DNA from: an uncultured Tateyamaria sp.
Lineage (GTDB): Bacteria; Pseudomonadota; Alphaproteobacteria; Rhodobacterales; Rhodobacteraceae
Reading direction: 5' to 3'
Assembly (NCBI RefSeq): GCF_947504105.1
Contig: NZ_CANNGP010000007.1
Span: 62,001 to 126,000 of the forward strand
DNA: 64,000 bases
In this document: positions 1 through 64,000 of the stretch, in pieces
Position numbering within the stretch: the first letter of the stretch is position 1
Layout: each line of letters opens with the position of its first letter
Notes under the pieces: model-generated
Databases searched by the model: none
What the model was told of the DNA's origin: nothing
What the model saw: only the letters and a program-made list of their open reading frames with translations
Program-made: the position numbers and the translations under genes

Positions 1-977
1 TCTTTCTGACCAATCTTTATCCAAATCTCGAGAAACTGGCCAAGACCCAGGGCAACTTCCGCATGACGGATGAAGCCGTGGCGAGCTGGCTGGATGACCG
101 GGGGTACGTCGACAATACCTTTGTCAAATACGGTCGCTGGCTGGGTGTCGCCCCCGGATGGGTGACCGAGAAAGAGGACGGCACTGTTACCGGCCAATGC
201 TTTGCGGAAAATGCGCCGGTGGATGAACGGTCTACATTCTGCGGTGTTTTGCAGGGCGACTGGGGCTTTTCGCTGGTCTTCAAGGATGACGTGAGCAGTC
301 TTGTCGCGACCCGGCTCGGGGCCACGGGCAAACTGATGGGCTTTGTTCTGCTCGTCATGGTCCCGATGTCGCTCATCGTGGGCGTGCTGGCGGGCATGCG
401 TGAAGGATCGGGGCTGGACCGATCGCTTTCGACCTTCTCGATCGCGACAACGGCAACACCCGAATACGTGTCAGGCGTTATTTTTATCGCGGTGTTTGCT
501 TCCTCCGCATTTGGGCTGAAGTGGTTCAAAGGCTCGGCAACGCAGGCCATTGAGAACGCGACCTTTGAAAACTTCACCCTGCCGGTGCTGACCATCGCCC
601 TGTATGGCATGGGCTATATCGCGCGGATGACGCGCGCGAGCATGACAGAGGTGATGACGGCACAGTACATCCGAACCGCGCGCCTCAAGGGCGTGAGCTT
701 CGGCAACATTGTCCTGAAACACGCGCTTAGGAACGCGCTGATCGCACCCTTCACCGTCATCATGCTGCAGATCCCATGGCTTCTGAACGGTGTGGTGATT
801 GTCGAGACGCTGTTTAACTACAAGGGTTTCGGCTGGTTGCTGGTGCAAGCGGCAGGCAACAACGACATCGAATTGCTATTGGCCGTTTCCGTTGTCTCGG
901 TCGTGGTGGTGCTGATCACCCAGCTGATCTCCGACATCGGCTACGTGTTTCTCAACCCACGCATTCGCATTTCTTAA
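1..977 (+). CDS. Dipeptide/oligopeptide ABC transporter permease, DppB/OppB type (5' end outside window)
   Basis: Inner-membrane subunit of a peptide-type ABC importer. The frame is open to the left edge (first full codon at base 3), so the true start lies outside; 324 residues are visible. The visible part begins with a hydrophilic periplasmic-type segment, followed by several hydrophobic helices. The EAA coupling loop, with the core RTARLKGV, lies around visible residues 220-245 and docks on the ATPase. The C-terminal ending FLNPRIR is typical of the DppB family. Its stop at 975-977 lies 12 bp before the next permease, indicating one operon. The substrate cannot be told without the binding protein, which is outside the window; peptides or other small oligomers are possible. 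The ATG at base 63 is internal, not the start. Confidence 0.9.
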   Translation, partial: FLTNLYPNLEKLAKTQGNFRMTDEAVASWLDDRGYVDNTFVKYGRWLGVAPGWVTEKEDGTVTGQCFAENAPVDERSTFCGVLQGDWGFSLVFKDDVSSLVATRLGATGKLMGFVLLVMVPMSLIVGVLAGMREGSGLDRSLSTFSIATTATPEYVSGVIFIAVFASSAFGLKWFKGSATQAIENATFENFTLPVLTIALYGMGYIARMTRASMTEVMTAQYIRTARLKGVSFGNIVLKHALRNALIAPFTVIMLQIPWLLNGVVIVETLFNYKGFGWLLVQAAGNNDIELLLAVSVVSVVVVLITQLISDIGYVFLNPRIRIS

Positions 978-989
978 GGGAGGCTAACC

Positions 990-2441
990 ATGGAACCTTT
1001 GACATGGACCGGCCCTCTTGGGCAATTTTTGGACCCGGTATTGTATGTACTGTCCGCAATCTTTCTGGTCGCTATCGCCGTGCAGATCATGCTGGGTGTT
1101 ACCAGTGGTGGATCACGCGTGGTCACCAACCCAGATGGTACACTCAGTTCGTCCGGCGGGGCATATGACCTGTCTACGACAGCCACAAAGTGGCTTGGTC
1201 TGGGGCTCTTCCTCGTGGTTTTGGCATACGCGATCGTCGGTATCTTTGCAGGTCCGCAGGTCGCTGGAATCATTGGCGGGATGAGCCAGCAGCTCACACC
1301 TGTTTGGATTGCACTGATCCTGACGTTCGTTGTGTCCATCAAATTCAAGCGCAAGCTGGGTCTCTACGGCAAACTCTTCGACTCCACCGTGGGCATGATC
1401 GGCTTCGCACTTGTGATGTTCTGGGTCTACGCCGGTGTCATGGCGGGCCTGTTCGACTGGATCACAACCCATGATAGCCTGAGCCAGGTTTCAGGCATGA
1501 AGAACAAGGTGCCCGGCACGCCGATGCGTGGTGCGGAAGATGGCGAATATGCATGGTACTTGCTGGGCGGTGACAACCTGGCCCGGGATGTATTCAGCCG
1601 CTTGTTCAAAGGCGGGTGGGTGGTGGTGCAGATTGCACCGCTGGCAACCGTGTTTGCCTTCATGGTCGGCATTACGCTGGGTCTGCCTGCTGGGTACTAC
1701 GGCGGGCGTCTTGATACGTTCCTGTCGTTCCTTGCGAACCTGATCCTCGCTTTCCCGGTCATCCTTCTGTTCTACTTGCTGGTGACGCCAGAAATCGTTG
1801 CAACGGGCATTCCAAACTACATGGCAACGGTGCTGTTCGTCTTCCCGCTGATCTTTGTCGGCGTCCTGCTGAATTCGCGCTACTACACGCAGCCCAGTTT
1901 CCGGACGCCACTGCTGATCATCGTCATGGGCGTGATGGGATGGATCTATTTGTCCCTCATCTCGGACGGTGGCAGCAAAGTGGCCGTACTTCCGGAGTTT
2001 CTGGACCTCTTTGACATCGATCCCGGCATTCTTGTCGTGTTCGTCTCGGTCGTTTTTGTGAACGCACCCACCGTTTTCCGGATCGTGCGTGGCCTCGCCA
2101 TGGACATCAAGACGCGGGATTACGTGGCGGCGGCCCAGACCCGTGGTGAGGGTCCCTGGTACATCATGCTGTGGGAAATCTTGCCCAACGCGCGCGGGCC
2201 CCTGATCGTCGATTTCTGTCTGCGGATTGGATACACCACGATCCTTCTGGGCACTTTGGGCTTCTTTGGGTTGGGCTTGCAAAGCGAGAGCCCGGATTGG
2301 GGCACAACGATCAACGCCGGTCGGCGCTTGTTGTCCGCCTACCCGCACCCGGCGATCGCACCTGCCCTGTCCCTGCTGACCATGGTTCTGGGATTGAACC
2401 TGTTGGCTGACGGGCTGCGGGAAGAAAGCCTGAAAGACTGA
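990..2441 (+). CDS. Dipeptide/oligopeptide ABC transporter permease, DppC/OppC type, long form
   Basis: Second inner-membrane subunit of the importer. At 483 residues it is clearly longer than the usual roughly 300 residues of DppC. The extra part is an N-terminal and central block of hydrophobic segments (residues 1-200) before the standard BPD_transp_1 domain. That domain includes the EAA loop near residues 370-407 (AAAQTRGEG), and a typical end segment near LGTLGFFGLGLQ. A good Shine-Dalgarno (GGGAGG, 977-983 region) precedes ATG 990. It sits between the first permease and the ATPase gene, in the same orientation. Family membership is secure; the function of the added helices is unknown. 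Confidence 0.9.
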   Translation: MEPLTWTGPLGQFLDPVLYVLSAIFLVAIAVQIMLGVTSGGSRVVTNPDGTLSSSGGAYDLSTTATKWLGLGLFLVVLAYAIVGIFAGPQVAGIIGGMSQQLTPVWIALILTFVVSIKFKRKLGLYGKLFDSTVGMIGFALVMFWVYAGVMAGLFDWITTHDSLSQVSGMKNKVPGTPMRGAEDGEYAWYLLGGDNLARDVFSRLFKGGWVVVQIAPLATVFAFMVGITLGLPAGYYGGRLDTFLSFLANLILAFPVILLFYLLVTPEIVATGIPNYMATVLFVFPLIFVGVLLNSRYYTQPSFRTPLLIIVMGVMGWIYLSLISDGGSKVAVLPEFLDLFDIDPGILVVFVSVVFVNAPTVFRIVRGLAMDIKTRDYVAAAQTRGEGPWYIMLWEILPNARGPLIVDFCLRIGYTTILLGTLGFFGLGLQSESPDWGTTINAGRRLLSAYPHPAIAPALSLLTMVLGLNLLADGLREESLKD

Positions 2442-2452
2442 ATTGAGAGAGC

Positions 2453-2478
2453 GGGACCGAGGGCCAGCCCCCGGTCCC
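2453..2478 (+). promoter_or_regulatory. Intercistronic hairpin between permease and ATPase genes
   Basis: GGGACCG (2453-2459) is complementary to CGGTCCC (2472-2478), with an inner GGG/CCC pairing around a short loop. No T-tract follows, so it is better read as an RNA-stabilising or partial-termination hairpin than as a full terminator. It lies in the 95-bp gap before the ATPase gene. Confidence 0.5.
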
Positions 2479-2542
2479 CTCCGGAGTTTACTTGGCAAGA
2501 TGAAGAGCAGGACATCTTCGCGGCCAGACGGGAGAAATGAAG

Positions 2543-4630
2543 ATGACAAAACAGGACTATGACGGCCCGATCCTCGAGATCGACAAGCTGAGTATTTCCT
2601 TCTTCACGCGCCTGCGGGAGATCCCCGCTGTGATGGACTTTTCGGTTACTGTGAAGCCTGGCGAGGCTGTAGGACTGGTCGGCGAGTCGGGATGCGGCAA
2701 GTCGACAGTGGCCCTTGGGGTCATGCAGGATCTTGGCAAGAACGGACGCATCGTCGGTGGTTCAATCAAGTTCAAGGGCCGGGATCTGCAGGAAATGAGC
2801 GCCGAGGAACTGCGCGACATTCGCGGGTCCGAGATTGCCATGATCTACCAGGAGCCAATGGCGTCACTGAACCCGGCCATGAAAATCGGCAAGCAGCTCA
2901 TGGAAGTGCCGATGATCCATCAGGGCATGTCGGAAAAAGACGCCCGCGCGCGTGCGCTGCAGGTGGTCACAGACGTCAAGCTGCCCGACCCCAAGCGTAT
3001 ATTGAACAGTTTTCCGCACCAGCTGTCTGGCGGGCAGCAGCAGCGCATCGTGATCGCAATGGCACTGATGTCCGAGCCATCGCTTCTGATCCTTGATGAA
3101 CCGACGACGGCGCTTGACGTGACGGTCGAGGCCGCCGTGGTCGAATTGGTCAAGGATCTGGGCAAGAAATACGGCACCTCGATGCTGTTCATCTCGCATA
3201 ACCTCGGCCTTGTGCTCGAAACCTGCGATCGTATTTGCGTGATGTACTCTGGCGAAGCGGTGGAACGCGGATCAATCAAACAGGTGTTTGACGAGATGCA
3301 GCACCCGTATACCCAAGCGCTGTTCCGTTCGATCCCCCTGCCCGGCGCAGACAAGAACGCGCGCCCGCTGGTGGCCATCCCCGGCAACTTCCCCCTGCCG
3401 CACGAACGTCCCCCAGGTTGCAACTTTGGCCCGCGCTGCGACTACTTCAAAGATGGGTTGTGTAACCAAGACACGGCGATCCCGATGGCCCCTGCGAACG
3501 AGGATGCCAGCCACGAAACCCGCTGCCTTCGCTTCCAGGAGATCGACTGGAACGCCCCCATCACCGCGGGTGAACAGAAAGAAAAAGGTGAAGTCGGTGA
3601 TGTTGTCCTGAAGATGGACAACCTGAAAAAATACTACGAAGTGGCGGCTTCAGTCCTATTTGGCGGCGGCGACAAGAAGGTGGTCAAGGCCAATGAGACG
3701 CTCAGTTTCGAGGCACGGGAGTCCGAGACGCTCGCCATCGTGGGCGAATCCGGCTGCGGCAAATCCACCTTTGCCAAGGTGCTGATGGGCCTTGAGACAG
3801 CCACCGAAGGAACCATCACACTCGGCAACAAGACGATCCAGGATGTGCCAATCGAGGGCCGCGACACGCAGACTGTCGCCGATGTGCAAATGGTCTTCCA
3901 GAACCCATTTGACACACTGAACCCCTCAATGACCGTCGGGCGCCAAATCATCCGCGCACTTGAGATTTTCAAAGTCGGCAAGAACGAAGCAGAGCGTCGG
4001 CAGCGCATGCTCGAGCTTCTGGACCTGGTGAAACTTCCACGCGCCTTTGCCGAACGCATGCCGCGTCAGCTGTCGGGGGGGCAAAAGCAACGCGTGGGTA
4101 TTGCCCGCGCCTTCGCTGGCGACGCCAGGATCGTCGTTGCGGACGAACCAGTTTCGGCGCTCGACGTGTCAGTTCAGGCAGCCGTGACCGACCTTCTGAT
4201 GGAAATTCAACGCGAGCAGAAAACCACGTTGTTGTTCATCTCCCACGATCTGTCGATCGTTCGCTATCTCAGTGACCGGGTGATGGTTATGTATCTGGGT
4301 CACGTGGTCGAGCTTGGCACGACCGAGCAGGTCTTTGCCCCACCCTATCACCCGTATACCGAGGCGTTGCTGTCAGCAGTTCCGATCGCGGACACATCAA
4401 TCGAAAAACAGCACATCGTGCTTGAAGGTGATATTCCATCAGCCATGAACCCACCCTCGGGCTGCCCGTTCCAGACACGCTGCCGTTGGAAATCGGACGT
4501 GCCTGGCGGGCTCTGTGAGAAAGAAGTACCGCCCGTGCGTCACCTGGCCGAGGGACATCAGGTCAAATGCCATCTTGCAGAGGACATCCTTGCGCGGATG
4601 GAACCGGTCATCAAGGTCGCGGCTGAATGA
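2543..4630 (+). CDS. Fused double ATPase of the peptide ABC transporter (DppD-DppF fusion)
   Basis: Energises import by the two preceding permeases; a single chain of 695 residues carries both nucleotide-binding domains. Domain 1: Walker A GESGCGKST near residue 48, signature LSGGQQQR near 161, Walker B LLILDEP near 181, then an oligopeptide-transporter C-terminal region with CNFGPRC near 293. Domain 2: Walker A near 401, signature LSGGQKQR near 510, Walker B VVADEP near 531 and CPFQTRC near 641. The start at 2543 is chosen because GGGAG (2530-2534) is well spaced from it, whereas ATG 2537 is too close. GsiA-like fusions are known in this family. The stop directly abuts the stop of the convergent gene at 4631. 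Confidence 0.93.
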   Translation: MTKQDYDGPILEIDKLSISFFTRLREIPAVMDFSVTVKPGEAVGLVGESGCGKSTVALGVMQDLGKNGRIVGGSIKFKGRDLQEMSAEELRDIRGSEIAMIYQEPMASLNPAMKIGKQLMEVPMIHQGMSEKDARARALQVVTDVKLPDPKRILNSFPHQLSGGQQQRIVIAMALMSEPSLLILDEPTTALDVTVEAAVVELVKDLGKKYGTSMLFISHNLGLVLETCDRICVMYSGEAVERGSIKQVFDEMQHPYTQALFRSIPLPGADKNARPLVAIPGNFPLPHERPPGCNFGPRCDYFKDGLCNQDTAIPMAPANEDASHETRCLRFQEIDWNAPITAGEQKEKGEVGDVVLKMDNLKKYYEVAASVLFGGGDKKVVKANETLSFEARESETLAIVGESGCGKSTFAKVLMGLETATEGTITLGNKTIQDVPIEGRDTQTVADVQMVFQNPFDTLNPSMTVGRQIIRALEIFKVGKNEAERRQRMLELLDLVKLPRAFAERMPRQLSGGQKQRVGIARAFAGDARIVVADEPVSALDVSVQAAVTDLLMEIQREQKTTLLFISHDLSIVRYLSDRVMVMYLGHVVELGTTEQVFAPPYHPYTEALLSAVPIADTSIEKQHIVLEGDIPSAMNPPSGCPFQTRCRWKSDVPGGLCEKEVPPVRHLAEGHQVKCHLAEDILARMEPVIKVAAE

Positions 4631-5116
4631 TCAGAGGTATTGCGACGCAGTTGTGTAGTTCGTCACGAACTGCCAGAAGGCCGGGATCGCAACTGTTTCA
4701 ACCCAATACCGCAGATCCGTGAAATTGGCGGCCAACACACCAATCATGTAGGCCGTCCAGAACTGCCATGCCCGCGGCGCAGTTCTGGCAAAGATCAAGG
4801 TCGCCAAAAAGCCCAAGGGCGCGATGACAACAGCAGCAATGTATGCCGCAATTTTGAAGTCGGCGAGGACCAGGCCATAGAGCGTCAGGTAATCAAGCGT
4901 GATAATGAATAAAAAACCGATATTGCTGGCAAAGAGGATGCCCGCAATCGCACCTGCAATCGCGCCCGCAACCAGCACATCAAGATGGAACCGGCGTTCC
5001 TTGTAGTTTTCGTGAACCAGCTTTGCCTTGGGGGACACGACATCGCTGGCGTTCAGCGCTTGCCCTCTGTTGATGCGGCTTAGCCGTTCTTCGAATGTGG
5101 ATTGACCAGGTTTCAT
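4631..5116 (-). CDS. Hypothetical membrane protein (161 aa)
   Basis: I do not recognise the family. The first 45 residues are hydrophilic, then there are about four hydrophobic segments: an Ala/Gly-rich helix (AGAIAGAIAG) near 50-70, one near 72-88, one near 90-115, and one near 120-135. The C-terminal region is aromatic. A good Shine-Dalgarno (GAGAGGGG) precedes the ATG at 5116. It converges on the ABC ATPase gene with no intergenic base, so the two 3' ends must be transcriptionally insulated in some other way or read into each other. Inner-membrane location is inferred from hydrophobicity only. Confidence 0.7.
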   Translation of the reverse strand: MKPGQSTFEERLSRINRGQALNASDVVSPKAKLVHENYKERRFHLDVLVAGAIAGAIAGILFASNIGFLFIITLDYLTLYGLVLADFKIAAYIAAVVIAPLGFLATLIFARTAPRAWQFWTAYMIGVLAANFTDLRYWVETVAIPAFWQFVTNYTTASQYL

Positions 5117-5242
5117 GCGTGCCCCTCTCGCTACTGCTCGATTCCCGGGCTACGTGCATAGAATGGCGTATTTAGGGCAAAATCAGTGCAATGGAGGGGC
5201 ACCGGAGCTTGGCGTGCAAGAACAATGCGCGCAAAACGCGGA

Positions 5243-5830
5243 CTAGCTGCCCCAGATGACTTTTACATAATTGCGGGTTTCGCGAAACGGCGGGACGCCA
5301 TTGTACTTTTTCACAGCACCCGGCCCGGCATTATAGGCCGCCAGCGCGAGGCGCCAACTTCCAAAGGCCCGGTACTGCGCCTTGAGATAGCGTGCGCCGC
5401 CTTCAAGGTTTTCAGCCGGATCGTTTCGGTCGACGCCAAGGCTGCGCGCCGTCGCCGGCATCAGTTGCGCAAGACCATACGCCCCCTTGTGCGACTTTGC
5501 CTTGGCGTTCCAGCCGCTTTCTTGTTGAACAAGACGCAAGAACAGATCTTCGGGCACGCCATGTCGTCGCGCGGCATCCTTGGCCATTGTCAGATATGGC
5601 CCGCGATACTTGCCCTGATACCTCTTTGTTTCAGTGTCCCACTTGGTGGGTGTCACCACTTTGCGCGGTTGCAAACGGACAGAATTTGAATACTGAGTAG
5701 CAGCGCGGCTGTCCAACACGTCGGTTTGGGATGAGAACAGTGAGTTACGGCTTTTGGACGACAGGTTTTGCGCCGCCCCAGCCTCAGCCACGAAGGCAGC
5801 GATAATCGCCCCAGCCCAGAGTGCTCGCAT
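5243..5830 (-). CDS. Lytic transglycosylase, SLT domain
   Basis: Periplasmic murein-cleaving enzyme that cuts the MurNAc-GlcNAc bond with formation of 1,6-anhydroMurNAc. It has 195 residues with an N-terminal signal peptide ([20 protein letters not shown]). The SLT domain starts near residue 80. The catalytic glutamate is expected at E104 in VQQESGWN, followed by [16 protein letters not shown], and [10 protein letters not shown], which are the classic SLT motifs. The start at 5830 is preferred because GGGGA lies nine bases upstream, while the longer open frame to 5905 would put a charged tail before the signal peptide. It is divergent from ssb. Confidence 0.9.
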
Positions 5831-6002
5831 CTTACCCATTCCCCAGATCGTACACTGCCACCATTTCTTGACGCGCAATATACGGCTTTTTTGCCATCGC
5901 GCCACCCTCCGCGATTTAAGTCTGCGTTAAGCATGTGTAGTCTAGCCAGAACGCAAGGCCGTGGCACGGAATCAGCCCGGCATGGGACAAAAGGGGAAGA
6001 AC

Positions 6003-6509
6003 ATGGCAGGGTCCGTAAACAAGGTCATTCTGATCGGCAATCTGGGGCGTGATCCCGAGGTTCGGACGTTCCAGAACGGTGGCAAGGTGTGCAATCTGCG
6101 CATCGCAACGTCAGAGACATGGAAAGACCGCAACACCGGTGAACGCAAGGAGCGTACGGAATGGCATTCCGTTGCTATTTTCTCCGAACCGCTGGCACGG
6201 GTGGCCGAGCAATATTTGCGCAAGGGCTCGAAAGTATATCTGGAAGGTCAGCTTGAGACGCGCAAATGGCAGGATCAGTCGGGTCAGGACCGGTATTCAA
6301 CCGAAGTGGTGCTGCGCCCCTATACCTCGACCCTGACCATGCTGGACGGCCGTGGCGAAGGTGGCGGCGGCGGTAACGTTGGCGGCGGCGGTGGCGGCGG
6401 TCAAATGGGCTATGATGATCGTGACGGCGGCTATGGCAGCGGTGGCGGTGGCAGCAGCCAACCCAGCCCGGCCCCAAGCCGCGATCTGGATGACGAAATT
6501 CCGTTCTAA
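6003..6509 (+). CDS. ssb: Single-stranded DNA-binding protein
   Basis: Binds single-stranded DNA in replication, repair and recombination and recruits partners through its acidic tail. It has 168 residues: an OB fold from residue 1 to about 110 ([19 protein letters not shown] start; [13 protein letters not shown]), a long glycine-rich linker with runs of GGGG, and the conserved C-terminal tail DDEIPF. The start at 6003 is chosen because AGGGGAAG is placed just upstream and because SSB proteins normally begin close to this residue; the in-frame ATG at 5961 would add 14 atypical residues. It is monocistronic, with a terminator following directly. Confidence 0.96.
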
Positions 6510-6526
6510 GCAACTCAGTCAAAAAC

Positions 6527-6560
6527 AAAGGGCCCGTGTTGAAGACGCGGGCCCTTTGCT
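6527..6560 (+). terminator. Rho-independent-type terminator after ssb
   Basis: A perfect 10-bp stem AAAGGGCCCG (6527-6536) / CGGGCCCTTT (6548-6557) with an 11-base loop. The A-rich left flank and T-bearing right side make it usable on both strands, so it may also end the convergent PPOX-family gene (stop at 6576). Confidence 0.8.
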
Positions 6561-6575
6561 ATTCAAACGCCGCAT

Positions 6576-7172
6576 TTAGTACAGCGTGTCTCGATACATT
6601 TTTTCGACCGCATCCTGACCCGTTCTTTCGTCCGGAAGCGAGGTGTTATCCCTGAGCATCTCAAGCAAGGTCGCAACCGGGCGGTTCGACGGCCAGCTGT
6701 CGGGTTTCCAAAGACCACCGCGCATCGGGGCCTTGCCGCAATGGGTATAGATTTCGTCTGCCGTGATGCGCAGCACTGTCTTGGGGCTGCGACCGTTCAC
6801 CTGGAACCGATCACACAGCGCAGGGTCATCGCTGATCTCTGCCGTCCCATTCACGCGCAAGGTTTCATCAACGGTCGGGATCAGAAACAGCAGCGCCACT
6901 TTCGGATGCGCCAGAATGTTCAATAAGCTGTCGATCCGGTTGTTGCCGGGACGATCAGGCAGCAGCAGCGTGGTGTCCGATTCAACCGTGACGAACCCGG
7001 CCGGATCTCCTTTGGGTGAAATGTCGAGGTTTTGCCCATCAGACGTAGCCAGTACGAGAAAAGTGGCATGTTCGATGAATTGTCTGCAATGCTGATCAAA
7101 GGACGTGATGACTTTTGCCGCGGCTCTTTGATGAACCTCACCGTACAGTTCGCGCAATCTTTCCGGTGTCAT
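6576..7172 (-). CDS. PPOX-class FMN-dependent flavoprotein (pyridoxamine 5'-phosphate oxidase-like)
   Basis: A split-barrel FMN-binding protein of 198 residues, resembling the MSMEG_1061-type PPOX flavoproteins. Visible family features are the strand ATFLVLATSDGQ near residue 37, DISPKGDPAGFV near 50, the LLLPDRPGNNRID segment contacting flavin phosphate, and the C-terminal CGKAPMRGGLWKP. The physiological substrate is unknown; members reduce or oxidise small molecules using flavin. The start at 7172 is preferred over the TTG at 7178 because AAGGAG lies eight bases upstream of it. It is downstream of aroB in the same direction with 24 bp between, so possibly cotranscribed. Confidence 0.82.
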   Translation of the reverse strand: MTPERLRELYGEVHQRAAAKVITSFDQHCRQFIEHATFLVLATSDGQNLDISPKGDPAGFVTVESDTTLLLPDRPGNNRIDSLLNILAHPKVALLFLIPTVDETLRVNGTAEISDDPALCDRFQVNGRSPKTVLRITADEIYTHCGKAPMRGGLWKPDSWPSNRPVATLLEMLRDNTSLPDERTGQDAVEKMYRDTLY

Positions 7173-7196
7173 CTTCAAATCTCCTTGCTGAAATGG

Positions 7197-8309
7197 TCAC
7201 CTGCCCCGCAGTGCATCCTCCAACACGGCCATCACAGTGTCCCGAGGAACATCCGATGTGACAAAGGCATGACCTATGCCGCGCGCGAGGATAAAGTTCA
7301 GCGTGCCAGCGACGACCTTCTTGTCCTGCCCCATCAAGTCCAAGAGCCCACCGGCATCCGGCAGATCACCCGGAATGTCAGCAATGTCCGCTTTCATCCC
7401 CATCGCCTTGATATGCGCACGCACCCGACTGGGATCTTCCTGTGAACAAAGCCCCAAACGCGCCGACAACTCGAAGGCAAGACCGCAGCCGATGGCCACG
7501 CCCTCGCCGTGCAACAAACGATCCGAATACCCCGTGGCAGCTTCCAGCGCGTGACAGAACGTATGGCCAAGGTTCAAAAGTGCCCGATCGCCTTGTTCCG
7601 TTTCGTCCCGCGTCACGATCTCGGCCTTCATTTCAACGGATCGTTTGACGGCAGCCACGCGCAGCGCCATGTCACCGGCCGCCATTGCAGCGGCATTGTC
7701 TTCAAGCCAAGCGAAGAACGCGGCATCGCCCAGCAGACCGTACTTCATAACCTCGCCATATCCCGCGAGGAAATCGCGTTCGGACAACGAGGCCAATACA
7801 TCCGTGTCGGCCAACACGAGGCTGGGTTGGTGAAACGCCCCAGCCAGGTTCTTGCCCTGAGCCGTGTTGATACCGGTCTTGCCGCCCACTGAACTGTCGA
7901 CCTGTGCCAGCAGCGACGTTGGCACCTGCACGAACCGCACACCGCGGCGCAGGATGGCACAGGCAAAGCCCACCAAGTCGCCAATGACGCCTCCGCCAAG
8001 GGCCACAACAACATCGCGACGCTCAATCTTCTGATCCAGCAACCACTCGGTCACCTGCCCCAGATGGGCCCAGCCCTTGGTTGCCTCACCGGGTGGCAAC
8101 TCCAGTGCAACCGCCTCAATCCCCGCATCGGCCAGGCCCGCGCGCAAAGCGTCAAGATGCAGCGCAGCGACGCGGGTTTCCGTCACAATGGCAACCCGGC
8201 GGCGCGGCAGCAGCGGCGCGATCAATGCGCCCGCCTCGGCCAGCAAGCCCGGCCCGATCAGCACATCATAAGCCCGGTCCCCCAGGGGCACATGAACAGT
8301 TTCACGCAT
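7197..8309 (-). CDS. aroB: 3-dehydroquinate synthase
   Basis: Second enzyme of the shikimate pathway; it converts DAHP to 3-dehydroquinate with NAD and a divalent metal in the cytoplasm. It has 370 residues, the usual length. Motifs include the NAD-binding GGGVIGDLVGF, the PTSLLAQVDSSVGGKTGIN segment (KTGIN is highly conserved), LAGYGEVMKYG, and the metal-binding NLGHTFCHALE and HGEGVAIG. The start at 8309 (MRETVHVPLG) overlaps the aroK stop by 8 bp, a common arrangement giving translational coupling; the upstream in-frame ATG at 8354 lies inside aroK. Confidence 0.96.
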   Translation of the reverse strand: MRETVHVPLGDRAYDVLIGPGLLAEAGALIAPLLPRRRVAIVTETRVAALHLDALRAGLADAGIEAVALELPPGEATKGWAHLGQVTEWLLDQKIERRDVVVALGGGVIGDLVGFACAILRRGVRFVQVPTSLLAQVDSSVGGKTGINTAQGKNLAGAFHQPSLVLADTDVLASLSERDFLAGYGEVMKYGLLGDAAFFAWLEDNAAAMAAGDMALRVAAVKRSVEMKAEIVTRDETEQGDRALLNLGHTFCHALEAATGYSDRLLHGEGVAIGCGLAFELSARLGLCSQEDPSRVRAHIKAMGMKADIADIPGDLPDAGGLLDLMGQDKKVVAGTLNFILARGIGHAFVTSDVPRDTVMAVLEDALRGR

Positions 8310-8889
8310 CCGCGGTCTCCAAAACATCGGGGCGTTCAGCGAGCAAAGCGCCAATCACCCGATCCACCATTTCTTCGATACTCAGGTTGGGCAAAGACAC
8401 CACTGTCACATCCGCGAGCGCATAAAGCGGTACGCGCGCGTCATAGATTTCACAAAGCGTCGCACGCGGGTCAGCGGTGCGTAACAACGGGCGCGTATCC
8501 TTATGGCGAACCCGTTGCCAGAGCAGATCAAGGTCTGCGTTCAACCAGACCGACACACCACGGGCCGTGATATTGGTCCGGTTTTCTTCCGCCAAAAAAG
8601 CCCCGCCACCGGTTGAAAGAATGCCCCGTTCTTCGTCCAGCAGACGGGAAATCACTTGTGTTTCCTTGTTTCGAAAGAACGGCTCGCCATCCCGCTCGAA
8701 AATCTCCGGGACGGTCATGTTGGCCGCACTTTCGATCTCTGCATCGCTGTCCAGAAACGGCACACCCAGCCGAAGGGCCAAGGCGCGGCCTACAGCCGTC
8801 TTGCCCGCCCCCATCATGCCAACCATGACCACGGTCTTCTTCAGTCGAAAGCCTGCCCCAACAACATTATTATGCTGATTTTCGCTCAT
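8302..8889 (-). CDS. aroK: Shikimate kinase
   Basis: Phosphorylates shikimate at the 3-hydroxyl using ATP. It has 195 residues. The Walker A GMMGAGKT is at 24-31, DSDAEIE follows near 50 (shikimate binding), STGGGAF is near 97, and the lid region with DTRPLL is near 130. The start is taken at 8889 (MSENQHN); the longer open frame up to 9171 covers the divergent promoter and the opposite-strand genes and has no kinase character. First gene of an aroK-aroB(-PPOX) transcription unit. Confidence 0.95.
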   Translation of the reverse strand: MSENQHNNVVGAGFRLKKTVVMVGMMGAGKTAVGRALALRLGVPFLDSDAEIESAANMTVPEIFERDGEPFFRNKETQVISRLLDEERGILSTGGGAFLAEENRTNITARGVSVWLNADLDLLWQRVRHKDTRPLLRTADPRATLCEIYDARVPLYALADVTVVSLPNLSIEEMVDRVIGALLAERPDVLETADA

Positions 8890-8982
8890 ATGGCTGTCAA
8901 TGACGTGATTTTGCGAAAAAGGCCATATATGCTTTGTGCAAAACAAAGAACCACAAACAAGAATTCTGGGGCAGGCTGACAC

Positions 8983-9132
8983 ATGATCCGTCTTTTTAAG
9001 CTGTTGATCTTTCTTGCGATCATCGGATTTGTCGGACTTGTAGGCTATGCCTATGTGGGCGAGTATTTTGGCGCCAACTTCTCGCCCCCGCAAAATGAAA
9101 CACGCATGCCTGTCACATTGGATGCGGAGTAG
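8983..9132 (+). CDS. Small single-pass membrane protein (49 aa)
   Basis: An ORF of 49 codons: a short basic N-terminus (MIRLFKLL), one hydrophobic helix (residues 6-26, rich in Ile/Phe/Gly/Val), then a hydrophilic tail ending in TLDAE. It lies between the divergent aroK promoter and the exported protein gene that begins at 9122, which it overlaps by 11 bp. Good codon structure and the tight coupling support a real gene. I do not recognise a family; role unknown. The overlap suggests translational coupling with the following gene and then xerD (4-bp overlap), so the three are likely one operon. Confidence 0.6.
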   Translation: MIRLFKLLIFLAIIGFVGLVGYAYVGEYFGANFSPPQNETRMPVTLDAE

Positions 9133-10660
9133 TTTTGGTCCTCTCCTTGCCGCGCTCGTCAGCGCAGGCACAGTCTTGGCTGCGCAGGAACAGGCAACAG
9201 CACCGCTAAGCGTGATTGAGTGGCTTGATACCCAGGACGCCGTTCAAGCTACACAGCCGGTGCAGCCGGAACCAAGTATCGCATCAAGCAGTATTGTGCC
9301 GCGCGTCACAGTAAAACCGCTGGGCGACGTGGCTGCACAACGTGTTGGGCTGGCGCCCTCAGCAGTCACCGGGCTTCCCGAGACAATTTGGTCTGCAAGC
9401 AACGGATCCAGCCTGGCCGAGGCAGTAAAAGACCTGCCTGACGCCCCTCTGCCAGCGCTTCAGGCACTCATCACGACCCTGTTGCTCGCCGAAGCAAATC
9501 CGCCCAACGGCGACGCATCGGCTTTTGACTTGGCAAGAGTTGATGCGCTTGTGCGATTGGGGGCGTTGGACCCCGCACTGGCACTTCTTGAACAGACCGC
9601 CGTTAACCGTGATTCAGCGCATCTGAGGCGTTATCTGGACTTGTCCTTGATTGCAGGAACCGAAGGCGGAGCCTGCACTCTGGCCATGCAGAACCCGATC
9701 CTTTCGCCTGCGAAGGCTTACGAGGTGTTTTGCGCCGCAAGGGCTGGCGATTGGGACAACGCTGTGCTGGTTCTGGGCACGTCCCGCGCCCTGGGATTGA
9801 TTGAACCAGCGATGGCAGACGCGTTGGAGCGGTTCCTGGATCCTGAACTGTTTGAAGGCGAGCCGCCGTTGCCGGTCCCAACCGCACCGGACCCGCTTGC
9901 ATTTCGTCTGTTCGAAGCGATTGGCACGCCGATCCCGACGCGCGGATGGCCTGTTGCCTATGCCAATGCGGACCTGTCGCCGAATGCTGGTTGGAAGGCA
10001 CAATTGGAGGCGGCAGAGCGCCTGGCGCAACGCGGAGCCCTTGGCGACAATCGTCTTCTGGGGCTCTATACACAACGTCGACCCGCGGCCTCGGGCGGCG
10101 TATGGGACAGGGCCGCCGCTGTTCAACGCTTCGAAACAGCGCTTACGACGGGCAGCCCGGCAGCGGTGTCGAAGACGCTTCCCGGCGCATGGCGCGCGAT
10201 GGGTGATGCCGGCTTGCAGACGGTCTTTGCAGGGCTATTCGCCGACAAGCTATCTGAGCTCGTTCTGAGTGGTGCCGCAGCTGATCGAGCATTTGAAATG
10301 CTTTTATTATCCCCCGCCTACGAAACGGCAGCCACACAGTTCCCGGCGCGGGCAATGCGCCGTCCGGTGTTAAGCGCCATTGCTGCAGGTGTTGTGCCGC
10401 CCGGCCTCAGCGCGGATGGGATAGAAGGAGCGGTGATTGCAGCATTCTCGGATGCAACACCGGACGCTCAAATCGTACAATTGGCGCAGTCAGATGCTCT
10501 TGGAGACGCGCTGCTGCAAAATATTGCACTTGCTCACGAGGGCAGTTCAGGCGACGTGGCGCAATTGACCACTGGTCTTGCCACGTTACGCGCACTTGGT
10601 CTCGAAGATGTGGCGCGGCGCACCGCCCTGCAAGTTCTCTTGCTGAAAGGGACAGGATGA
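9122..10660 (+). CDS. Exported helical protein of unknown function, upstream of xerD
   Basis: 512 residues from ATG 9122, beginning with a signal peptide (MRSSFGPLLAALVSAGTVLA, then AQ). The rest is Ala/Leu-rich and looks largely alpha-helical, with repeated helix pairs reminiscent of TPR-like solenoids, and no catalytic motif I recognise. The start is uncertain: ATG 9095 would add nine residues, and neither has a strong Shine-Dalgarno; 9122 overlaps the end of the small membrane protein gene, suggesting coupling. It overlaps xerD by 4 bp (ATGA). Periplasmic location is inferred from the signal peptide. Confidence 0.75.
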   Translation: MRSSFGPLLAALVSAGTVLAAQEQATAPLSVIEWLDTQDAVQATQPVQPEPSIASSSIVPRVTVKPLGDVAAQRVGLAPSAVTGLPETIWSASNGSSLAEAVKDLPDAPLPALQALITTLLLAEANPPNGDASAFDLARVDALVRLGALDPALALLEQTAVNRDSAHLRRYLDLSLIAGTEGGACTLAMQNPILSPAKAYEVFCAARAGDWDNAVLVLGTSRALGLIEPAMADALERFLDPELFEGEPPLPVPTAPDPLAFRLFEAIGTPIPTRGWPVAYANADLSPNAGWKAQLEAAERLAQRGALGDNRLLGLYTQRRPAASGGVWDRAAAVQRFETALTTGSPAAVSKTLPGAWRAMGDAGLQTVFAGLFADKLSELVLSGAAADRAFEMLLLSPAYETAATQFPARAMRRPVLSAIAAGVVPPGLSADGIEGAVIAAFSDATPDAQIVQLAQSDALGDALLQNIALAHEGSSGDVAQLTTGLATLRALGLEDVARRTALQVLLLKGTG

Positions 10661-11619
10661 GCGACCGCTGGATCTCTACCTTTCTGGAAGCGCAGGCGGC
10701 CGAACTGGGCGCAGCCCGCAACACGTTGCTCGCCTATGGTCGTGACCTCAAGGATGTTGCGGCTTGGCTGACCAAACGAAGCGTTGACTTTGAAACGGCA
10801 ACGACAGCGCAGATCGAAGCCTATTTGATCTATTGCGACGCGCAGGGCCTTGCAAAATCTACCCGTGCTCGACGTCTGTCGGCCATCAAGCAGCTCTACC
10901 GCTTCGCTTTTGAAGAAGGATGGCGCAGCGACAATCCAGCCATTCAGATCGCAAGCCCCGGTCAGGACAAGCGTCTGCCAAAGACATTGGACGAGGAAGA
11001 GGTGGAACGGCTGCTGACAGCCGCGCGCGGCTATGGGCGTGGTGATCACGACAGGCTGCGAGACACCTGCCTGATGGAGCTGCTGTATGCCACGGGCATG
11101 CGGGTCAGCGAGCTGGTCAGCCTGCCCGTTTCAGCCGCGCGTGGCGATCCGCAAATGCTGCTGATCCTGGGCAAGGGCGGAAAGGAACGCATGGTTCCAC
11201 TGTCATCTTCGGCCCGCTTGGCGCTGGCGGCGTGGATCAAGCTGCGGGACACCAAGCAACAACAGCTGGAAGGCAAAGGCGCCGCGCCGTCTCGTTTCCT
11301 TTTTCCATCGCGCGGTGCATCAGGCTATTTGACTCGACACTGGTTCTACGCCCGGATCAAATCCCTGGCCGTGCATGCAGGCGTTGAACCGGGCAAAGTC
11401 ACCCCTCATACGCTGCGCCACGCCTTTGCAACACATCTGCTGGCGGGCGGCGCTGACCTTCGGGCAATTCAGACGATGCTTGGCCACGCTGATGTTGCAA
11501 CGACCGAGATTTACACGCACGTGGTAGACGAACGATTGACGCAGCTTGTGCTGGATCATCACCCGCTGGCCAAGGACAGCCGCAAATCGGGGGGCAACAC
11601 ATCCTCCGAAGGCCAGTGA
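10657..11619 (+). CDS. xerD: Tyrosine recombinase XerD
   Basis: Site-specific recombinase that, with XerC, resolves chromosome dimers at dif during cell division. It has 320 residues: a SAM-like N-terminal core-binding domain (residues 1-90) and a catalytic domain. Catalytic residues read directly: R149 (GMRVSEL), the Lys region KGGKERMVPL, H251 and R254 (HTLRHAF), H277 (LGHADVATT) and the nucleophile Y286 (IYTHV). No neighbouring integron, phage or att-like repeat was seen, which fits the housekeeping XerD rather than a mobile integrase. Its last 61 bp overlap the convergent metallophosphoesterase gene. Confidence 0.92.
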   Translation: MSDRWISTFLEAQAAELGAARNTLLAYGRDLKDVAAWLTKRSVDFETATTAQIEAYLIYCDAQGLAKSTRARRLSAIKQLYRFAFEEGWRSDNPAIQIASPGQDKRLPKTLDEEEVERLLTAARGYGRGDHDRLRDTCLMELLYATGMRVSELVSLPVSAARGDPQMLLILGKGGKERMVPLSSSARLALAAWIKLRDTKQQQLEGKGAAPSRFLFPSRGASGYLTRHWFYARIKSLAVHAGVEPGKVTPHTLRHAFATHLLAGGADLRAIQTMLGHADVATTEIYTHVVDERLTQLVLDHHPLAKDSRKSGGNTSSEGQ

Positions 11620-12365
11620 CCCGAGCGCAGAGCCTCGTGATACCCGTGCGTCAAACCGGCGGCCTCCATGTCTCTGACAGCACCGCCCACATCATATTTC
11701 AGACGATGCAGGCTGAGCTGCCCAGATGTCAGCGTTGCATAGGCCGTGTCACAGCTGCCGTCATGCGGAGGCATGCCAACGACGCCCGCATTGATCCATT
11801 CACCCGTGCCAACCGGACGCCGAAACGGAATGCCCGAATGACCAGCGACCACATGATCCAGCGGACCAATGATGACCTCCAAAGCCCGGTACTCGACCTC
11901 GAATGCATCTGCGGGTGAGGTTGACCACAAAAAGCGGGCCACATCCGTCACCCCGCCGTGAATGACCCCATAGCGCGCGCCGCAATGTGAAAAGGTTATG
12001 ATGTCGGGCAAGGCCCGCATCCAGTTGCGGTCCTCAGCACCGACCTGACCGTCGGCAAACCGATACCATCCAACAGACAGCAGGTCGCATGAGCTTCCCT
12101 CTTCAAACCCGCACCCGCAATCAGCGGCCCACTCTGCCAACTGTATCTCGCAATTGCCCGCAACGACCGCGCAGCCAGCCGCGCGGATTGCGACAACGGT
12201 TTCGGCAGGTCGCCCGCAATAGGCAACCACGTCGCCCGTGCAGATGGGATATGCACCTTGCGCCCGGGCCTCGGCCAAAACGGCTTCGGTGGCCTGAAGG
12301 TTCGAATATGGTCCACCAAAGAACAACACATGGCCTTCAATTGCACCCAGATCCAACACGCGCAT
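11559..12365 (-). CDS. Metallophosphoesterase-family protein with degenerate metal motifs
   Basis: 268 residues resembling the YfcE/prpE-like calcineurin-type phosphoesterases in order and spacing of motifs, but several key residues are changed. Where the family has DxH near the N-terminus, this protein has GGPYSN (17-22). GD at 44-45 (CTGDVVAYC) is intact, GN at 70-71 is followed by CE rather than HD, SHCG and IHGG retain histidines, and the usual GHTH appears as GHSG. The DNA start at 12365 is supported by AAGGGA about ten bases upstream. It is divergent from the CorC/HlyC gene and overlaps xerD by 61 bp. Catalytic activity is doubtful or uses a reduced metal site; the substrate is unknown. 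Confidence 0.78.
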   Translation of the reverse strand: MRVLDLGAIEGHVLFFGGPYSNLQATEAVLAEARAQGAYPICTGDVVAYCGRPAETVVAIRAAGCAVVAGNCEIQLAEWAADCGCGFEEGSSCDLLSVGWYRFADGQVGAEDRNWMRALPDIITFSHCGARYGVIHGGVTDVARFLWSTSPADAFEVEYRALEVIIGPLDHVVAGHSGIPFRRPVGTGEWINAGVVGMPPHDGSCDTAYATLTSGQLSLHRLKYDVGGAVRDMEAAGLTHGYHEALRSGHWPSEDVLPPDLRLSLASG

Positions 12366-12435
12366 CCTGTCGCATCCCTTGATTGCATCGTCTGGCACCC
12401 CCATAACCGATCCAAGATCAAAGGATAAATCACGA

Positions 12436-13746
12436 ATGGACGACCCCTCATCGACGCTTGATGCAGCGTTCTGGATCACATGCGCTGTGATCCTGGGCTT
12501 GCTGGTCATGTCCGGCTTCTTCTCCGGCTCGGAAACAGCGCTGACCGCTGCATCACGGGGCAAGCTGCGGGCCAAGGCCGACAAGGGATCGCGGGGGGCT
12601 GAACGGGCGCTCCAGATCACGGAAGACAACGAACGGCTGATCGGCTCGGTTCTTCTGGGCAACAACCTGGTCAACATCCTGGCCACATCGCTGGCCACGG
12701 CGATCTTCACGCGGGCCTTCGGGGAATCCGGCGTGGCACTGGCCACGCTGGTCATGACAGTGCTGGTTCTGGTCTTTGCAGAGGTGTTGCCAAAGACCTA
12801 TGCCATTACGAACTCCGAAACCGCCGCATCGCTTGTCTCGCGCCCAATCTCCCTGGTGGTAACCGTCTTTTCACCGATCGTTTCGGCGGTTCGCCTCTTG
12901 GTGCGCGGCGTGCTGCGGGTGTTTGGGGTCACGATTGATCCCGACAGCCACATCATGGCCGTGCGCGAGGAAATCGCGGGCGCCCTGCAACTGGGTCACT
13001 CCGAAGGCGTTGTCGAAAAGGAAGACCGCGACCGCATCCTCGGCGCGCTGGATCTGGGCGACCGGGTGGTGGAAGAAATCATGTTGCACCGCTCAGGGAT
13101 CGAAATGATTGATGCAGAGGATGATCCGCAGGCCATCCTCGAACAGTGCCTTAAATCGAACCACACACGCTTGCCCGTGTATCGCGGAGAGCAGGAAAAC
13201 ATCACCAGTGTAATCCACGCCAAGGACCTGTTGCGCGCGATGTACCAGGTGATCGGTGGACCCGAGGGCGATGCCGCTGCGCTGAAATCATTCGACATCA
13301 GCCAGGTTGCCATGTCCCCTTACTTTGTCCCTGAAACCACCACGCTTGATGACCAGATGCGGCAATTTCTGCGGATGCGCACGCATTTTGCGCTTGTGGT
13401 AGACGAATACGGTTCACTTCAAGGGCTGATCACGCTCGAAGACATCCTCGAAGAGATCGTCGGTGAAATCACGGATGAATTCGATCCGGATGGCGAGCAT
13501 GCTGTGCAACGTGCAGAAGACGGGCATTTTCACATTGATGGTGCGATGACGATTCGTGACCTCAATCGTGCAACCGATTGGAACCTCCCGGATGACGAGG
13601 CGAACACCATTGCAGGTCTCGTGATCCACGAGGCCCAGACCATTCCCACGGTTGGTCAAGTCTTTAGCTTTCATGGGTTCCGGTTTGAGGTAACCGCCCG
13701 CGATGGGAACCGGATCACCGCATTGCGAATCCAAGTGTTGGATTAG
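12436..13746 (+). CDS. CNNM/CorC-HlyC family membrane protein with CBS pair
   Basis: 436 residues. The N-terminal DUF21/CNNM membrane domain (about residues 1-190) begins with helices containing GFFSGSETALTAASR, a diagnostic motif. Two CBS domains (about 205-330) follow, then a CorC_HlyC transporter-associated domain (about 345-430), with HIDGAMTIRDLN. Members are linked to magnesium or cobalt efflux and divalent cation homeostasis; the older name haemolysin C is misleading. Start at 12436 is supported by AAGGA ten bases upstream; the in-frame ATG at 12379 lies over the divergent promoter. Its stop lies 6 bp from the convergent LytTR gene. Confidence 0.9.
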   Translation: MDDPSSTLDAAFWITCAVILGLLVMSGFFSGSETALTAASRGKLRAKADKGSRGAERALQITEDNERLIGSVLLGNNLVNILATSLATAIFTRAFGESGVALATLVMTVLVLVFAEVLPKTYAITNSETAASLVSRPISLVVTVFSPIVSAVRLLVRGVLRVFGVTIDPDSHIMAVREEIAGALQLGHSEGVVEKEDRDRILGALDLGDRVVEEIMLHRSGIEMIDAEDDPQAILEQCLKSNHTRLPVYRGEQENITSVIHAKDLLRAMYQVIGGPEGDAAALKSFDISQVAMSPYFVPETTTLDDQMRQFLRMRTHFALVVDEYGSLQGLITLEDILEEIVGEITDEFDPDGEHAVQRAEDGHFHIDGAMTIRDLNRATDWNLPDDEANTIAGLVIHEAQTIPTVGQVFSFHGFRFEVTARDGNRITALRIQVLD

Positions 13747-13752
13747 CGTGGT

Positions 13753-14583
13753 TTAGGCAAGCTCTCCGGTGTCTGCATGCTCGCTGATCCATGTGCGGAC
13801 ATCCTCCAATCGACCACGCGCAATTGGAATTTTCTCGCCATCGGTCAAGCTAAGCTTCGATCCGGCAAGGGAATGCGCGGTTTGCCGTGCGACCCAATGT
13901 GACCGGTGCGTTTGGATGCCGTCCTCCGGGCGGACTTGATCAAGGAAAGTCGCCATACGTTCGCGAATAATTTCGACCCTATCCGACATGTGGATCTCCA
14001 AATAGTGCTCGGCTGCCTTGACCCGCACAATTTGAGCCAAGCCAACCTTGCGCCCCGCCAGAGTGATATCGCGCCCAGCACTCACTTTCGCCTTGCGCGC
14101 ACGCTGCGCAGGCAGCAACCAAAGCAACGCTACGGTTTCAAAGACATGCGCGACAAACACGTTCCGAACGTTCATCTGCCAAGTCATGGTACCAAAGGCG
14201 GGTTTACCGGGCTCAAACAAGACCGTGAGCATGCCAGCCGTCAGGTACGTGGATGCAAGCACCAAAGGAAACGACAGAAGAATCAACGGGATAGGACCGC
14301 CAAAAATAGAACGCCAGATCCTGCAAGTGGTCAGCGCATAAACCATCGACAAAACCAGGTAGAAAAATAGCGCAATGAACCAAAAGGACAAACGCGCCCA
14401 GAAACTGTCGAATTGCGGCAAGGTCACTGGGTGGCCTGTCGCCATCACGAAGAAGCCGACCAGCACCAATACCCACATCTGCCAAGACGCATAAAGCTCA
14501 TGCATTTCACGTATCGTGAAGTGTGCCCGGCTGCCATTTGAGACAAAAACCTGCACTTCGTGATCATATACCTTGGCCAACAT
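13753..14583 (-). CDS. Membrane-anchored LytTR-type DNA-binding regulator
   Basis: 276 residues. The first 35 are hydrophilic, then four hydrophobic segments occupy roughly residues 33-155. The C-terminal about 100 residues form a LytTR domain, seen in IVRVKAAEHYLEIH, MATFLDQV, and THRSHWVAR, which binds DNA through beta strands. This is a one-component membrane regulator layout: no receiver domain is present. Targets are unknown; the gene is followed by the convergent CorC gene and there is no obvious partner sensor. The 154 bp upstream (14584-14737) hold an 8-bp inverted repeat, GGAGGTGT (14640-14647) / ACACCTCC (14707-14714). Confidence 0.85.
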   Translation of the reverse strand: MLAKVYDHEVQVFVSNGSRAHFTIREMHELYASWQMWVLVLVGFFVMATGHPVTLPQFDSFWARLSFWFIALFFYLVLSMVYALTTCRIWRSIFGGPIPLILLSFPLVLASTYLTAGMLTVLFEPGKPAFGTMTWQMNVRNVFVAHVFETVALLWLLPAQRARKAKVSAGRDITLAGRKVGLAQIVRVKAAEHYLEIHMSDRVEIIRERMATFLDQVRPEDGIQTHRSHWVARQTAHSLAGSKLSLTDGEKIPIARGRLEDVRTWISEHADTGELA

Positions 14584-14737
14584 GAAAGCTGCCTACCATG
14601 TGACGCTAATTAGAGTAAATGCGCGTCCAAGGCCTAATTGGAGGTGTGGGCGGGGGCAATTCGGTGTCAGTTACAGGCCTGTTTAGATCGGTGCGCTCCT
14701 ACGCTTACACCTCCGTCACAACCATGGGCCGACCCGC

Positions 14738-17149
14738 TCATGATCGCAGGCGCGTTCCATCCGGGTCAAAGGGGGGCGCTTCAAGTATTGTTGCCTTGTG
14801 CGCCCTGCCCAGAACCATGATCTCTACCTCGTCTCCAGGTTCCGCCTCTCTGACAAACCCCAACGCGAGGCTCATTCCGACGCTGTAGCCATACGCGCCC
14901 GATGTGACCCGGCCGATGCCGACACCATCACGGAAAATCGGCTCTCCTCCCGTGGCATCAGCGCCAGACGCCATCGTATCCGTCTCATCCAAATGCAACA
15001 GAACCAACGTTTCGCGGGTGCCTTGGGCCATGCTTTCCGCCACGGCATCCTTGTTAAGAAAATTCTTGTCCATTTTCACCAAGCGGTCCAATCCAACTTC
15101 CTGTGGCCAATATTCAGGACTGTATTCCCTGCTCCAGGAGCCGTACCCTTTCTCAATCCGCAGGCTCATGAGAGCCTGGCTGCCCACCGGACCGATGCCC
15201 ATATCGGACCCGGCCTCGATCAACGCGGAATACAGGCGCAGCTGATCCTCGGCCCGGCAATGCAATTCCCACCCAAGATCACCGGTAAACGAGACGCGCA
15301 GTGCCAGAACATCCACACCAGCCAGCTCGATCCTCTGTGATCGCATGAACGGGAACGCGTCGGCTGCAAGTGACGCGTTGGTCATCCGTTGCAACAGCGT
15401 GCGGCTGTCCGGGCCTGCCACGTTAAAACCGCACATTGTCTCAGTCCGGCTTTCAAAGTTCGTGCCCATGGGCAGCGGCACCGCCTTGAACAAACGCTGG
15501 TGATAACGCTCGGCCATCCCCGATCCGATTATCCAGAACTCGTCTTCCGCCAGCCGGGTCACCGTGAAATCCCCCGCTATCCCACCGCGTTTACCGATCA
15601 GAGGGGTCAAACACGACCGGCCGACGGCCCTCGGCATCCGGTTGGCAAAGACGGCGTTCAGCCAGTCCTCTGCCCCGGGCCCCTTGCACACATATTTGGC
15701 AAAGTTCGAGATATCGATGATCCCGGCCCGGTCGCGCAACATGCGTGCCTCAGCGCCCACGACATCCCACCACGGCTGGCGCGTGAACCCGGCAGTATCC
15801 TCCACATCACCAAAATACAGCGGATGCTCCCATCCATAGTTCAGGCCCATCCTGGCACCCATGTCGCACTGCATCTGGTACACGGGACGGGTGCGTACAG
15901 GCCGCCCGGCCTCACGTTCTTCTCCCGGGAAATGGATCTTGAACCGATGGGCGTATTGATCACCCACACGCGCCTTTGTGAACGCCTTGCCCGCCCATGG
16001 ACCGAACCGGGCCATGTCCCATGCGAACATGTCGTATTTCGTCTCACCTTCGATCATCCATTGTGCCGCCAAAAGCCCCATGCCGCCCGACTGGGAAAAA
16101 CCCGGGATGATGCCGTTACAGCAGAAATAGCCTGTAAGCTCCGGCACGGGTCCAAACAGCACATTCGCATCAGGCGACCAGATCATGGGCCCGTTGATCA
16201 CCCGCTTGATCCCGGCAGTACCCACCACCGGCACCCGATCGATTGCACGCATCATATTGTCTTCGATACGCTCCAGATCGTCCGCGAATAGCTCGTGACC
16301 GAAACCCTGTGGCGTGCCGTCCTCTGCCCAGAACCGAACGTCTTTCTCATAGGCGCCAACAAGCAGCCCTTGCCCCTCCTGCCGCAGGTAATACTCGCCA
16401 TCCCGATCCGCAACAGACGGCAAACGGCGATCAAGGGTCGCAATTTCTGCAATGGTTTCAGTGACAAAATACTGGTGCTCTGTTGGCTGAAGCGGCAGAT
16501 CGATCCCCGCCAGCGCCGCCACTTCCCGTCCCCACAACCCGGCGGCATTCACGACCCACCGCGTGGCAATATCACCCTGTTCCGTTCGGACGATCCACGT
16601 TCCGTCGGCTTGCTGGTCCGTCCCGATCACAGGACAAAAGCGGATGATTTCCGCACCGTTCTGACGCGCACCAGTGGCATAGGCATTGGTCACGCCGGAC
16701 GGGTCCACATTGCCGCCATCCGGCTCCCACATGATACAACGCACACCGTCGTAGTCGACCAGCGGGTGCAGCCGCTCGGCCTCATCGCGGCTCACTTCGT
16801 GGAAGTTCATCCCGTACAGCTTGGCCTTGGCCGCTTGCAGCCTCAGCTGATGCTCACGTGCCTCCGTCTGCGCAAGATAGAGAGAACCCGGCTGGAAGAC
16901 GCCACAGCCCTGCCCCGTTTCCTGCTCCAGCTCCTTATAAAGCCCCATCGTATAGTGCTGAATACGGCTGATGTTGGTGCTGTCGTGCAGTCCGTGAATA
17001 TTTGCTGCCGCGTGCCAGGTCGACCCACTCGTCAGCTCATCCCGTTCCAACAGAACAACATCGGTCCACCCCAGTTTCGTCAGGTGATAGAGGATCGAAC
17101 AACCGATGACGCCGCCGCCAATGACGACGGCCTGTGCGTGGGTGCGCAT
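14738..17149 (-). CDS. FAD-dependent dimethylglycine/sarcosine dehydrogenase-like GcvT flavoprotein (copy 1)
   Basis: 803 residues. The N-terminal half is a DAO-type FAD domain: GGGVIGCSILYHL at residues 10-22 is the dinucleotide motif, and the histidine in GSTWHAAA is at the position that is covalently flavinylated in mammalian dimethylglycine dehydrogenase. The C-terminal half (about residue 430 on) is a GcvT aminomethyltransferase fold that passes one-carbon units to tetrahydrofolate. The start is at 17149, giving MRTHAQAVVIGG; the longer frame to 17452 is not family-like. The probable role is oxidative demethylation of an N-methylated compound from glycine betaine or choline breakdown; the exact substrate is not decidable. 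It is divergent from a paralogue at 17641. Confidence 0.88.
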   Translation of the reverse strand: MRTHAQAVVIGGGVIGCSILYHLTKLGWTDVVLLERDELTSGSTWHAAANIHGLHDSTNISRIQHYTMGLYKELEQETGQGCGVFQPGSLYLAQTEAREHQLRLQAAKAKLYGMNFHEVSRDEAERLHPLVDYDGVRCIMWEPDGGNVDPSGVTNAYATGARQNGAEIIRFCPVIGTDQQADGTWIVRTEQGDIATRWVVNAAGLWGREVAALAGIDLPLQPTEHQYFVTETIAEIATLDRRLPSVADRDGEYYLRQEGQGLLVGAYEKDVRFWAEDGTPQGFGHELFADDLERIEDNMMRAIDRVPVVGTAGIKRVINGPMIWSPDANVLFGPVPELTGYFCCNGIIPGFSQSGGMGLLAAQWMIEGETKYDMFAWDMARFGPWAGKAFTKARVGDQYAHRFKIHFPGEEREAGRPVRTRPVYQMQCDMGARMGLNYGWEHPLYFGDVEDTAGFTRQPWWDVVGAEARMLRDRAGIIDISNFAKYVCKGPGAEDWLNAVFANRMPRAVGRSCLTPLIGKRGGIAGDFTVTRLAEDEFWIIGSGMAERYHQRLFKAVPLPMGTNFESRTETMCGFNVAGPDSRTLLQRMTNASLAADAFPFMRSQRIELAGVDVLALRVSFTGDLGWELHCRAEDQLRLYSALIEAGSDMGIGPVGSQALMSLRIEKGYGSWSREYSPEYWPQEVGLDRLVKMDKNFLNKDAVAESMAQGTRETLVLLHLDETDTMASGADATGGEPIFRDGVGIGRVTSGAYGYSVGMSLALGFVREAEPGDEVEIMVLGRAHKATILEAPPFDPDGTRLRS

Positions 17150-17640
17150 GAAATTGCCTTTGCCAGTGTTTCGCTGACGCTCAACCTGCGCCCGGGTGCA
17201 CACCCCTGATTGCCCGGACGCGACATGTTGCGTCGCTGCCGGATAAGGATGCGCGATTAGTCGTGGATGCGCCGCGCCACCGTGGCAACCGGCATGGCAC
17301 TGGCAATCAGGTTCAACAGTCGATCCGCAGCCGGCCCAGGCAAACTCGTGGCTACTTTTGCAGGTACCAGCGGCTCGATCACCTGGCCCAATCCATGGGC
17401 AAAAAGGCAAACATGCCCGTTGCGGCCACCCGCACCCACAACTTCCACGCATAGTGACGGATCAGCGCCCAGGCGGTTTCGGGAAAGCGTTTCAAGACGT
17501 CCACGCTGCGCAACCGCCCTCTTGATCCAAGCGGCTCCCATTACCGACAGAACATGTCGCAGATGGCCACTCCGCGTCGTAGGTTTGGCAAATAAACTCT
17601 ACTGACAAGGCAACACCTGCCCAAACAAAGGGTCCACACC
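17150..17640. other. 491-bp divergent region between the two GcvT flavoproteins
   Basis: Both flanking genes read outward, so this stretch should hold both promoters. It also contains one minus-strand open frame (17257-17541) listed separately. I saw no clear terminator or palindromic operator. GC content remains high, unlike a typical AT-rich promoter region, which leaves room for a small or decayed gene. Confidence 0.4.
17257..17541 (-). CDS. Possible small protein (94 aa), unrecognised
   Basis: A frame of 94 codons with moderately high third-position GC when read by hand and a plausible mixed hydrophobic C-terminus (VEPLV-type strands and ATVARRIHD). I recognise no family. It would lie 107 bp upstream of the copy-1 flavoprotein in the same direction. 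The opposite strand also has an open frame here (17267-17605), so coding status is uncertain; it may be a remnant of a former gene in the divergent gap. Confidence 0.25.
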   Translation of the reverse strand: MGAAWIKRAVAQRGRLETLSRNRLGADPSLCVEVVGAGGRNGHVCLFAHGLGQVIEPLVPAKVATSLPGPAADRLLNLIASAMPVATVARRIHD

Positions 17641-20049
17641 ATGCAAACCACCACCCGCGTCGCCGTAATCGGCGGTGGCGTCGTTGGCGCCTCTGTCCTC
17701 TATCACCTGACGAAACTCGGCTGGTCCGACGTGATGCTACTTGAACGATCAGAGCTGACATCTGGCAGCACGTGGCATGCTGCAGGCGGTTTCCACACGC
17801 TCAATGGCGACACCAACATGGCCGCGCTGCAGGGATACACGATCAGGCTCTACAAAGAGCTGGAAGAGATCACCGGCATGTCCTGCGGCCTGCACCACGT
17901 GGGCGGAGTGACACTGGCAGACAACCAGGACCGGTTCGACATGCTGCTGGCGGAACGGGCCAAGCACCGTTTCATGGGGCTTGAGACCGAAATCGTTGGC
18001 CCCGAAGAGATCAAGCAGATCGCCCCCATCACCAACACCAACGGCATTCTCGGCGCGCTCTACGATCCGCTTGACGGGCACCTCGACCCTTCGGGCACCA
18101 CCCATGCCTACGCCAAAGCCGCGCGCATGGGCGGTGCCACGATCCACACGCACACCATGGTACAGGAAACCAACCAGCGCCCCGACGGCACATGGGATGT
18201 GGTGACGGACAAAGGTTCCATTCACGCCGAACACGTGGTCAATGCGGGCGGCCTCTGGGCACGCGAGGTGGGGGCGATGGCAGGCGTCTACCTGCCACTG
18301 CACCCGATGGAACACCAGTACATTGTCACCGACGATATCACCCAAATTTACGAACGGGGCGAAGAACACCCTCACGTCATGGACCCCGCTGGCGAAAGTT
18401 ACCTGAGGCAAGAGGGGCGCGGCCTGTGCATTGGCTTTTATGAACAACCATGTCGGCCATGGGCGGTCGACGGTACGCCATGGAATTTCGGCCATGAACT
18501 CCTGCCCGATGATTTCGACAAGATCGAAGACAGTATCGCCTTCGCCTACAAACGCTTCCCCGTGCTGGAAACCGCAGGGATCAAATCCGTCATCCACGGT
18601 CCATTCACCTTCGCCCCCGACGGCAATCCGCTCGTCGGCCCCGTCCCAGGCCTGCGCAACTACTGGTCGGCTTGCGGCGTCATGGCAGGCTTTTCACAAG
18701 GTGGCGGTGTGGGTCTCATGCTCGCGCAATGGATGGTCGAGGGCGAATGCGAGCGGGACGTCACAGCCATGGACGCGGCCCGGTTCGGGGACTGGATCAG
18801 CCCCGGCTATACACGACCAAAAGTCATCGAAAACTATCAGAAACGGTTCTCCGTCGCTTACCCGAACGAAGAACTGCCCGCGGCACGGCCCAATCGCACC
18901 ACGCCGATGTACGACATCTTCACGGACATGGGTGCCGTCTGGGGGCAACAATACGGGCTCGAGGTCGCCAACTACTTCGCGCAAGAAGGTGAACCCACCT
19001 ACGAAACCCCTTCCTTCCGACGCTCCGACGCGTTCCAGGCAACAGCACGCGAAGTCACGGCCGTCCGCTCAGGCGTTGGCATCAACGAGGTGCACAATTT
19101 CGGCAAGTACCGCGTCACCGGCCCGAATGCCCGCGCGTGGCTCGACTGCATCATGGCAGGCCGCGTGCCGCAGCCGGGTCGGGTTTCGCTCACCCCCATG
19201 CTGAGCGCGCAGGGCAAGCTGATCGGTGATTTCACCATGTCCTGCATCGCCGAGGGCGACTTTCAACTCACTGCCAGCTATGGCGCGCAAGCTGTGCATA
19301 TGCGCCACTTCAAGAAACATGAAGAACGCGGCGCAACCATCGAAAATATAAGTGATAAATGCAACGGCTTCCAACTCGCGGGCCCTTGCGCCCGCGACGT
19401 CCTGCAAACCTGCACACGGCAAGACATCTCGGACATGGCATTCCTCGACGTCCGCCCGGTCACCGTCGGCATGACGGACTGCATCGTGCAACGGGTCAGT
19501 TACACCGGCGACCTCGGCTTCGAAATCTATTGCGACCCCATGGCCCAACGCCAGCTTTGGTGGGCACTCTGGGACGCAGGCCAAGCCTACAACATCACCC
19601 CTTTCGGAATGCGGGCCATGATGTCTCTACGCCTCGACAAGTTTTTTGGGTCATGGCTCTCTGAATACTCCCCTGACTACACGGCGGCGGAAACTGGTCT
19701 CGATCGATTCATCTCGTGGAAAAAGAATGCGAACTTCATCGGTCGCGCCGCCGCGGAAGCCGAACGTGAAAAGGGTCCCGCACGTCGGCTTCGTGCCTTT
19801 ATCGTAGACGCTGACGACGCTGACGCGCATGGCTATGAACCAATATGGCTGGATGGCACGGTTGTCGGCTTTTGCACTTCGGGCGGTTACTCGCATCACA
19901 CCAGCACATCCGTGGCGTTAGGGTTTGTGCCAGCAAACCGTATTGAGGAAGGGCTCCGGGTCGAGATCGAAATACTCGGACAGATGCGTGAAGCCACCCT
20001 GACAACCAAAGCATTGTTTGATGCGGACGGGACACGCATGCGGGGTTGA
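17641..20049 (+). CDS. FAD-dependent dimethylglycine/sarcosine dehydrogenase-like GcvT flavoprotein (copy 2)
   Basis: 802 residues, same architecture as the divergent copy at 14738-17149: an FAD-binding motif GGGVVGASVLYHL at residues 9-21, GSTWHAAGG with the likely covalent-flavin histidine, then a GcvT-like C-terminal half. Sequence identity to copy 1 is clear in both halves (for example VVLLE/VMLLE after the FAD motif) but they differ throughout, suggesting an old duplication with different substrates. AAAGGGT upstream of ATG 17641 serves as ribosome-binding site. Likely involved in N-methyl compound catabolism coupled to folate one-carbon metabolism; the precise substrate is inference. 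Confidence 0.88.
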   Translation: MQTTTRVAVIGGGVVGASVLYHLTKLGWSDVMLLERSELTSGSTWHAAGGFHTLNGDTNMAALQGYTIRLYKELEEITGMSCGLHHVGGVTLADNQDRFDMLLAERAKHRFMGLETEIVGPEEIKQIAPITNTNGILGALYDPLDGHLDPSGTTHAYAKAARMGGATIHTHTMVQETNQRPDGTWDVVTDKGSIHAEHVVNAGGLWAREVGAMAGVYLPLHPMEHQYIVTDDITQIYERGEEHPHVMDPAGESYLRQEGRGLCIGFYEQPCRPWAVDGTPWNFGHELLPDDFDKIEDSIAFAYKRFPVLETAGIKSVIHGPFTFAPDGNPLVGPVPGLRNYWSACGVMAGFSQGGGVGLMLAQWMVEGECERDVTAMDAARFGDWISPGYTRPKVIENYQKRFSVAYPNEELPAARPNRTTPMYDIFTDMGAVWGQQYGLEVANYFAQEGEPTYETPSFRRSDAFQATAREVTAVRSGVGINEVHNFGKYRVTGPNARAWLDCIMAGRVPQPGRVSLTPMLSAQGKLIGDFTMSCIAEGDFQLTASYGAQAVHMRHFKKHEERGATIENISDKCNGFQLAGPCARDVLQTCTRQDISDMAFLDVRPVTVGMTDCIVQRVSYTGDLGFEIYCDPMAQRQLWWALWDAGQAYNITPFGMRAMMSLRLDKFFGSWLSEYSPDYTAAETGLDRFISWKKNANFIGRAAAEAEREKGPARRLRAFIVDADDADAHGYEPIWLDGTVVGFCTSGGYSHHTSTSVALGFVPANRIEEGLRVEIEILGQMREATLTTKALFDADGTRMRG

Positions 20050-20085
20050 GTTGCAGTGCCCCACTGCCAGGCCTAGAGTTTGGGC

Positions 20086-20685
20086 ATGATGCCGATCCTC
20101 ATCCTTGCAGCAGGTGCTGCGTCGCGCATGCGTGGCGCAGATAAGCTCATGGAAAACGTGGATGGTCAGCCACTACTGGCACGACAAATTGAAACTGCGC
20201 AAGCGGTCAGTGACGATGTGCGCGTCGCCCTGCCTCCCGGGCCGCACCCCAGACAGTCTATCGTCGAGCGCGCTGGGGCGCGTTCGGTTATCGTGACAGA
20301 TGCGGTCGAAGGGATGGGAGCCAGCTTGCGCACGATCTTTGCGACGCTGGGGCCCGACGATTTCCACGCCATGTTACTGCTCGGCGATTTGCCCGACATC
20401 ACCGAAAGCGACTTACGTGCGGTACAACGCGCAACGCAATCCCATCCCGATGCCGTGGTCTGGCGAGGCGCCACAGAGGATGGGAAAGGCGGACACCCGA
20501 TCATATTCAGTAGAAAACTTTTTCCTGCCTTTTCAAAGCTTTGCGGCGATGACGGAGGACGTGAGATAGTTATACGTGCAGGCACACGCGTTCATCTGGT
20601 CCCATTGCCCGGACAGCGCGCGCGGACTGATCTGGACACACCGGAGGAGTGGGCCGCGTGGCGCGCGGCCCGTCACGTCACTTGA
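20086..20685 (+). CDS. MobA-like NTP transferase (MocA/CTP:molybdopterin cytidylyltransferase type)
   Basis: 199 residues with the nucleotidyltransferase fold: [15 protein letters not shown] near residue 7, which is the nucleotide-binding loop (LAAGxSxRMG-like), then LLLGDLPDI near 100, where the acidic residue binds metal, and [16 protein letters not shown] near 125, typical of MocA-type proteins. Those add CMP or GMP to molybdopterin; without a molybdoenzyme operon nearby the pairing is open. ATG 20086 or 20089 is preferred over the TTG at 20080. It lies 36 bp after the flavoprotein gene and overlaps the convergent Hint-domain gene by 8 bp. Confidence 0.82.
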
Positions 20686-22555
20686 GACGATCTACCAGTG
20701 TATGTGCTTCATGCTTCTTCAAAGAGAGGCGGGCCGAGCTGTATGTATCCAGCCCAGCCAACGTGTCGAGCTCCGGAAAAAGCTCCAGGATCTCGGTCCG
20801 TTGGTTCACACCGATGCCACGCAGTGACTGATCACCCGGCTGGAAGCTTTCGGACCACGCACCCTCAGCCAAAACAACCTCGTGCTGATCAAACATCAGG
20901 TGCAGATAGCTGACCGCACCCGTCTGGACTTGATCCACACCGTCGAGCCCGGTCAGGTGCTTGGCAGCGACCAATACTTCACGTTCCTCGAACATCACTT
21001 CGGCAAGGTCTGAGTTTATCAGCATCCGGTGCTGTGGCGATACCAGCAGGTCACGGTCAGGCAGGCCTTTTCCCAGCGCTCCTTCACGGATCAGGATTGG
21101 CTGAAAAGCGTCGTTCGCTCGCATTTCGTCCGGCGTCAGATCGCGGCGGCCAACCCAACGCAAGGTCTGTGCACCGTTGTCCCGGGTAATAACCTTGTCA
21201 CCCGCGTTGAGTCTTTCAACGGGAATTTCACCCCTCGGCGTCGCAATACGCGTGCCCGGCGTAAAGCAAATGATGATTTGTTCGATTTCGGAATACGTCA
21301 CGCGCCGGGCGACGTTTCCACTGTCATCAAGCAACTCGACGGTGCCGGATTCTGACCCGGGACCATCGGGAAGAACATTCGCCCGAACGCCCGACAGGTC
21401 CAGAACGTCGATATCGGTCCCATCAGCGTCTTCACCGCCGACAATGTTGTGATTGCCAAGACCGTCAAAGGTGAACCGGTCCGACCCCGTTCCGCCCTGC
21501 GCCTGATCGTTGTCGGGGCCAAGGGTGATCAGGTCCTCGCCATCGCCGCCCAAAAGCGTGTCATCGCCGGTGCCGCCGACCAATGTGTCGTTGCCGGCAC
21601 CACCGATCAGCTCGTCCTGGCCCTGACCGCCATCCAGCACATCATTGCCTTCGCCACCATCTATGTCGTCATCACCCTGGCCACCGGACAGGCTATCGTC
21701 GCCACCCTGGCCAAAGATCACGTCCTGACCCGCGCCACCCTCAATGGTGTCATCCCCGGCTTCGATCGGCGTCACAACGATATCGTCAATCAGGTCGCCC
21801 GAGAATGAGAAACCGGAGTTGGTGTTTCGCGCCTCAAGTGTGAACTCGATGAACTCGCGGTTCTCGAATGAGGCCGAGAACCAGGCGTCCTGATCACTTG
21901 GGTTGTTCTGTTCGCCCCCTGCAGCCGTAACGCTGCCGCCATCGGTCGTCACATTCAATGACGTGTTTGCGTCGGTCGCAAAGGACGTGAAGCTGCTGGC
22001 ATCAATGGTAACGGCTTCCTGGTCACCCGGACTGTTGCGATCCAGATCGTTGACGGTCGCGGTCGAATTCAGTGCGACAGGCGTACCCGTCGTGGCATTC
22101 GGGCTGTCGGGAATGAAGAATTCCATACGGAAGCTGGCAGTGTCGCCAGTTCCGTTACCGTTCATCAGGATTTCCGCCCCGCCTCTACCGGACAAGTCGA
22201 CGCGCAGGTTGGGGTCTGACTTGGACACCAGAACAAGACGGGCCGAAACCTGTGTTCCATCCTCAAGCTGGGCAACATTGCGGTACACCGCAGACGTCCC
22301 TGCCTGGGCATTGTTGTCTGCGTTGTCACGCGTCACCAAATTGTTAATGTCGATTACAAGAGGGGTCGCATCATTGCCGGGTGCGGTGCCTTCACCGACG
22401 TCCCCAAACAACGTATCGTTGCCACCGCCACCCAGAATACTGTCGTCACCGCCCTCGCCAGACACAAGGTCCTGACCACCAAAGCCTTGGATCGTATCGT
22501 CTTCGTTGGTTCCCTGGAGGGTGTCGTTGTTCGAAGTACCGTTGATATTGGCCAT
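20678..22555 (-). CDS. Secreted RTX-repeat protein with C-terminal Hint domain (625 aa)
   Basis: Begins with [15 protein letters not shown], with RTX nonapeptide repeats (GGxGxDxxx, calcium-binding beta-roll) at about residues 10-55. A beta-rich segment follows, then a second RTX block at about 260-380 (for example [11 protein letters not shown]). The Hint domain begins at the cysteine in [11 protein letters not shown] near residue 429 and runs to about 575, with VSPQHRML and a Cys-first, His-containing layout of Hint_2. The tail (about 575-625) holds LFPELD and SLKKHEA. No N-terminal signal peptide is seen, so C-terminal type I secretion is likely, but no T1SS genes are nearby. The start at 22555 has AAGGGCAG upstream. 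Shares its Hint and tail with the next protein. Confidence 0.87.
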
Positions 22556-22773
22556 GGCAGCTGCCCTTATGCACGCAAAAATTGAATGGTCATTGCACTG
22601 CCCCCACAGTTTCAACAGCCGAGCTTCAGTTTTAATTCAAAGTGCAGCTAAGTTCAGGGGGAAAAATCGAAAGAAAGTAAACCTTGCCACATTTGGTGCA
22701 CAAAGATGCCGCAATGCGGCGCCGTACGGGCCCTTAGAAGAAACAATTCGGCACTATTACCCGGATTGAACAC

Positions 22774-22808
22774 AAAAAACGGGTGCACCCCCCAATGCCC
22801 CGTTTTTT
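22774..22808 (-). terminator. Bidirectional terminator downstream of the large Hint/RTX gene
   Basis: A perfect inverted repeat AAAAAACGGG (22774-22783) / CCCGTTTTTT (22799-22808) around a 15-base loop, with A6 and T6 runs on the two sides. On the minus strand it lies 60 bp beyond the stop of the 1960-aa gene and is well placed to end it. It separates the two Hint-domain genes. Confidence 0.85.
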
Positions 22809-22867
22809 GCGCCCTCGCGAATCATGGCGAGAGGCTGCGCGCCTTTTTCCGGCTTTTGGTCAGGCGT

Positions 22868-25800
22868 TTAATGCGTAAGAAGTTGCGCCTCGTGCTTCTT
22901 CAGACTTCTACGCGCTGACGTGTAAGCCATGGTTCCCTCTCCGGTTTCCAATTCAGGGAACAGTTCGAGGATTTCGGTCCGTTGTGCCTCCGTCATGGCA
23001 TTGAGCGTCATGTCACCAGGCTGGAAACTTTCCGTCCACGCGCCATCGGACAAGATCACTTCGTGCTGATCAAACATAACGTGGATGTACGTCGTGGCAG
23101 ACACATCAACCACGTCGATACCATCCATGAACGTCAAATGCTTGGCGGCCACCAGTACTTCGCTCTCATCGAAATACAGAGCTGTCTTGTCGGTCGCCAT
23201 CAGCACACGGTGCTGAGGCGAGACGAGCATGTCACGCTCTGGCAACCCGTTGCCAAGGGCGCCCTTCTGGATCAGTACCGGACGCAGATGTTGGGCTCGG
23301 GCCAATTCTTCTCCGGACATTGCGCGGCTGCCGACCCAGCGGATTTCCTGGATGCCGTTGTCGCGGGTAATAACCCGATCACCAACTTCAAGATCTTCGA
23401 TACGACGCTCACCCGTCGGGGTCGCAATAAGCGTACCGGGGGTGAAGCATGGGATCACGTCCTCGATATCGGTAAAGGTCAACTGCCCCGCAGGATCACC
23501 GTTCTGGTCGAAGTAATTGACCACGCCGTCAAAGCCGTTGCCGTTGGCATCCGGATTGGTAAAGACAACCTGCAACGAGCCGTTGTTCGGCGCAGACCCA
23601 CGCAGATCGAGCGTGTCAAAGTCATCGCCACCGCCGCCGCCATCGACATCTTCACCGGCGTCGACATTGACGAAGGTGTCGCGATCATCACCGCCGCGCA
23701 TGATGTCGGCGCCACCATTGCCGCCGTCGATCGTGTCATTGCCGGTGCCACCGTCAATGACATCGTCGCCGGTCGAGCCAAGGATCGAGTCGTTGCCAGC
23801 ATCGCCGCGCAACGTGTCGTCGCCGGTGCCGCCATCAATGAAGTCGTCACCATCACCACCCGACAAGAGGTCGGCGCCATTGTCACCCAGAATGGTGTCG
23901 TTGCCGTCGCCACCTTCAACCGTGTCAGCCTGACGGCCCCCATCGATGAAGTCGTTGCCGTCACCACCGAGGATAGTGTCGTTGCCTTGACCGCCCAGCA
24001 GGCTGTCATCGCCGACACCACCGTCGATCAGGTCGTCATCGATCTCACCATCAATGGTGTCGTTGCCTTCCTCACCGAACAGTTCGTCATTGTCGTCCGC
24101 ACCAAAGATGACATCGTTGCCTTCGCCGCCAAAGACAGTGTCGATGCCATTGTCGGGGCGTGGATCCGCGGGGAAGATCGGGTTAGAGCCGTCATCCTCG
24201 ATATTCAGTTGGTCCAGACCCAGATCAGGGTCGTTACCGGCGAAAATGGTGTCGTCACCAACGCCGCCTTCGATAAGGTCGTTGCCTTCACCGCCGACAA
24301 TCCGATCAGCGCCTTCATCACCCGAGATTTCGTCATCGTCGATACCACCGTCAATGACATCGTTGCCTTCGCCGCCGACGATGGTGTCTGCGTCGTCGCC
24401 GGTGCTGATTGTATCATCGCCGGTGCCACCATCCACAAAGTCGAGGTCGTTGTTCGGGTCATCATCGGCAGGGAAGCCGAAGGGGAAGCCCGGAACAGGC
24501 GTACCATCGTCGTTGGGGAAGCCAAGGTCAGGTGCCAGATCGCCATTGCCAGTCTCGATCAGGTCGTTACCGGCCCCGCCATCCACAACATCGTCGCCCT
24601 GGCCCGCGATCACCGTGTCGTCACCACCACCCGCTTCGATGATGTCGTCATCCGCATCGTCCGGGTCGTTCGAGAAGATGTTGTCGCCGTTGTCGACCAT
24701 GTCGCCTTCGGGGTCGCCCGTGTAATCCTCGTCGATCACCTCACCGTCATCGGTGCCTTTCACGATGCCATCCAGCGGGTTCGGTTCGACCGTCACGGTG
24801 ACCTGGGCGCTGTCAAAGCCGCCATTGTCGTCGGTAATGGTATAGTCAATGACCGCGTCGCCTTCGAACCCGTCATTCGGCGTGAAGGTCAACGTGCCGT
24901 CACCATTGAGGGTGACGTCGCCGTCAGGTGACGTGGCCTCGGTCACGCGCAGTGCGTCCCCATCCACATCCGTGTCGTTGTCGAGCACGGGGATCGTGAC
25001 AGCCGTGTTGAACGGCGTGGTGTCTGCATCATCGCTGGCGTCCGGCGCGTCATTTACCGGTGTGACATCAATCACCAGCTCGGCGGTATCCGTGCCACCG
25101 TTCCCATCCGCAATGGTGTAGGTGATCGTCGCTTCACCGTTGAAATTCTCGGCGGGGGTAAAGGTGATTGTGTTGTCGGGATTGATAACCGCTGCACCCT
25201 GATCCGACGGGACAACCGCCGAAATCACGGTCAGATCGTCGCCATCAGCATCGCTGTCATTGCCAAGCACATCGACGGTGACCGGCGTGTCTTCCTCGGT
25301 TGTGTCCGTATCATCCTCAGCCACCGGACCGTCATTCACAGCGCCCACGGACACGATGGCCTCGCCTGTGTCTTCGCCGCCATTGCCGTCTGTCACGGTG
25401 TAGGTGATGGTCGCCGGGCCGTTGAAGTTCGGCGCGGGGGTAAAGGTGACGGTGCCGTCACCGTTATCGACGACCGAACCCTGGTCCGCAGGGACCGACA
25501 CGTCACCCAGTGTCAGCGTATCGCCGTCCACATCCGTGTCGTTGCCCAGCAGATCGACCACGACGGCCACGTCTTCGTCCGTTGTTTCAATGTCATCCAC
25601 GGCCAGCGGATCATCATTGACCGGGGTCACCGTCACCGCGACTTCGGCGGTGTCAGTGCCACCGCTATTGTCGGTGATGGAATAAGTGATTGTGGCATCG
25701 CCATTGAAATTCTCGGCCGGGGTGAACAGCAATTCGTTGTTCACGATCTCGACGGTCCCCTGATCCGCAGGCACGGACGCACCCGTGATCTCAAGGGTGT

Positions 25801-28750
25801 CCCCATCCGGATCAGTGTCGTTGCCCACCACGTCGATGGTGACCGGAGTGTCCTCATCCGTCGTTGCCGCATCATCGACGGCGGTCGGGCCATCATTGAC
25901 CGCACCGACATTGACAATGGCCTGCCCCGCGTCGGACCCACCGTTGCCATCGACAACGGTGTAGTCGATGGTCGCCGGGCCGTTGAAGTTCGGCGCGGGG
26001 GTAAAGGTGACCGTGCCGTCGCCGTTGTCCACGACAGTCCCTTGATCAGCCGGGACCGACACCGCACCAAGCGTCAGATCGTCGCCATCCACATCCGTGT
26101 CATTGCCCAGCAGATCAATCACGACGGGTTCGTCTTCCATCGTGTCAGCCAGATCATCCACGGCAACGGGATCGTCATTGACCGGGGTCACGTTGACCAC
26201 GACCTCGGCCGTGTCAGTGCCCCCATTCCCGTCCGAAATGGCATAGGAGATGGTCGCATCCCCGTTGAAGTCCGGGGCGGGAGTGAACAACAACTCGTTG
26301 TTGACGATCTCGACCGTCCCCTGATCAGCCGGAACCGAGGCTCCGGTGATGGTCAGATCATCACCATCCACATCAGTGTCGTTGCCAAGCGCATCGATCG
26401 TGACGGGCGTGTCTTCGTCCGTCGTCGCCGTATCATTAACCGCATCCGGCGCATCGTTGACCGGGTTCACCGTAACATTCACGGTCGCCGTATCTTCGCC
26501 ACCGTTATCGTCAGTCACAGTGTAGGTAATCGTGGTGGGGCCGTTGAAGTTCTCGGCAGGCTCAAAAGTGATCGTGCCATCCGGGTTGATGGTCACGTCC
26601 CCGTCGGGCGACGTCGCTTCGGTCACGCGCAGCGGGTCGCTGTCGGGGTCCGTATCATTGCCCAGCACATCGACGACAACACTGCCGTCTTCGTCCACCT
26701 CGGCCGTATCATCCACAGCATCGGGGCCTCGGTTGATCTCATCCCCGATGACCTCTTCGATCTCGGTAAAGGTCAGGGTCAGACCGTTCGGATTCCCCGC
26801 ATCATCAACAAACACCACAGTGCCGTTAATACCGTTGTCATTGCCGTCAGGCGTCACATTATCAAGGAAGAACGGCCCCTGCCCCGTCAGGTCCAGAACA
26901 TCGAGGTCTGTGTTGTTCGCCGGGTTGGTGCTGAAACCACCCGCACCGCCGTCAACCTCGTCGCCCGCGCCACCAAAGATAGTGTCGGCATCATCGCCAC
27001 CGCTCAACAGATCAGCGCCGGCACCGCCAGAGATGACGTCGTCACCCGCTTCGCCAAAGACCATGTCGTTGCCGTCTTCGCCGTTCAGCGTGTCGTTGCC
27101 GGCCTGACCATGGATCCAATCGTTGTCGGCACCACCGTCGACCGAGTCATTGCCGGATCCCACCCATATCTCGTCGTTGCCGTCGCCACCCAGGGCGGTG
27201 TCGTCGCCAGACCCACCAAGCAGGACGTCGCGGCCAGCACCGCCATCCAGCAGGTCATCGCCCTTGCCACCTTCAAGGCGGTCACCACCCTCGCCACCGA
27301 AAAGCGAGTCGTTGCCGTCTTCACCCTTGAGCGTGTCGTCGCCACCTTCGCCAAAGATGGTGTCGTCACCGATACCACCATGCAGTGTGTCATTTCCATC
27401 TGCGCCATCGTCGATGATCGGCGCATCAAAATAGACATCCGTGATGTTGATGCCCGAATTGTCGCCGCCGTCCTGATCATGCTCGATCACGATGCGCGCG
27501 ACGGGCCCCGGGATGCTGACAAGCAGCGAATACTCTTCGGACGTGTCGTTCAGATAACCGCCATTGCTGTCCGCCGTGTCGTTGCCCGCAACGCCATCCG
27601 CGTCCAGCAGCGTCAGATTGCTGCCGCCCTCAAGATTGACGATGATCTGTTGGCCAGCTGCGTTGTATGCCTTGACGCGCACCACGCCATCGCCGTCGAT
27701 ATCATTGATGCGGAAGGATACATCCTCAACCGGGTCCGAAAATTCCAGCTGATAATCTGCTGAATTGCCATGCCCGTTCAGAACGTTGTCAAGCGAGCTG
27801 TTGTCGTCGATCCGGTTTCCGTCACCATCGATGTTCTGGATGTTCTGATCGTCATTCGACTGGATCGTGCGGGATGCAGCGGACTGACTGAGGACCGAGA
27901 ATGACACTTCGACATTGCCGGTGTCCTGGGTGAAGTTGCCCAGATTGTTGCCGTCGCCAAAGGGGGATTTTTCCCACTCGAACACTTCGCGCTCGGACAC
28001 ACCAGCGCCGGGACCCGCATAGTTGCTGTCGCCATAAATGACGTCGTCGCCGTCGCCGCCAAGCACGCTGTCATTCCCGGACCCGGCATAGACTTCGTCG
28101 TCGGTATCGCCCGACTTGATGGTGTCGTCACCACCAAGTGCATCCACAATATCGTCATTGGGCGCTTCGCCCGGCAGCAATGCGTCGCCCGCATCGATCA
28201 TGTCGCCTTCGGGATCGCCTTCGTAATCTGCGTCGATCAGAGTCCCATCGTTGCCGTCTTCGACGATACCGTCACCGGTCGTGTCGAATACCAGGTTGTC
28301 GATAGCGCCAGAGCCGCCAGGGATGACGTCCATGCGCGCGACGTTATCCACATCGAAATCGACGATCTTTTGTCCATTGTTCCCCACGCCATGTACATCG
28401 ATGGTTTGGATCAGGTGCCCGTCGACGTCATAAAACTTCACCCACGCACTTTCCTCGGTGTCGAGGAAAGTGAGACGGTTGATCGTCGATGGCTCATCGA
28501 ACACAAAACGCAGCGTGCCGCCGTCAGCTTCGTCATCGGGATCGCGGCGATCACCGTCTTCCGAGATGATCAGCGCCTTGTTAAGGTTGGTTGTCTCGAG
28601 ATCATGGTCGCCGCCCGTCGGATTGGCCGTATCGAAAATCATGGCTTTGTTCGAACCACCGATGGCCGAAATCGTCACACCCTCGGCTGAAAACTCGTTA
28701 TCTACGACAGTACCGGCTGTGAGGGTATTGAAATCAATGAATTTTGTCAT
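22868..28750 (-). CDS. Giant secreted protein: RTX blocks, seven tandem-95 repeats, C-terminal Hint domain (1960 aa)
   Basis: Calcium-binding, probably cell-surface or secreted, acidic protein. N-terminal region (1-170) is beta-rich with TLTAGTVVDNEF and resembles choice-of-anchor-type domains. RTX repeats occur at about 204-240, 444-607 and 1350-1740 (for example GGDGDDVIYG, GGTGNDTIDGG). Between them (about 673-1327) are seven copies of a roughly 94-residue Ig/cadherin-like repeat, marked by DEDTPVTIDVLGNDTD, FNGxATITYT and PVNDxP. The Hint domain starts at the cysteine near residue 1768 (CFTPGTLIATP) and the tail ends in SLKKHEAQLLTH. ATG 28750 has a clean AGGAG nine bases upstream. Adhesion or biofilm function is inferred from the domains only; no secretion genes adjoin. 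Confidence 0.88.
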   Translation of the reverse strand: MTKFIDFNTLTAGTVVDNEFSAEGVTISAIGGSNKAMIFDTANPTGGDHDLETTNLNKALIISEDGDRRDPDDEADGGTLRFVFDEPSTINRLTFLDTEESAWVKFYDVDGHLIQTIDVHGVGNNGQKIVDFDVDNVARMDVIPGGSGAIDNLVFDTTGDGIVEDGNDGTLIDADYEGDPEGDMIDAGDALLPGEAPNDDIVDALGGDDTIKSGDTDDEVYAGSGNDSVLGGDGDDVIYGDSNYAGPGAGVSEREVFEWEKSPFGDGNNLGNFTQDTGNVEVSFSVLSQSAASRTIQSNDDQNIQNIDGDGNRIDDNSSLDNVLNGHGNSADYQLEFSDPVEDVSFRINDIDGDGVVRVKAYNAAGQQIIVNLEGGSNLTLLDADGVAGNDTADSNGGYLNDTSEEYSLLVSIPGPVARIVIEHDQDGGDNSGINITDVYFDAPIIDDGADGNDTLHGGIGDDTIFGEGGDDTLKGEDGNDSLFGGEGGDRLEGGKGDDLLDGGAGRDVLLGGSGDDTALGGDGNDEIWVGSGNDSVDGGADNDWIHGQAGNDTLNGEDGNDMVFGEAGDDVISGGAGADLLSGGDDADTIFGGAGDEVDGGAGGFSTNPANNTDLDVLDLTGQGPFFLDNVTPDGNDNGINGTVVFVDDAGNPNGLTLTFTEIEEVIGDEINRGPDAVDDTAEVDEDGSVVVDVLGNDTDPDSDPLRVTEATSPDGDVTINPDGTITFEPAENFNGPTTITYTVTDDNGGEDTATVNVTVNPVNDAPDAVNDTATTDEDTPVTIDALGNDTDVDGDDLTITGASVPADQGTVEIVNNELLFTPAPDFNGDATISYAISDGNGGTDTAEVVVNVTPVNDDPVAVDDLADTMEDEPVVIDLLGNDTDVDGDDLTLGAVSVPADQGTVVDNGDGTVTFTPAPNFNGPATIDYTVVDGNGGSDAGQAIVNVGAVNDGPTAVDDAATTDEDTPVTIDVVGNDTDPDGDTLEITGASVPADQGTVEIVNNELLFTPAENFNGDATITYSITDNSGGTDTAEVAVTVTPVNDDPLAVDDIETTDEDVAVVVDLLGNDTDVDGDTLTLGDVSVPADQGSVVDNGDGTVTFTPAPNFNGPATITYTVTDGNGGEDTGEAIVSVGAVNDGPVAEDDTDTTEEDTPVTVDVLGNDSDADGDDLTVISAVVPSDQGAAVINPDNTITFTPAENFNGEATITYTIADGNGGTDTAELVIDVTPVNDAPDASDDADTTPFNTAVTIPVLDNDTDVDGDALRVTEATSPDGDVTLNGDGTLTFTPNDGFEGDAVIDYTITDDNGGFDSAQVTVTVEPNPLDGIVKGTDDGEVIDEDYTGDPEGDMVDNGDNIFSNDPDDADDDIIEAGGGDDTVIAGQGDDVVDGGAGNDLIETGNGDLAPDLGFPNDDGTPVPGFPFGFPADDDPNNDLDFVDGGTGDDTISTGDDADTIVGGEGNDVIDGGIDDDEISGDEGADRIVGGEGNDLIEGGVGDDTIFAGNDPDLGLDQLNIEDDGSNPIFPADPRPDNGIDTVFGGEGNDVIFGADDNDELFGEEGNDTIDGEIDDDLIDGGVGDDSLLGGQGNDTILGGDGNDFIDGGRQADTVEGGDGNDTILGDNGADLLSGGDGDDFIDGGTGDDTLRGDAGNDSILGSTGDDVIDGGTGNDTIDGGNGGADIMRGGDDRDTFVNVDAGEDVDGGGGGDDFDTLDLRGSAPNNGSLQVVFTNPDANGNGFDGVVNYFDQNGDPAGQLTFTDIEDVIPCFTPGTLIATPTGERRIEDLEVGDRVITRDNGIQEIRWVGSRAMSGEELARAQHLRPVLIQKGALGNGLPERDMLVSPQHRVLMATDKTALYFDESEVLVAAKHLTFMDGIDVVDVSATTYIHVMFDQHEVILSDGAWTESFQPGDMTLNAMTEAQRTEILELFPELETGEGTMAYTSARRSLKKHEAQLLTH
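24768..26734 (-). repeat. Seven tandem cadherin-like repeat units inside the giant gene
   Basis: Units of about 281 bp (94 codons), counted by their PVNDxP/GAVNDGP boundaries. Units 2 and 4 share ITGASVPADQGTVEIVNNE, units 3 and 5 share SVPADQGxVVDNGDGTVTF, so the array has a two-unit period of 561 bp: the minus-strand coding for the VEIVNNELLF stretch recurs near 25730-25760 and near 26290-26320. Confidence 0.85.
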
Positions 28751-29724
28751 GCGGTCGATCTCCTAGGCCAGGTTGCGCGCAGCACGCAACGCGACCGGAA
28801 AAATTGCAAAATGAACGGGGAACACGGGCCCAGTGGGTGTAGCGGCAGTCAACCTGGTTGCCTTGGTTTCAAGCACCGTTTGGCGCGTCATATGCCACAT
28901 GGGTTCAGTCTCCATTCGTTACTCACTCTTCACCCAAACGAAGCGATACAGCCGGTGACCGGGCGACCCGCATGCACGCCTGAACAAATGGAGGGAAATC
29001 TTGGTTCGCGCTGATACGCGTACCGGTAACCACCCGGCACTCGCATGTTTCAGCGGTTGCTCAGCAACGCAGCGAACACACAATCCCGCATTTACCAATG
29101 CGTCTCGTGCGGTCGCCCCCATGACCTTCAGATATCGCCCCCCAGTTGGGCAAGAATGTTCTTACGATCACGTTTGAAGCAAAAAAAGGGAAAAATGTCT
29201 GAAAAGTGGCGCATTTTGCGCAGGCCAGACCACAGAAGTGGCGGAATATCGAACAATATCGCCACCACAGATTGTACTGGCATTTTCAACATACAGCAGC
29301 GCATGGGCACATTGCCGCCTAAGCCACTGTACAGCAACATTTTAAGCGGATTCCCGCCTATGGTGTAATACACCATTAAGTTCCTTCGGGTGAAACGGTT
29401 AACGACTGATAACAATGCCGTATTTTTGCCCCGTTTGACGTTTTCGACGTTCACGAAAAGCGACCAATGGCCAAAAAAATACCATAATGATGCAGCGTGA
29501 CTGACAAGCTGGCTTCACCTCACGAATCGCTTGGCACCGCTTTGTCCGATAACAGGGCCTCGCATGCCCTTCCGGCGTTGATGACATCAATAGGTTCGGG
29601 TCGTGGATGACGGTTCATATTGCAAGGCCGGTGCCCTTGTCGAACAACGAACGGCACGAAACGCCAGCGCGGCGCCGCGATCAACGCACGTTCGCATCGC
29701 TTCATCTTATCGCGCTTTTGAGGC
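28751..29724. other. Long gene-poor region between the giant gene and tRNA-Leu
   Basis: Nearly 1 kb without a supported gene; open frames here (for example 29045-29368 plus, 29128-29454 minus) overlap on opposite strands, are poor in codon structure and have no family features. Base composition drops compared with the flanks, with A-runs near 29180 and 29470. It holds an imperfect palindrome at 29238-29265 and must include the promoter of the giant gene (near 28751-28900). I saw no clear sRNA with terminator. Confidence 0.5.
29238..29265. promoter_or_regulatory. Imperfect palindrome, candidate operator
   Basis: GTGGCG (29238-29243) pairs with CGCCAC (29260-29265), and the inner ATAT steps also pair around the loop CGAACA. 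It could be a protein-binding site or an RNA hairpin; it is about 490 bp upstream of the giant gene start, so its target is uncertain. Confidence 0.35.
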
Positions 29725-29810
29725 TGGTACCCAAGGCCGGACTCGAACCGGCACGCCCGCAAAGGCGGGGGATTTTGAATCCCCTGCGTCTACCATTCCG
29801 CCACTTGGGC
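29725..29810 (-). tRNA. tRNA-Leu (anticodon CAA)
   Basis: Read on the minus strand: acceptor GCCCAAG (29804-29810) pairs with the 3' strand CTTGGGT with one G-U pair, then discriminator A and encoded CCA (29725-29727). The anticodon stem is GGGGA/TCCCC with loop TTCAAAA, giving anticodon CAA, which reads UUG. A long variable arm (CGCCTTTGCGGGCG region) and TTCGAGTC in the T arm complete a class II leucine tRNA. 86 bases including CCA. Confidence 0.96.
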
Positions 29811-29898
29811 CTCAGGACTGCCGGATACCGAAGTGCTGCGTCAGGGGCAAGTGCAAAGCGACTTGACCTCCCTTCCCGCCCATGGTCTGCCGCCTCGC

Positions 29899-30477
29899 AT
29901 GATTAAGCGACTGTACGACTGGACCATGGGATGGGCCAATCACCCGAGAGCGCTCTGGGTATTGGCCGTTGTTGCATTTGTGGAAAGCTCGGTTTTTCCG
30001 ATCCCACCCGACGTCCTTATGATCCCGATGATCCTTGCTGCGCCACACCGTGCATGGCTCATTGCCGGTGTCGCACTTGTCGCCTCTGTTCTGGGTGGCC
30101 TGCTGGGGTACACCATCGGCGCGCTCGCCTTCGAAACGATCGGGCAACCCATTCTGGCCGCCCTCGGAAAAGCGGACGCGATGGAAGCGTTCAACACGCG
30201 CTTCAACGATTTTGGCTTCTGGGCTGTCCTGACAGCGGGTGTGACCCCCTTCCCTTACAAGGTGATCACAATCATGTCCGGCTGGACAGGCATGCCGCTT
30301 GCGACCTTCATGGCCACATCCGTTCTGGCCCGCGGGCTGCGCTTCTTCATCGTTGCAGGACTGCTTTGGAAGTTCGGCGCACCCATTCGTGACTTCATCG
30401 AGCGCCGCCTTGGGTTGATGTTTACCCTGTTCATCGTGATCCTTGTGGGCGGATTCCTGGCTGTGGGGGCACTATGA
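29899..30477 (+). CDS. VTT/DedA-like membrane protein, YqaA family
   Basis: 192 residues with about five hydrophobic segments. The motif AVVAFVESSVFPIPPDVLMIP near residues 20-40 and TAGVTPFPYKVITIMSG near 113-130 are diagnostic of the SNARE-associated/VTT (DedA-like) family, whose better-studied members are implicated in lipid scrambling or undecaprenyl-phosphate recycling; the YqaA subgroup is uncharacterised. Start at 29899 (MIKRLYDW) is chosen; the in-frame ATG at 29833 adds a non-family leader. The last 4 bp overlap dsbB, so they are translationally coupled. Confidence 0.88.
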   Translation: MIKRLYDWTMGWANHPRALWVLAVVAFVESSVFPIPPDVLMIPMILAAPHRAWLIAGVALVASVLGGLLGYTIGALAFETIGQPILAALGKADAMEAFNTRFNDFGFWAVLTAGVTPFPYKVITIMSGWTGMPLATFMATSVLARGLRFFIVAGLLWKFGAPIRDFIERRLGLMFTLFIVILVGGFLAVGAL

Positions 30478-30944
30478 AACGGCAAAACCTTGTCGCATTG
30501 GCCGCAGGTGGCTCGGTCGCGCTGCTTTTGGGGGCGTTTGCCTTCCAGCACCTCGGCGGGCTGCCGCCCTGCAAACTGTGCATCTGGCAACGCTACCCGC
30601 ACGTGGCGGCAATCGCCCTCGGTGCGTTGGCCCTGTTTGTCCCTCTCCCCGCTCTCATCGCGTTGGGCGCGATCGCCGCCCTCAGCACGGCGGGGGTCGG
30701 GGCATATCACGTCGGGGTCGAACAAGGCTGGTGGGAAGGTCCGGCCAGCTGCTCGTCATCAGCAATTGGCGGCCTTGATCCCGACGCTCTCTTTGACCAG
30801 ATCATGGCCGCCCCGCTGATCCGCTGTGACGAGGTCGCCTGGCAGTTCGCGGGCCTGAGCATGGCGGGATGGAACATGGTTCTTTCAGTCCTGATCGCGG
30901 GATGCTGGATCGCGGCCCTGCGCATCAAGCCGACTTCCGCGTAG
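30474..30944 (+). CDS. dsbB: Disulfide bond formation protein DsbB family
   Basis: 156 residues, an inner-membrane quinone-linked oxidase that reoxidises DsbA. The first cysteine pair is C33-C36 in PPCKLCIWQRYPH, and the second pair is C93 and C118, placed as in DsbB periplasmic loops. Four hydrophobic helices fit the known topology. The arginine after the CxxC (QRY) is conserved for quinone binding. Overlaps the preceding gene by 4 bp. Its 3' end overlaps the convergent Lrp gene by 20 bp. No DsbA gene is within the window. Confidence 0.9.
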   Translation: MKRQNLVALAAGGSVALLLGAFAFQHLGGLPPCKLCIWQRYPHVAAIALGALALFVPLPALIALGAIAALSTAGVGAYHVGVEQGWWEGPASCSSSAIGGLDPDALFDQIMAAPLIRCDEVAWQFAGLSMAGWNMVLSVLIAGCWIAALRIKPTSA

Positions 30945-31350
30945 AGAGCAGCAGAGACGTCTCGCTCGCCACCACGCCATCCAGCTTTCGAATACGGAAC
31001 AACACCTCGTCAAACTGTTCGAGTGTGTCAGTCCCGATCTCGACAATCACATCCCAGCGGCCATTGGTCGAATGGACAGCGCGCACCTCGACCATGCCCT
31101 GCAACTGGCGGATGATGCGTTCGGTCCCCCGTCCCTCGATGCCAATCATCATCAGCCCGCGCACAGGATCCCGTGCCGCGTCAGAGCGCAGCACAACGGT
31201 GAATCCCAATATATCGCCGCGTGCCTGCAACTTCTCGATCCGCGACCGCACCGTTGTGCGCGACAGCCCCAAACGGACGGACAGATCTGACAGTGACGCC
31301 CGCGCATCATGGCGGAGGGCGGCAATCAACCGGTTGTCAGTATCATCCAT
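30925..31350 (-). CDS. Lrp/AsnC family transcriptional regulator
   Basis: 141 residues: an N-terminal winged helix (MDDTDNRLIAALRHDARASLSDLSVRLGLSRTTVRSRIEKL region) and a C-terminal ligand-binding RAM domain (residues about 65-140). Lrp-type proteins bind amino acids. The start at 31350 is preferred over 31371 or 31362 because GGAGG lies five bases before this ATG. It is divergent from arginase and ornithine cyclodeaminase, so it likely controls arginine/ornithine catabolism in response to such an amino acid; this is inference from position and the inverted repeat between them. Confidence 0.92.
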   Translation of the reverse strand: MDDTDNRLIAALRHDARASLSDLSVRLGLSRTTVRSRIEKLQARGDILGFTVVLRSDAARDPVRGLMMIGIEGRGTERIIRQLQGMVEVRAVHSTNGRWDVIVEIGTDTLEQFDEVLFRIRKLDGVVASETSLLLSTRKSA

Positions 31351-31368
31351 TTCGACCTCCATTTTGAT

Positions 31369-31399
31369 CAATCATGTTTCGATACGGACAAAATGATTG
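31369..31399. promoter_or_regulatory. Inverted repeat between Lrp-type gene and arginase
   Basis: CAATCA (31369-31374) and TGATTG (31394-31399) form 6-bp inverted arms 19 bases apart in an AT-rich stretch, upstream of both the regulator start (31350) and the arginase start (31455). The layout suits an autoregulated Lrp-family operator. Confidence 0.5.
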
Positions 31400-31454
31400 C
31401 TTGTCTACGACGCGAATTGCGCAAATCTCTGTGGCAACAGCGACAAGGTGCAGA

Positions 31455-32375
31455 ATGGAAGCCAGAACAATAGAATTGATCGGTGTGCCGATGGATAGCG
31501 GCAAGCGCCGCCAAGGCTGCCTGATGGGCCCGGATGCCTTGCGGACGGCAGGACTGCTCCAGGCCCTGGTTGATCTCGGCCACTCGGCTTCAGACCGCGG
31601 CAACGTATCGCCTGCCCCCTTCACCGAAGACACCAACGAACGGCTACACGCGCTGCAAGAGACCATCGCGTGGACCCATGCATTGTCCGATGTGGCCCAG
31701 AGCGCGTCCACTACATCTGTACCGATTTTCATGGGGGGTGATCACGCATTGGCGCTTGGAACGGTCCGCGGGATGGCGAATGCGGCGGCTCAACGCGGTC
31801 GCCCCATATTTGTCTTGTGGCTGGACGCACATACCGACTACCACACCCCTGCGACAACAGCCTCGGGCAATCTGCACGGCACCCCCATGGGGTATGTAAC
31901 CGGGCGGTCCGGGTTTGACGGTTTTCCCGACATCACACATCCAATCCAACACGAAAACATCGCCATGCTTGGATTGCGGTCCGTCGATGCGGAAGAGCGC
32001 GCGGCACTCGAGCAAAGCGACGTCACCTATGTCGACATGCGCCACATTGACGAACATGGCATTGCCAAGCCTCTTGCCGCATTTCTCGACCGTGTGACCA
32101 AGGCAAACGGCTTGCTGCATGTCTCGCTCGACGTCGACTTCCTGGACCCTTCGGTTGCCCCGGCCGTCGGAACAACAGTGCCAGGTGGCGCCACGATTCG
32201 CGAAGCGCACCTGGTGATGGAGATGATCTGCGACAGCGGGCTCATGACCTCGCTCGATATCGTGGAACTCAACCCGTTTCTGGATGAACGCGGACGCACC
32301 GCGCAATTGATGGTCGACCTCGTCGCCTCGGCTTTTGGCCGCCGCATCTTCGACCGCCCCACCCGCGCCTATTGA
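31455..32375 (+). CDS. rocF: Arginase
   Basis: Manganese enzyme hydrolysing L-arginine to L-ornithine and urea. 306 residues. Metal-binding motifs are GGDHALALG near residue 96, WLDAHTDYH near 125 and SLDVDFLDP near 227, with HGTPMG near 145 and SLDIVELNP near 270. These are the conserved ureohydrolase signatures; the agmatinase/arginase distinction is supported by the adjacent ornithine cyclodeaminase gene. Start at 31455 is preceded by AAGGTG; the in-frame ATG at 31374 lies within the operator region. Stop overlaps the start region of the next gene, indicating an operon. Confidence 0.9.
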   Translation: MEARTIELIGVPMDSGKRRQGCLMGPDALRTAGLLQALVDLGHSASDRGNVSPAPFTEDTNERLHALQETIAWTHALSDVAQSASTTSVPIFMGGDHALALGTVRGMANAAAQRGRPIFVLWLDAHTDYHTPATTASGNLHGTPMGYVTGRSGFDGFPDITHPIQHENIAMLGLRSVDAEERAALEQSDVTYVDMRHIDEHGIAKPLAAFLDRVTKANGLLHVSLDVDFLDPSVAPAVGTTVPGGATIREAHLVMEMICDSGLMTSLDIVELNPFLDERGRTAQLMVDLVASAFGRRIFDRPTRAY

Positions 32376-32386
32376 AAGGACTTATG

Positions 32387-33430
32387 ATGAAACCTTCGGA
32401 CAAGGCCCTCGTGCCCTTTGTATCGGTCGACCACATGATGCAGCTGATCCATCACATCGGCGTGCAAGACATGCTGCGAGGGTTGGCAGGCTATATCGAG
32501 GACGATTTCAAACGATGGGAGCGGTTCGACAAAACACCGCGCATCGCCAGCCACTCTGCCGAGGGGGTCATCGAACTGATGCCGACCTCGGATGGCGAAA
32601 CCTATGGGTTCAAATACGTCAACGGCCACCCCAAGAACATGGCGGAAGGGTTGCAAACCGTGACCGCATTCGGGCTCTTGGCCGATGTGGATACAGGTTA
32701 TCCCGTGCTTTTGACCGAGATGACGATGCTGACGGCCCTGCGTACGGCAGCGACATCCGCCGTGGTGGCGCGCGCACTTGCCCCCAAGGGGGCCAAAACG
32801 ATGGCGATGATCGGGAACGGGGCTCAATCTGAATTCCAGTCCATCGCCATGCAGGCCATTGCCGGCGTCAGCGAAGTTCGGCTCTACGACATCGATCCGG
32901 CCGCCACCGCGAAATGCGCTGCCAACCTCGCAGGATCGGGCCTCAAGGTCACGGCTTGCAAAACGGCAGAAGATGCAATTGAAGGTGCACAAATTTTGAC
33001 CACCTGCACGGCGGACAAGGCCTATGCCACCATCTTGACGGACAACATGGTGGGCGCGGGTGTGCATATCAACGCCATCGGGGGCGACTGCCCCGGCAAG
33101 ACGGAAATCGCGCCAGCCATCCTGAAACGCGGTGACATCTTCGTCGAATACCCGCCCCAAACCCGGATCGAAGGCGACATTCAACAGTTGGCGGATGACC
33201 ATCCGGTGACCGAGATCTGGCAGGTCCTGAGCGGTCAGGCGCAGGGCCGCACATCGGACAAGCAGATCACGATCTTCGACAGCGTCGGCTTTGCAATCGA
33301 GGATTTCTCGGCCCTGCGCTTCGTGCGCGACCGGATCGAGGGAACGCCGTATTTCCATCCGCTCGACCTGCTGGCCGACCCGAACGATCCGCGCGACCTC
33401 TATGGCATGCTGAACCGCGCTCACCCCTGA
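32387..33430 (+). CDS. Ornithine cyclodeaminase
   Basis: NAD-dependent enzyme converting L-ornithine directly to L-proline and ammonia. 347 residues with the mu-crystallin-family features: VSVDHMMQLI near the start, EMTMLTALRTAATSAV near 118, the NAD-binding MIGNGAQSEFQ near 143, and DIDPAA after the second strand. Together with the upstream arginase this gives arginine to ornithine to proline. The start at 32387 is chosen because GAAAGGA (32374-32380) gives normal spacing; ATG 32384 is alternative. The arginase stop is within 12 bp. Confidence 0.9.
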   Translation: MKPSDKALVPFVSVDHMMQLIHHIGVQDMLRGLAGYIEDDFKRWERFDKTPRIASHSAEGVIELMPTSDGETYGFKYVNGHPKNMAEGLQTVTAFGLLADVDTGYPVLLTEMTMLTALRTAATSAVVARALAPKGAKTMAMIGNGAQSEFQSIAMQAIAGVSEVRLYDIDPAATAKCAANLAGSGLKVTACKTAEDAIEGAQILTTCTADKAYATILTDNMVGAGVHINAIGGDCPGKTEIAPAILKRGDIFVEYPPQTRIEGDIQQLADDHPVTEIWQVLSGQAQGRTSDKQITIFDSVGFAIEDFSALRFVRDRIEGTPYFHPLDLLADPNDPRDLYGMLNRAHP

Positions 33431-33714
33431 AGGGCGTTCGACGCATACCGGCAAATATGAACCAATAGTTACCGCGCGCGGGCAAACGTTAACGCGCGGG
33501 ACTTCGTGGACAGAAGGTTAAGGGGCACAGGTTGCGAAAAGGCGCAGTTTCCGCGTCAAAATATGCAGTTTTTCAGAAAAGGCCCCCAATCGGAGGTTTT
33601 TGGCCCTCTCAAAATACGCAGTTTTCAGGCCAAAAAATGCTGTTTGGGGCGAAAGACGCCCCAACCCCTCACCGAACGCACCGTTAACGGATCACATGTG
33701 TGATCCGTCGCCGC
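33431..33714. other. Gene-free gap with short direct repeats
   Basis: 284 bp between ornithine cyclodeaminase and dksA, no gene seen. AAAATATGCAGTTTTTCAG (33558-33576) and AAAATACGCAGTTTTCAG (33611-33628) are imperfect direct repeats 53 bp apart; weaker cousins (GGCGCAGTTTCCG near 33541, AAAATGCTGTTTGGGG near 33635) flank them. Pyrimidine-poor, low-GC. May be part of the 3' untranslated regions or binding sites. Confidence 0.45.
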
Positions 33715-34137
33715 TCAGTCGTCGCGGTGGACTTTTTCGCGGCGCTCGTGGCGTTCTTGCGCCTCAAGGCTCATGGTCGCAATCGGACGTGCATCCAGAC
33801 GTTTCAGCGAAATCGGCTCGCCCGTTACGATGCAGTACCCGTACTCTCCTTCATCGATCCGGCGCAGCGCGCTATCGATCTTGGCCACCAGCTTGCGCTG
33901 ACGGTCACGGGTGCGCAGCTCAAGCGCGCGGTCCGTCTCTTCGGACGCACGGTCAGCCACATCAGGGATGTTGCGTGTCCCGTCCTGCAGCCCTTCAATT
34001 GTATCCTTGCTGCCTGCCAGCAGCTCAGACTTCCAGTTCAGCAACTTGCGACGAAAATACTCGACTTGCCGGTCATTCATGAACGGCTCGCCTTCTGCCG
34101 GGCGATAATCATCCGGCAGGAACACTTCCTGTTTCAT
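33715..34137 (-). CDS. dksA: RNA polymerase-binding DksA-type regulator with a single zinc-site cysteine
   Basis: 140 residues. It acts with ppGpp at RNA polymerase to adjust rRNA and amino-acid promoter activity. The coiled-coil tip DVADRASEE at 59-67 supplies the functional acid residues (DxxDxA). The zinc-finger region has only one cysteine: C102 and then T105, S123 and A126 where E. coli has four cysteines, a variant typical of Rhodobacterales DksA. The C-terminus (ARPIATMSLEAQERHERR) matches the family. ATG 34137 has GGGGA upstream. Divergent from the MoxR gene. Confidence 0.92.
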   Translation of the reverse strand: MKQEVFLPDDYRPAEGEPFMNDRQVEYFRRKLLNWKSELLAGSKDTIEGLQDGTRNIPDVADRASEETDRALELRTRDRQRKLVAKIDSALRRIDEGEYGYCIVTGEPISLKRLDARPIATMSLEAQERHERREKVHRDD

Positions 34138-34321
34138 TAGCTTCCCCTCGATACGACTGACGTTGGCCATCAACGGTTCCCCAGTTGGTCCAGTGTTTTG
34201 CCCCGATCAGCTCCCTGCCGCAGCGTCTATCCGAGGGACCAAGGATTGTCACTACCCATTCCCGCACCAGATTGGCTAAAAGCAGCTTGATCAACACAAT
34301 GCCGCAACAGGATGAACAAAC

Positions 34322-35161
34322 ATGAAATTCCAAGGCACTGATGCCTACGTCGCAACCGATGATCTGACAATTGCGGTAAACGCTGCTGTTACTCTGGAGC
34401 GGCCACTGCTGGTCAAGGGCGAGCCGGGCACCGGCAAAACGGAGCTGGCCAAGCAAGTTGCCCGAGGCTTGGGTTTGCGGTTGATCGAATGGAACATCAA
34501 ATCCACGACACGCGCTCAGCAGGGGCTGTACGAGTACGATGCCGTCAGCCGCCTGCGCGACAGTCAGTTGGGCGAGGACAAGGTCCACGACGTCTCGAAC
34601 TACATCAAGAAAGGCAAGTTGTGGGAGGCGTTTGAGGCCGATGAAAAGGTCGTTCTGCTGATCGATGAAATCGACAAGGCAGACATCGAATTCCCCAACG
34701 ACTTGCTGCAGGAACTCGATAAGATGGAGTTCTTTGTCTATGAGACGGGCAACACGATAAAGGCGCGCCAGCGCCCTGTCGTGATCATCACCTCGAACAA
34801 TGAAAAGGAACTGCCAGACGCCTTCCTGCGCCGCTGTTTTTTCCATTACATCCGCTTTCCGGACATGGACACGCTGAAACAGATCGTGGCGGTACACCAC
34901 CCGGGTATCAAGGAAAGCCTTCTGACCACAGCACTCACCCAGTTCTTCGAAATCCGCGATCAACAAGGGTTGAAAAAGAAACCCTCAACTTCCGAAGTGC
35001 TGGATTGGCTCAAGCTGCTTTTGGCTGAAGACATGAGCGCCGAAGACCTCAAATCCGACGGGGCCAGCGCCCTGCCCAAGCTGCACGGTGCCTTGCTGAA
35101 AAACGAACAGGACGTGCATCTGTTCGAGCGATTGGCGTTCATGGCACGGGGGCAGCGGTAG
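34322..35161 (+). CDS. MoxR-family AAA+ ATPase
   Basis: 279 residues. AAA+ ATPase with Walker A GEPGTGKT near residues 34-41, Walker B VVLLIDEIDKAD near 109-120, and the sensor/Arg-finger segment ELPDAFLRRCFFHY near 163. MoxR ATPases work as chaperones or assembly factors together with VWA-domain proteins; the VWA protein at 37448-38635 is the likely partner. AGGA is nine bases before ATG 34322. Followed by a 260-bp gap before the GNAT gene, so it may be transcribed separately. Confidence 0.9.
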   Translation: MKFQGTDAYVATDDLTIAVNAAVTLERPLLVKGEPGTGKTELAKQVARGLGLRLIEWNIKSTTRAQQGLYEYDAVSRLRDSQLGEDKVHDVSNYIKKGKLWEAFEADEKVVLLIDEIDKADIEFPNDLLQELDKMEFFVYETGNTIKARQRPVVIITSNNEKELPDAFLRRCFFHYIRFPDMDTLKQIVAVHHPGIKESLLTTALTQFFEIRDQQGLKKKPSTSEVLDWLKLLLAEDMSAEDLKSDGASALPKLHGALLKNEQDVHLFERLAFMARGQR

Positions 35162-35421
35162 ACCAAAACGTCCTCCGATGCGCAACCCAAATGAATGCGC
35201 GGTGCCACCCGCGACGCGCACCCGGCATTACGCATCCGCCAGAAGCTGCTTGGGACACGTTAAGCGAGTCTTTTCCGCCACAGAAAACCACAAGTCCTGC
35301 CCAACGCAGAGCTTGTGGATAAAAAGTCTTTCTTTTGCCTGAATTGCTCCATACCTTGACCGCGATGAGAGGCGAAAACGCCCGCATCCAAAAAATGCTA
35401 AAAGGCAGGCAGGCAGTTATA

Positions 35422-35877
35422 ATGACCGGTTCCGACGCACTTACTGTGCGCCCACTCACCTTGTCGGATCGCCCAGCATGGAGCGACCTCTGGACAGCTT
35501 ATCTTGCCTTCTACAAAACCAGCCGCCCGCCCGAGATTTACGATACCTATTTCGCACGCCTGTTGGGTGACGACCCACAGGACTACAGCTGCCTGGTTGC
35601 AGAGCTTGACGGCACACTGGTCGGTCTGGCTCACTATCTGTTCCACCGCCACGGCTGGAAAGTTGAAAACGTCTGCTATCTGCAGGATCTTTATGCGGAT
35701 CCGGCCGTTCGTGGCCGTGGCATCGGCCGTGCGCTGATCGAAGGTGTCTACGAGGCTGCCGATGCTGCAGGCGCACCGTCCGTCTACTGGCTGACGCAGG
35801 ACTTCAACACCGAGGCGCGCAAGCTATATGATCGCATTGGCAAGCTGTCACCTTTAATCAAGTATGATCGGGGATGA
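35422..35877 (+). CDS. GNAT-family N-acetyltransferase
   Basis: 151 residues. The GNAT core is visible: motif A DLYADPAVRGRGIGRALIEGVYEAA near residues 92-116, with the acetyl-CoA-binding RGRGIG loop, and YWLTQDFNTEARKLYDRIG near 126-145. The substrate is unknown. The start at 35422 (MTGSDAL) is used; the open frame back to 35335 has no Shine-Dalgarno and poor composition. Its stop overlaps the next gene start by 4 bp (ATGA), so both are coupled. Lies between the MoxR and VWA genes. Confidence 0.88.
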   Translation: MTGSDALTVRPLTLSDRPAWSDLWTAYLAFYKTSRPPEIYDTYFARLLGDDPQDYSCLVAELDGTLVGLAHYLFHRHGWKVENVCYLQDLYADPAVRGRGIGRALIEGVYEAADAAGAPSVYWLTQDFNTEARKLYDRIGKLSPLIKYDRG

Positions 35878-37241
35878 GCATGATGCGTCGATTTGTTCTG
35901 CCCTTTGTTCTTGCGCTCAATGCATGTGTGCCCGTCACACCTGGTGATACGCCCACACGTGCCCTTCCGCACAGCACAGACCTGCCTGCAATGAAGACAT
36001 TCGGGGCGCCCCGCCCGGACAAACCAACCCGGTCAAACAACGATCTGGCCCTGGATTTCATCGAACTGAGTTTCCAACTTGAGTCCGGTCGGGCACTGCC
36101 CGTGCTCACGCGGTTCGAGGGCCCGATTTCGGTCCGCGTGACGGGCAAGCCACCCGCCTCGCTGGGCACGGACCTTCGCCGGCTGATGCACCGTCTGCGC
36201 ACCGAGGCGGATATCGACATCTACGAAGCGGCACCGGGCAACGCGGCGAACATCACGATCGAAGCCGTATCGCGCAAGGACATCCGCAAAGCCCTGCCCC
36301 ACGCGGCCTGCTTTGTTGTGCCGAACATCAAGACAATATCGGAATACAAGTCGAATCGTCGCACGCCGCGCACCAGCTGGAGCAATCTGCGGACACGCAA
36401 ACAACTGGCCATTTTCCTGCCCAACGATGCAAGCCCACAAGAAGTGCGCGATTGTCTGCACGAAGAACTGGCGCAGGCTATTGGACCTCTGAATGACCTC
36501 TACCGCCTGCCGGATAGCGTATTCAACGACGACAATGTGCACACCGTTCTAACCGGCTTCGACATGCTGATGCTCAAGGCGTATTACGATCCTGAACTGA
36601 GATCAGGCATGACCCGTGGCCAAGTGGCTCAGCGCCTGCCTCGGATCTTTGCCCGCATAAATCCTGCCGGTGAAAACCTGCCTGCGAAATTCGCGACCCG
36701 CACACCCCGCGCCTGGAGCCAGGCCGTACAAACGGCCCTTGGACCCGGCGCGACAACGGCCCAACGCAAGGAGGCCGCAGAGCGCGCTCTGGAGATTGCA
36801 CGCGCCATGGGCTGGCGTGATCACCGTCGCGCCTTTGCCCACTACGCCAACGGACGCTTGCTCTTGTCGAGTGACCCAAAGGCTGCGCAGTCGCATTTCC
36901 GTGCAGCAGACCAGTTTTATGCCGCAACTCCCGGCGCCAACCTGCACCGCGCCTACGTCGCAACCCAGCTGGCGGCTTATGCGATCAGTCGCGGCGAAGG
37001 GGATGCTGCCCTTGTGACGCTTGCTCCGCACATCGACCTGGCCGCACGCAACGAAAACGCCGCACTCTTGTCGACCCTTCTTCTATTGCGTGCCGAAGCG
37101 CTTGATCTGCAAGGTCGCACAGCAGAAGCACGTGCCGTCAGGCTGGACAGCTTGGGGTGGGCGCGCTACGGATTCGGCTCTGACTGGGCGGTGCGGGCCA
37201 AACTGCGAGAGATTTCTTCGCTGAGCCCGCTAAAGGGGTGA
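35874..37241 (+). CDS. DUF2927 lipoprotein
   Basis: 455 residues. A lipoprotein signal peptide with lipobox LNAC, cysteine 18, is followed by a region matching DUF2927-type proteins, including CLHEELAQAIGPLND near residue 195, which resembles a zinc-binding HExxxQ-like helix of a metalloprotease. The C-terminal 150 residues look like TPR-type helix pairs (ALEIARAMGWRDH). The reading frame begins with ATGAGCATG; downstream methionines at 35880 and 35883 are possible. It follows the GNAT gene by a 4-bp overlap. Function unknown; outer-membrane or periplasmic anchoring is inferred from the lipobox. Confidence 0.82.
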   Translation: MSMMRRFVLPFVLALNACVPVTPGDTPTRALPHSTDLPAMKTFGAPRPDKPTRSNNDLALDFIELSFQLESGRALPVLTRFEGPISVRVTGKPPASLGTDLRRLMHRLRTEADIDIYEAAPGNAANITIEAVSRKDIRKALPHAACFVVPNIKTISEYKSNRRTPRTSWSNLRTRKQLAIFLPNDASPQEVRDCLHEELAQAIGPLNDLYRLPDSVFNDDNVHTVLTGFDMLMLKAYYDPELRSGMTRGQVAQRLPRIFARINPAGENLPAKFATRTPRAWSQAVQTALGPGATTAQRKEAAERALEIARAMGWRDHRRAFAHYANGRLLLSSDPKAAQSHFRAADQFYAATPGANLHRAYVATQLAAYAISRGEGDAALVTLAPHIDLAARNENAALLSTLLLLRAEALDLQGRTAEARAVRLDSLGWARYGFGSDWAVRAKLREISSLSPLKG

Positions 37242-37275
37242 ACTTTTGGCCCCAACACATTGAGGGGCAATACAA

Positions 37276-37446
37276 ATGATCGTTATCACAGCAGCTCTGC
37301 TGGGCGCTTTGATAGGCGGGTTCACCGCAAGAAAACGTAACGGTAACAGATTGGATATTCTTCAATACGCAGCAGGTTACGCGCTGGCCTTTGTCATCGT
37401 TGGCATGATCGCGACTGTTCTGATCGACCGCGCGATGAGAGGCTGA
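37276..37446 (+). CDS. Small membrane protein (56 aa)
   Basis: 56 codons, from ATG 37276, with AGGGGCAAT upstream as a ribosome site and a stop one base before the VWA gene. Two hydrophobic helices: residues 1-18 (MIVITAALLGALIGG) and 31-50 (YAAGYALAFVIVGMIATVLI), separated by a basic loop TARKRNGNR. No family recognised. Its one-base spacing to the VWA gene suggests cotranscription and perhaps translational coupling. Confidence 0.65.
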   Translation: MIVITAALLGALIGGFTARKRNGNRLDILQYAAGYALAFVIVGMIATVLIDRAMRG

Positions 37447-37447
37447 C

Positions 37448-38635
37448 ATGTTCCTGCCCTTCTTCGAAAGTCTGCGAAAGAATGGCGTGCCCGTCTCCTT
37501 GCGCGAATTCCTTGTGTTCCTTGAAGGAATGAAAGCAGGCCTTGCGACATACGATGTTGAGGCGTTCTACTATCTTGCCCGCGTCGCAATGGTGAAGGAC
37601 GAGCGCAACATCGACAAATTCGACCGCGCTTTTGCCGCCGCTTTTGAGGGGCTGGAACAGATCAGTATTGATCAGGTGCTGGAGGCTGTGGATATCCCGC
37701 AGAACTGGCTTGAGAAGTTGGCAGAAAAGCATCTGTCCGAAGAAGAGCGTAAAGAGATCGAAGCCATGGGTGGTTTCGACAAGCTCATGGACACGCTCAA
37801 GAAACGCCTCGAAGAACAAAAGGGACGGCACCAAGGTGGCAACAAGTGGGTTGGCACGGCGGGAACCTCGCCCTTTGGCGCATACGGCTACAACCCGGAA
37901 GGTGTTCGGGTTGGTCAGAAGGAAAGCCGTCACCAACGGGCGGTCAAGGTTTGGGACAAGCGTGAATTCAAGAATTTGGATGACACAGTTGAACTTGGCA
38001 CCCGCAACATAAAGGTTGCTCTAAAGCGGCTGCGTCGCTGGGCCCGCGATGGCGCTGCCGAAGAGCTGGACCTGAACGGCACGATCCGGGCTACGGCCGA
38101 ACACGGGTATCTAGATGTCAAAACCCGACCCGAACGACGCAATGCCGTCAAAGTGCTCTTGTTTCTCGATATCGGCGGATCAATGGATCCGCATGTAAAG
38201 ATCGTGGAAGAGTTGTTTTCGGCGGCGAAATCCGAGTTCAAGCATCTCGAGCATTTCTACTTCCACAACTGTCTGTATGAAGGTGTGTGGCGTGACAACC
38301 GCCGCCGTTGGGACGCGCAAACACCGACACATGAGGTGCTGCGTACATATGGTCCCGACTACAAATGCATTTTCGTTGGCGACGCGAGCATGTCACCCTA
38401 CGAGATCGCCTACCCCGGCGGTGCGAACGAACACTGGAACCAAGAAGCTGGACAGGTCTGGTTGGCGCGTGCCCGCGATCAATGGGCTTCACATCTTTGG
38501 ATCAACCCGGTGCCCGAGAAATACTGGCCTTACACCCACTCGATCAGCATGATCCAGGAAATCTTCGGGGTCGACGCCATGGTGCCGATGACGCTCGAAG
38601 GGCTCAGCCGCGGCATGCGCGCCCTCACCCACTAG
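37448..38635 (+). CDS. VWA-domain protein (CoxE-like), partner of MoxR ATPase
   Basis: 395 residues. The N-terminal part (1-110) is helical, then a basic region. The VWA domain runs from about 225 with a metal-ion-dependent adhesion-site motif LFLDIGGSMD near 241, and further conserved D/T positions (YFHNCLYEGVWRDN near 270). MoxR plus CoxE/VWA pairs act as ATP-dependent insertion or maturation machines in metalloenzyme maturation. A MoxR ATPase lies 2.3 kb upstream with three genes between. Start at 37448 is one base after the small membrane protein stop. Confidence 0.88.
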   Translation: MFLPFFESLRKNGVPVSLREFLVFLEGMKAGLATYDVEAFYYLARVAMVKDERNIDKFDRAFAAAFEGLEQISIDQVLEAVDIPQNWLEKLAEKHLSEEERKEIEAMGGFDKLMDTLKKRLEEQKGRHQGGNKWVGTAGTSPFGAYGYNPEGVRVGQKESRHQRAVKVWDKREFKNLDDTVELGTRNIKVALKRLRRWARDGAAEELDLNGTIRATAEHGYLDVKTRPERRNAVKVLLFLDIGGSMDPHVKIVEELFSAAKSEFKHLEHFYFHNCLYEGVWRDNRRRWDAQTPTHEVLRTYGPDYKCIFVGDASMSPYEIAYPGGANEHWNQEAGQVWLARARDQWASHLWINPVPEKYWPYTHSISMIQEIFGVDAMVPMTLEGLSRGMRALTH

Positions 38636-38748
38636 GTTGTGACGCAACAGATCTGGGCATGTCGGGATCGAACGGCGGGTTTGCTTTGCCGATTTCGACG
38701 ATGCGGCAAGACTTTCCTCGGCACGGTCCTGGCCGTACTGTTCAGTAC

Positions 38749-39912
38749 ATGTCAAATGCCCCGGTTGTCTCGATCGATCTTTCGGCATTCCATGCCGATC
38801 CATATCCGACGCTGGCACGCATGCGTGAGACTGCGCCTGTGTGCTTTGTACCCGAACTGGGTGCGACACTGTTCACGCGGCGGGACGATGTATTTCGTGA
38901 AGAAAAGCGTGTTGATCTCTTTTCCAGCCATCAGCCAAACGGTTTGCTGACCAAGGTGATGGGGTCGAACATGATGCGTAAAGACGGTGATGCGCATATG
39001 CGAGAACGCAAGGCCCTGTGTCCTGCATTGAGTCCCCGGTCTGTGCGAGACGTTTTGGCACCGCGGTTCAAGGACCTTGTTAAGGGCCATATCGATCGTA
39101 TCAAACTTCACGGGCGCTGCGATCTGGTGACCGACTTCGCGATGCCCGTTGCAGCAGATGCTTTGCGCCTGATGACAGGCCTGACTAATATGGATGCCGC
39201 CGAAATGGATGCCGCGAGCCAGGCGATGCTGGATGCGGCGGCGAACTATCGGCGCGACCCAGAGGTGGACAAGCGCGGCTACGGCTATGCAGACCGCGTG
39301 CGGTCATTGATCGAGGCCCGCCTACCGGAGTTGCGGACGAAACCGGATCGATCCATCATTTCGGTCCTTGATCAAGCGGGACTGACACTGAACGAAATTA
39401 CAGGCAATATCCGCATCATCATCGGCGGAGGCCAAAACGAGCCTCGCGACGCAATTGCAGGAACCGTCTGGGCGTTGCTGACCCATGCCGAACAATACAA
39501 ACGCATCACTGATGGTACGGCGACCTGGGACAATGCCTTTGACGAGTATGTGCGTCTTGTTGCACCGATCAGCATGTCACCCCGTCGTGTTGCACGCAAC
39601 GGAACGGCCTGTGATGTCGATTTTGAAGAAAACGAGCTGATCTTCTTTATGTTTGGTTCTGCCTGTCGGGATGCTGGACATTTTCAGCAGCCTGACCGCT
39701 TTGATCTGGGGCGCAACACAGGACCTGCCATCCCCTTCGGCGCGGGTCCGCACTTTTGTGCCGGTGCGGCAGCATCACGCAGCCTTATTGCAGGCCATGC
39801 TATTCCCATGCTGTTCGCCGAGCTGCCCAACTTGCGCTTGGAGGGTGATGTCACCTTTGCTGGGTGGGCATTTCGCGGACCGCTTACAGTTCCCGTCACT
39901 TGGGACACATAG
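38749..39912 (+). CDS. Cytochrome P450 with atypical oxygen-activation motif
   Basis: 387 residues, soluble bacterial-type P450. The haem-binding loop FGAGPHFCAG puts the thiolate cysteine at C337, and the K-helix ExxR appears as DEYVRLV near 265. The I helix reads IIIGGGQNEPRDAIAG near 223-238: where most P450s have an acid/Thr pair, this has Q-N, so dioxygen activation may differ. The start at 38749 (MSNAPVV) has no obvious Shine-Dalgarno; the frame is open from 38365 but the upstream part lies inside the VWA gene. Redox partners are not adjacent; substrate unknown. Confidence 0.88.
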   Translation: MSNAPVVSIDLSAFHADPYPTLARMRETAPVCFVPELGATLFTRRDDVFREEKRVDLFSSHQPNGLLTKVMGSNMMRKDGDAHMRERKALCPALSPRSVRDVLAPRFKDLVKGHIDRIKLHGRCDLVTDFAMPVAADALRLMTGLTNMDAAEMDAASQAMLDAAANYRRDPEVDKRGYGYADRVRSLIEARLPELRTKPDRSIISVLDQAGLTLNEITGNIRIIIGGGQNEPRDAIAGTVWALLTHAEQYKRITDGTATWDNAFDEYVRLVAPISMSPRRVARNGTACDVDFEENELIFFMFGSACRDAGHFQQPDRFDLGRNTGPAIPFGAGPHFCAGAAASRSLIAGHAIPMLFAELPNLRLEGDVTFAGWAFRGPLTVPVTWDT

Positions 39913-39952
39913 GCAACTTGCCGACACCCTAGAACAGCCCCATATCTTCAAC

Positions 39953-40648
39953 ATGATCAAATTCCTGCCGATCCTTTTGGCCCTCGTGTACGGGCTGGCG
40001 ATGTACCGGTTTTCCGTCTGGCGCACCGCACGTGAGCTGGACGAGAAGTCCACCGAACTCGCAGATCCAATACTGCGCCAAATGTGCGACCAGATGGCCG
40101 CTGCGCTCGATCTGGACCGGATCAGGGTCCACATTTATGAAATTGAACCGGTGAATGGCCTGGCGGCACCGGATGGGCGGATATTCATCACGCGGGGTTT
40201 CTACAATAAATTTAGGCACGGTTCCGTTTCAGCCTCCGAAATGGCGAGCGTAATTGCGCACGAACTGGGCCACGTTGCGCTTGGGCACAGCCGCCGTCGG
40301 ATGATTGACTTTTCTGGGCAGAACGCATTGCGCACGGCGCTGGCCATGGTGTTGTCCCGACTTATTCCCGGTATAGGCGTTCTTATTGCCAACGCGTTGA
40401 CCACGCTTCTTGCAGCACGCTTGTCACGCAGCGATGAATACGAGGCAGATGCCTATGCGGCGGCCTTGCTGACAAAAGCCGGGATCGGCATTGGACCTCA
40501 AATCTCGCTTTTCGAAAAGCTCGAGGTGTTAACCAAATCCAATTCAGGCGCTGTCCCAGCCTGGCTGATGAGCCACCCGAAAACCCAGGAACGGATCAAG
40601 GCGCTCGAAGCGCTGGATGCCAAGTGGAAAAGCGTGCCCGCACCGTAG
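39953..40648 (+). CDS. M48-type zinc metalloprotease
   Basis: 231 residues. One N-terminal membrane helix (residues 4-20), then the peptidase domain with the zinc motif HELGH at 103-107 and the downstream glutamate in DEYEADAYAA near 162, as in M48/HtpX-Ste24 and BepA-like enzymes. The active site is expected on the side of the membrane decided by the single helix, which cannot be settled here. The role may be membrane-protein or outer-membrane quality control. ATG 39953 is chosen because the longer frame runs back into the P450 gene. Starts 40 bp after P450 stop. Confidence 0.88.
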   Translation: MIKFLPILLALVYGLAMYRFSVWRTARELDEKSTELADPILRQMCDQMAAALDLDRIRVHIYEIEPVNGLAAPDGRIFITRGFYNKFRHGSVSASEMASVIAHELGHVALGHSRRRMIDFSGQNALRTALAMVLSRLIPGIGVLIANALTTLLAARLSRSDEYEADAYAAALLTKAGIGIGPQISLFEKLEVLTKSNSGAVPAWLMSHPKTQERIKALEALDAKWKSVPAP

Positions 40649-40732
40649 GCCGCACTTAGCCTCCAGACCTACTATCAAACGCTTAGCCATACTTTGGTTT
40701 GATGTTGCATTTCTAGGTCGGTCGCATCGGCT

Positions 40733-41281
40733 TTAGGGCAACCGCTCCAACGCTTTACCCAAACGTGGCAGGCGCGCCTTTTTCATCAGGCTGCGCATCT
40801 GCCAATCGTCACCGGACAGTCGTCGCGCCTCGGACAGCACACTTTTAGCAGCCCCCCGCACCGCAACTGGCTGCGCTTCGAAACAACCAAGGAGAAATCC
40901 ATCAGGATCGGCACGCGACAAACCTTCCTCAGCCAGGATATGACGCGGAAAATCCTTGGCATTCGACGTCATAATAATGTCCGACGATCCGGAAATTGCT
41001 GCGGCCAATACATGTATGTCTGCCGGGTCTGGCAGCCATAAACGATGCTCCAACTCAGGCGGATACTTCACATTTGCGCCTGGCCAGCGCGCAGAGAGCA
41101 TTGCAATCTCTCCCCGTGCCTGTGCCTCACCTTCGGGGCCCAGCCGTGCAGCCGCTCTGGCCCATTCCTCAAGAAGACGATCAGACCATTGTGGCGTGAA
41201 TATACCTGCTGCAGCCACACCCAACACAACTTCACGCATGACAGTGGGATAAAGTACATTTGCGTCAATAAGGACTTTCAT
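40733..41281 (-). CDS. PIN-domain protein (putative ribonuclease)
   Basis: 182 residues. PIN fold: LIDANVLYP with the first acid D6, conserved glutamate-containing EEWARAA near 40, and the acidic ADIHVLAAA near 88 followed by MTSNAKDFP, all as in PIN-type endoribonucleases. It is larger than typical VapC toxins (about 130), and no antitoxin gene is adjacent. Its start overlaps the stop of the RlmI-like gene by 4 bp, so it is translationally coupled to an rRNA-modification gene. A toxin role is therefore uncertain; an RNA-processing role is possible. Confidence 0.75.
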   Translation of the reverse strand: MKVLIDANVLYPTVMREVVLGVAAAGIFTPQWSDRLLEEWARAAARLGPEGEAQARGEIAMLSARWPGANVKYPPELEHRLWLPDPADIHVLAAAISGSSDIIMTSNAKDFPRHILAEEGLSRADPDGFLLGCFEAQPVAVRGAAKSVLSEARRLSGDDWQMRSLMKKARLPRLGKALERLP

Positions 41282-42486
41282 AGACGAAAAAACAGAGCCT
41301 TCAGATAACCACTCTCAGCCAATTGGGGCAGCTGCGGGTGATCCGGCCCTGCAAATCCGGTGTGAAGAAGCACAGGCGACCGCCCGGCCCGCCCGATACC
41401 TCGTACAGAGGCTGTGCGGAACCTGGTCAAATCGGCAGCGTGCGAACAGCTGCACAGACCCAGTATGCCCCCTTCGGCTACCAATGGAGTGGCGAGACGC
41501 GCGACCCTTTCGTAGGCGCGCAGCCCCGCATCAAGGGCTTTTTTGGATGGGGCGAATGCAGGTGGGTCACAAATTACCACATCAAACTGTGCGCCTTCGT
41601 CCCGCAGGGCCGCCAACACGTCAAATGCATCGCCTTGCCGTGCTTCAAACCTTTCATCTGCATTCATTGCGACGGCACCATCGGCGGCGAGAGACAGTGC
41701 AGGCGCAGACCCATCAACACACAGAGCGGACCCCGCGCCGCCCGCCAGCGCCGCCAACCCAAACCCACCGACATGTGAAAAGACGTCCAGCACGCGTGCG
41801 CCGGCTGCGACCGACTTGGCAAAGGCATGGTTATGGCGCTGATCGTAAAACAATCCCGTCTTCTGCCCAGTCGCAACATCAGCCATATATGTCGCGCCAT
41901 TCATAGGCACCGGAATGGGGTTCTCGGGCATCTGACCAGTAAGAACGGCGTTCTGGTCATCCAGCCCTTCCAGGGCGCGTGTCCGCCCACCGGCATTCTT
42001 GATCAGGTTGGAGATTTGCGTCACGCTTTGCATCGCGGCAACCAGATCGTTCAACCGCGCATCGGCCCAAGCGGCGTTTGGCTGAATTACCGCCGTATCG
42101 CCAAAACGATCGATGATCACACCCGGAAGTCCATCTGCCTCGGCATGGATCAGGCCGTAGTAAGGCGCATCGAACAGAGTTTCACGCAATGACAGAGCGC
42201 GGGAAATGCGCGCCTCAAACCACGCCTGATCGACAATCGCATTCGGATCGCGGTCCAGCATTCGCCCCACAATCTTTGACAGCGGATTTACAGCCACAAG
42301 ACCCAGCGGCGCGCGGTCCTCGTCTTCGAGCACAGCCAAGGTACCGGGTGTAAGTGCCTTGGTTCGTCGGTCCAAAACCGCCTCGTTGCCATAGACCCAG
42401 GGAAACCCATACCGGATGCGACGCGCATCCATTTTGGGACGCATACGAAGTTTGGGGCGATCGGACGAAAAAGAGGGCGCTGTCAT
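41278..42486 (-). CDS. Class I SAM-dependent RNA methyltransferase, RlmI-like
   Basis: 402 residues. N-terminal PUA-like part (RIRYGFPWVYGNE, AVLEDEDRAPLGLVAVN), an EEHEAD-type middle, and a Rossmann methyltransferase domain with DVFSHVGGFGLAALAGG near 245 and VICDPPAFAPSKK near 305 (DPP motif). Homologues methylate 23S rRNA cytosine 1962 (RlmI). The start at 42486 is fixed by GAGGAGG just upstream; the ATG at 42507 precedes it. Followed by the PIN gene with a 4-bp overlap. Confidence 0.88.
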   Translation of the reverse strand: MTAPSFSSDRPKLRMRPKMDARRIRYGFPWVYGNEAVLDRRTKALTPGTLAVLEDEDRAPLGLVAVNPLSKIVGRMLDRDPNAIVDQAWFEARISRALSLRETLFDAPYYGLIHAEADGLPGVIIDRFGDTAVIQPNAAWADARLNDLVAAMQSVTQISNLIKNAGGRTRALEGLDDQNAVLTGQMPENPIPVPMNGATYMADVATGQKTGLFYDQRHNHAFAKSVAAGARVLDVFSHVGGFGLAALAGGAGSALCVDGSAPALSLAADGAVAMNADERFEARQGDAFDVLAALRDEGAQFDVVICDPPAFAPSKKALDAGLRAYERVARLATPLVAEGGILGLCSCSHAADLTRFRTASVRGIGRAGRSPVLLHTGFAGPDHPQLPQLAESGYLKALFFRL

Positions 42487-42525
42487 GGCGCCCTCCTCTA
42501 ATCCCATCGACCGTCGCGGGAAAGG

Positions 42526-43197
42526 TCAGATTTGGTTCATTGCCTGAATGAACCCCAGTTGCGGGTTCTGGTACCCGTCAATGGTCGTCAGTTCCTGACG
42601 AATAACTTCAGCCAAATGGTTGGTGATCCGCACCTTCTGGGTGAGACCGCGTGCCTCGGCTTGCAGGGCCTGCTGACCACCGAAGCCATCCAGATCTGCA
42701 CGCACCATGCGGGGTTCTGCCAACAACGCGCCGGTTTCAGGATCGCGGAGTGTCAGCTCAAAATTGATGTTGTGCACGCCACCCACAGTGTAACGTGCCT
42801 TTTCCGTCAGCGCATGGAAGCGCAGAACTTTGACATCAAGCGCAACCGGTACAGCGCCGGCAAGCGGTTCAGTACCGCGGCGCATGGCCGTGTCGAAAAT
42901 GGCGGCGACTTGCGCGTGGCGGTCACCGATTGCATCGCCGCGCCAGACGATGTCGGCCTTCGGCAGGTAACGGTTTGCCTCGGAAACAGACAAAGCACGA
43001 GGCACACGCACGGTGAGGTTCTCCACCCGAACATCCGTCAGCGGCGCCACTAGGGGTGTCGTTTCAACTGCGGCGACGGGCACGGTTGGCAGCGCGGGGG
43101 CTTCGAAGGGAACGTTGCGCGTTGCCACATTTGTGTTCGCACAGGCCGAAACAAGGCCCCCCATCACCAACAGCAATACCAGTTTCATGCGTTTCAT
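42526..43197 (-). CDS. Lipoprotein of DUF6778-like type
   Basis: 223 residues. MKRMKLVLLLVMGGLVSAC is a lipoprotein signal peptide with cysteine 19 in a VSAC lipobox. The body includes RVENLTVRVPRALSVSEANRY near 50 and a later beta-rich region. I am not certain of the family name; I see no catalytic motif. It lies 39 bp upstream of the RlmI gene in the same direction, so it may be cotranscribed. ATG 43197 is preferred, with 43188 as an alternative. Two AAATTGG-type direct/inverted elements lie upstream at 43259-43287. Confidence 0.72.
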   Translation of the reverse strand: MKRMKLVLLLVMGGLVSACANTNVATRNVPFEAPALPTVPVAAVETTPLVAPLTDVRVENLTVRVPRALSVSEANRYLPKADIVWRGDAIGDRHAQVAAIFDTAMRRGTEPLAGAVPVALDVKVLRFHALTEKARYTVGGVHNINFELTLRDPETGALLAEPRMVRADLDGFGGQQALQAEARGLTQKVRITNHLAEVIRQELTTIDGYQNPQLGFIQAMNQI

Positions 43198-43323
43198 CTT
43201 GGTCTCCAGTCGGGGCAGATGCACTGCGCCCTTTTGTTCTGAAGATCAATCTGCGGGCCAAATTGGGCAGAAATTGGACAAATTTGGTTCAAATCCGCGA
43301 TTGTTTAGCGACACAGAACAGTG

Positions 43324-43602
43324 TCAGGCATCACGTTTCCGGCTGCGCCAACCGCCCCGTCGCCGCGGTTGTGCAATCCGTTCCTGTCCGTCGCGCAGGG
43401 TCTGCGTCATTGGGTGATCCGGGTGCTCGTTGCCGTACCGAACCAACAGGCTTGCAAGCAAATCGGCCGGAACATGCGTCCCCGGAACACTAAGCGCCCA
43501 ATCCAGAAAGATGGTCCTGCATTCGGCGGCCGTTATCCCGTCAATGCGGTAAGCCTCAAAAATGAGCCCCTTGGGATCCAGCTCGTCGCCCTTTCTCATC
43601 AC
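43324..43602 (-). CDS. Short protein of unknown function, translationally coupled to glnE
   Basis: 92 residues. Starts MMRKGDELDPKGLIFEAYR and ends in a very basic tail (QPRRRGGWRSRKRDA). It overlaps the glnE stop by 4 bp, so it is translationally coupled. The sequence is compact and has a possible helical core (AECRTIFLDWALSV); no family was recognised. Role in nitrogen control is inferred only from the coupling to glnE. Confidence 0.72.
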   Translation of the reverse strand: MMRKGDELDPKGLIFEAYRIDGITAAECRTIFLDWALSVPGTHVPADLLASLLVRYGNEHPDHPMTQTLRDGQERIAQPRRRGGWRSRKRDA

Positions 43603-46352
43603 TCACGTTCCTTGCCTTGTGTGGCAATATCAATAATCGCCGCAGCTTGTTCGGTCATTGCGGTCAATCGATCCTCTGCCGCGGTCCTTGTCTCCACCCC
43701 TACAGCCCGCAGCAAGACCTCGTGCCCCCCTGCCCCAAGACTATCAAGATCAACCGCGTTTGTGCTGAGCAAACGCGACGCAATCTGCACGCGCCAAAGT
43801 ATCGCGTGGGTTTGCGCAAGATGTTGTGCATCGGCGTCATTCAAAATGCTCACTGCGACACACGCATTCAGACCATCCCGAACTCCGGATCTAACCTCGC
43901 CTATCAGAACGGCGCCGGTTTGCGCCAAAAGTTCAATGTCCTGCAACCGTCCGGCCCCAATCTTGGCATCCCAGATTGAAGCAGGCTGCCTCGCTGCCGC
44001 AATGCGCGCGCGCATCTCGGCCAGTTCAGCAACGACGCTGTCAGGATCGCGTGCCCGACCAATAACCGCCCTTCGAAACAGCTCCACATCCTCGGCAACA
44101 TCCGCAGGCCCCGCCACGACCGTTGCGCGAACCAAGGCAAGGTGTTCCCAAAGCCATGCATCTTCGCGCTGATAGCGCTGGAACGCAGGCCAGCTTGTTG
44201 CGACAGGACCTTGATTGCCGGACGGACGCAAGCGCATGTCCGCTTCGTAAAGACGTCCCTGTGCGGTTTGCGTCGTGATCGCGGTAATCATGGCTTGCGT
44301 GAGGCGCGCATAGTAACTGCGTGTCAGCAGCGGGCGTGGCCCATCCGATTGGTCGACATCATCCGGGTCATAGACGACGATTAGATCAAGGTCTGATTGC
44401 GGTGTCAGGTGCCCGGCTCCCAAACTGCCCATACCGAGGATGACGCCCCCGCGTCCCGGTGGCGGACCATGCCGCTGCGCGAAATGCGTCTGCACTTCCG
44501 GCCACAGCGCCGCGATACTCGCGCGTGCAAGGTCGCTATATTGCCGACCTGCTTCGGTCGCAGTGGTCAATTGGCGCAAATGGTGTACGCCAATGCGAAA
44601 GTGCCACTCCTTGGCCCAGGCACGTATGGCATCCAGCTTGCCCTCGTAATCCGGTTCCGCCACCAGCCTTGCTACCGCCAGATCCGTGAGCACTGCACAA
44701 CCCGGCCATGCGTCAAAAAAACTGCCGCCAATCACTGCATCGAGAACACCCGCGTTGCGGGACAAGTACTGCGCCAAAGCAGGTGAGGTTCCCACAATAT
44801 CGACCAGCAGGTCTATGAGTTGCGGGTTCGCCTCGAACAGGGAAAAGAGCTGCACACCAGCGGGAAGGCCCGCAAGAAAACCGTCAAACGCGGCCAGTGC
44901 TTCCTGCGGCTTTGTTGCAGACGACAGGCGTTCCAATAGAACAGGTTCGATGCGATCAAACAAAGCTGCACCACGTGCACTGCGGAGCGCGGGATAGCTG
45001 CGCCAGCGCGATTGCATCGCATCGTCCAACGCAATGCTGGGCTTTGGTGCGCGGGCATCTGGGGCAAAGAAGCCCTCGGTCTCTGCATGCACTGACGATA
45101 AGCGTTCTTTCAACTCAGTTTCGAGGGCCGAGCGCTCTACGCCCATCATGGCGGCAAGTCGCTCGAACCCTTCTTCCCGGGCCGGCAGCTTATGAGTTTG
45201 TGCGTCTCTTTGCATCTGAACGCGATGTTCAACTGTGCGGGCAAAGCGGTAATGATCGGTAAGTATGTCTGTCGTCGCTTGCGAAACCCATCCCTTAGCC
45301 GCAAGACGGGTCAGTCCCGTGACCGTATCACGGACACGTAAATCTGGGTCGCGCCCTCCGGCGATCAGTTGCCGGGTTTGCGTAAAAAACTCGATTTCGC
45401 GAATGCCGCCCCGTCCCAATTTCATGTCATGCCCGGGTAAAGTGATGGGTCCGCCCGTACCCTTGTGCGCCCGGATAGCCAGACGCATGTCATGCGCATC
45501 CTGCACCGCTGCAAAATCAAGGTGCCGACGCCACACGAAAGGGCGCAGATCATCCAAAAACGCCTCGCCAGCTGCCAGATCACCTGCGCAGGGGCGCGCC
45601 TTGATGTAGGCCGCCCGCTCCCACGTCCGGCCAAGGCTTTCGTAGTAACGCTCTGCAGCACCAATCGAGAGAACGACAGGTGTCACAGACGGATCAGGTC
45701 GCAATCGCAGATCAGTGCGGAAAACATACCCATCCTCGGTTAGATCGCTGAGAAGCTTGCACATCTCCTGCACCGCACGCACGCACCCTTTGCGCACACT
45801 CGCATAGTCGGACGGATCATGGCGCGTCTCATCAAAAAGGCAGATGAGATCAATGTCGGATGAGTAATTCAGTTCAAACGCGCCCATCTTGCCCATGGCC
45901 AGCACAAACAGACCAACTTCACCGGTCGGCAAACGACCCCTACGGACCTGTTCTTCAATGGCTGCGGACAAGGCGACGTCACAAGCCATATCTGCAAGAC
46001 GCGTCAACGCGCCTGTAACGTCCTCGAGCGACCAGACTCCGGACAGGTCTGCCAAGGCCGCCAACAAGGCAACATGGCGCTTTGATTGTCTCAGGGCCGG
46101 TTTCAAAGCGGTCAAGTCCAAGCCAGGAAGCAAAAGCGCTTGCTCAAGCGCAGTGTCGATATCATCCAATGCCGCCGGCAGCCAATCCGCCTCTTTCTCG
46201 ATGAGACCTGCCAGGTAGGGACTGCACCCCGCCGCTCCGACAATCAGGTCCCGCAATTCTCCGGTCAACCCGGGGACTTCTGAAGCCGCCGCCTGTCCCC
46301 GTTCGAGGTCAAACGGGCGTGGCATCCGGGTGATATGATCAGCTAAGCCCAT
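43599..46352 (-). CDS. glnE: Bifunctional glutamine-synthetase adenylyltransferase/adenylyl-removing enzyme
   Basis: 917 residues. Controls glutamine synthetase by adding or removing AMP from its tyrosine, in response to PII proteins. Two nucleotidyltransferase domains: the first (adenylyl-removing) with GKMGAFELNYSSDIDLICLFD near 150-170, and the second (adenylylating) with GSLGAGHLTPQSDLDLIVVYD near 640-665; each keeps the aspartate pair. The length is close to the family's usual (about 940). ATG 46352 has no strong Shine-Dalgarno. A 92-aa gene overlaps its end by 4 bp. No glnA or glnB is present here. Confidence 0.93.
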   Translation of the reverse strand: MGLADHITRMPRPFDLERGQAAASEVPGLTGELRDLIVGAAGCSPYLAGLIEKEADWLPAALDDIDTALEQALLLPGLDLTALKPALRQSKRHVALLAALADLSGVWSLEDVTGALTRLADMACDVALSAAIEEQVRRGRLPTGEVGLFVLAMGKMGAFELNYSSDIDLICLFDETRHDPSDYASVRKGCVRAVQEMCKLLSDLTEDGYVFRTDLRLRPDPSVTPVVLSIGAAERYYESLGRTWERAAYIKARPCAGDLAAGEAFLDDLRPFVWRRHLDFAAVQDAHDMRLAIRAHKGTGGPITLPGHDMKLGRGGIREIEFFTQTRQLIAGGRDPDLRVRDTVTGLTRLAAKGWVSQATTDILTDHYRFARTVEHRVQMQRDAQTHKLPAREEGFERLAAMMGVERSALETELKERLSSVHAETEGFFAPDARAPKPSIALDDAMQSRWRSYPALRSARGAALFDRIEPVLLERLSSATKPQEALAAFDGFLAGLPAGVQLFSLFEANPQLIDLLVDIVGTSPALAQYLSRNAGVLDAVIGGSFFDAWPGCAVLTDLAVARLVAEPDYEGKLDAIRAWAKEWHFRIGVHHLRQLTTATEAGRQYSDLARASIAALWPEVQTHFAQRHGPPPGRGGVILGMGSLGAGHLTPQSDLDLIVVYDPDDVDQSDGPRPLLTRSYYARLTQAMITAITTQTAQGRLYEADMRLRPSGNQGPVATSWPAFQRYQREDAWLWEHLALVRATVVAGPADVAEDVELFRRAVIGRARDPDSVVAELAEMRARIAAARQPASIWDAKIGAGRLQDIELLAQTGAVLIGEVRSGVRDGLNACVAVSILNDADAQHLAQTHAILWRVQIASRLLSTNAVDLDSLGAGGHEVLLRAVGVETRTAAEDRLTAMTEQAAAIIDIATQGKERE

Positions 46353-46430
46353 GGCCGCACCATCAAAGGCAGACCGGGCGCCGTCAATGGCTCTTGCGCA
46401 TGGTCACGCGCTGAACGACAACATCAGATT

Positions 46431-46901
46431 ATGAGCAAGAGCCTGAAACGTGTACGCGCTGCGCTGGACGCAGCAAAGATCGAAACCCAGATCATCGAAA
46501 CGCCGCTGGCCCGTACGGCTGCCGATGCCGCAAACGCCATCGGTTGCGAAATTGACCAGATCGCGAAGTCGATTGTTTTCCAGGGACAAGATAGCGGCAA
46601 GGCCATCCTATTCATCACGGCAGGCGGCAATACCGTAGATGCAGCCAAGGCCGCGGTCGTCGCGGGTGAGGCGTTGGGCAAGGCTGATGCCGCTCTGATC
46701 CGTGCCCAGACCGGGTTTGCCATCGGTGGTGTCTCTCCTGTGGGACATCTGAACCCGATACACACATATCTGGATCCGCGTCTCTTGGAATTCGACGTCG
46801 TTTGGGCTGCAGCAGGCACACCACACCACGTTTTCAGCGCCCAACCGGATGACTTACGCCAAATATCTGACGCACAACCATCTGATTTTACATCACAATA
46901 A
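46431..46901 (+). CDS. YbaK/EbsC-type aminoacyl-tRNA deacylase
   Basis: 156 residues with the editing-domain fold seen in YbaK and ProX proteins, which deacylate mischarged tRNA (Cys-tRNAPro or Ala-tRNAPro). Conserved elements include IAKSIVFQG near 45-53, where the invariant lysine lies, GGNTVDAAKAA near 67, FAIGGVSPVGH near 100, and HTYLDPRLLEFDVVWAAAGTPHHVF near 112-137. It is divergent from glnE. Substrate specificity between YbaK and ProXp-ala cannot be settled. A CRP-like inverted repeat lies downstream, before the DUF2852 gene. Confidence 0.85.
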   Translation: MSKSLKRVRAALDAAKIETQIIETPLARTAADAANAIGCEIDQIAKSIVFQGQDSGKAILFITAGGNTVDAAKAAVVAGEALGKADAALIRAQTGFAIGGVSPVGHLNPIHTYLDPRLLEFDVVWAAAGTPHHVFSAQPDDLRQISDAQPSDFTSQ

Positions 46902-46907
46902 CACTTT

Positions 46908-46984
46908 ATGTGAAAAAGATTTACATCGACCCTTGCAACACGAACCCGTGATCCCAATCTTAGAGATGTGAAACGGCTTCACAT
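46908..46984. promoter_or_regulatory. Repeated ATGTGAA half-sites with an inverted pair
   Basis: ATGTGAA at 46908-46914 and 46966-46972, with the inverted partner TTCACAT at 46978-46984. The second and third form a 7-bp inverted repeat with a 5-bp spacer (GTGAAACGGCTTCAC core), similar in shape to CRP/FNR-type sites. The region lies 53 bp before the DUF2852 gene. Confidence 0.45.
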
Positions 46985-47036
46985 ACAGTCACACATCTTC
47001 GGGGCGCCGACCCCGCATCACGCGAAAGGTTCGAAA

Positions 47037-47444
47037 ATGACGTCCATGTCCACCACTGCCCCCGCCCAGCACAGCGCAGGCGGTTGGTTTTCCAAAACCG
47101 AACGCTGGCTTGACGACCGCGGCAAAGGTGCCTGGATCGCGGCGATGGTCCTCGGTTTCATCTTCTTCTGGCCCGTCGGCCTTGCCATTCTGGCCTATAT
47201 GATCTGGAGTAAACGTATGTTCTCTAAATCCTGCACGACGCGCCGCATGGGCGGTGCAATGACCACGATGCGCTCGACCGGCAACTCGGCATTTGACGCC
47301 TACAAGGCCGATACACTGCGTCGGTTGGAGGAAGAACAGCACAATTTCGAAGCCTTCCTTGAGCGTCTGCGCGAAGCCAAGGACAAGTCCGAGTTCGACC
47401 AGTTCATGGATGAACGCGCCAAAGCAGCAAAGTCCGAAGACTAA
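47037..47444 (+). CDS. DUF2852 membrane protein
   Basis: 135 residues. A single strong hydrophobic segment (about residues 33-55: GAWIAAMVLGFIFFWPVGLAILAYMI) is flanked by charged regions; the C-terminal half is a charged helix with EEEQHNFEAFLERLREAKDKSEF. This matches DUF2852-type proteins found in alphaproteobacteria, whose function is unknown. The start at 47037 is favoured because AAAGG precedes it; the open frame to 46968 overlaps the putative operator. It is followed 57 bp later by the RDD protein in the same direction. Confidence 0.78.
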   Translation: MTSMSTTAPAQHSAGGWFSKTERWLDDRGKGAWIAAMVLGFIFFWPVGLAILAYMIWSKRMFSKSCTTRRMGGAMTTMRSTGNSAFDAYKADTLRRLEEEQHNFEAFLERLREAKDKSEFDQFMDERAKAAKSED

Positions 47445-47501
47445 GCATATCGGCCCCGGCACCGCCTGGGGCCCATACAATTCCACTCTTCGGAGCACAT
47501 G

Positions 47502-47936
47502 ATGCACCTCGCTGACCCCATCACGCAGCCGCAGTTCTACCGCGACGTGGCCGGCAAACGGTTCATGGCCTGGATCGTCGACACGGTCATTATTGGGCTC
47601 ATCTGCGCGTTAATCGTCCCGTTCACAGCGTTTCTCGCTCTATTCTTCTGGGTCGGTCTCTATGCAGTGGTCGGCTTCATGTATCGGACAATCACCTTGG
47701 CCATTGGATCAGGCACATGGGGCATGCGCCTGATGGCAATCGAAATCCGCGACTCATCTGGCGCGCGGCTCGATCTGGGTCAGGCATTCCTGCACACGTT
47801 AGGCTACACGATCAGCTGGGCCGTGGTCCCACTGCAACTGATCTCGATCATGCTGATGGCGACATCGAACCGCGGTCAGGGTTTAACCGATATCGTGATG
47901 GGAAGCGCCGCACTAAATCGGCGCGCGCGCGCCTGA
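47502..47936 (+). CDS. RDD-family membrane protein
   Basis: 144 residues. It has three hydrophobic segments, and the RDD-family residues ([15 protein letters not shown] near residue 20 with the Arg and Asp, and [26 protein letters not shown] near 70). Members are implicated in Na+/H+ antiport or small-molecule transport, but this is not proved for most. The start at 47502 is used because GGAG (47492-47495) gives better spacing than to ATG 47499. Followed by bpt 68 bp later. Confidence 0.85.
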
Positions 47937-48004
47937 CAACACGTTACACACTTGCCAGCAATGCGTGCACTGATATCATTTGCGCGAACTTTTGCCGGAT
48001 CACA

Positions 48005-48823
48005 ATGCGCCACACGCTTCCCCTTGCACCGCAGTTCTACGTGACTGCACCTCAACCCTGCCCTTATCTGGACGGGCGGATGGAGCGTAAGCTGTTCACG
48101 GCGCTGCAAGGTGAAAACGCTGAAAAACTGAATGACAGCCTAAGCCAGCAGGGTTTTCGTCGCTCGCAAAACGTGCTGTACCGTCCATCTTGTGCAGACT
48201 GCTCAGCCTGCTTGTCCGCACGGATCGACGTTTCGGCATTTAGCCCGTCCAAAAGTCAAAAACGAACCATCAAGCGCAACGAAAGCCTTGAACGTCGCGC
48301 CACGTCACCTTGGGCAACCGAAGAACAATACGCGCTCTTTCGCGACTACCTGGACAGTCGTCACGCCGACGGCGGCATGGCCGATATGGATGTGTTCGAA
48401 TTTGCCGCCATGATCGAGGAAACGCCGATCCGCAGCCGCGTGATCGAATATGCCGACAAGCGTTCAAACGATCTGACCGGGGTCAGCCTGACGGATGTGC
48501 TGACCGATGGGCTCAGCATGGTCTACAGCTTCTATGCACCGGGCATGCAACGCCAGTCTCTGGGCACATACATGATCCTGGATCACGTTCGGATCGCGCA
48601 AGAAGCCAATTTGCCATATGTCTACCTGGGCTACTGGGTGCCAGGTAGCCAAAAGATGGGATACAAATCCAAGTTCTCGGGACTTGAGGTTTACATCGGC
48701 GGTCGCTGGCAAAAGATGCGCAACCCTGACTCTTTCAGCCCGGACATGCATCCGCTTTCGACCGATCCGATTGCCGAACAGGTGGCAAACATATCACTGC
48801 CTGACACGCGCCCGACGCGGTAA
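48005..48823 (+). CDS. bpt: Aminoacyl-tRNA-protein transferase, Bpt type (leucyl/arginyltransferase)
   Basis: 272 residues. Bpt adds leucine from Leu-tRNA to N-terminal Asp/Glu of proteins, marking them for ClpS/ClpAP degradation. Visible family features are [13 protein letters not shown] near residue 18, [18 protein letters not shown] near 56-75 with cysteine pairs, [25 protein letters not shown] near 165-190, and [20 protein letters not shown] near 205-225. ATG 48005 is chosen; the frame open to 47717 runs through the RDD gene. It is the last gene of the plus-strand run before a terminator. Confidence 0.92.
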
Positions 48824-48936
48824 ACGTCAAAAGATTTCGCAGATCGCATACTCCCCTCCCTCTGAGGGCCAGAGTACTCTGAGTATCGGACATCCTAACA
48901 TAAACGCTTCGTTGCTGGTTTTCTGGCAGAAGAAAC

Positions 48937-48960
48937 AAGGGCGGCCCGATGGCCGCCCTT
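48937..48960. terminator. Bidirectional hairpin terminator between bpt and the TRAP operon
   Basis: Perfect 10-bp stem AAGGGCGGCC (48937-48946) / GGCCGCCCTT (48951-48960) with loop CGAT. On the minus strand it is followed by TTGTTTCTTC, a fair U-tract, and lies 21 bp past the TRAP permease stop; on the plus strand it lies 114 bp after the bpt stop. Confidence 0.8.
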
Positions 48961-48980
48961 CTCGTTGGATCAAGATATTA

Positions 48981-51335
48981 TCAGTTCGGGATCAGGTCCG
49001 GGACCAATGTCACAATCCCCGGGAAGGTCCAGAGCAAGGCCAGCCCAGCAACCTGGATCAACACGAACGGGATGATACCGCGATAAATATGCCCGGTCGT
49101 CACTTCCTTCGGCGCGACGCCCCTCAGATAGAACAGGGCGAACCCGAAGGGCGGTGTCAGGAAAGACGTTTGCAAGTTCACCGCAATCATGATCGTCACC
49201 CATTTCGGATCAAACGTGCCGCCGTAAATGACCGGCCCCACAATCGGGATAACGATGTAGATGATCTCGAGGAAGTCGAGCACGAAGCCCAGCACGAACA
49301 ACACCAGCATCACGATCAGGAACACCGTGAACTCGTTGTCAAAGGACTTGAGGAATTGCTGGATGTAGTGCTCGCCGCCAAAGGAGATCACGACAAGGTT
49401 CAGCAGCTGCGAGCCGATCAGGATCGTGAACACCATGGATGTTACCTTCGCCGTCTCCCGCACGACCGGGCTAAGCACACCCGAAGTGTAAAGGATCCAG
49501 CAGGAGAACAGCAGGCCGAACAGGGCATACAGATACGCGCCGTAGGCCACGAAGAAAGCAAACCAACTTTGCGCCGACACTCCGGACTGGTTGATGCGCA
49601 GATCAAAGTTCACACCTACGAGGATACAGACAATGATCGCCAGCGTAGACCAGATGATGATCTTGGGGCTGCGGTCCATATCCGTCAGTTTGCGGTAGGC
49701 CGCGAGCATGATCGCACCGCCCGCCCCCAAGGCCGCAGCAGGCGTCGGGTTGGTGATGCCACCCAGGATCGAACCCAGAACGGCGACAATCAGCACCAGC
49801 GGCGGGAAGACCACGCGGATCAGCTCGTTCTTGGCGCAGCGTTTCACCCCTTCGATCACCCCGTATATGATCAGTGCGAAGGGAATGACCATCACGAAGA
49901 CATAGTAGCCTGCGCTATTGAGCGGTCCGATCAGGATGATATCGGCAAGCAACGCCAGCACGACACCAGTTCCGCCAATGATCAATGGCCGGTTTTCCTT
50001 ACTCGGAGCGATGCCTTTGGCCGTGGTCAGGATCAGCCCCAGGAGGATCAGCAGGATCGCGGTGCCGGTGCCGATGGGGGCCGCAGAGGCGACCTTGGCC
50101 TCGATAGCTGCGGCGAGATCTTCTTCGCTCAGGCGCTCGGATTGCTGAACACCACCTGCAGCGTCGATCTCTTCTTGTTGCGTGATGGCAGCATCCCATG
50201 CATTTTGCCCATGCAACTCGATCATTGACGCTTTGCAATCGTCGCCGACATTGGTCCGCAGACTGGCCGATTGCCCAATGTCCGAGAAGGCGGACACAGT
50301 GCTGGACTGGCTGCCCACAACGTTCAGATTGCCCAAAAGGATCGTTCCCACGATGATCAGAATAGGCGCACCCAAGAACCAGGTGAAGGCTTCGTTGCGC
50401 GTTATTGGCTCTGCGTTGGTTGCGCCCATTTCAACAGCGGGCGCTTTCTCCGGGTTCAGAAGCGCATAACCAAAGGCATAAAGTGCATAGAGCAGCGCCA
50501 GCATGATCCCTGGCAGAAGCGCGGCCTGAAACAGCGTGCCCACCGATACAACTGCGGGCTCGCCCAGATAGGTCAGCGCGTCCGTACATCCCGCCGTCTG
50601 CGCCCGCGCCTCTTGCGCGGCAGAGTACAAGTCACCTGCAAGCGTGCCCAACAGAACGATCACGATAGATGGCGGAATGATCTGCCCCAAGGTGCCAGAG
50701 GCAGCGATCACGCCGGTCGCAATCTCGGGCGAGTAGTTGTTGCGCAACATGGTCGGCAAGGCCAGCAGACCCATGGTAACGACCGTTGCGCCCACAATCC
50801 CGGTCGAGGCCGCAAGGAATGCACCCACGACCACGATTGACACCGCCAGACCACCGGGCAACGGGCCAAAGACGCGCGCCATGGTTGTCAGCAGATCGTT
50901 GGCGATCTTGGACCTTTCCAGCGTGATGCCCATGAGAACGAACATCAGGACCGCCAGCAGCGTCTCGATTGATTGACCGGCCAGTACACGTTCGTTCATC
51001 CGGTTCACAACAAAGGACACGTTCCGGTCCAAAGCCACTTCCCAACCGCTGGGGAACACGGGCTCACCAATCCGGGGCAGTTCCGGGTATCGGAATACAC
51101 TGATCGTATCGGGCTTCACCCCAGAGTTTACCAGATCACGGTACGCTTGCGCACTTTCGTCGATCGCCTGGTGGATCAAGAGACCGGCACTGTCCAAAGA
51201 CGCGATGATCCCGAAGGAAATAACCCCTGCCCCCGCGATAGCGAACGCCACGGGAAAGCCGGAAAGAATGCCGCCAAAGAGGCAGACAAAGACGATGATC
51301 AGGCCAACTTCGACGCCATCTAGTCCAAACAACAT
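48981..51335 (-). CDS. TRAP transporter large permease (DctM type), long form
   Basis: 784 residues against about 430 for standard DctM. The core motifs are present: FVLMGITLERS near 137, AASTGIVGATVVTMGLLALPTML near 178-200, GVIAASGTLGQIIPPSIV near 210-230, and a C-terminal LTPPFGFALFYLRG near 735. Between them are two long inserts: a hydrophilic block (residues 60-115) and an extra set of helices plus a charged domain (about 330-560). Such enlarged large permeases occur in the TakP-type systems. ATG 51335 has AAGGGCAG upstream. Last gene of the dctP-dctQ-dctM operon on the minus strand. Confidence 0.88.
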   Translation of the reverse strand: MLFGLDGVEVGLIIVFVCLFGGILSGFPVAFAIAGAGVISFGIIASLDSAGLLIHQAIDESAQAYRDLVNSGVKPDTISVFRYPELPRIGEPVFPSGWEVALDRNVSFVVNRMNERVLAGQSIETLLAVLMFVLMGITLERSKIANDLLTTMARVFGPLPGGLAVSIVVVGAFLAASTGIVGATVVTMGLLALPTMLRNNYSPEIATGVIAASGTLGQIIPPSIVIVLLGTLAGDLYSAAQEARAQTAGCTDALTYLGEPAVVSVGTLFQAALLPGIMLALLYALYAFGYALLNPEKAPAVEMGATNAEPITRNEAFTWFLGAPILIIVGTILLGNLNVVGSQSSTVSAFSDIGQSASLRTNVGDDCKASMIELHGQNAWDAAITQQEEIDAAGGVQQSERLSEEDLAAAIEAKVASAAPIGTGTAILLILLGLILTTAKGIAPSKENRPLIIGGTGVVLALLADIILIGPLNSAGYYVFVMVIPFALIIYGVIEGVKRCAKNELIRVVFPPLVLIVAVLGSILGGITNPTPAAALGAGGAIMLAAYRKLTDMDRSPKIIIWSTLAIIVCILVGVNFDLRINQSGVSAQSWFAFFVAYGAYLYALFGLLFSCWILYTSGVLSPVVRETAKVTSMVFTILIGSQLLNLVVISFGGEHYIQQFLKSFDNEFTVFLIVMLVLFVLGFVLDFLEIIYIVIPIVGPVIYGGTFDPKWVTIMIAVNLQTSFLTPPFGFALFYLRGVAPKEVTTGHIYRGIIPFVLIQVAGLALLWTFPGIVTLVPDLIPN

Positions 51336-51409
51336 GTTCTGCCCTTACTTCGGTTCGTGTGCGTGCAGCGCACGCGTATTCGGTGTGTCGAGGCGCAACA
51401 AACAAATCA

Positions 51410-52366
51410 TCAGTGTGTTCCCTCGTAAGCTTCCTCACCCTCGCCCAGCGTGTCGCGGTCAAGGTACTTGCCTTCGCTCTCTTCGCCTTCTTTCCACTCC
51501 AGATAAGAGCGGTAGAAGAAGGCGATCGCATGCAGGAATACGAGCCCCGCAAAGGCGACCAGCAGGATTTTGAACAGGAAGTAGCCGTTGAAGCCGTTGG
51601 GGCTGAACCCTATGGTTTCAACGTTCCAGCGGACTGCGCGGGCCGACCGCTCAGCGCGTTCGATGTCCCAGCTGGCGGCCGGTTTCGGTGTGACAAGGTG
51701 GCGCCACAGGAAGTACCAACCATACATCCAGATCAGCGTGGCCGAGGGCAGCATGAACACCAGCGAGCCGAACATGTCGATTACACGCTTGGTGCGGAAC
51801 TTCACCGCGGAATAGAACAAGTCCACGCGCACATGCCCGCCCTGCACAAACGTGTAGGTGACGCACATGCAAACAACGAGCGCGTTATAAAGCTTCAACT
51901 CTTCTGCAAACCACGAGATGTCGAACTGCAACGGAATACCGAACCCAATCGAGATGTCAGGCCGGGTAAAAATCCGCTGCATGAACACGATGATGATCTG
52001 CTGCAGCACCATCAAAAGGCCAGCCCAAGCAAAAAGACGTCCTGAGGTGTTGGCAATGCCTTCCATCACACGGACGCAGCCCCACATGAACTCGCGTTTC
52101 CACAGGCCCACGGCTGTAACGACAAGGATCACGGCAAGGACAGCAAAGAAAAACTGCGTCGACCCGCCGTAGTAGACAAATTTCATCAGGGACAGCTTGT
52201 CCTCGGGGGTGTTGGCCCAGGTCACCCAGTCCAGCCACGCCGACGGATGCGTGATGGCGTAGGCGATGTTGTAGAAGGCAAGGCCCAGGTTCTGAAAGAA
52301 CCACAAAACGCCATCTATAAGCGTTGCAAAGGTGCCTGCGGCTTCAGCGCCGTTATCGTTTTCCAT
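51410..52366 (-). CDS. TRAP transporter small permease (DctQ type), long form
   Basis: 318 residues, longer than the usual 150-200. N-terminal segment is amphipathic with aromatic-rich helices (FFQNLGLAFYNIAYAI), then four to five hydrophobic helices with VRVDLFYSAVKFRTKRVIDMFGSLVFMLP near 180-205 (the conserved small-permease region VDLF). The C-terminal tail is acidic (EGEEAYEGTH). Shine-Dalgarno GGGGG before ATG 52366. It lies 74 bp from the large permease start, with a small hairpin-capable sequence near 51358-51374. Confidence 0.87.
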   Translation of the reverse strand: MENDNGAEAAGTFATLIDGVLWFFQNLGLAFYNIAYAITHPSAWLDWVTWANTPEDKLSLMKFVYYGGSTQFFFAVLAVILVVTAVGLWKREFMWGCVRVMEGIANTSGRLFAWAGLLMVLQQIIIVFMQRIFTRPDISIGFGIPLQFDISWFAEELKLYNALVVCMCVTYTFVQGGHVRVDLFYSAVKFRTKRVIDMFGSLVFMLPSATLIWMYGWYFLWRHLVTPKPAASWDIERAERSARAVRWNVETIGFSPNGFNGYFLFKILLVAFAGLVFLHAIAFFYRSYLEWKEGEESEGKYLDRDTLGEGEEAYEGTH

Positions 52367-52429
52367 GAATGTGCCCCCTACGATCTGGTCAGAGTGTGAC
52401 CATCTGATCGCCTCAGTTCCTCACGTGAA

Positions 52430-52458
52430 CCAAGGGCCCCGATCATCGGAGCCCTTGG
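52430..52458 (-). promoter_or_regulatory. Intercistronic hairpin between dctP and dctQ
   Basis: CCAAGGGC (52430-52437) and GCCCTTGG (52451-52458), with inner CCGAT/ATCGG steps, give about a 14-bp stem on the minus strand. No clear U-tract follows. Such a hairpin just after dctP could protect the upstream mRNA or reduce read-through, giving more binding protein than permease. Confidence 0.6.
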
Positions 52459-52478
52459 TGTTTTCAGAAAGTGTCGGC

Positions 52479-53564
52479 TTAGCCGCCCAGCACGCGCACG
52501 CGCTGTTGGACATAGTAGCCGTCCGATTTGTTGATCCAGCTGGCAGATGTGGCGAGGCTTTCTTCGAACGACTTGCGTGTTTTTGCAAACAGCTCGTCGC
52601 CCATGTTCTCGTCCATCACTTCTGCAGAGGCAGTACCGAACGCATCCCAGACATCGTCGGAGAATTGCAATGTTTTCACACCCTGCTGCTGCAGGCGGGC
52701 CAGCGCGGCACCGTTGTTGGCCAGTGTTTCAGCCAATTGATAGTGTGTCACAGCACGCGACGCGTTCTGAAGGATTGCCTGGTGTTGCGGTGTCAGGTCG
52801 TTCCAGACGTCCAGGTTAACGTTTGCGGCCAGAGCCGAACCCGGTTCGTGGAAACCGGCGGTGTAGTAGACCTTTGCCACTTCCTGGAAACCAGCGCGTT
52901 CGTCAGCCATCGGGCCAACCCACTCCAGACCGTCCAGAGCGCCGGACGACAGCGCCTGATACAGCTCACCGCCGGGGATGTTCTGAACGGATGCGCCCAG
53001 TTTACCCAGCACTTTGCCACCCAGACCGGGCATACGGAACTTCAGACCGTTGAAGTCAGCAGCCGAGTTGATCTCGTTGCGGAACCAACCGCCGGATTGC
53101 GAACCGGAGTTACCGGCAAGCAGGCCCTTGAGGTTGAAGATCTCGCCCAGCTCGTCGTGCAGCTCTTGGCCGCCGCCGTGCTCGTACCAGTTGGTGACTT
53201 CCTGCGCGGTGCCGCCAAACGGCACAGCCGTATAGTAGGCGTATGCGGGGTGCTGACCGATGAAGTAGTAGTCAGCCGAGTGATACATGTCCGCCTGGCC
53301 CGACGACACGGCGTCGAACACTTCGAACGCGCCAACCAGCTCGCCCGGGGCTTTCTTGTCGATGGTCAGCTGACCGTCCGACATCTCGCCCACGAATTGC
53401 TCGAGGTAGCTTGCCGCATCATCCAGAACGGCAAAGCCACGGGGCCACGATGTAACCATTGTCAGGGTGCGCTTGCCTTGTGCGTACGCCGGTGCGGCCA
53501 GCGTCGTTGCTGCGGCGGCAGACCCACCAAGTGCAGACGTCTTCAGAAAAGAACGACGATCCAT
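52479..53564 (-). CDS. TRAP transporter substrate-binding protein, TakP-like
   Basis: 361 residues. A Tat-type signal peptide (RRSFLKTSALGG) directs export, and the mature region resembles TakP, a 2-oxoacid (for example pyruvate, 2-oxobutyrate) binding protein from Rhodobacter. Motifs: TSWPRGFAVLDDAA near 38, GQADMYHSADYYFIGQ near 103, GGWFRNEINSAADFNGLKFRMPGLGG near 170-197 with the conserved substrate-binding Arg, and DGLEWVGPMADE near 220-232. ATG 53564 has GGGAGGAG upstream. Binds substrate in the periplasm and delivers it to DctQM. Exact ligand is inferred. Confidence 0.87.
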   Translation of the reverse strand: MDRRSFLKTSALGGSAAAATTLAAPAYAQGKRTLTMVTSWPRGFAVLDDAASYLEQFVGEMSDGQLTIDKKAPGELVGAFEVFDAVSSGQADMYHSADYYFIGQHPAYAYYTAVPFGGTAQEVTNWYEHGGGQELHDELGEIFNLKGLLAGNSGSQSGGWFRNEINSAADFNGLKFRMPGLGGKVLGKLGASVQNIPGGELYQALSSGALDGLEWVGPMADERAGFQEVAKVYYTAGFHEPGSALAANVNLDVWNDLTPQHQAILQNASRAVTHYQLAETLANNGAALARLQQQGVKTLQFSDDVWDAFGTASAEVMDENMGDELFAKTRKSFEESLATSASWINKSDGYYVQQRVRVLGG

Positions 53565-53668
53565 AGAGATACTCCTCCCAATTATGATGCCCTTCCCCTC
53601 CCAGGGGGGCGGATCGTTTCGAGTGCCGACACACTAGCGATGGCGGCGACGATGAAAATACCTAGTAC

Positions 53669-53695
53669 TGCGTAGAAAGTCGGCGATTCTACGCA
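53669..53695. promoter_or_regulatory. Perfect inverted repeat TGCGTAGAA-N9-TTCTACGCA in the TRAP promoter region
   Basis: Left arm 53669-53677, right arm 53687-53695, 9 bp each, exactly complementary. A further copy of the heptamer TTCTACG lies at 53766-53772, 8 bp before the kinase TTG start. The position between dctP and the NarL-type two-component genes makes it a good operator candidate for the response regulator. Confidence 0.6.
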
Positions 53696-53779
53696 TCTGG
53701 TCAGTTTTTTTTCACCAATTTCGCCCGCGCTTCATTCTAACGTGATCCCGTTAGCGCCTGTAATTTTCTACGTTCCTCT

Positions 53780-55246
53780 TTGATTCGAGCGGTAATCCGC
53801 GTATCGAATCGGGTTGTGCGACGTGCCCTTTCTCATCTGCGCCTCAGCTATGCGCAAAAGCTATCTCTCGTGGCTGCAGTCCCGCTTATCCTTGCGGTTG
53901 CTGCCATCGCTGTTTTGGTTGCCATACAGTCCCGCGCGTTGGCCGAGCGGGAAATACAAGCGCTGGAAACCCAACTGATCGAGGCCAAGAAACGGGAGTT
54001 GCGCAATTACGTCACGCAGGCACGTAACGGGTTTTACTTTATCTACGGATCCGCTGCTCCCAACGACCAGCAGGCAAAGGATCAGGTCGCGCAGATCCTG
54101 TCCGCCATGATCTACGGAGATGAAGGTTTCTTTTTCGTCTACGACTACGATGGAAACAACCTGGTCAGTCCGCGCCAAACCGAGATGATCAACAACAACC
54201 ATCTTGCCCTCACCGACAGTCGAGGCACGCATGTCGTCGCCAACTTGATCGACATCGCGCGTCAAGGCGACGGGTATCTGACCCACCTTTGGCCCAAGCC
54301 GTCGAATGGTCGGGAAGCCGAGATGATCACCTACGTTACCTCGTTCCCCTCATGGCGATGGGCCGTGGGCACCGGTGTGTTCATCGACGATGTGTTGACC
54401 TCGGTCGCAGAAGCACGCGCCGACGTGGAAACCCGGGTACAGCGCACCTTCTATTACATATCAGGTATCACGTTGGCCGCCCTGCTTATGGTTTTCGGAT
54501 CAGGTATGGCGCTTAACATTCGTGAACGTCGCTTGGCCGATGCAAAGCTGAAGAAGCTGACGCAACGGGTTTTCGACGCGCAGGAGGAAGAACGCAGCCG
54601 TGTCGCGCGCGAATTGCATGACGGTATCAGCCAGATCCTCGTCGGTGTCCGCTATGCGCTCGACAGCGCAAGGCGGCGTTTGGACAAGGGCAGCGGGGAT
54701 GCCACCGCGCCGTTGACCCAAGGGATCGAGAACCTTGGTACGGCCATTGCTGAAGTGCGGCGTATCAGCCGTGATCTACGACCTGGTGCGTTGGATGACC
54801 TGGGTCTTGGGCCTGCACTTAAGGCGTTGGTTGAAGATTTTGCGGATCGCACCGGAATAGAGACCGATTTTCAGACCTTTGTATTCCGCAACCGGCTGGA
54901 CCAAGATGCCAAGATCGCACTCTATCGGATTGCCCAAGAGGCGCTCACAAACATTGAACGGCACGCAGCGGCCACAACCGTATCCGTCGATCTGCGCGGC
55001 CATAAACGCGGGGCCACGCTGCGTATCTCGGACAATGGGGTCGGCCTCGACCGCTCGCTTAGCCGAAGATCTACGGGAATTGGCCTGCGCAACATGCAGG
55101 AACGCGTGGAGCAGTTGGATGGCACCTTGCGTATCTTATCCGGTGCAGGCAACCAAGGTGGCACTGTGATCGAAGCAACTGTTCCATTGACCCACCTGCT
55201 ACCACCAGAAAGCTCGACCCCCGGTAAGGAGCGCGTGCGCGCATGA
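53780..55246 (+). CDS. Cache-domain histidine kinase, NarL/DegS-type
   Basis: 488 residues. Two membrane helices (about 30-50 and 228-248) flank a periplasmic sCache-like sensor (FYFIYGSAAPND, GFFFVYDYDGNNLVSP, WAVGTGVFIDDV). After the second helix a HisKA_3 domain carries the phospho-acceptor at H280 in RELHDGISQIL, then an HATPase_c domain with YRIAQEALTNIERHA, ISDNGVGLD and GIGLRNMQERV. The start is uncertain: a TTG at 53780 opens the frame and a GTG at 53816 is an alternative. The response regulator gene overlaps its stop by 4 bp. Divergent from dctPQM, so it probably senses the TRAP substrate class. Confidence 0.88.
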   Translation: MIRAVIRVSNRVVRRALSHLRLSYAQKLSLVAAVPLILAVAAIAVLVAIQSRALAEREIQALETQLIEAKKRELRNYVTQARNGFYFIYGSAAPNDQQAKDQVAQILSAMIYGDEGFFFVYDYDGNNLVSPRQTEMINNNHLALTDSRGTHVVANLIDIARQGDGYLTHLWPKPSNGREAEMITYVTSFPSWRWAVGTGVFIDDVLTSVAEARADVETRVQRTFYYISGITLAALLMVFGSGMALNIRERRLADAKLKKLTQRVFDAQEEERSRVARELHDGISQILVGVRYALDSARRRLDKGSGDATAPLTQGIENLGTAIAEVRRISRDLRPGALDDLGLGPALKALVEDFADRTGIETDFQTFVFRNRLDQDAKIALYRIAQEALTNIERHAAATTVSVDLRGHKRGATLRISDNGVGLDRSLSRRSTGIGLRNMQERVEQLDGTLRILSGAGNQGGTVIEATVPLTHLLPPESSTPGKERVRA

Positions 55247-55887
55247 CTGACTCGATACGTGTTCTGATTGTTGACGATCACCCAATGGTCGCACAGGGTA
55301 TCCAGTCGGTACTCGAGGACCATGAGGGTATTTCCGTGGTCGGAACGCTTGGCACCGGTCGCGCAGTTATCGACCAGCTTGATTCGTTTGATCCGGACGT
55401 CATCCTGATGGACCTCAACATGCCCGAGATGGGGGGCCTTACCGCAACCGAGCTCTTACTTGAAAAACGCCCAGGTACACGCATCCTGATTCTTTCCATG
55501 CATGACAGCCCCGAATACATCTCATCAGCCCTCAGCCACGGAGCGATGGGATATGTGCTAAAGGACGTACCAACCGAAGAGATCGCCAAGGCGGTAGAGA
55601 CGGTGATGAAGGGTGAAAGATATCTCTGCATCGGCGCAGAAGGCGCAATTGCACCCAAACGCGCTGATGGCGCGGGGGCTTTAACCGGTCGTGAACAAAC
55701 GATCTTGTTGCAATTGGCGCAAGGGCTATCGAACAAGGAAGTGGCAAATGCCTTGGACATCTCGGTGCGTACCGTCGAAACCCACCGCAAGAATATAAAG
55801 CGCAAACTTGGCATATCATCGACCGCAGGCCTAACCCGCTACGCACTGGAACACGGTGTGCTTCAGGGAACCGGCAACGCGCTTTGA
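55243..55887 (+). CDS. NarL/LuxR-family response regulator
   Basis: 214 residues. Receiver domain with the acid pocket LIVDDHP at 6-12, phospho-acceptor D57 in ILMDLNMPEMGG, LSMHDSPEYI near 85, and VLKDVP near 105. The LuxR-type HTH at about 148-208 has LTGREQTILLQLAQGLSNKEVANAL and TVETHRKNIKRKLGI. It starts with the ATGA overlap of the kinase gene, so both are coupled. Probably binds the TTCTACG inverted repeat upstream of dctP and its own operon; this is inference. Confidence 0.93.
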   Translation: MTDSIRVLIVDDHPMVAQGIQSVLEDHEGISVVGTLGTGRAVIDQLDSFDPDVILMDLNMPEMGGLTATELLLEKRPGTRILILSMHDSPEYISSALSHGAMGYVLKDVPTEEIAKAVETVMKGERYLCIGAEGAIAPKRADGAGALTGREQTILLQLAQGLSNKEVANALDISVRTVETHRKNIKRKLGISSTAGLTRYALEHGVLQGTGNAL

Positions 55888-55935
55888 CCATTCATCACTA
55901 ACGATTTCTAAATTGATCAATGGCAATGGTGACGC

Positions 55936-56754
55936 ATGTCACAGCCTTCTCTCCAAAACGGGTTTGCGCCTGAAACGGACACTCAACGCTTTGCGCAACG
56001 CAGGGCGGCGATCGACTTGATCGCAACAACCCGCGCGCGGGCGATCCGCTCGGCATTGTTTGGTTCTTACCTTTTTCGCGTGAATCCACTCGGAACGGAA
56101 ACAGCCGAGATGCGGGCACAATGGCGGGCAATCCTGAAAGAGCAATACGATGCGATTGCGCGTTCAGCAGCTTTGGTACAAGGAACTGACCCTCAGCGGG
56201 TCGTTCCAGACTGGGTATGCGACTGGATTGGGCAACACGGTTCCGAAAATCCGAAGGCAGTTGCCTCATTTGTTCAAATGCGCGACCTAACCCACGCTGT
56301 CACCCTTGCTGCAGATGCGGATGATGTCCGGCAGCTCCGTGATGCTCTGAGTGTCCATCTACGGGTCGGAAGGGGCGGTTTTTTCGAGTGTGTGACGGGA
56401 TTTTGTGACGGCTTGTGGGCCAAGTTGGACGTAAATCGTCACGAGGAAGTCGAACGAGCAAGCGCAGCCGGCGACGCGATCTCCAAAACTCTGATGCGGC
56501 TAGAGCAGATCGGCAAGCATGTGCGCCTTGTTTCCCTCAATGCGTCGGTCGAGGCAGCGCGCGTCGGCGATGCGGGACGTGGCTTGGGCGTGATCGCAGT
56601 CGAATTCAAAACGCTTGCCGAAGAAATTCAGATGCTGGCGACCACCGCACGCACCGAAATCGCCACAATGGCCGGTGAAAAGAACAACAGCAACGTCGCC
56701 ACCAGCACCAAAAATTTACCGTTAATGTCTGTTACGGCCCATCAGACGCAATAA
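55936..56754 (+). CDS. Short cytoplasmic MCP-like signalling protein
   Basis: 272 residues, no membrane segment. The N-terminal 170 residues are helical without a recognised sensor domain. The C-terminal region contains the methyl-accepting chemotaxis hairpin tip VSLNASVEAARVGDAGRGLGVIAVEFKTLAEE near 195-225, which normally contacts CheA/CheW. Only about 100 residues of MCP signal domain are visible, much less than a full dimeric coiled coil, so it may be a truncated or accessory receptor. It follows the response regulator by 48 bp in the same direction. No che genes lie in the window. Confidence 0.72.
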   Translation: MSQPSLQNGFAPETDTQRFAQRRAAIDLIATTRARAIRSALFGSYLFRVNPLGTETAEMRAQWRAILKEQYDAIARSAALVQGTDPQRVVPDWVCDWIGQHGSENPKAVASFVQMRDLTHAVTLAADADDVRQLRDALSVHLRVGRGGFFECVTGFCDGLWAKLDVNRHEEVERASAAGDAISKTLMRLEQIGKHVRLVSLNASVEAARVGDAGRGLGVIAVEFKTLAEEIQMLATTARTEIATMAGEKNNSNVATSTKNLPLMSVTAHQTQ

Positions 56755-56862
56755 AGTTTCTATTTTTTTCCGCTGGGAGACAGATTTTTCTGAATTTGGG
56801 CTGTTGACCCTCCCTCGGACGGCGCATAATGTTCGCACACGCAGAAAAGGACCTCAGGGTTA

Positions 56863-56910
56863 ATGACTGATCTAGTCGTCATCGTAGTGGACATGCGCAT
56901 GGGCCGGTAA
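56863..56910 (+). CDS. ilv leader peptide (15 aa) with Leu/Val/Ile control codons
   Basis: ATG at 56863 encodes MTDLVVIVVDMRMGR and stops at 56908-56910. Codons 4-9 are Leu-Val-Val-Ile-Val-Val, exactly the end products made by the ilvB-ilvH enzymes downstream. It starts after an AGGG-type ribosome site (56856-56859 region). Its 3' part overlaps an RNA segment, GCGCATGGG (56895-56903), complementary to a segment just before the terminator. This is a classic transcription-attenuation leader for branched-chain amino-acid synthesis. Confidence 0.85.
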   Translation: MTDLVVIVVDMRMGR

Positions 56911-56960
56911 CGGAATTCCAGACTGACACCCATGCGCCCCCGAAACCCGGGGGTTTTTTT
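56895..56960 (+). terminator. ilv attenuator: antiterminator pairing and terminator
   Basis: Terminator: CCCCCG (56937-56942) / CGGGGG (56948-56953), loop AAACC, followed by seven T (56954-56960). Antiterminator: GCGCATGGG (56895-56903) is a perfect 9-bp complement of CCCATGCGC (56929-56937), which shares its last base with the terminator stem. Ribosome stalling at the Val/Ile codons would expose the upstream arm for pairing and prevent termination. Confidence 0.82.
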
Positions 56961-56996
56961 ATGCGCAATGATAAACCGCAGACGGAGCACGCGGAT

Positions 56997-58748
56997 ATGA
57001 CACGTCAAATGACCGGAGCGAAAATGGTCGTCCAAGCCCTCATCGATCAGGGTGTGGACACGGTATTCGGATATCCCGGTGGCGCTGTGCTACCGATTTA
57101 CGACGAAATCTTTCAGCAGAACTCGATCAAGCACATCTTGGTGCGCCATGAGCAAGGTGCGGTGCATGCCGCCGAAGGCTACGCGCGCGCGACAGGCAAA
57201 CCCGGCGTGTGCCTCGTCACCTCTGGCCCGGGTGCCACAAACGCCGTGACCGGTTTGACGGACGCATTGATGGATTCAATCCCGATCATCGTTCTGACAG
57301 GCCAGGTTCCTACATTCATGATCGGATCGGATGCGTTTCAGGAAGCGGATACGGTTGGCATCACCCGTCCCTGCACGAAACACAACTGGTTGGTGAAAGA
57401 AACCGACAGCCTGTCGGGCGTTATTCACGAAGCGTTTCATGTTGCGACTGCGGGCCGTCCAGGTCCGGTGTTGATCGACATTCCCAAGGATGTGCAATTT
57501 GCCACCGGCACCTACACCCCGCCCAAACCGTCGACCTCGCACTACCAACCGCAGGTCAAGGGCGACATGGAAGCGATCACTGAACTGGTTGCCGCCATCG
57601 AAACAGCCAAACGGCCAATTTTCTATACAGGCGGCGGGGTTATCAACTCTGGCCCCGGCGCCAGCCAATTGCTGCGTGAACTTGTGGATGCAACGGGTTT
57701 TCCGATCACATCAACCCTGATGGGGCTGGGATCCTACCCCGCCAGCGGCAAGCACTGGACAGGAATGCTTGGCATGCACGGCCTGTATGAAGCCAACATG
57801 GCGATGCACGATTGCGATCTGATGATCAACATCGGCGCACGTTTCGACGACAGGATTACCGGGCGCATCGATGCATTCAGCCCAAAGTCGAAGAAGGCGC
57901 ATATCGATATCGATCCATCGTCGATCAACAAAGTGATCAAGGCGGACATCCCGATTGTCGGAGATGTAGGGCACGTGTTGGAAGACATCCTGAAAGTATG
58001 GAAGTCGCGCGGCCGCAAGACCAATCAGGCCGCCATGGCCCAGTGGTGGTCCAAGATTGACGAATGGAAAGCGGTCGATTGCCTGAAGTTCAAACAAGAA
58101 GGCAAGACCATCAGGCCACAATACGCCCTTGCCCGGTTGGAAGCGCTTACGAAAGACCATGATCGCTACATCTGCACCGAGGTGGGCCAACATCAAATGT
58201 GGGCCGCGCAGTACCTGGGCTTCGAAGACCCAAACCGTTGGATGACATCCGGTGGGCTGGGCACAATGGGTTACGGCTTCCCGGCGTCGATTGGCGTACA
58301 GATGGGCCATCCGGAGGCATTGGTGATCAACGTTGCGGGTGAAGCATCCTGGCTGATGAACATGCAAGAGCTGGGCACCGCCATGCAATTCAATCTGCCG
58401 GTCAAGCAGTTCATCCTGAACAATGAACGCCTCGGTATGGTGCGCCAATGGCAAGAATTGCTTCACGGTGAACGCTATTCCCATTCATGGTCCGAGAGTC
58501 TGCCCGATTTCGTCAAACTGGCCGAAGCATTCGGAGCCAAGGGTATTATCTGTTCTGATCCTGACGATCTGGACGATGCGATCATGGAGATGATCACCCA
58601 TGATGGACCCGTGCTTTTTGACTGTCTGGTTGAGAAACACGAGAACTGTTTCCCCATGATCCCGTCGGGCAAGGCGCACAATGAGATGCTGTTGGGAGAA
58701 GCCGAAACCCAGGGTGTGATCGATGCAAAAGGCTCCGTGCTGGTGTAA
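56997..58748 (+). CDS. ilvB: Acetolactate (acetohydroxyacid) synthase large subunit
   Basis: TPP- and FAD-dependent enzyme making 2-acetolactate or 2-aceto-2-hydroxybutyrate, the first common step to valine, leucine and isoleucine. 583 residues. FGYPGGAVLPIYD near 22, RHEQGAVHAAEGYARA near 47 (active-site Glu), FAD-binding middle domain, and the C-terminal TPP region. Where the family has GDG, this has GEA with E449, followed by the conserved NN at 475-476 (ILNNERLGMVRQW). The start at 56997 is used because GGAG (56984-56987) fits; ATG 56961 just after the terminator is an alternative. Followed by ilvH; regulated by the attenuator upstream. Confidence 0.94.
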   Translation: MTRQMTGAKMVVQALIDQGVDTVFGYPGGAVLPIYDEIFQQNSIKHILVRHEQGAVHAAEGYARATGKPGVCLVTSGPGATNAVTGLTDALMDSIPIIVLTGQVPTFMIGSDAFQEADTVGITRPCTKHNWLVKETDSLSGVIHEAFHVATAGRPGPVLIDIPKDVQFATGTYTPPKPSTSHYQPQVKGDMEAITELVAAIETAKRPIFYTGGGVINSGPGASQLLRELVDATGFPITSTLMGLGSYPASGKHWTGMLGMHGLYEANMAMHDCDLMINIGARFDDRITGRIDAFSPKSKKAHIDIDPSSINKVIKADIPIVGDVGHVLEDILKVWKSRGRKTNQAAMAQWWSKIDEWKAVDCLKFKQEGKTIRPQYALARLEALTKDHDRYICTEVGQHQMWAAQYLGFEDPNRWMTSGGLGTMGYGFPASIGVQMGHPEALVINVAGEASWLMNMQELGTAMQFNLPVKQFILNNERLGMVRQWQELLHGERYSHSWSESLPDFVKLAEAFGAKGIICSDPDDLDDAIMEMITHDGPVLFDCLVEKHENCFPMIPSGKAHNEMLLGEAETQGVIDAKGSVLV

Positions 58749-58819
58749 CGCGCCGTTTCTTTAAAAGAGAACGGGACGGAACTTCCCAAGTTTCGGCTGA
58801 CGACAAGGAAAAGACTGAC

Positions 58820-59380
58820 ATGTCCGCACTCAAAATCAAAAAAGGCTCCACCAGCCACTCCGCTTATAACCTACGTCCTACCTTTTCGGACGTGGAAGAG
58901 CGGCACACCCTCGCGGTACTGGTCGAAAACGAACCGGGGGTTCTAGCCCGTGTCATCGGTTTGTTTTCTGGTCGTGGCTACAACATCGAAAGCCTGACGG
59001 TCGCAGAAGTGGATCATACCGGCCATCTGTCCCGCATCACCATCGTGACTGCAGGCACGCCGCAAGTGATAGAACAGATCAAGGCGCAGCTGGGCCGGAT
59101 CGTGTCCGTGCACGAAGTGCACGACCTTACGGTTGAGGGACCATCGGTAGAGCGTGAGCTCGCCATGTTCAAAGTCGCCGGTCAAGGCGACAAACGTGTC
59201 GAGGCGTTGCGTCTGGCCGATATTTTCCGTGCCAACGTTGTCGACAGCACTCTAGAAAGCTTTATTTTCGAGATTACGGGCGCGCCGGACAAGATTGATG
59301 CCTTTGCCGACCTGATGCACCCGCTCGGACTGGTTGAAGTCGCGCGAACCGGGGTTGCCGCCCTACCCCGCGGCGACTAG
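58820..59380 (+). CDS. ilvH: Acetolactate synthase small regulatory subunit
   Basis: 186 residues. Confers valine feedback inhibition on the large subunit. N-terminal extension (about 1-30) then an ACT domain (HTLAVLVENEPGVLARVIGLFSGRGYNIESLTVAEVDHTGHLSRITI near 32-77) and a C-terminal domain. The glycine-rich turn NEPGVLARVIGLFSGRGYNI is diagnostic. AAGGAAAAG precedes ATG 58820, 71 bp after ilvB. Its stop overlaps the convergent XRE gene by 4 bp. Confidence 0.94.
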   Translation: MSALKIKKGSTSHSAYNLRPTFSDVEERHTLAVLVENEPGVLARVIGLFSGRGYNIESLTVAEVDHTGHLSRITIVTAGTPQVIEQIKAQLGRIVSVHEVHDLTVEGPSVERELAMFKVAGQGDKRVEALRLADIFRANVVDSTLESFIFEITGAPDKIDAFADLMHPLGLVEVARTGVAALPRGD

Positions 59381-60174
59381 GCAAAGGGTTCGCCCACTTT
59401 CAACAATCGCTTCTGATAAGGCGTCAGATCGTCAACCGTGCAATACCCCGATGCACGTGCTGCGGCTTTTGCAGTGCCAAAGTCACGGCCAAGATGTTCG
59501 TAGATCATGCGTACGACGCGGTCGTTGCTCAGCGTCTCTTGCGTGGTACGCGCGACATAGCCAACCCATACATTGTTTTCAAAAGATGTCACCCGACTTA
59601 GGTAGTTAAACGACGCGGTATGAGATCCGCGACGGGAAATCAGAGCGCTTACACCGTCTTCTTGACGCAAAACTAAACCACGAAATTCGCGCGCTTGCCT
59701 GGTCACAGGCATACCCTGAACACTCAGCGCTGCGCGGGTCTCGTAACCGCGCACTATGGTCGCACCGTTATCTCTGAATACCCGCACAAGTCCCGTAACG
59801 TACCTATCGGGATCCAGAAAACTGGCTCTGACGAAACGATAAAATCCGCTTGGAAAGATCAGTTCATCAATCAACCCGACCCCCGCTCCGACAAAATCCT
59901 TGAGAGAGGGGCCGGTGAGTGGATCAGATCCAGACATGATGTTTTGAACGGGCTCAAGCAGAACACGAGCGTCAACGTCAAAGAAGTCGCAAATCCGCGC
60001 CAAAACATCCGGTCGCGGGAAGCTTTCCCCAGACAGATAGCGATTGAATTGAGTTCGGTTGATGCCCAGTTGACGCGATAGTTCGGAAATGGATGGATAG
60101 CCTTCGGCAAGAATCCGCAGATTTTGACCGAACATACTGCGCAATTCCGCCGGTGATCTACGCATTTCTGGCAT
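59377..60174 (-). CDS. XRE-family transcriptional regulator
   Basis: 265 residues. The N-terminal HTH (about 10-65) has NLRILAEGYPSISELSRQLGINRTQFNRYLSGESFPRPDVLARI, the Xre-type fold with the recognition helix. The C-terminal 190 residues are an effector-like domain of unknown type (FYRFVRASFLDPDRYV, RVFRDNGATIVRGYETRAAL). A regulatory role is likely, target unknown. The start at 60174 (MPEMRRSPAE) is used because the frame to 60261 lacks a ribosome site; ATG 60165 is also possible. It converges on ilvH with a 4-bp overlap. Confidence 0.85.
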   Translation of the reverse strand: MPEMRRSPAELRSMFGQNLRILAEGYPSISELSRQLGINRTQFNRYLSGESFPRPDVLARICDFFDVDARVLLEPVQNIMSGSDPLTGPSLKDFVGAGVGLIDELIFPSGFYRFVRASFLDPDRYVTGLVRVFRDNGATIVRGYETRAALSVQGMPVTRQAREFRGLVLRQEDGVSALISRRGSHTASFNYLSRVTSFENNVWVGYVARTTQETLSNDRVVRMIYEHLGRDFGTAKAAARASGYCTVDDLTPYQKRLLKVGEPFA

Positions 60175-60400
60175 ATTCGTCTCTTCGTTCAATGCTCGGA
60201 TCGAAATACAAATCGTTAACCCGACGCCAATCAGAGCCGCCCGCCCAGATAATGACGCCACTTCGCATCAACAGTGACGCAAAACCGCACCTGCACGATA
60301 CCGCTGCAGACACAAAATGCAAGCGAACGTTACCGACTTAGTCATGTCGCAAATGTCTAGAATTGAGTTTGATAAAAGATGTCTAACTCTGGGTACAGCA

Positions 60401-60763
60401 ATGATTGGTGTCATACTTTGGAGCGATCCAAAAACTGAGAAGGCGGTCATCTGGTGCGAGGATCACGGCGACCTCGCGTATTTGTCGCGAAACGACTGCA
60501 CTACAATACCTGACGTCTTTTTTGATGTCGGAGACATGGTTGAATTCGACGCCTTCGCGGAACGCAATCTACGCAAAGTAAGCAGTGCGCGCTTGTTGCG
60601 CCAAAGCCTTGGCACCACCCTACCCGATAGCCTGCATCAAGTCCGAAGTGAGAAACGCGCACTTGTTGATGTCGCCGACTCGGCTGAGATCATTCCATTC
60701 CGCCTCAATGCCAAGGCCCGCACCATTCCGGCCGGGATGTCCCAACAACTGCGCCGAGGCTGA
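60401..60763 (+). CDS. Short protein of unknown function (120 aa)
   Basis: MIGVILWSDPKTEKAVIWCEDHGDLAYLSRN, with beta-type strands and FFDVGDMVEFDAFAERNLRKV, then a variable tail. The pattern suggests a small beta-barrel or cold-shock-like fold that occurs in related bacteria, but I cannot name it. The frame is open from 60317, so starts at 60344 (MSQMSRIEF) or 60401 are possible; 60401 is given because it matches the conserved-looking part. Divergent from the XRE gene, 226 bp apart. No Shine-Dalgarno was convincing. Confidence 0.6.
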   Translation: MIGVILWSDPKTEKAVIWCEDHGDLAYLSRNDCTTIPDVFFDVGDMVEFDAFAERNLRKVSSARLLRQSLGTTLPDSLHQVRSEKRALVDVADSAEIIPFRLNAKARTIPAGMSQQLRRG

Positions 60764-60866
60764 GCCGCAGGCAACATGTCGGGTACGGCAAAAATCTGTC
60801 GAAAATCCACGCACCCATTTGGCTACGACCAATACCCTTGCGTCATAAGACATATGAGGAATGCGA

Positions 60867-62021
60867 ATGGACGCTACAGACCTGAACGCAGTGCGCCGTC
60901 CGATTTCGTCTGCGCACGGCCTGCCGAATGAACACTACATCGATCAAGCGGTGTTCGAGGAAGAGCGCCACGCACTGTTAATGACAGGCTGGTCTGGTTT
61001 GGCCGTTGCGGCCGATATTCCAACCACCGGAGACGCGGTACCGGTCACATTTCTGGATATGCCACTGCTTTTGATCAGGGACAAGGCAGGTGCTGTTCGC
61101 GTGTTTCACAACATCTGCCGTCATCGTGGGATGATCCTGGTCGACGCGGCGCGCAAGATCGAGGGTGCCATTCGCTGCCCCTACCACAGCTGGTGCTACT
61201 CGACGGAAGGTCGTTTGGTTTCAACGCCACATGTTGGCGGACCGGGTCAGAATACCGCTGACGGTATCGACAAATCGCTGCTCGGGCTCATAGAAGTGCG
61301 CAGCTATGTTTGGATGGATGTCATCTGGATCAATCTGTCCGGCGAAGCGCAACCCTTTGAAGAGGCCAACGCAGACTTGCTGGCACGCTGGGCTGAGTTC
61401 GACAAACCCTTGTATCACGGCGGCGCAGACAGCCATTTTCAACTCTCCGTAAACTGCAACTGGAAGCTTGCAGTCGAGAACTATTGCGAGAGCTATCACC
61501 TGCCTTGGGTGCACCCGGACTTGAACGTGTACTCGCGGCTCGAGGATCACTACCACATCGAAGCACCAAGCCGATATTCTGGCCAGGGCACGCTCGTTTA
61601 CCGGCAATTGAAAGGGGACGACGGCCATACCTTCCCCGATTTCGCGGGGTTGAGCGACAAGTGGGACACCGCAGCCGAATACATCACAGCCTACCCAAAC
61701 GTGCTGCTGGGTGTGCATCGTGATCACGCCTTTGCCATCATATTGGTCCCGCAAGCACCGGGCCGAACAGTCGAGAACATTCACCTCTACTACGCGCAAC
61801 CTGATACCGATCCTGCTTTGCGCGCCCGCAATACGAAGCTGTGGAAGCAAGTGTTCGAAGAAGACATTTTTGTTGTGGAAGGCATGCAACATGGGCGCCA
61901 AACGCCAATGTTTGACGGCGGCCGTTTCTCGCCTGCCATGGATGGACCAACGCACCTGTTCCACAGTTGGGTCGCCGAACAGATGATGGCCCACCGCGCG
62001 GTCGTCGACGCTGCTGAATGA
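60867..62021 (+). CDS. Rieske non-haem iron oxygenase, alpha subunit
   Basis: 384 residues. N-terminal Rieske [2Fe-2S] domain with C84, H86 (CRHRGM) and C104, H107 (CPYHSW). C-terminal catalytic domain with the mononuclear iron ligands H211 and H216 in ENYCESYHLPWVH. Family members hydroxylate aromatics or demethylate betaines and related amines using a reductase partner; the substrate is not settled. The start at 60867 is used because GAGGA (60856-60860) is 6 bp upstream, while ATG 60861 directly abuts it. Overlaps the small gene downstream by 4 bp. Confidence 0.92.
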   Translation: MDATDLNAVRRPISSAHGLPNEHYIDQAVFEEERHALLMTGWSGLAVAADIPTTGDAVPVTFLDMPLLLIRDKAGAVRVFHNICRHRGMILVDAARKIEGAIRCPYHSWCYSTEGRLVSTPHVGGPGQNTADGIDKSLLGLIEVRSYVWMDVIWINLSGEAQPFEEANADLLARWAEFDKPLYHGGADSHFQLSVNCNWKLAVENYCESYHLPWVHPDLNVYSRLEDHYHIEAPSRYSGQGTLVYRQLKGDDGHTFPDFAGLSDKWDTAAEYITAYPNVLLGVHRDHAFAIILVPQAPGRTVENIHLYYAQPDTDPALRARNTKLWKQVFEEDIFVVEGMQHGRQTPMFDGGRFSPAMDGPTHLFHSWVAEQMMAHRAVVDAAE

Positions 62022-62239
62022 ACAACGATCTGGAGCAGCGCGTTCTCGCAGCACATATCGAAGGGAAACGCTCAGATCTGGTCAGTCTGTATCAAGAGGC
62101 GGCAGCAGCGGCACCGTCCAAGGATGAGTACGCCTTCTTCCTGACGCAAGCATACGTCTTTGCCTTGGAAACAGCACATCCCGATGCACCTGTTTTGCGG
62201 GACCTTCTGGTTCAGATGGAACGCGAAACGCCGCTTTAG
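62018..62239 (+). CDS. Small protein coupled to the Rieske oxygenase (73 aa)
   Basis: 73 residues. MNNDLEQRVLAAHIEGKRSDLVSLYQEAAAAAPSKDEYAFFLTQAYVFALETAH is predicted to be helical. Its start overlaps the Rieske stop by 4 bp, so it is translationally coupled and probably an accessory of the oxygenase (for example for folding or assembly), but no domain is recognised. It converges on the DUF2189 gene with a 4-bp overlap. Confidence 0.72.
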   Translation: MNNDLEQRVLAAHIEGKRSDLVSLYQEAAAAAPSKDEYAFFLTQAYVFALETAHPDAPVLRDLLVQMERETPL

Positions 62240-63024
62240 CGAGCGCCTGCCGCCATCTGCGCATAGACGTGCCAGGATGCATGGCCCAGCCACGGCAGCA
62301 CGATCACAAGCCCCAGCAAGCCAGGCAGCATCGCCAGACAAAGCAAAACCACGATCACGACCGCCCACGAAAGCATCGGGACCATGTGGGCTTGGACATG
62401 ACCCCAACTGGCGAGGATAGCCGTCATGTAATCAACCTCACGCGCGAGCAGAAGCGGCAAACCCAACACGCACATCGCAAAGAAGATAAATGCAAAAAAC
62501 CCGCCCACGACGGTCCCAAGCGCTATCATCATCAAGCCGTCAGGGCTCAGGAACACATTAAGCGACGTGGTCACGTTCACCATCGGTTTAAGCCCCAGAA
62601 ACAATGCAAAAATCATGTGACCCAGAAAGAACCAGAACAGCAACGCAACCACCATCAGCATCGACAACCAGGGCAGTTGTCGGCCACGCTCAGCGCGCAG
62701 TTGCCCAAGGATAGAACCGATGCCAGCGGGCTGGTCCATCCCGATCCGGCGCGAGACTTCGTAGGTTCCAAGTGCGCAAAATGGAGCGACCAGCGGAAAT
62801 CCAAAAACCGCTAGGATCAGCCAAAAGGTGTGACCGGCCCACAGGGTTAGGCCAATCAATCCCCACCCCGCCAAGACAGAGGCACACCCCGTCAAAAGGC
62901 CGAAGCCCGGTGCCGTGCGAAAATCTGCCCAGCCTGATGACAGCGCGTGACGAATGAAGTCGGAGCGCGGCGCGTTAAAAGGTGGAACACCCGCAGGGAG
63001 GCTCGGATACGGGTTCGCTTCCAT
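62236..63024 (-). CDS. DUF2189 membrane protein
   Basis: 262 residues. Hydrophilic N-terminus (MEANPYPSLPAGVPPFNAPRSD), then about six hydrophobic segments, with the DUF2189-like stretches GYEVSRRI-type (TYEVSRRIGMDQP near 85) and LLWFFLGHMIFALFLG near 132. The family has no defined function. Its ATG at 63024 overlaps the amidase stop by one base (TGATG), so the genes are coupled. ATG 63063 would also be in frame but lies inside the amidase gene. Confidence 0.83.
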   Translation of the reverse strand: MEANPYPSLPAGVPPFNAPRSDFIRHALSSGWADFRTAPGFGLLTGCASVLAGWGLIGLTLWAGHTFWLILAVFGFPLVAPFCALGTYEVSRRIGMDQPAGIGSILGQLRAERGRQLPWLSMLMVVALLFWFFLGHMIFALFLGLKPMVNVTTSLNVFLSPDGLMMIALGTVVGGFFAFIFFAMCVLGLPLLLAREVDYMTAILASWGHVQAHMVPMLSWAVVIVVLLCLAMLPGLLGLVIVLPWLGHASWHVYAQMAAGAR

Positions 63025-64000
63025 CAGGTTAGACCCTCCATTCCGGGACGGCGCGCAGGCCAATCAGTCATAAGGTGCCACGCCTGTGCCAATCGCAACA
63101 AGAGTGCATCACTGCCCCGCCGTCCAATAAGCTGCACCCCCATGGGCAGATCGTGCGGACCGCCGAAACCAGCAGGCACGCACACAACAGGAAGACCCAA
63201 TAAACTTGCGGGCACCACAACCTCCATCCAGCGGTGATACGTATCCATCTTTGTGCCAGCCAACTCTCGCGGCCAGTCAATGGCCACGTCGAACGGCCAC
63301 ATCTGCGCTGACGGCAGCGCAAGCACATCATATTGCTCGAACAATGTCGTGGCAGTCTTGAACCACTCCGATCTTACCGCACTCGCCCGATGTACCTCCA
63401 TCGCAGACATGGCAAGGCCGCGTTCGACCTCCCATATGGCTGCCGCTTTCAACTGATCGCGCTTGGCCGGGTCTGCATGCAGAGTACCGAGGCTGCCCGA
63501 CACGGCCCAACTGCGCAGCGTGATCCAAGACAACCAGATTGCGTCACGATCGAAGGGGGCAGGCAGAAGGTCGACAGTGATCCCCAGCCCTTCCATCTGC
63601 GTCAGCGCGGCAGTGCACAGGTCCAGCACGCCGGCTTCCATCGGCAGCGCGCCGTCCCAAGCGCCAAGCCAGCCAATCCGAAGCCCGTCCGCACCACCAC
63701 CGATTTGCGGCAAGGTAGGCGGGGCATCCATGCCATGTGGCTGGCGTGGATCGGACCCCGCCATGGTATCAAGCAGAGCCGCCAGATCAGACGGGGTCCG
63801 CGCCATCGGCCCGTTGGTCGCCAGTTGGTGCAGAAAACTGTCCCCCATAGGCTCCGATGGAACGAACCCCCAGCTGGGCCTCATCCCGTACACATTGTTC
63901 CATCCCGCCGGGTTGCGCAGGGATCCCATCATATCAGAGCCGTCAGCGACACTCAGCATTCCGGTCGCCAAGGCGGCGCCTGCCCCTCCGGACGACCCGC
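63024..64000 (-). CDS. Amidase (5' part outside window)
   Basis: The C-terminal about 325 residues of an amidase-signature enzyme. The frame is open to the right edge: the reading across 63971-64000 gives GSSGGAGAALATG, continuous with the visible part, so the amidase signature with the catalytic serine straddles the edge. Visible: GSDMMGSLRNPAGWNNVYGMRPS, and a C-terminal LPMGVQLIGRRGSDALLLRLAQA, typical of the family. The Ser-cisSer-Lys lysine lies upstream, outside the window. Substrate unknown; GatA-like sequences also include nonspecific amidases. Stop overlaps the start of the DUF2189 gene. Confidence 0.9.
   Translation of the reverse strand, partial: GSSGGAGAALATGMLSVADGSDMMGSLRNPAGWNNVYGMRPSWGFVPSEPMGDSFLHQLATNGPMARTPSDLAALLDTMAGSDPRQPHGMDAPPTLPQIGGGADGLRIGWLGAWDGALPMEAGVLDLCTAALTQMEGLGITVDLLPAPFDRDAIWLSWITLRSWAVSGSLGTLHADPAKRDQLKAAAIWEVERGLAMSAMEVHRASAVRSEWFKTATTLFEQYDVLALPSAQMWPFDVAIDWPRELAGTKMDTYHRWMEVVVPASLLGLPVVCVPAGFGGPHDLPMGVQLIGRRGSDALLLRLAQAWHLMTDWPARRPGMEGLT

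Follow-up and report, generated by a model that had tools for sequence, protein, structure and literature searches.

The region between positions 56863 and 56960 of the window (the whole 64,000-nucleotide stretch analysed here) is probably a ribosome-controlled transcription attenuator of ilvB and ilvH (ilvBH), the genes of acetolactate synthase, with which branched-chain amino acid synthesis begins; in it, a helix formed upon ribosome stalling (P1) takes bases from the foot of an intrinsic terminator. The element is a real attenuator of a known kind and is new in this genome; the preliminary description, which had named it a leader-peptide attenuator upstream of ilvB-ilvH, is right in substance. 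For the window itself, ilv-operon control of this known kind is confirmed in a further genome, and the main interest lies in the relatives of the element: (i) the re-reading of the Rfam 'sRNA' family Atu_C8 as an attenuator, (ii) the copies that precede transporter genes, and (iii) the missing P1-terminator overlap in Rhizobiales. The features of the region are as follows.

56804-56832, forward strand: predicted promoter, TTGACC-N17-TAATGT (sequence; family pattern)
56846-56851, forward strand: probable ribosome-binding site of the leader ORF, AAAGGA (judged from the sequence)
56863-56910, forward strand: leader ORF, MTDLVVIVVDMRMGR and stop (ORF reading and family leaders)
56872-56889, forward strand: control codons CTA GTC GTC ATC GTA GTG (L V V I V V; sequence)
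56895-56903, forward strand: 5' arm of P1, GCGCATGGG, within the leader ORF (sequence, alignment, helix statistics)
56904-56913, forward strand: small hairpin CCG-GUAA-CGG with the leader stop codon in its loop (alignment A1)
56929-56937, forward strand: 3' arm of P1, CCCATGCGC (sequence, alignment, helix statistics)
56936-56954, forward strand: intrinsic terminator stem-loop GCCCCCG-AAACC-CGGGGGT, with 56936-56937 common to P1 (sequence)
56954-56960, forward strand: T tract of seven T (sequence)
56997-58748, forward strand: ilvB, acetolactate synthase large subunit (Pfam TPP_enzyme N/M/C)
58820-59380, forward strand: ilvH, acetolactate synthase small subunit (Pfam ALS_ss_C, ACT)

The coordinates first given for the ORF, the six control codons, the complement, the stem and the T-run all check to the base. 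The leader ORF has 15 codons, of which six consecutive ones encode L/V/V/I/V/V, and it overlaps the pairing segment as described, with the 5' arm of P1 lying inside it. The arms GCGCATGGG (56895-56903) and CCCATGCGC (56929-56937) form a perfect 9-pair complement. The terminator core CCCCCG (56937-56942) pairs with CGGGGG (56948-56953) and is followed by seven T; this is the 6-bp GC stem of the preliminary description, which becomes a 7-bp stem if G56936-U56954 is counted. The single base reported as common to antiterminator and terminator is C56937, and the overlap is 2 nt when the G-U pair is included.

A stem followed by a T-run is common (0.4 terminator-like sites are expected by chance in the leader stretch), and on this ground the element could be a chance likeness with no regulatory function. 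A small ORF having six L/I/V codons in a row, a helix with 8 or more Watson-Crick pairs and a GC stem with T-run coincide at one place in the window and nowhere in 30 shuffled versions of it (single bases permuted within blocks of 500 nt); ORFs with such a codon run alone number 4 in the window versus 1.3 per shuffle. The 98-nt element folds with a z of -2.15 (6 of 200 shuffles are as stable), and its minimum-energy fold holds both hairpins, P1 and the terminator, together, which counts against the proposed exclusion of the terminator by P1. The conservation, covariation and codon bias described below speak strongly against chance, which is a negligible explanation.

The predicted promoter would start transcription near 56839. 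The pattern TTG[AC]NN-N16..18-TANNNT lies upstream of 43 of 54 family leaders at a median of 28 nt before the leader start, as a raw count of predicted promoters. The ilvB start at 56997 is chosen from an alignment with relatives, most of which begin there, and from GGAG at 56984-56987; an alternative in-frame ATG at 56961 is also possible. Among plasmid records, the best named IlvB is that of Pseudorhodobacter turbinis (79% identical).

The element is conserved in the window's family (f1), which is probably the Rhodobacteraceae, to judge from this IlvB and from an Rfam match to a Ruegeria RNA elsewhere in the window (RF02647, below). An IlvB search of 61 family genomes, the window's own included, gives matches in 60 of them at 61 places. 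Upstream of 54 of these 61 ilvB loci, a terminator is accompanied by a leader in which four or more of six codons are L/I/V; a terminator-like hairpin precedes 59. The seven loci that depart from the combined pattern are L045, L046, L051, L055, L056, L059 and L060; L046 retains the RMGR end with fewer L/I/V, and L055, L059 and L060 show no such leader ahead of ilvB. The usual form of a family leader is M..(L/V/I)n...RMGR and stop. With E limited to <=1e-4, a covariance model of the element (R1) detects it in 174 of the 199 genomes of the family, and twice in three of these; the other 25 genomes, G017, G023 and G059 among them, give no match in this search. Two genomes, G024 (L021, L032) and G391 (L367, L399), have two ilvB copies each, and every copy has its own leader. 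A further copy in the window's own genome was sought and rejected, as the next best match has an E of only 0.105. The recurrence of leader codons and stems in relatives, which had been proposed as a check on the attenuator, is thus found at 54 of 61 ilvB loci and in 174 of 199 genomes.

The pairing of the arms exceeds that of shuffled sequences. Of the 54 family leaders with terminator, 44 have a perfect helix of 8 bp or more, as against 51 of 5400 sequences with the 3' segment shuffled. With a lax criterion (at least 7 pairs including G-U) the count rises to 52 of 54, but 637 of 2700 shuffles also qualify, which leaves only the longer helices as evidence. The covariation of stems, proposed as part of the same check, is also observed. 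In alignment A1 (54 rows, from 56 sequences with at least three L/I/V minus L026 and L056, and thus differing slightly from the 54 loci above), two-sided changes occur in 10 of 17 pairs of P1, the small inner hairpin and the terminator, and 94.5% of cells are paired; these pairing values are reached in 0 of 500 shuffles, although a few distant rows are misaligned and kinship can lift sequences above shuffles without structure. When partners are slid by 2 columns, two-sided changes still occur in 8 of 17 pairs, but only 49% of cells are paired. The hairpin around the stop codon has two-sided changes in all three of its pairs (A1; 89.6 and 90.6% of cells paired) and is altered on both sides in L039 (GTCT-GTAA-AGAC). 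In P1, both arms are changed in L058 (GCGCATCG with CGATGCGC), L061 (GCGCACCG with CGGTGCGC) and L403 (GCGCATCGGC with GCTGATGCGC).

The control codons are biased in kind and in spelling. The parsed family leaders number 43, all picked by the canonical P1 core; their control regions include Val in all 43, Leu in 42 and Ile in 38. GTA makes up 51% of the 116 Val control codons and CTA 33% of the 61 Leu control codons of these leaders, compared to 6.2% and 1.4%, respectively, in ilvB (500 codons from each of 30 loci). A leader that senses tRNA charging finely would be expected to use rare control codons. In Rhizobiales leaders (n=70), GTA is only 22% and CTA is absent; constraints of RNA structure may favour some control-codon letters.

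Conservation, two-sided changes and L/V/I control codons support the attenuator reading. To the observed anatomy, conservation, covariation, codon bias and computed effect on the terminator base, a working promoter, translation of the leader, stalling and the regulatory outcome are added by inference, with Val/Ile/Leu-tRNA charging as the putative signal that controls ilvBH. Transcription would begin at about 56839, and a ribosome would translate the 15-codon leader. Under a shortage of charged Val-, Leu- or Ile-tRNA, the ribosome would stall at the L-V-V-I-V-V codons, several of which are rare, and leave the downstream GCGCATGGG unpaired, such that P1 could form. P1 would take two bases at the terminator foot, the hairpin would not close against the T tract and RNA polymerase would continue into ilvB. 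When charged tRNA is plentiful, the ribosome would reach the stop codon and occlude P1's 5' arm; transcription would then end at the intact terminator, leaving an RNA of ~120 nt.

Folding computations, in which the ribosome footprint is barred from pairing and the ribosome is placed at the first control codon, the last control codon or the stop codon, or is absent, are consistent with parts of this scheme. In the window, P1 forms with a probability of 0.91 when the ribosome sits on the first control codon, of 0.33 when it sits on the last one and of 0.00 when it sits on the stop codon; the 5' arm begins 5 nt past the last control codon and is covered by a ribosome at the stop codon. By computation, ribosome position would govern P1 formation. 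The two bottom pairs of the window's terminator have probabilities of 0.33 (first control codon), 0.95 (stop), 0.96 (last control codon) and 0.33 (no ribosome). The terminator base is intact (0.96) at the last control codon because the ribosome there covers part of P1 (0.33). The untranslated leader is computed to be as open as the stalled one (both 0.33), and for the terminator stem as a whole the change is small (0.79 to 0.98). In the family (n=43), the bottom pairs average 0.64, 0.95, 0.89 and 0.58 for the first control codon, stop codon, last control codon and no ribosome; the Rhizobiales means (n=70), in the same order, are 0.93, 0.91, 0.92 and 0.92.

The overlap on which base stealing depends is widespread in the family. 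P1 and terminator overlap by 2-3 nt in 47 of 55 parsed family elements, comprising 43 of 43 with the canonical P1 core (selected by that core) and 4 of 12 others. The eight without overlap have a gap of 0-5 nt (L026, L027, L049, L052, L053, L054, L058, L061). The Rhizobiales elements have no overlap in 70 of 70 cases, with a gap of 5-9 nt, in a set picked by a pattern that requires P1. In elements that precede major facilitator (MFS) genes in other families, the terminator reaches further into P1, by 5 nt in L179-L181 and 3 nt in L185; among L179-L185, P1 is perfect over 9 pairs in L180 only, is short or mismatched in L179, L181 and L185, and is outscored by another helix in L182-L184. The antiterminator logic first proposed therefore stands in part: the two common nucleotides loosen the terminator base in the folding of the window (0.33 versus 0.95), but such common nucleotides are absent from 8 of 55 family elements and from all 70 Rhizobiales elements. 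Base stealing at the terminator foot is favoured for the window; it is not the whole story in Rhizobiales and the eight family elements, because no overlap occurs there. A T-G step, often TGC, with ATG, GTG and TTG variants, follows the T tract (window 56954-56963) at a near-constant distance from the terminator in both groups (alignments A1 and A3). The RNA polymerase pause consensus is G at -10, Y at -1 and G at +1, and the T-G step would fit it.

A classic switch is not detected. When the transcript is cut before the 3' arm of the terminator, sequestration of the terminator 5' arm in the family (n=43) hardly differs between a ribosome on the first control codon (0.53) and one on the stop codon (0.49), indicating no codon-dependent pre-emption; Rhizobiales elements (0.29 to 0.38, n=70) and MFS-linked elements (0.69 to 0.57, n=7) likewise do not switch in this test. 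The same test returns a clear contrast for Escherichia coli trpL (0.75 to 0.00, second Trp codon to stop) and thrL (0.90 to 0.01), and no clean contrast, in this simple form, for ivbL, leuL, hisL and ilvL. A switch in cut transcripts of the trpL and thrL type is rejected for these elements. A candidate classic antiterminator (P0), in which the linker upstream of P1 pairs with the terminator arm, is rejected as well, as this complementarity is no better than that of shuffled linkers (mean z +0.16 in the family, n=43; +0.78 in Rhizobiales, n=70).

Possible, though unlikely, is a mechanism in which P1 acts as a bridge that brings the stalled ribosome so near to the terminator that the hairpin has no room to fold, with no competition for base pairs. 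With ~45 nt looped out by P1, no more than a dozen nucleotides would separate the ribosome from the foot of the terminator, whereas a ribosome going on to the stop codon would melt P1 and end far enough away. P1 is retained in both groups and its terminator overlap is not, as such a mechanism would have it, and no competing pairing of linker and terminator arm was found. With P1 folded, the last control codon is ~6 nt from the terminator in the family (median; 3 in the window) and 12 nt in Rhizobiales (sum of medians); the stop codon is 25 nt away in the family (23-28, n=43) and 32 nt in Rhizobiales (31-35, n=70). These distances were not designed as a test. A ribosome within ~27 nt blocks a terminator in E. 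coli, according to the available part of PMC4824070, but this threshold comes from a fit to spacers downstream of a gene in that organism, and the 25 nt of the family is close to it. From the first control codon, moreover, the folded distance is nearer the threshold, and with the ribosome on the last control codon of the Rhizobiales elements, P1 is covered to such an extent that it rarely forms (0.07). A bridging role of P1 is proposed for Rhizobiales and for the eight family elements that lack overlap, and it may apply to the window too.

Hairpin 1:2 of the E. coli trp leader holds RNA polymerase until the ribosome arrives, and P1 could be mainly a pause hairpin of this sort, the decision on termination being made otherwise. 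The 5' arm lies in the leader ORF where a moving ribosome would melt it (P1 is 0.00 at the stop codon). Such a role is improbable, as it leaves the link between stalling and readthrough unexplained and no other antiterminator was found.

The conservation of P1 and of the RMGR end could also reflect a terminated leader RNA or peptide that acts in trans as well. The Rhizobiales version is filed in Rfam as a small RNA (RF02502), and the trp attenuator RNA (rnTrpL) and peptide (peTrpL) of Sinorhizobium meliloti are described as functional in trans in the portions available of PMC10117765 and PMC7298713. RMGR alters where P1 alters (e.g., L058, L061, L402 and L403), and thus RNA pairing fits better than a function of the peptide; action in trans is a very improbable explanation. 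For the window, the preferred reading continues to be an attenuator in which P1 takes bases from the terminator foot.

The relation to RF02502 (Atu_C8) extends beyond a shared helix. RF02502 matches the window element with 27.0 bits (E 0.00095 for the 171 bases searched), below its gathering score of 50; the element is related to this Rfam family and is not filed as a member. Positions 56600-57200 were compared to 4227 Rfam families, and at E <=5 only Atu_C8 and sR7 (E 1.8) match; other ilv-linked RNA motifs, the T-box and the ppGpp riboswitch give no match so far as they are among those 4227 models. Elsewhere in the window, Rfam RF02647 ('Ruegeria cis52 sRNA') matches 554-732 on the reverse strand with 133 bits. 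The RF02502 consensus translates to M-I-I-L-V-V-G-P-R-M-G-R. Its threshold is passed by 14 of 19 scanned loci, all of the Rhizobiales set and located before ilvB, MFS and ABC genes; L179, L180, L181, L183 and L009 fall below it. Of seven family loci scanned, the window's own (L002) included, only L030 appears with RF02502 at E <=0.05 (35 bits). A Rhizobiales model (R2), built without f1, recovers the window element with an E of 1.8e-5 and, among 397 genomes of the phylum, matches 26, all of the window's class.

Atu_C8 and the window element have the same order of parts, a leader ending RMG(R/K).. and the same P1; they differ in the 5-9-nt gap between P1 and terminator versus the 2-nt overlap, in the terminator sequence and in the Rfam label of sRNA. 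RF02502 is best read as the putative Rhizobiales form of the attenuator because its threshold is passed before ilvB, MFS and ABC genes and R2 matches the window. A link of RF02502 to an ilv or MFS gene was not found in the open-licence full texts searched. In Agrobacterium tumefaciens, three sRNAs of an earlier survey are 5' UTR leaders according to the part available of PMC3738593, and part of the re-reading may already be in print. RF02502 is also named as a benchmark family in the accessible text of PMC5913331.

Copies before transporter genes are found in and beyond Rhizobiales. Among 289 genomes of the class, R1 matches 33 at E <=0.01, of which 4 are family members. Eight non-family genomes from seven further families have the leader with an MFS gene downstream (G061, G208, G261, G357, G360, G272, G094 and G167); three of the eight MFS proteins were scanned and all pass the NCBIfam Bcr/CflA cut-off, the others being judged by sequence likeness. 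The other 21 genomes match weakly, and a script scan of 18 with a locus (3 were left out) finds no leader of this type. Some L/I/V-rich ORF is present at 8 of the 18 loci, four of them having the same ORF, which we take to be the end of a pyrophosphatase gene. Among class-wide relatives with at least 53% identity to a leader-linked MFS protein, the leader precedes 6 of 11, a count confined to these 11 loci with ~230 nt upstream of each (19 other loci were left out) and including six genomes already known as R1 matches.

A pattern scan of named genomes adds Rhizobiales cases. For the 80 matches listed, an IlvB-like gene is downstream in at least 47, an MFS gene in at least 24 and another or no gene in at least 9. 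Of the last group, L240 (ABC transporter) and L290 have the right type of leader; L249, L255, L257, L271, L302, L310 and L315 look like chance and are set aside. R2 was then used on 25 whole Rhizobiales genomes chosen from the matches listed. The element is in 25 of 25 (as implied by the choice), with a copy before ilvB in 25 of 25 and two copies in 15. The second copy precedes an MFS gene in 12 of the 15, an ABC transporter in one (Sinorhizobium sp. A49) and a second ilvB in one; in the remaining genome, G388 (L397), it has a leader-like ORF and the gene behind it is left unassigned. The ABC protein of Sinorhizobium sp. A49 matches exporter-type NCBIfam families, with no cut-off passed among the 25 matches listed. 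Its N-terminus (L240, 1141-3096) reads MTSNNP, resembling the MTSDNP (L277) and MASDNP (L247) of MFS proteins; these residues would fit a swap of the gene downstream of the leader. Judged by eye, the MFS gene adjoins a pyruvate carboxylase-like gene in L242, L272 and L291, and is near ABC genes resembling amino-acid importers in L242 and L282. No report of the element before transporters was found in the open-licence full texts searched; attenuators that 'hop' between genes are described, without ilv, in the available part of PMC2965389.

The element before ilvB was also sought class-wide and is not general there: of 105 loci (drawn from the class, with the order of G167 added) a clear leader of this type is found at L070 alone, which belongs to the family. 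L080, L097 and L171 are weak or distant leader candidates, and about a dozen more have fewer L/I/V codons. Of 99 places, 91 entered the search. The parser demands a terminator with at least 4 T within 600 nt upstream and therefore misses other designs, perhaps that of Caulobacter. In L097, an L/V-rich ORF and a terminator lie ~416 nt before ilvB; in L185, the MFS-linked element has scattered Val codons only (MSIRIVSQYVWRAVL). Either may be a decayed or a different attenuator.

Taken together, the relatives permit a wider reading, which is held to be doubtful as a whole: one alphaproteobacterial element (Rfam Atu_C8) would be a mobile attenuator placing ilvB and transporters of the exporter type (Bcr/CflA MFS and, in one case, ABC) under the control of branched-chain tRNA charging, with P1 as a bridge and no antiterminator that overlaps the terminator, the 2-3-nt overlap having been added in most of f1. 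The elements provide a natural set of attenuators with and without P1-terminator overlap, on which the amount of base-pair competition that attenuation needs can be tested. They also predict that a Bcr/CflA-type transporter of Rhizobiales and relatives would be switched on by branched-chain amino acid shortage, which offers a handle on its substrate.

Several known systems resemble the window element. Vitreschak and colleagues reportedly predicted, in 2004, that ilvIH of alphaproteobacteria has attenuators of the branched-chain type. Attenuation of ilvBN in Caulobacter crescentus (Tarleton et al. 1994, cited in the part available of PMC4117421), an alphaproteobacterial ilvB leader peptide (Vitreschak et al. 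2004, cited in that of PMC1273637) and an 'ilvIH cis regulatory' element (Vitreschak et al. 2004, cited in that of PMC2573895) are of the same class and operon, with branched-chain codons and a terminator, as far as the descriptions in these citing papers go. The E. coli trpL, thrL, ivbL, ilvL, leuL and hisL leaders share with the window the leader codons, the terminator and the use of ribosome position as the signal; unlike the window, trpL and thrL sequester the terminator arm at the control codons and free it at the stop. Attenuation of the pyrBI type, in which ribosome proximity decides, is akin to the bridging alternative. It is not known to need a bridging helix. By contrast with the window, its terminator lies inside the leader gene and it responds to UTP (PMC4824070, in the part available). 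Corynebacterium ilvBNC (ilvB-II motif) has a Leu/Val leader and an adjacent terminator and antiterminator that share only three nucleotides, a small overlap like that of the window (PMC11857589 and PMC10272879, available parts); in C. glutamicum, the adjacent hairpins overlap in a trinucleotide that decides termination, as judged from mutants in the accessible text of PMC11857589. That system belongs to a different phylum and, in the same partial sources, has its own separate anti-antiterminator hairpin.
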